This document shows, in pieces, positions 1 through 15,443 of a DNA stretch of 15,443 nt. The DNA is from an uncultured Lachnospiraceae bacterium (GTDB lineage Bacteria > Bacillota > Clostridia > Lachnospirales > Lachnospiraceae), in NCBI GenBank assembly GCA_949935685.1, contig CATLGN010000011.1, forward strand, positions 1 to 15,443, written 5' to 3'. Position numbers and translations under genes: made by a program. Positions within the stretch are counted from its first letter, which is position 1. Each line of letters starts with the position of its first letter. The notes beneath the pieces were generated by a model. That model worked only from the letters and a program-made list of their open reading frames with translations, did no database searches and was not told the origin of the DNA.

Positions 1-408
<408 letters not shown>

Positions 409-429
409 CGGGGACGGGAGGAACGGCAG

Positions 430-1641
430 ATGAATATTCTGGTTATAAACTGTGGGAGTTCTTCGCTGAAATTCCAGTTAATCGATGCAGAGAGCGAGCA
501 GGTGATTGCAAAGGGGCTTTGTGAGCGGATTGGCATTGACGGCAGCCGCATGGTCTATCAGAAGGCCGGCGCTGAGAAGCAGACGACAGAAGCCGTTATG
601 AACGATCATAAAGCGGCGATCCGTATGGTGATCGATGCCCTGACGGCCGAAGGTTCGGGCGTGGTTACGGATCTCTCCGAGATCGGCGCGGTGGGGCACC
701 GGATTGTGCACGGCGGAGAACGGTTTGCCTCCTCTGTTCTGATCGACGATGCGGTGCTTGCGGCGATTGAGGCGTGCAGCGAACTGGCGCCGCTGCACAA
801 TCCGGCAAACCTGACAGGCATTCGTGCGTGCAGGGAGCTGATGCCGGAGACGCCGATGGCGGCGGTTTTTGATACCGCGTTCCATCAGACAATGCCGGAG
901 GAGGCGTACCTATACGGGATACCTTACGAATATTATGAAAAATATAAAGTGAGACGCTATGGCTTCCATGGGACAAGCCATTCCTATGTGTCAAAACGGG
1001 CGGCGCAGGTTTTGGGAAAAGAACCGGGCAGCCTGAAACTGATCGTATGCCATCTGGGAAACGGCGCCAGCGTATCGGCTGTGAAGTATGGAAAGTCGGT
1101 GGACACTTCCATGGGTCTGACCCCTCTGGAAGGGCTGATTATGGGGACGCGTTCCGGTGATCTGGACCCGGCCGTTATTGAGTTCCTGGCACACAGGGAG
1201 GGCAGGACATTGGAAGACGTGATGCAGATATTAAACCAGAAGTCGGGCGTTCTGGGACTTTCCGGCGGTTTTTCCTCTGATTTCCGTGATCTGGAAGATG
1301 CGTATGAGAAGAATATGCCGGAAGGGACAAGAGCCATGAAAACCTTTGCCTATCGGGTGGCAAAGTATATCGGCGCGTATACGGCTGCCATGAACGGTGT
1401 GGACGGCATTTGCTTTACGGCGGGACTGGGAGAGAACAGCCCGCTGATCCGAAATATGGTCTGTGAATATCTTGGCTGGCTGGGCGTGAAACTGGATCAG
1501 GAACAGAACGGAAAGCGCGGAGAAGACCTGGTGATCTCGACGCCGGATTCCGGCACGCAGGTGCTGGTGATCCCCACCAATGAAGAACTGGCGATCGCAA
1601 GGGAGACAAATGCGCTTCTGGAAAAAAATTGTCAGATATAG
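430..1641 (+). CDS. ackA: Acetate kinase
   Basis: Acetate kinase transfers phosphate from acetyl phosphate to ADP, giving acetate and ATP, the main substrate-level phosphorylation step of mixed-acid fermenters. The 403-residue length is normal for the family. Two ASKHA-fold halves are recognisable: the N-terminal INCGSSSLKFQL (Asn7, Ser10, Ser12, Lys14), VGHRIVHGGE (Arg91), PLHNP (His123), AVFDTAFHQTMP (Asp148), RRYGFHGTSH (His180), CHLGNGAS (His208), MGTRSGDLDP (Arg241), a glycine-rich GLGENSPLIR block, and NEELAIARE (Glu385). These match the catalytic residues of the Methanosarcina thermophila enzyme almost number for number. The ATG at 430 is preceded by GGGAGGAACGGCAG, a good ribosome binding site. 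It follows pta by 21 bp. No convincing terminator follows it; the next gene has its own strong promoter about 40 bp downstream. Confidence 0.99.
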   Translation: MNILVINCGSSSLKFQLIDAESEQVIAKGLCERIGIDGSRMVYQKAGAEKQTTEAVMNDHKAAIRMVIDALTAEGSGVVTDLSEIGAVGHRIVHGGERFASSVLIDDAVLAAIEACSELAPLHNPANLTGIRACRELMPETPMAAVFDTAFHQTMPEEAYLYGIPYEYYEKYKVRRYGFHGTSHSYVSKRAAQVLGKEPGSLKLIVCHLGNGASVSAVKYGKSVDTSMGLTPLEGLIMGTRSGDLDPAVIEFLAHREGRTLEDVMQILNQKSGVLGLSGGFSSDFRDLEDAYEKNMPEGTRAMKTFAYRVAKYIGAYTAAMNGVDGICFTAGLGENSPLIRNMVCEYLGWLGVKLDQEQNGKRGEDLVISTPDSGTQVLVIPTNEELAIARETNALLEKNCQI

Positions 1642-1681
1642 ACGATAAAAGGAAAATACAACGAGATAAAATTGGTAAAGA

Positions 1682-1710
1682 TTGACAATCCTATACCGCA
1701 GGATTATAAT
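1682..1710 (+). promoter_or_regulatory. Consensus sigma-A promoter for the secreted repeat protein
   Basis: TTGACA (1682-1687), a 17-bp spacer and TATAAT (1705-1710) match the housekeeping consensus at all twelve positions. Expected transcription start is near 1717, giving a leader of about 40 nt before the ATG at 1756. Confidence 0.85.
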
Positions 1711-1755
1711 AAACGGGAAAGCTTTCAAACAATTCTTATGAAGGAGGAATCGGTA

Positions 1756-2262
1756 ATGAAAAAATTCAAAACAATTGTAATTACGGCCGCTGCTGCGACG
1801 CTGGTTATGGCTTCTTCCGTGGTGGCCTGTGCCAAAGAAGGCGATATTGTACCGCCCCGTTACAAAAGCAACTGTGATCTGATGAACTGCTCCGGCAATC
1901 ATATCAGTGTCAAGGATCCTTCCACAGGGCTTGATCTGTATTTCTGTGTGCCGCAGAATCTGACATACTCTGTAGATGAGTACCGAACAGAGGTTGCCGC
2001 ATATCTGGCGGATAAGGCAGAAAATAAAGTCGAGACTCCCGCTCCCACAGAAGAAAAAAAGGAAACGCAGGAGAGCGATTATTTTGCACCGCCCCGTTAT
2101 AAGAGTAGCTGTGATCTGATGAACTGCTCCGGCAATCATATCAGCGTCAAGGATCCTTCCACAGGGCTTGATCTGTATTTCTGTGTACCGCAGAATCTGA
2201 CATATTCCGTAGACGAATATCGGACAAAGGTTGCCGCATATCTGGCGGACAAGGCAGAGTAA
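1756..2262 (+). CDS. Secreted small protein with two near-identical 57-residue Cys-containing repeats, function unknown
   Basis: I do not recognise this family. The 168-residue product starts at ATG 1756, chosen because AAGGAGG (1741-1747) sits 8 bp upstream and a typical signal peptide follows: KK near the N-terminus, then a hydrophobic stretch to about residue 24. The end of the signal is ambiguous: VVAC at 22-25 would serve as a lipobox (Cys25 lipidated), while ACA|KE would suit signal peptidase I after residue 26. The mature part is repeat 1 (residues 33-89), a Glu/Lys/Thr/Pro-rich linker (about 90-111) and repeat 2 (112-168). Only two residues differ between repeats (Asn39/Ser118, Glu79/Lys158). 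Each repeat carries three Cys (40, 45, 64 and 119, 124, 143) in CDLMNCSGNH and LYFCVPQN contexts. Because three is odd, an intermolecular or inter-repeat disulfide is possible. It is monocistronic, between a consensus promoter and a strong terminator. An in-frame upstream ATG-like start at 1672 precedes the promoter and is rejected. Confidence 0.85.
   Translation: MKKFKTIVITAAAATLVMASSVVACAKEGDIVPPRYKSNCDLMNCSGNHISVKDPSTGLDLYFCVPQNLTYSVDEYRTEVAAYLADKAENKVETPAPTEEKKETQESDYFAPPRYKSSCDLMNCSGNHISVKDPSTGLDLYFCVPQNLTYSVDEYRTKVAAYLADKAE
1852..2022 (+). repeat. Intragenic tandem repeat, copy 1 (171 bp)
   Basis: This encodes residues 33-89 of the secreted protein. By eye it differs from copy 2 (2089-2259, offset 237 bp) at about 15 of 171 bases, and 13 of those changes are synonymous. 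This suggests a duplication followed by selection on the protein sequence. Confidence 0.9.
2089..2259 (+). repeat. Intragenic tandem repeat, copy 2 (171 bp)
   Basis: This encodes residues 112-168 of the secreted protein and is the partner of the repeat at 1852-2022. The copies are separated by a 66-bp linker coding for a charged, Pro-containing segment. Confidence 0.9.
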
Positions 2263-2308
2263 ATCAATTCATAACTTTTGTTTCAAAACAATTATCATTA
2301 GATAATAG

Positions 2309-2350
2309 AAAAAAGGAAGACTTTTGTAACGTGAAAAAGTCTTCCTTTTA
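2309..2350. terminator. Bidirectional intrinsic terminator between convergent genes
   Basis: A perfect 15-bp inverted repeat, AAAAGGAAGACTTTT (2311-2325) and its complement (2335-2349), surrounds a 9-nt loop. On the plus strand the stem ends in TTTTAT, and on the minus strand it ends in a run of six T. It lies 46 bp after the secreted-protein stop and 40 bp beyond the lysR-type stop, so it probably ends both transcripts. Confidence 0.85.
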
Positions 2351-2389
2351 TAATACAGGCGAATACGGATATGGCTGTTCGGTTGATTT

Positions 2390-3268
2390 TCATTGAGAAA
2401 AATCGGCTTGCAGCGTTTCCAGCAGCCGTTTGGCAATGGGGGTAAATGCCTGATGTTTTTTCCAGATCAGATAAATCCGGGTTTCCAGCGGGGGAGAGAG
2501 CGGGCGGAATACCAGTCCGCTGCCGGGACTCGTGTCGATCAGATGCCCGAATGTGAGAAGATACCCAAGGCCTTCCCGGACAAAGAGAGAACCGTTATAG
2601 GACAGGCGAAAGGAGCCCTCCAGACGGAGCCGGTCTCTCTTATTGCCGCACCATCGGGGAATATCATGATGCCAGCCCTGTTCGGAACAAAACAGCGGCA
2701 GACCGGCCAGATCTTCCACGCCGATGGCCGGTTTGTCAGCCAGGGGGCAGTTTTCGGGCATAATAACGCCCCATTGATCGGCTTCGGGAAAGGGCAGATC
2801 ATAATATTTCGCCGTGTTTGGTTCCTGCGCCAATACCGCAAAGTCAATAACGCCCTTGTCCAGCTTTTCCGTGACCTGTTCCGTGTCGCCGCTGGTGATG
2901 TGATAGCGTATTCCGGGACAGGCGTTCTTCAATTTTCGAAGAGCCGCGGCCAGGTATCGGATCTGGTAAGACTCCGCCAGGCCGAGATAGACATCGCCGC
3001 CCAGAACATCGTTTAATGTGGAAAATTCCGTTGTGATTTTATCAGCCATCTTCACCAGATCTTCTGCCCGTCTGCGCAGCAAAATGCCTTCCTCGGTTAG
3101 TTGAATGCGAAAGCTGTGCCGTATGAAAAGTTTTTTGCCGAGTTCGTCTTCCAGTGATTTCAGTTGTTTCGAAAGTGTCGGCTGCGTGACATGAAGCGCC
3201 TGTGCGGCGCGGGTCATGTTTTCCTCTCTTGCGACTGCCAGAAAATACCGCATCGTCCGCAGTTCCAT
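2390..3268 (-). CDS. LysR-type transcriptional regulator
   Basis: This is a 292-residue LysR-family regulator, the usual length. The winged helix-turn-helix is at residues 1-60: MELRTMRYFLAVAREENMTR, then AAQALHVTQPTLSKQLKSLE and LFIRHSFRIQLTEEG, the standard LTTR signature. Residues about 90-292 form the periplasmic-binding-protein-like effector domain, beginning GGDVYLGLAES. The start at 3268 is chosen because AGGAGGG (3275-3281 on the minus strand) lies 6 bp upstream and the protein then begins exactly like family members; an in-frame ATG 39 codons further upstream lies beyond the promoter. It is divergent from the alpha/beta hydrolase at 3808, the classical LTTR arrangement, so it probably controls that gene and itself through the palindrome at 3295-3316. 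The effector is unknown. The reading frame is intact. Confidence 0.95.
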   Translation of the reverse strand: MELRTMRYFLAVAREENMTRAAQALHVTQPTLSKQLKSLEDELGKKLFIRHSFRIQLTEEGILLRRRAEDLVKMADKITTEFSTLNDVLGGDVYLGLAESYQIRYLAAALRKLKNACPGIRYHITSGDTEQVTEKLDKGVIDFAVLAQEPNTAKYYDLPFPEADQWGVIMPENCPLADKPAIGVEDLAGLPLFCSEQGWHHDIPRWCGNKRDRLRLEGSFRLSYNGSLFVREGLGYLLTFGHLIDTSPGSGLVFRPLSPPLETRIYLIWKKHQAFTPIAKRLLETLQADFSQ

Positions 3269-3294
3269 GACGTTCCCTCCTGTGATATTCCTAA

Positions 3295-3316
3295 AATTTA
3301 TATCATGATATAAATT
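3295..3316. promoter_or_regulatory. 22-bp perfect palindrome, probable LysR-type operator
   Basis: The half-site AATTTATATCA (3295-3305) is followed directly by its exact reverse complement (3306-3316). It contains the T-N11-A spacing typical of LTTR sites. It overlaps the -10 and predicted start site of the regulator's own promoter, as expected for autorepression. Its centre is about 56 bp upstream of the start predicted from the divergent TATAAT at 3350-3355, close to where LTTR recognition sites activate a divergent target. Confidence 0.7.
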
Positions 3317-3342
3317 ATAACCATTAGCGCAGGTCCGGTCAA
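3314..3342 (-). promoter_or_regulatory. Promoter of the LysR-type regulator
   Basis: Read on the minus strand: TTGACC (3342-3337), 17-bp spacer, TATAAT (3319-3314). Only the last base of the -35 departs from consensus. Predicted start is near 3307, inside the 22-bp palindrome, giving a leader of about 38 nt. Confidence 0.75.
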
Positions 3343-3349
3343 CCGGTTG

Positions 3350-3355
3350 TATAAT
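3350..3355 (+). promoter_or_regulatory. Orphaned -10 box that probably belonged to the hydrolase gene
   Basis: TATAAT faces the hydrolase gene and lacks a recognisable -35, as is common for LTTR-activated promoters. The 10-bp duplicated sequence TAATAGAATC begins at 3352, inside this box, so the 400-bp element now separates it from its presumed gene. A transcript started here would cross the whole palindrome. Confidence 0.5.
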
Positions 3356-3361
3356 AGAATC
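3352..3361. repeat. Left target-site duplication of the 400-bp element
   Basis: TAATAGAATC directly abuts the first base of the element and is repeated exactly, in the same orientation, at 3762-3771 against its last base. Confidence 0.8.
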
Positions 3362-3761
3362 CACGATAAACGCATGAATGGACAAACTGTGAACATTTTA
3401 TAAACTGAGCCGGACAGCAGTGGAAAAGCCCTGCAGCGCATTACGCTTTCGGCGGAGACGTCCCGTCCCGGCCATACGCCGGGCTGCGGGCATAAGCGGT
3501 TCTAAGCGCAGCGGCAGCAGATACCGGCAGGCGTGCAACCGGCCTCTATGCGCCGTCCGGGCGCAAATCGGCCTTTTCCGGACGTCCATGTCCGGAAATT
3601 GCGGGTCATGGCGCAGCGCCAAGAACCGCTAATGCCCTTTGCAAGGCGCATGGCCGGGATGGGACGTCTCCGCCGGAAATCCATCATCCTCTCAGGGCTT
3701 TTCCATTTCTGTCCTTTCGACACATTGTGTTCACAGTTTGTTCATTCGTGCGTTTGCCGTG
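3362..3761. mobile_element. 400-bp palindromic MITE-like element, non-coding
   Basis: The whole interval is one imperfect inverted repeat centred near 3560. Outer arms 3362-3395 and 3728-3761 pair at 30 of 34 positions (ends CACG...CGTG). The block 3448-3480 pairs with 3645-3677 at 30 of 33, including the exact 15-mer CGGCGGAGACGTCCC (3450-3464 with 3661-3675). TGGAAAAGCCCTG (3421-3433) pairs exactly with 3693-3705. At the centre, GCGCC-GTCCG-GGCGC (3550-3564) closes the structure; a separate 9-bp hairpin (3575-3598, arms TTTCCGGAC) sits on the right side. A 10-bp direct repeat flanks it exactly. No credible open reading frame or transposase is inside; the short ORFs on each arm are mirror images produced by the palindrome. 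Length, symmetry and target duplication fit a miniature inverted-repeat element mobilised in trans; the parent family is not identified. It fills most of the 539-bp gene-free gap between 3268 and 3808. Confidence 0.75.
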
Positions 3762-3765
3762 TAAT
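3738..3765 (+). promoter_or_regulatory. Possible hybrid promoter at the element/target junction
   Basis: TTGTTC (3738-3743, inside the element end), a 16-bp spacer and TGTAAT (3760-3765) could drive the hydrolase. The TG comes from the element and TAAT from the duplicated target. Both boxes are degenerate, so this is a weak call. Confidence 0.25.
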
Positions 3766-3771
3766 AGAATC
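3762..3771. repeat. Right target-site duplication of the 400-bp element
   Basis: TAATAGAATC, identical to 3352-3361, follows the terminal CGTG of the element and lies 36 bp before the hydrolase start codon. Confidence 0.8.
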
Positions 3772-3807
3772 GGATATAAGAGTAAGAGAAAGGACAGGAA
3801 GAATCAT

Positions 3808-4788
3808 ATGGAAGAGATTCACAAAATGCAACTGGAGAATATGTGGGATAAAACATTCCCGAAAAGCGAAAAAGTCAACCATCGGAAAGTGACATTCCAT
3901 AACCGCTATGGCATTATGCTGACGGCTGACCTGTACGAGCCGAAAGGCGCAGCAGGCAGACTGGCGGCTATTGCGGTGTGCGGCCCGTTTGGCGCAGTGA
4001 AGGAACAGGCAGCCGGTCTGTACGCGCAGACGATGGCGGAACGGGGGTTTTTGACAATTGCCTTTGATCCGTCGTTTACCGGTGAGAGCGGCGGAACACC
4101 GCGCTATGTTGCCTCCCCGGACATCAATACGGAAGATTTTCAGGCGGCCGTTGATTTTTTGTCGGTGCAGGACAATGTCGACCCGCAAAAAATCGGTATT
4201 ATCGGCATCTGCGGATGGGGCGGCATGGCGCTCAATGCGGCGGCAATCGATACGCGGATTCGGGCGACGGCAGCCGCAACCATGTATGATATGACCCGCG
4301 TCAATGCAAAAGGATATTTTGATGCGGAAGACAGTGAAGACGCCCGCTATGAAAAACGCAGGACGCTAAACGAGCAGCGGATTCGGGATTTCCAAAGCGG
4401 CGCGTATGCGCTTGCAGGCGGTGTGGCAGATTCCCTTCCGGCTGACGCTCCATTCTATGTAAAGGACTATTATGATTACTATAAAACCGATCGCGGTTAT
4501 CATGCCCGTTCGTTAAATTCCAATGGCGGTTGGAACATTACCTCGGCATTGTCTTTTCTGAATATGCCCATTTTACAGTATGCCGGCGAGATACGCAGCG
4601 CCGTTTTGATTATGCACGGTGAAAAGGCACATTCATGCTATTTCAGCAGAGATGCTTTTGAAAAGCTGAAAGGAGACAATAAAGAACTGCTCATCATTCC
4701 CGGCGCGGTCCATACGGATCTGTACGATCGGACCGATGTGATCCCGTTTGACAAGATGGAAGCGTTTTTCCGGGAATACCTGCAGTAA
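3808..4788 (+). CDS. Alpha/beta hydrolase with Cys at the nucleophile elbow (YcjY/dienelactone-hydrolase-like)
   Basis: This 326-residue cytoplasmic alpha/beta hydrolase has no signal peptide. The start at 3808 is preferred because the protein then begins MEEIHKMQLENMW and AAAGGACAGGA lies about 8 bp upstream; the in-frame ATG at 3727 lies in the inserted element. Core landmarks are the VCGPFGAVKEQ oxyanion-loop region (about 58-67), GFLTIAFDPSFTGESGG (about 80-96), the nucleophile elbow GICGWGG with Cys135 replacing the usual Ser, LIMHGEKAHS (about 267-275) and the likely catalytic His302 in IPGAVHTDLYD. A GxCxG elbow is known in dienelactone hydrolase and in the YcjY-like branch of uncharacterised hydrolases, so esterase or C-C/C-O bond hydrolysis is plausible but the substrate is unknown. 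It is divergent from, and probably regulated by, the LysR-type gene. It ends 40 bp before the yceD promoter. Confidence 0.85.
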   Translation: MEEIHKMQLENMWDKTFPKSEKVNHRKVTFHNRYGIMLTADLYEPKGAAGRLAAIAVCGPFGAVKEQAAGLYAQTMAERGFLTIAFDPSFTGESGGTPRYVASPDINTEDFQAAVDFLSVQDNVDPQKIGIIGICGWGGMALNAAAIDTRIRATAAATMYDMTRVNAKGYFDAEDSEDARYEKRRTLNEQRIRDFQSGAYALAGGVADSLPADAPFYVKDYYDYYKTDRGYHARSLNSNGGWNITSALSFLNMPILQYAGEIRSAVLIMHGEKAHSCYFSRDAFEKLKGDNKELLIIPGAVHTDLYDRTDVIPFDKMEAFFREYLQ

Positions 4789-4828
4789 TGTTTGCCTGCG
4801 TTTGTCCTGACGGAAACGGAAAAATCAG

Positions 4829-4857
4829 TTGACAAAATCCTCCTTCTTATGTATAAT
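4829..4857 (+). promoter_or_regulatory. Consensus sigma-A promoter for yceD-rpmF
   Basis: TTGACA (4829-4834), 17-bp spacer, TATAAT (4852-4857): a perfect match with optimal spacing. Predicted start is about 4864, leaving a leader of about 20 nt that contains the ribosome binding site GCAGGAG. This fits a ribosomal-protein transcription unit. Confidence 0.88.
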
Positions 4858-4883
4858 AATTCGCGTATGAGCAGGAGTTTACA

Positions 4884-5408
4884 ATGATTTGGAATATAAC
4901 GGACGTGCTGTCGATGGAAGGCAGGACGGAGACGCATCGGACAGAATATGAACCGGATACCATACGATATGGCGGAAGCGATTATCCGGTAACAGAGAAA
5001 TCCCCGGTCAGCCTTACGGCCGTCAATACGGGCAAAGGCAGAGCACAGATTACAGGGAAAATCAATCTGACGCTTTTGCTGGCATGTGATCGGTGTCTTT
5101 GCGATGTATCGTATCCGTTTTCTCTGGAATTTTCGGCTGCGGCGGCAGCGCCGGAGTGCGAAGCGGCTGCTTCGGAGGATGAGGCGGATCAGTGTCTGAT
5201 CGGTTATCAGATCAATGTGGACGATCTTGTGTCTCGTGAGATTATGGTAAACTGGCCAATGAAGATCCTCTGTCGGCCGGACTGCAAAGGAATTTGCAGT
5301 GTGTGCGGCACGGATTTGAATACGGGAACCTGTGAATGTGATACTTTTGTTCCTGACCCGAGATTGGCGGCAATAAAAGATATTTTTAACGCGGGTAAGG
5401 AGGTGTAA
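4884..5408 (+). CDS. yceD: DUF177 / YceD family protein
   Basis: This is a 174-residue member of the YceD (DUF177) family, which nearly always sits directly before rpmF. It is implicated in 23S rRNA accumulation or ribosome assembly in bacteria and plants; its biochemical role is not settled. Visible features are LLLACDRCLCDVSYPFSLEF at about 64-83 (Cys68, Cys71, Cys73) and a Cys-rich C-terminus with CRPDCKGICSVCGTDLN and TCECD (Cys130, 134, 138, 141, 150, 152), consistent with metal binding as in Gram-positive members. The ATG at 4884 follows AGGAG by 7 bp. Its last codons (GGT AAG GAG GTG TAA) form the ribosome binding site of rpmF, so the two genes are translationally linked. Confidence 0.93.
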   Translation: MIWNITDVLSMEGRTETHRTEYEPDTIRYGGSDYPVTEKSPVSLTAVNTGKGRAQITGKINLTLLLACDRCLCDVSYPFSLEFSAAAAAPECEAAASEDEADQCLIGYQINVDDLVSREIMVNWPMKILCRPDCKGICSVCGTDLNTGTCECDTFVPDPRLAAIKDIFNAGKEV

Positions 5409-5410
5409 CG

Positions 5411-5590
5411 ATGTCTATCTGTCCCAAAAATAAATCTTCCAAAGGAAGAAGAGACAAACGGAGAGCAAACTGGAAGATGAGCGCTCCTACTTTGGTAAAA
5501 TGCAGTAAATGTGGCGCTCTGATGATTCCGCACAGAGTTTGCAGAGCCTGCGGCGCGTACAATAAAAAAGAGATCATCAGCGTGGACTGA
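5411..5590 (+). CDS. rpmF: 50S ribosomal protein L32, zinc-ribbon type
   Basis: A 59-residue basic protein starts at ATG 5411, 2 bp after the yceD stop, with AAGGAGGTG as a strong ribosome binding site. The N-terminal part (KSSKGRRDKRRANWKMSAP) is the rRNA-contacting segment typical of L32. The C-terminal part carries CSKC (31-34) and CRAC (44-47), the four-cysteine zinc ribbon of the C+ paralogue type. The N-terminus MSICPKNK has a Cys at position 4 where many L32 proteins have a neutral MAVPK-type start. It belongs to the large ribosomal subunit and is co-transcribed with yceD, ending at the terminator 27 bp downstream. Confidence 0.97.
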   Translation: MSICPKNKSSKGRRDKRRANWKMSAPTLVKCSKCGALMIPHRVCRACGAYNKKEIISVD

Positions 5591-5617
5591 TGCAGGACTG
5601 AAAGAGTCAGACTTGGG

Positions 5618-5647
5618 GGCATTTCCGGTATCGGAGATGCCTTTTTT
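5618..5647 (+). terminator. Intrinsic terminator after rpmF
   Basis: GGCAT-TT-CCG-GTAT-CGG-AG-ATGCC is a stem with a small internal loop and a GTAT tetraloop. It is followed by six T (5642-5647). It separates the yceD-rpmF unit from plsX. Confidence 0.85.
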
Positions 5648-5684
5648 CATCTATGTGTTTGTCCTGCCATTCCCATTTCTTTCC

Positions 5685-5713
5685 TTGCTTTTTCCCCCAC
5701 TGTCTAGTATATT
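5685..5713 (+). promoter_or_regulatory. Probable promoter of the plsX-acpP-rnc-smc-ftsY unit
   Basis: TTGCTT (5685-5690), 17-bp spacer and TATATT (5708-5713) lie after the terminator and about 50 bp before the plsX start. I see no FapR-type palindrome in the leader. Confidence 0.55.
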
Positions 5714-5762
5714 TATATGAGTATGAACTGTATTACCGTATTTTCAGACGGAGGAAATCAAA

Positions 5763-6779
5763 ATGAGTGATTGGATCAATGTGGCGGTAGACGCCATGGG
5801 CGGCGACAATGCGCCGGAGGAAGTGGTGAAGGGCGCCGTAAACGCGGTTTTGGAGAGTAAGAGAATCCGGGTATTTTTGACGGGGCGGGAGGATGCAATA
5901 CAAAAGGAACTGGCAAAGTATACATTCCCGGCAGAACAGGTGGAGATCGTGAACGCTGCGGAAGTGATCGAAACGGCGGAACCGCCTGTCGCGGCAATTC
6001 GTGCCAAAAAAGATTCTTCTATTGTAAAGGGGATGAAGCTTGTGAAGGACGGCAGCTGTGATGCGTTTGTATCCGCAGGCAGCACAGGTGCGGTTCTTGT
6101 GGGCGGGCAGGTTCTTGTGGGCAGGATCAAAGGCATCGAGCGGCCGCCGCTTGCGCCGGTAATCCCGACGACCAGAGGCGCTTCCCTGCTGATTGACTGC
6201 GGTGCCAATGTGGATGCCCGGCCTTCGCATCTGGTGCAGTTTGCGAAGATGGGTTCCATCTATATGGAATATGTTATGGGCGTGAAAAATCCCCGGGTGG
6301 CGATTGTCAATATCGGCGCGGAGGAGGAAAAGGGCAATGCGCTTGTAAAAGAAACCTTTCCGCTGCTGAAAGCGTGCGGGGACATCAACTTTACCGGCAG
6401 CATCGAGGCCCGTGACATTCCCGAGGGCGGCGCGGACGTAATTGTGTGTGAGGCTTTCGTGGGCAATGTGATTCTGAAAATGTATGAGGGCGTGGGCGGC
6501 ACGCTGATACAGGAAGTGAAAAAGGGAATGATGACCTCACTGCGCAGCAAGATCGGCGCGCTGCTTGTGAAGCCGGCGCTGAAAGAGACATTGAAGGCCT
6601 TTGATCTGGAGCAGTACGGCGGCGCGCCGCTGCTTGGACTGAACGGATTGGTTGTGAAGACTCATGGCAGTTCCAAATCGGTCGAAGTGAAAAATTCCAT
6701 TCTCCAGTGTATTGCGTTCAAGGAACAGAAGATCAATGAAAAGATAAAGGAACAGATCGGACAGAAGGCGGAAGCATAG
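5763..6779 (+). CDS. plsX: Phosphate acyltransferase PlsX
   Basis: PlsX converts acyl-ACP and phosphate to acyl-phosphate plus ACP, feeding PlsY in phosphatidic acid synthesis; it is a peripheral membrane enzyme. The 338-residue length is normal. Motifs are NVAVDAMGGDNAPEEVVKGA at the N-terminus, VSAGSTGAVLVG and RPPLAPVIPT in the middle, LLIDCGANVDARP, and EGGADVIVCEAFVGNVILK followed by GGAPLLGLNG. The ATG at 5763 follows ACGGAGGAA by 6 bp. It opens a run of six same-strand genes with gaps of 0-65 bp; the next gene encodes ACP, the carrier protein of its substrate. Confidence 0.98.
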   Translation: MSDWINVAVDAMGGDNAPEEVVKGAVNAVLESKRIRVFLTGREDAIQKELAKYTFPAEQVEIVNAAEVIETAEPPVAAIRAKKDSSIVKGMKLVKDGSCDAFVSAGSTGAVLVGGQVLVGRIKGIERPPLAPVIPTTRGASLLIDCGANVDARPSHLVQFAKMGSIYMEYVMGVKNPRVAIVNIGAEEEKGNALVKETFPLLKACGDINFTGSIEARDIPEGGADVIVCEAFVGNVILKMYEGVGGTLIQEVKKGMMTSLRSKIGALLVKPALKETLKAFDLEQYGGAPLLGLNGLVVKTHGSSKSVEVKNSILQCIAFKEQKINEKIKEQIGQKAEA

Positions 6780-6795
6780 GAAGGGCTGATTTACG

Positions 6796-7041
6796 ATGGA
6801 ATTTGATAAACTGCGGGAAATCATTGCAGGCGTACTGAGTGTGGACCCGAATGAAATTACAGAAGATACGACATTTGTGGAGGATCTGGGGGCGGACTCG
6901 CTGGATCTGTTTCAGATCGTGATGGGGATCGAAGAAGCGTTTCAAATCAAAGTGCCGCCTGAACAGGCCGAACAGATTACAAGGGCGGGAGAAGCCCTGC
7001 AGTTGATCCGTCAGTCTGTCGGCGGAAGTGAAATAAAGTAA
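6796..7041 (+). CDS. acpP: Acyl carrier protein
   Basis: This 81-residue acidic protein carries growing acyl chains as thioesters on 4'-phosphopantetheine. The attachment serine is Ser35 in EDLGADSLDLFQIVMGIEEAF, the classical DSL motif, with helix II following. It lies 16 bp after plsX, which uses acyl-ACP as substrate, and 15 bp before rnc, the usual plsX-acpP-rnc order of Firmicutes. The fab genes of fatty acid elongation are not in this window. GGAAGGG ahead of the ATG is a usable ribosome binding site. Confidence 0.97.
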   Translation: MEFDKLREIIAGVLSVDPNEITEDTTFVEDLGADSLDLFQIVMGIEEAFQIKVPPEQAEQITRAGEALQLIRQSVGGSEIK

Positions 7042-7056
7042 AAAGCAGAGGAAGAA

Positions 7057-7752
7057 ATGAATAACCGGAAAGTAATTGAAACACTGGAAGCGCGCATTGG
7101 CTATACCTTTCAGAACAAAAATCTGTTACGGCAGGCATTGACACACAGTTCTTTTGCCAATGAGCAGAAGATCAACAAGTGGGATGATTATGAAAGACTT
7201 GAGTTTTTGGGGGATGCGGTTCTGGAACTGGTTTCCAGTGATTATCTGTATCGGGCCGATCCCCATATGCCGGAAGGAAAGCTGACAAAACTGCGTTCTT
7301 CTATGGTGTGCGAACCTGCGCTGGCATATTGCGCGCGGGATATTGAGCTGGGGAGTTTTATTTTCCTCGGAAGGGGCGAGGAGGCGACCGGGGGCAGAAA
7401 GCGGGAGTCGATCACCTCCGATGTGCTGGAAGCGGTGATCGGTGCGATCTATCTGGACGGCGGCCTGCAGCATGCCAGAGAATTTATCAACCGTTTTATC
7501 CTGTCCGATCTGGAAGATAAGCAGTTGTTTTATGACAGCAAGACGATTCTGCAGGAGCAGGTACAAAAAAACGGGGAAGGGAAACTTTCCTATGTGCTGG
7601 TGGAGGAGTCCGGGCCGGAGCATGACAAGCTTTTCCGGGTGGAAGCCATGCTGGACGGGAAAAAGATCGGAGCGGGCAGCGGACGGACGAAAAAGCATGC
7701 GGAACAGCAGGCGGCTTATGAGGCGCTGCTGGAAAAGAGAGACGGAAAATAA
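7057..7752 (+). CDS. rnc: Ribonuclease III
   Basis: RNase III cleaves double-stranded RNA in rRNA maturation and mRNA/antisense turnover. The 231-residue protein has the catalytic domain (about 1-155) with LTHSSFANE and the signature ERLEFLGDAVLEL (Glu46, Glu49, Asp53) plus the second metal-binding pair in SDVLEAVIGAIYLDGG (Asp122, Glu125). A C-terminal dsRNA-binding domain (about 160-228) ends GRTKKHAEQQAAYEALL. All catalytic acids are present. It is 15 bp after acpP and 23 bp before smc. A long hairpin transcript from the 400-bp palindrome upstream would be a natural substrate type for this enzyme, though nothing shows this occurs. Confidence 0.98.
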   Translation: MNNRKVIETLEARIGYTFQNKNLLRQALTHSSFANEQKINKWDDYERLEFLGDAVLELVSSDYLYRADPHMPEGKLTKLRSSMVCEPALAYCARDIELGSFIFLGRGEEATGGRKRESITSDVLEAVIGAIYLDGGLQHAREFINRFILSDLEDKQLFYDSKTILQEQVQKNGEGKLSYVLVEESGPEHDKLFRVEAMLDGKKIGAGSGRTKKHAEQQAAYEALLEKRDGK

Positions 7753-7775
7753 GACGGACGGATAACGGGTAATTT

Positions 7776-10700
7776 ATGTATTTAAAGAGCATTGAAGTAC
7801 AGGGGTTCAAATCCTTTGCAAATAAAATCGTGTTTCAGTTTCACAATGGCATCACGGGAATCGTGGGACCGAACGGCAGCGGAAAGAGCAATGTCGCCGA
7901 TGCCGTCCGGTGGGTGCTCGGGGAACAGCGTATTAAGCAGCTTCGGGGCGCTTCGATGCAGGATGTTATTTTTTCGGGAACGGAGACAAGAAGACCGCTG
8001 AGCTATGCCTGTGTAGCCATTACACTGGACAATGCGGATCATCAGCTCGCCATTGATTATGACGAAGTGACGGTGGCCAGACGGATTTACCGTTCGGGAG
8101 AGAGTGAATACTCGATTAACGGGACAGTCTGCAGGCTGAAAGATGTAAATGAACTGTTTTACGATACCGGGATCGGCAAGGAAGGCTATTCGATTATCGG
8201 ACAGGGACAGATCGATAAGATTCTGAGCGGAAAGCCTGAGGAAAAACGGGAGCTCTTTGACGAGGCGGCGGGCATCGTCAAATTCAAACGGCGGAAAAAT
8301 GCAGCCTGTAAGAAGCTGGAGGACGAGAAACAAAATCTCGTGCGGGTACGGGATATTCTTTCGGAGCTGGAGAAGCAGATCGGGCCGCTGGAAAAGCAGT
8401 CGGAAAAGGCCAGGGTATATTTACAGAAGAAAGAAGAACTGAAAACGCTGGACGTCAATTTATTCCTTGTGGAAAATCGTCATATCCGGGAGCAGCTTGA
8501 TGTGCTGGAAGGCAAATATGCGATTGCCAGTCATGACCTGCAGGAGGCGTCCGCGCGTTACGAGAAGACAAAAGAGGACTACGAACAGGTACAAAACGAG
8601 CTGGAAGAGCTGGAAGAGACGATTGAAAATGCCCGCAAAACACTGACGGACAGCAGTATGCTGCGCGGCAGGCTGGAAGGGCAGGTCAATGTACTGAAAG
8701 AGCAAATCCATTCAGCCAGAGGCAATGAAAAGCATCTGACCGGCCGCCGGGAAGCGCTGGAGCGCGGAATCGCGGAAAAAGAAAACGACAGGAGCGTTAT
8801 TCTGGAAGACAAACGCCGGACCGATGAACAGGCTGCGGAAGTGGAACAGGCGCGGGCGGAGGCCGGGGCCGAACTTACGCGGATACAGCGTGAGATCGAG
8901 GCGTATCACACGAAGATCGAAGCCGGCAAAAATACGATCATGGAAGCGTTGAATGAGCGGGCTGTCGTTCGTTCACGGATGGGCCGCTGCGATACGATGC
9001 TGGAACAGGCGCAGATCCGCAAGGCAGAGCTGAATTCCCGTCTGCTGCGCGCCAGATCGGACGAGGCGCAGTACCGCGAAGAACTGCAGCGGCTGCAGGA
9101 AGCCTTTCAGGCCGTCGGAGAAAAAATAGAAAGGCTGCGCGGGACGCAGGAAGCGCAGGAAGCGCGCATTGCCGGGATCAAACCGGAATTGTCGCAGAAG
9201 GACCAGAAGCTGCAGGAAGCGCAGAAGCAGTATCATCAGGAAAAGTCCCGTCTGGAGGCGCTGCGTGATCTCACCGAACGGTATGACGGCTATGGCAACA
9301 GCGTAAAGCGGGTCATGGAACAGAAAGAGAAAACACCGGGGCTGATCGGCGTGGTGGCGGATATTATCAAAGTGGAACAAAAATATGAGACGGCCATCGA
9401 GACGGCGCTCGGTTCCGGCATCCGCAATATCGTCACGCGGGACGAGGAAACCGCAAAACGGATGATTGCATTTCTGAAACAGACAAAGGGAGGCCGGGCC
9501 ACTTTCCTGCCGCTGGACGGCATGAAAAATACACAGTCGTTTCAACCGCGGCAGGCGTTGGCGGAGGCAGGTGTAATCGGCGTGGCGGATTCGCTTGTAC
9601 GGACGCAGCCGGCCTATGTGGATGTGGCACGGTCGCTGCTCGGCCGTATTCTGGTTGTCGATCATATGGATCATGCGGTTGCGATCGCCCGCAAGTATGG
9701 TTACAGCATCCGCATGGTGACGTTGGAGGGCGAACTGCTCGTGCCGGGCGGCGCGATCAGCGGCGGCGCGTTTAAAAACAGCGCCAATCTTCTGGGCAGG
9801 CGGCGCGAAATCGAGGAGCTGGAGAAAAAGGCCGCCGCATATGCGGAAACGGTACAGGCTGTGCAGCGTGAGATCGAGGCGGTCAAAGAAGAACGAAACC
9901 GTCTGCGCGCCGGACTGGAGACGACCCGGCGTTCGCTGCAGGAGACATTTATTGAGCAGAATACGGTTCGTCTGAATGTGATCGCGGCGCAGGAGCGATG
10001 CAGCGAGACCCAGGAAGGGTATGGCTCGCTGCAGGAGGAACAGGAAGCGGTCGCGTGGCAGATCCGGGAGATGCAGGCGGAAAAGGAACAGACGGGAAAG
10101 GAGCTGGCGGCCTCGGAGGAGCTGGAACGTTCCGTACAGGAGCAGATCGCGGGGCAGCAGGCAGAACTGGAAAGCAGGCGGACGCAGGAGTCGGAACAGA
10201 CTGCCCGGGTATCCGAGTGGGATGTGGAGGCTGAAAAATTCCGCCAGCAGCAGACATTTAAACGGCAGAATGCGGAACGGATTGCCGGCGAGATCGCACG
10301 TTTGTCGCAGGAACTTGCGGAGCTGGAACAGGAACTGGTTCGAAATGCCGATGAGATTGCGCAAAAACAAAGAGAAATTGCGCAGACAGAGGAAACGATT
10401 GCGGCTTCCCGCAGCGCGGGAGACGAGGCGCAGGAGACGATTCAGGCCGATCTTGCGCGGAAGGAAGAACTGACAGAGCGGCAGAAAAATTTCTTTTCCG
10501 TGCGGGAAGAACTGGCGGAAAGAAAGAGCGGCCTGGACAGGGAAGTATACCGTCTGAACGCTCAGAAGGAAAAGCTGGAAGCTTCGATGGAATCCCAGAT
10601 CAATTATATGTGGGACGAGTACGAGATTACACTCAGCGCCGCGGCTGCGCTGCGCCGGGAAGCTTTGAATGATCTGGTGGAGATGAAGCGGGGAATTGCT

Positions 10701-11336
10701 TCGCTGAAAGATGAGATTCGGAAGTTGGGCGATGTGAACGTCAACGCCATTGAAGATTATAAAAATCTCATGGAGCGGTATGGATTTTTAAAGACACAGC
10801 ACGATGATCTGGTGGAAGCGGAACAGACGCTGCTCGGCATTATCGATGAACTGGACGGCGCCATGCGCAGACAGTTTCAGGAAAAATTCGCTCAGATTGG
10901 CAGAGAGTTTGACAAAGTGTTCCAGGAGCTGTTCGGCGGCGGCAAGGGGACGCTGGAACTGCAGGAAGACGAAGACATTCTGGAGGCGGGCATCCGTATT
11001 ATCGCGCAGCCGCCGGGCAAAAAACTGCAGAATATGATGCAGCTTTCGGGCGGCGAAAAGGCGCTGACGGCCATTGCCCTGCTCTTTGCCATTCAGAATC
11101 TGAAACCGTCGCCGTTTTGCCTGCTGGATGAGATCGAAGCGGCGCTGGATGAGAATAATGTGGGACGTTTCGTGAAATATTTACATAAGCTCACAAAAAA
11201 CACACAGTTTATCGTGATCACCCACAGGCGGGGAACGATGGAACAGGCTGACCGATTATACGGCATTACCATGCAGGAAAAGGGAATTTCCACGCTGGTC
11301 AGCGTGAATCTGATCGATAGTGAGCTGGACGCCTGA
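7776..11336 (+). CDS. smc: Chromosome partition protein Smc
   Basis: This 1186-residue SMC ATPase is full length for bacteria. It forms a homodimer ring with ScpA/ScpB that organises newly replicated origins. Order of parts: N-terminal ATPase half starting MYLKSIEVQGFKSF with the Walker A GPNGSGKSN (about 31-39) and a Q-loop region, coiled coil (about 170-500, rich in Glu/Gln/Lys/Arg heptads), hinge (about 520-665, LIGVVADIIKVE to PGGAISGGAF), returning coiled coil (about 670-1030), and C-terminal ATPase half with the ABC signature LSGGEK (1090-1095) and Walker B FCLLDEIEAALDENN (catalytic Asp1118/Glu1119). The start is fixed by the conserved N-terminus although its ribosome binding site is weak (ACGGGTAATTT), perhaps limiting expression relative to rnc. 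A long antisense frame inside it is a composition artefact. Confidence 0.99.
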   Translation: MYLKSIEVQGFKSFANKIVFQFHNGITGIVGPNGSGKSNVADAVRWVLGEQRIKQLRGASMQDVIFSGTETRRPLSYACVAITLDNADHQLAIDYDEVTVARRIYRSGESEYSINGTVCRLKDVNELFYDTGIGKEGYSIIGQGQIDKILSGKPEEKRELFDEAAGIVKFKRRKNAACKKLEDEKQNLVRVRDILSELEKQIGPLEKQSEKARVYLQKKEELKTLDVNLFLVENRHIREQLDVLEGKYAIASHDLQEASARYEKTKEDYEQVQNELEELEETIENARKTLTDSSMLRGRLEGQVNVLKEQIHSARGNEKHLTGRREALERGIAEKENDRSVILEDKRRTDEQAAEVEQARAEAGAELTRIQREIEAYHTKIEAGKNTIMEALNERAVVRSRMGRCDTMLEQAQIRKAELNSRLLRARSDEAQYREELQRLQEAFQAVGEKIERLRGTQEAQEARIAGIKPELSQKDQKLQEAQKQYHQEKSRLEALRDLTERYDGYGNSVKRVMEQKEKTPGLIGVVADIIKVEQKYETAIETALGSGIRNIVTRDEETAKRMIAFLKQTKGGRATFLPLDGMKNTQSFQPRQALAEAGVIGVADSLVRTQPAYVDVARSLLGRILVVDHMDHAVAIARKYGYSIRMVTLEGELLVPGGAISGGAFKNSANLLGRRREIEELEKKAAAYAETVQAVQREIEAVKEERNRLRAGLETTRRSLQETFIEQNTVRLNVIAAQERCSETQEGYGSLQEEQEAVAWQIREMQAEKEQTGKELAASEELERSVQEQIAGQQAELESRRTQESEQTARVSEWDVEAEKFRQQQTFKRQNAERIAGEIARLSQELAELEQELVRNADEIAQKQREIAQTEETIAASRSAGDEAQETIQADLARKEELTERQKNFFSVREELAERKSGLDREVYRLNAQKEKLEASMESQINYMWDEYEITLSAAAALRREALNDLVEMKRGIASLKDEIRKLGDVNVNAIEDYKNLMERYGFLKTQHDDLVEAEQTLLGIIDELDGAMRRQFQEKFAQIGREFDKVFQELFGGGKGTLELQEDEDILEAGIRIIAQPPGKKLQNMMQLSGGEKALTAIALLFAIQNLKPSPFCLLDEIEAALDENNVGRFVKYLHKLTKNTQFIVITHRRGTMEQADRLYGITMQEKGISTLVSVNLIDSELDA

Positions 11337-11401
11337 AGCGGCGGAAAACCGGACGATCGGGCGGAATAGGAAAGAAAGGAAAGAAAGGAGCCGCATAGCA
11401 T

Positions 11402-12340
11402 ATGAGCGGAGAGAAGAAAGGCTTTTTCAGCCGTTTAAAGGCGGGTTTGAGCAAGACGAGAGATAATATCGTAAACGGGATCGATTCTGTGTTTAACGGA
11501 TACTCCATGATTGACGAGGATTTTTATGAAGAACTGGAAGAGATACTGATCATGGGCGATATTGGCGTCAATGCCGCCAATGCCATACTGGAACGGCTCC
11601 GGGCGCAGGTAAGGGAAAACCGGATCAAAGAGCCTGCGGCGTGCAAGCAGCTTTTGATCGACAGTATCCGGGAACAGATGCAGGTCGGGGAGACGGCATA
11701 TGATTTCGAAAAGGAGCAGTCTGTCGTTCTGGTGATCGGCGTCAACGGCGTGGGCAAGACGACTTCGGTCGGCAAGCTGGCCGGCAAGCTGAAAGCTCAG
11801 GGCAGAAAGGTGATTCTGGCGGCGGCGGATACATTCCGGGCGGCGGCGGGAGAGCAGCTTACCGAATGGGCGCACCGGGCGGGCGTTGAAATTATCGGCG
11901 GCATGGAGGGGTCCGACCCGGCATCGGTGATTTATGACGCGGTGCATGCGGCGAAGGCGCGTCACGCCGATGTGCTGTTGTGCGATACGGCCGGCAGACT
12001 GCACAACAAAAAGAATTTAATGGAAGAACTGAAGAAAATAGACCGCATTATCGAAAAAGAATTTCCGCAGGCGCACCGGGAGAATCTGGTCGTGCTGGAC
12101 GGCACGACCGGGCAGAACGCATTGCAGCAGGCGCGGGAATTCGGAGAGGCCACGAACCTGACCGGCATTATTCTGACAAAGATGGACGGCACGGCCAAAG
12201 GCGGCATTGCGGTTGCCATCCAGTCGGAGCTGCATGTGCCGGTCAAGTATATCGGCGTGGGGGAGACGATCGACGATTTACAGAAATTTGATTCGGATGA
12301 ATTTGTCAACGCATTGTTTGACATCAAAGGAGTGGAGTAG
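11402..12340 (+). CDS. ftsY: Signal recognition particle receptor FtsY
   Basis: FtsY is the SRP receptor GTPase that docks ribosome-nascent chain-SRP complexes at the membrane. The 312-residue form lacks the long acidic A domain of enterobacteria and starts with a short amphipathic-like segment (KKGFFSRLKAGLSKTRDNI), the minimal membrane-binding region. The N domain covers about 20-100. The G domain shows GVNGVGKTTSVGK (G1, 113-125), DTFRAAAGEQL (143-153), DTAGRLHNKKNL (195-206), TKMDGTAKGG (259-268) and GVGETIDDLQKF at the end. It lies 65 bp after smc behind a purine-rich stretch with AAAGAAAGGAG about 10 bp before the ATG. Its SRP partners ylxM and ffh, which often follow, are absent here; ilvA follows with no spacer. 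Confidence 0.98.
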   Translation: MSGEKKGFFSRLKAGLSKTRDNIVNGIDSVFNGYSMIDEDFYEELEEILIMGDIGVNAANAILERLRAQVRENRIKEPAACKQLLIDSIREQMQVGETAYDFEKEQSVVLVIGVNGVGKTTSVGKLAGKLKAQGRKVILAAADTFRAAAGEQLTEWAHRAGVEIIGGMEGSDPASVIYDAVHAAKARHADVLLCDTAGRLHNKKNLMEELKKIDRIIEKEFPQAHRENLVVLDGTTGQNALQQAREFGEATNLTGIILTKMDGTAKGGIAVAIQSELHVPVKYIGVGETIDDLQKFDSDEFVNALFDIKGVE

Positions 12341-13564
12341 ATGAGTAAGGAAATGCTGACGCTGGAGGCTTTCGAGGAGGCTTCCGAGATCGTAAAAAAA
12401 GTGACGCAGGAGACAAAGCTTGTTTACAGCGATTATCTGAGCCGGCAGACGGGCAATAAGATCTATCTGAAACCGGAGAATATGCAGTTTACCGGCGCAT
12501 ATAAGGTGCGGGGCGCCTATTACAAAATCAGCACCCTCAGCGACGAGGAGCGGCAGAAAGGACTGATTACGGCCTCGGCGGGCAATCATGCGCAGGGCGT
12601 AGCCTACGCGGCGGGCTGTTACGGGGCCAAAGTGACGATCGTTATGCCGACGACCACGCCGCTGATGAAGGTGACAAGGACGAAAAGTTATGGAGCGGAA
12701 GTGGTGCTCTGCGGCGACGTGTATGACGAAGCCTGCGCGCATGCATATGAACTGGCAAAGGAGCACGGCTATACGTTTATTCATCCCTTTGACGATGCGG
12801 CGGTGGCCACGGGGCAGGGCACGATCACGATGGAAATCTTTAAGGAACTGCCGCTGGTGGATTACATTCTCGTGCCGATCGGCGGCGGCGGACTGGCGAC
12901 GGGCGTTTCCACGCTGGCAAAACTGCTCAACCCGAAAATCCGTGTGATCGGCGTGGAACCCGCCGGGGCAAACTGCATGCAGGAGTCGGTGAAAAACGGC
13001 AGGGTGACGACGCTGCCGGGCGTCAATACGATAGCGGACGGCACGGCGGTCAAGACGCCGGGAGAAACGATATTTCCCTATATTCAGAAAAATCTGGATG
13101 ATATTGTCACTGTGGAGGATCGGGAACTGGTAGTCGCCTTCCTCGATATGGTGGAAAATCATAAAATGGTTGTGGAAAATTCCGGTCTGCTGACCGTGGC
13201 GGCCTTAAAACAGTTAAAGCCGGAAAATAAAAAAGTCGTTTCGATTTTAAGCGGCGGCAATATGGACATCATTACGATGTCTTCCGTCGTACAGCAGGGC
13301 CTGATTCTGCGGGACAGAATCTTTTCCGTATCCGTGCTGCTACCGGATAAGCCGGGCGAATTGTGCCGGGTGGCCGGGGTGATCGCCAAAGAGAGCGGCA
13401 ATGTCATCAAGCTGGAGCATAACCAGTTTGTATCGACAAACCGGAATGCGGCGGTGGAACTGCGGATTACGATGGAAGCGTTCGGCAGCGAACACAAAAA
13501 ACAGATTATTTCCGCCCTGGAGCGGGAAAAATATCAACCCCGGGTTATAGCGACGAGCATATAA
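12341..13564 (+). CDS. ilvA: Threonine ammonia-lyase (threonine deaminase) with C-terminal ACT domain
   Basis: This PLP enzyme deaminates threonine to 2-oxobutanoate and ammonia, the first committed step toward isoleucine or the start of threonine fermentation to propionate. The 407 residues comprise a fold-type II catalytic domain (about 1-320) with the PLP lysine Lys55 in FTGAYKVRGA, ASAGNHAQGVAYAA (78-91), the phosphate-binding loop GGGGLATG (181-188) and SGGN (304-307), then one ACT regulatory domain (about 328-405, SVLLPDKPGELCRVAGVIA). One ACT-like domain fits the shorter ilvA/tdcB type, so biosynthetic and catabolic roles cannot be separated from sequence alone. The ATG directly follows the ftsY TAG with no spacer; the AAAGGAG in the last ftsY codons is its ribosome binding site, implying coupled translation. 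Confidence 0.93.
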   Translation: MSKEMLTLEAFEEASEIVKKVTQETKLVYSDYLSRQTGNKIYLKPENMQFTGAYKVRGAYYKISTLSDEERQKGLITASAGNHAQGVAYAAGCYGAKVTIVMPTTTPLMKVTRTKSYGAEVVLCGDVYDEACAHAYELAKEHGYTFIHPFDDAAVATGQGTITMEIFKELPLVDYILVPIGGGGLATGVSTLAKLLNPKIRVIGVEPAGANCMQESVKNGRVTTLPGVNTIADGTAVKTPGETIFPYIQKNLDDIVTVEDRELVVAFLDMVENHKMVVENSGLLTVAALKQLKPENKKVVSILSGGNMDIITMSSVVQQGLILRDRIFSVSVLLPDKPGELCRVAGVIAKESGNVIKLEHNQFVSTNRNAAVELRITMEAFGSEHKKQIISALEREKYQPRVIATSI

Positions 13565-13609
13565 GATTTCGCACAGGCAGAAACGGACGGAAGCGGAGAG
13601 GATGACGTC

Positions 13610-15112
13610 ATGAGAGGGAAAGGGCGCAGACGGGAAAATGAGAAAAAGCGGGCGCGTCTCTGGATTGCGGTTGTGGGTCTGGCGGCGGTTGTGTTTTGCG
13701 CAGCGTTTTTTACGGGCAGACTGCTGCAATTCCGGCGGGCCTATCTGCACAGTGACGCATATCGTTTCCGGGAGCTGATGAAAACTGCGGACGCAGATTA
13801 CGCGGGCGGCGGTTATCGGAACGCTTTTGACGGCTATTCGGCGGCGTTGGAACTGCAGCCGGATTCGCAGGAAGCGCAGAACGGACAGTATCTGGCGTTG
13901 CTCGGATTGGCCCGGTCAGGGGCTTCTCTCGGCGTGGGTTCCTCCGATCTGCCGTATCGGATGCTTTTGAACCGTTATCCGGAAAAGGAAGAACTGTTTC
14001 TGGAAACGGCGCAGATGTATCTGGAGCGGGAAGAATATCCGCAGGCGGCGGGGATACTGAGACGGGGCAGCCGGGAGGCGGGACATGCGGCGCTGGAAGA
14101 AATATATCAGACTTTTCTGAAGTCTCTGCATTTGACGACAATGCAGGAGTATCGGGACGGCAGGCTGGTCGCGTCACATATCTATGACGCGGCGGGAAAT
14201 GAGACGGAAACCATATGGTACAACAACGAAGAAAAGATTGACAGCCGGCGGGAGAGTTTTTACGACAGCGCCGGGAAACTGACCGGGGAAAAGGAATACG
14301 GCGCTTTTGCGTCGGGAAGGCTGCCGGAATCCTGTACGGAATGGGAATATGACGAACGCGGTAATCTGCTGCAGGAGCGCATCTATGACAGGGACGGACG
14401 TCTGTGGACACGCTGCAGCTATCTGTATGACGCGGACGGGCGGGAAATCAGCGTCGAGTCGGTCACATATGATTCGGAAGACGAAACCCGCGGACGGGTG
14501 GAGTTTGCATGGGAAAATGAATATGACGAAGCCGGCAATCTGATCCGCTATACCCAGTGGGAAGGGGATAAGGACACGGAACCTGTCCGCGTTGACACGA
14601 CAGTATATGACAGCCGGAAAAGGCCGGTGGAAGAAATTTCGGACAGTCAGATCGAATGGAGGCGCAGCGTATCCGTATACGAGGACCGGGAGGACGGCGG
14701 CAGCGTTCATACGGAGACCGTATATAACAGAGAAGGGGAAATAACAGATGTTATTGAAACGGTGTACGATGCGGCCGGGCGGGAGACAGAAGAATACGCG
14801 CATTTTGTGACAATGGATGAGGACAGTTATTATGCCTGGCTCTATGACGAAGCCGGCAATCTGATCTGGGAACAGAGCCCGTATACAGAGAGCTGGTATG
14901 TCTTTGATGAGAGTGGGCAGATGATACGGCATACGCAGTATTATACGGATGGCTGGAAACTGGAATATACATATACTTACGATGAAATGGGCAACCTGAT
15001 TCGTGAGTATCAAACTTCGCCGGACGAAGATGATGAGTGGGATTCCGGGAGTGTGACTGAATACCGGTATACATATCAATACAGCGGTGACAGAGATTTG
15101 CTGAAACAATAG
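13610..15112 (+). CDS. Membrane-anchored YD-repeat protein with TPR-like N-terminal part, function unknown
   Basis: This 500-residue protein has a very basic N-terminus (MRGKGRRRENEKKRAR), one transmembrane segment (about 17-36) and no lipobox, suggesting N-in/C-out anchoring with the bulk outside the membrane. Residues about 50-170 look helical and TPR-like (DADYAGGGYRNAFDGYSAAL and ETAQMYLEREEYPQAAGIL). From about 190 to 465 there are roughly twelve YDxxGxx-type motifs (for example IYDAAGNE, EYDERGNL, LYDADGRE, EYDEAGNL, VYDAAGRE, LYDEAGNL, TYDEMGNL), the signature of RHS/YD beta repeats. It lacks the size, RHS core motif and variable C-terminal toxin of a true Rhs effector. The start is preceded by GGAGAGGATGACGTC. 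It lies 45 bp after ilvA and 24 bp before the YitT-like gene, with no terminator seen on either side, so it may be co-transcribed. The role is unknown; cell-wall or surface binding is a guess. Confidence 0.82.
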   Translation: MRGKGRRRENEKKRARLWIAVVGLAAVVFCAAFFTGRLLQFRRAYLHSDAYRFRELMKTADADYAGGGYRNAFDGYSAALELQPDSQEAQNGQYLALLGLARSGASLGVGSSDLPYRMLLNRYPEKEELFLETAQMYLEREEYPQAAGILRRGSREAGHAALEEIYQTFLKSLHLTTMQEYRDGRLVASHIYDAAGNETETIWYNNEEKIDSRRESFYDSAGKLTGEKEYGAFASGRLPESCTEWEYDERGNLLQERIYDRDGRLWTRCSYLYDADGREISVESVTYDSEDETRGRVEFAWENEYDEAGNLIRYTQWEGDKDTEPVRVDTTVYDSRKRPVEEISDSQIEWRRSVSVYEDREDGGSVHTETVYNREGEITDVIETVYDAAGRETEEYAHFVTMDEDSYYAWLYDEAGNLIWEQSPYTESWYVFDESGQMIRHTQYYTDGWKLEYTYTYDEMGNLIREYQTSPDEDDEWDSGSVTEYRYTYQYSGDRDLLKQ

Positions 15113-15136
15113 ACACGCGGAGGAATGAGTACAATT

Positions 15137-15443
15137 ATGGACAGAAAACGAATCGGGCGCAAAGTACAGAGCTATCTGATGATTACCCTGGCTTCTCTGG
15201 CTTATGCAGCCGGTATCAGCCTGTTTCTGGACCCCAATGATCTGGCGCCGGGGGGCATTACCGGCATTGCCATTCTGATTGGCCGGCTGACGGGCGCCGG
15301 GACCGGTATGCTCATTCTGCTGCTCAATATTCCGCTGTTGATTTTGGGCGTTTGGAAATTTGGCTGGAAGTTTATTCTCTCCACATTTTATGCCATATTC
15401 GCCATTTCCGTGGCCACGGATGTGCTGGCGCCGGTCGGGGCTT
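15137..15443 (+). CDS. YitT-family membrane protein, N-terminal part (truncated by window end)
   Basis: The frame is open to the window end (102 codons). The sequence MDRKRIGRKVQSYLMITLAS is followed by hydrophobic segments and LFLDPNDLAPGGITGIAIL, GTGMLILLLNIPLLILGVWKFGWKF and FYAIFAISVATDVLAP. The pattern matches the start of the YitT/DUF161 integral membrane family (usually about 280 residues with a cytosolic DUF2179 domain at the end, not seen here). GGAGG (15119-15123) precedes it. An in-frame ATG at 15125 is only 1 bp from that site, so 15137 is preferred, although its spacing is rather long. Family function is poorly defined. Confidence 0.85.
   Translation, partial: MDRKRIGRKVQSYLMITLASLAYAAGISLFLDPNDLAPGGITGIAILIGRLTGAGTGMLILLLNIPLLILGVWKFGWKFILSTFYAIFAISVATDVLAPVGA

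Follow-up and report, generated by a model that had tools for sequence, protein, structure and literature searches.

A 400-bp palindromic element between a lysR and a hydrolase gene

The window, by which we mean the whole 15,443-nucleotide stretch analysed here (contig CATLGN010000011.1 of an uncultured Lachnospiraceae bacterium, the host), carries a LysR-family regulator gene on the minus strand (2390-3268) and an alpha/beta-hydrolase-type gene on the plus strand (3808-4788), with a palindromic element between them. The element is flanked by two identical 10-bp repeats, TAATAGAATC, at 3352-3361 and 3762-3771, which we take as a target-site duplication from the identity of both copies and from the 10-bp repeat length found across the family. 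Exactly 400 bp lie between the repeats (3362-3761) and form an imperfect palindrome, just as a first, sequence-only reading of this DNA had described. Its left terminal inverted repeat (3362-3395, plus strand) begins with CACGATAAACGCATG, and the right one occupies 3728-3761 on the minus strand; both resemble the IRL end of ISAs1 insertion sequences. These outer arms do pair at 30 of 34 positions, with an axis near 3561-3562. Subterminal arms follow on the left (3396-3480) and on the right (3645-3727), and enclose a core at 3481-3644. Regarding the inner complementarity, there are indeed paired blocks inside the palindrome (3447-3516 with 3609-3678, 70 nt, 81%; 3412-3433 with 3693-3714, 22 nt, 91%), but the block of 30 matches in 33 reported earlier could not be reproduced as such. 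Similarly, the 5-nt loop placed at 3555-3559 exists, but it belongs to one of two small hairpins, the other lying at about 3575-3598; the centre of the palindrome is a junction with two hairpins and not one simple loop. As already proposed, the element has no coding capacity, its open reading frames being short or running through from outside. We also folded 3352-3771 as DNA and as RNA from both strands, and none of 100 shuffled versions folded as well (z -15.5 for DNA, -16.6 for plus-strand RNA and -13.7 for minus-strand RNA).

What had been overlooked is that the centre, judged by its match to the Rfam model, is a TwoAYGGAY RNA (RF01731). The core matches the family on the minus strand over its whole length (model positions 1-168), with 98 bits against a cut-off of 43. 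It shares with TwoAYGGAY the two GGA loops and the tandem G-A step: hairpin 1 (3575-3598, minus) has its loop GGA at 3585-3587, and hairpin 2 (3541-3573, minus; local stem 3549-3565), which contains the G-A step, has it at 3556-3558.

The gap between lysR and the element contains a promoter-like site (3342-3314), which makes it unlikely that the predicted lysR transcript includes the core. On the other side, the start codon of the hydrolase gene is 37 bp past the end of the right duplication (3771). In a genome of the same genus (G007), the element is missing between the orthologous LysR and hydrolase genes (70% and 74% identity, respectively); their intergenic region has other sequence in its place and gives no Rfam match at E 1. 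Elsewhere in the window, two tandem repeats that are almost identical (PPRYKS.CDLMNCSGNHISVKDPSTGLDLYFCVPQNLTYSVDEYRT) make up a small protein (1672-2262), and a perfect 15-bp inverted repeat follows it at 2311-2349.

Dispersed copies with ISAs1-type ends

The host assembly is fragmentary (2.0 Mb in 361 contigs, 69% complete) and contains 55 matches to the TwoAYGGAY core, 54 of them over the cut-off. An early round of copy scoring covered 40 of 100 candidates. By pairing inverted ends found within 700 bp of each other, we obtained 39 elements, 38 from the host and one from a relative (G006), ranging from 67 to 427 bp; copies decayed in both core and ends would escape this search. Twenty-five of the 39 measure 385-412 bp, and all 25 hold a core match. 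The 10-mers flanking the elements agree at seven or more positions in 16 of the 39, compared with 10 of 1,482 mismatched pairings, and five elements have perfect 10-bp duplications (L001, which is the window copy, L005, L018, L103 and L105). When stricter criteria were applied, leaving 33 host pairs, the best repeat length was 10 bp at zero offset, with an identity of 0.61 vs 0.26. Decay of the duplications showed no significant correlation with the divergence of ends, arms or core, the best value being that of the ends (rho 0.39, p 0.056). The presence of dozens of copies elsewhere in the host genome, whose 10-bp duplications differ from copy to copy, together with the element-free site in the relative, bears out the earlier view of an insertion element. 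The recent de novo formation suggested for the window copy does not hold, since this copy belongs to a diverged multi-copy family.

Some short members lack the core and still show perfect or near-perfect duplications: L103 (152 bp, perfect, TwoAYGGAY not reaching the cut-off), L105 (427 bp, perfect, no core match at the gathering threshold) and L111 (240 bp). Since L103 and L105 are perfectly duplicated, the core is not needed for movement. At 12 loci with other members or single ends, TwoAYGGAY stayed below the cut-off. Six host loci (L101, L102, L104, L107, L109 and L110) are lone ends with no partner nearby; several loci of this kind run soon into ordinary gene sequence, and those at contig ends may be cut-off elements. 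Five places in the host (L062, L066, L069, L070 and L012, corresponding to host C53, C97, C160, C22 and C65) hold two cores 144-342 bp apart, always minus then plus, and comparable pairs occur in G017, G046 and G001. We do not treat the host pairs as independent cases, as those of C22, C97 and C160 look like one composite. Phages and plasmids gave no match at E 1e-5.

The sequence-only reading found no parental transposase evident from the termini; the parent can now be assigned to the ISAs1 family. The terminal CACGACAAACGCATG of the element is common to 1.25-kb ISAs1-family insertion sequences of related bacteria and to MITEs derived from them. Allowing at most one mismatch, we found matches to the end motif in 27 of 98 genomes (the host and its relatives), some of them by chance; a control pattern also matched in some genomes, and single end matches there can therefore be fortuitous. 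In one relative (G051), we identified a 1,252-bp element whose ends are perfect; it is flanked by a 9-bp duplication and encodes a transposase of 373 residues. Another relative (G012) has two 1,252-bp elements related to it, with 70% identical transposase and duplications of 10 and 9 bp. The transposases of the G051 element and of one G012 copy are ISAs1 transposases (NF033564, 1.9e-105 and 2.5e-106; PF13808 and PF01609). Such transposases exceed the cut-off in 10 of the 98 genomes, including other genera of the host's family, and none was found in the 69% complete host assembly or in the other nine genomes of its genus. The G051 element (L197, 1232-2483) is inserted in regularly spaced repeats that by eye resemble a CRISPR array. 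In another genome, G097, the ISAs1-type end motif was matched 99 times and the control pattern not once, and there is no TwoAYGGAY match; going by its ends, this is another large putative MITE population of the same type.

In named genome contigs, the long end pattern was present in at least 117 stretches, mostly in records of Lachnospiraceae or its genera. These gave 80 loci, all of which we examined. Paired ends were found at 18, and 13 of these 18 elements measure 1,224-1,255 bp; in most of the 13 the transposase was judged by reading-frame length only, and L277, L288 and L292 have shorter frames. Perfect 9- or 10-bp duplications flank 8 of the 13. ISAs1 elements in general make 8-10-bp duplications. 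We compared the MITE end with both ends of the insertion sequences. With the IRL, which is the end before the transposase start, 29-31 of 34 bases matched in every one of 16 rows, of which two are duplicates (L266 and L324, both among the 13, are identical in sequence to L198 and L197); with the opposite end, the IRR, only 18-25 of 34 did. According to this difference, both MITE ends look derived from the IRL.

Hence, the element is short, non-coding and multi-copy, and it shares with ISAs1 elements both the terminal inverted repeat and the duplication length (10 bp, against 9 or 10 bp in the 8 of 13), the transposase family having been tested for two of them (G051 and G012). It is almost certainly a MITE whose ends are of the ISAs1 type. 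Its movement would be the work of a transposase of this type supplied in trans, which would have recognised both IRL-like ends, transposed the 400-bp unit and generated the 10-bp duplications. Unlike the ISAs1 insertion sequences, the element has 400 bp and no transposase gene, has IRL-like sequence at both ends, is palindromic throughout and contains a structured RNA core. Among described MITEs, QMITE1 and QMITE2 (PMC5896051) likewise occur in about 50 copies, QMITE1 being palindromic and 300-400 bp long, and such MITEs are described there as a source of small RNAs, which the present element may be as well; the part of that paper available to us connects them with no ISAs1 parent and no Rfam RNA core, and does not mention CsrA.

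Conservation of the core and homogenisation of the arms

To compare core, ends and arms, we used the 25 host copies of 385-412 bp out of the 39 end-paired elements. Mean pairwise identity was 0.85 for the core and 0.89 for its two hairpins; the ends reached 0.74 and 0.70, and the subterminal arms 0.66. Between nearest copies (20 pairs), divergence was 0.109 in the core, 0.198 in the subterminal arms and 0.211 in the ends; the core was less divergent than the arms in 17 pairs and than the ends in 18 (Wilcoxon p ~6e-5 and ~2e-5, respectively, values that serve as guides because pairs share copies). Measured against the family consensus, the core was lower than the arms in 25 of 25 copies and lower than the ends only in 16 of 25 (p 0.011). 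In the two copies with ends that have diverged from the consensus by 0.38, the cores still lie within 0.104 of it. An alignment of 51 host cores, in which 4 of the 55 matches were left out for being partial, has 45 invariant columns out of 168, and the two halves of the tandem G-A step are kept in 51 and 47 of the 51.

These values suggest that the TwoAYGGAY core is probably kept by selection. Whether this selection acts on RNA was addressed by a strand test, which was flat: within the core, among pairs common to the folds of both strands, G-U amounted to 29 and A-C to 25. The ratio obtained with Rfam's own pairs (142:65) was not used, as a few fixed columns dominate it.

Related cores were also found in palindromes with other ends, of about 305 bp in G002 and about 295 bp in G051, so the core and the ISAs1 ends are separable in evolution. 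Around the G002 palindromes, five pairs gave a weak duplication signal, with a best fit at 7 bp (identity 0.71 vs 0.34), and 13 pairs from G051 gave none. We searched for a parent of these other ends without finding one; for the G002 type, no paired ends more than about 360 bp apart appeared among the matches listed.

Taken together, we assign a probability of roughly 0.75 to the reading in which the element is an ISAs1-type MITE that spreads a selected TwoAYGGAY RNA module. One could argue that it is instead a purely selfish ISAs1 MITE with the core as passive filler, its conservation being due not to function but to the history of subfamilies, to exchange between copies or to biased detection. 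The movement of the core-less L103, L105 and L111 fits this account, and so does insertion without a strong orientation to genes: with a simple ORF caller, downstream neighbours of the host copies are same-sense in 28 cases and antisense in 20, and upstream neighbours in 16 and 29. This orientation bias is not strong and is too weak to build on. Against passive filler, conservation is higher in the core than in the ends, on which transposition depends, the core is matched in every one of the 25 elements of 385-412 bp, and its relatives in G002 and G051 sit between different ends. We therefore regard the selfish account as unlikely, if still a serious competitor. Under the selected-module reading, selection would keep the RNA core after insertion while the ends decay.

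The palindrome itself could also be taken as evidence of selection, and the sequence-only reading had seen in its paired arm changes a hint of this kind. The changes are real: both sides have changed in 20 of the 24 pairs in the ends, 33 of the 47 in the subterminal arms and 9 of the 38 in the core. Yet they are weak evidence for selection on the fold, as arms within a copy are more alike than arms of different copies. In the 25 copies, the two arms of one copy are 0.865 (ends) and 0.853 (subterminal) alike, against 0.765-0.781 for arms of other copies, and a left end is no closer to the left ends of other copies (0.771) than to their right ends (0.773). By this measure the two arms of a copy undergo concerted evolution. 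Paired changes by themselves are then no proof of selection on RNA, and we do not use covariation to demonstrate an RNA function. One possible cause is template switching between inverted repeats, which is reported to make arms alike (PMC8604942) and would do so without selection. The excess of G-U over A-C in the subterminal arms (47:25) would favour selection on a folded RNA or DNA, but there is none in the ends (29:35) and hardly any in the core (16:14). We consider it improbable that selection on the fold, and not mutation copying one arm onto the other, produced the paired changes. The general caution is that covariation in palindromic elements can stem from homogenisation of the arms and not from selection on RNA.

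Finally, a native cis-regulatory RNA of the neighbouring genes with no insertion involved, as the intergenic position 37 bp ahead of the hydrolase start codon and the Rfam class of TwoAYGGAY (cis-regulatory) could suggest, is ruled out for practical purposes by the dozens of dispersed copies with their own duplications, the element-free G007 site, the location of the core on the strand opposite the hydrolase gene and the inconsistent orientation to genes.

TwoAYGGAY, CsrA and transposition

TwoAYGGAY was detected in 15 of the 98 genomes (threshold E 0.001), 14 of them exceeding the cut-off, and, in a class-wide sample, in 35 of 393 (26 over the cut-off). Rfam places it in clan CL00106, which we take to be the CsrA-binding clan. 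In the accessible parts of the literature, its name occurs a single time in the discovery paper, as a table entry (PMC2864571), a later paper proposes that it binds CsrA (PMC4333381), and Rfam 15 updates its structure (PMC11701678). It has so far figured there as a candidate stand-alone RNA (PMC2864571, PMC4333381), whereas here it forms the middle of an element that is present in many copies and flanked by target-site duplications, and those parts of the three papers describe no mobile element for it. We found no report linking it to a transposon in a search that largely missed subscription papers. While both kinds of object are known, the combination of an ISAs1-type MITE and a TwoAYGGAY core appears to be new within the literature searched.

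Regarding CsrA, GGA is present in both loops of all 51 host cores. The base before it varies (commonest letter in 28 and 40 of 51) and so does the base after it (42 and 33 of 51), and, with 45 of 168 columns invariant, GGA is not alone in being so. We then compared 67 hand-picked cores, 61 from seven relatives and six from the host. In two of the seven relatives, GGA has disappeared from one loop or from both: 13 of 14 G002 cores have CGA in loop 1, and in G017 GGA is absent from both loops in all four cores. The replacement in these genomes is CGA, and once CGG, and both encode CsrA; a shift in the partner or role of the RNA is a possible reading of this change.

The host itself encodes CsrA (90.2 bits), in a gene that sits among open reading frames recognised by eye as flagellar. 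CsrA exceeds the cut-off in all 15 TwoAYGGAY-positive genomes vs 51 of the 83 others (Fisher p 0.002, ignoring kinship), and within the host's family TwoAYGGAY occurs in 14 of 37 genomes with CsrA vs none of 23 without it (p 0.0004, again ignoring kinship). Binding of the core RNA to CsrA through its two GGA hairpin loops is consistent with these associations, and we propose it tentatively. The loops would then either titrate CsrA or bring neighbouring transcripts under its control, a consequence about which we are equally tentative. GGA in hairpin loops is also the feature that the core shares with CsrA-sequestering RNAs of the CsrB/RsmY type; those are single-locus RNAs, whereas the element would provide two candidate sites per copy in dozens of dispersed copies.

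With a core kept by selection while its ends decay, the element would be a carrier that spreads an RNA module to sites between genes, and our findings allow a catalogued orphan RNA family to be re-read as the conserved heart of multi-copy, transposon-type elements, giving TwoAYGGAY both a vehicle and an insertion-sequence family. A bolder generalisation, for which we would not bet at even odds or near them, is that TwoAYGGAY elements are mobile CsrA modules, in which transposition has copied paired CsrA-binding hairpins and selection keeps them; the core would also have been carried by element families with different ends. If it were true, dozens of intergenic sites per genome would act as a dispersed RNA sponge titrating CsrA or, alternatively, the genes next to the copies would be drafted into the CsrA regulon. 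The spread of binding sites for a global RNA-binding regulator by transposons becomes testable.
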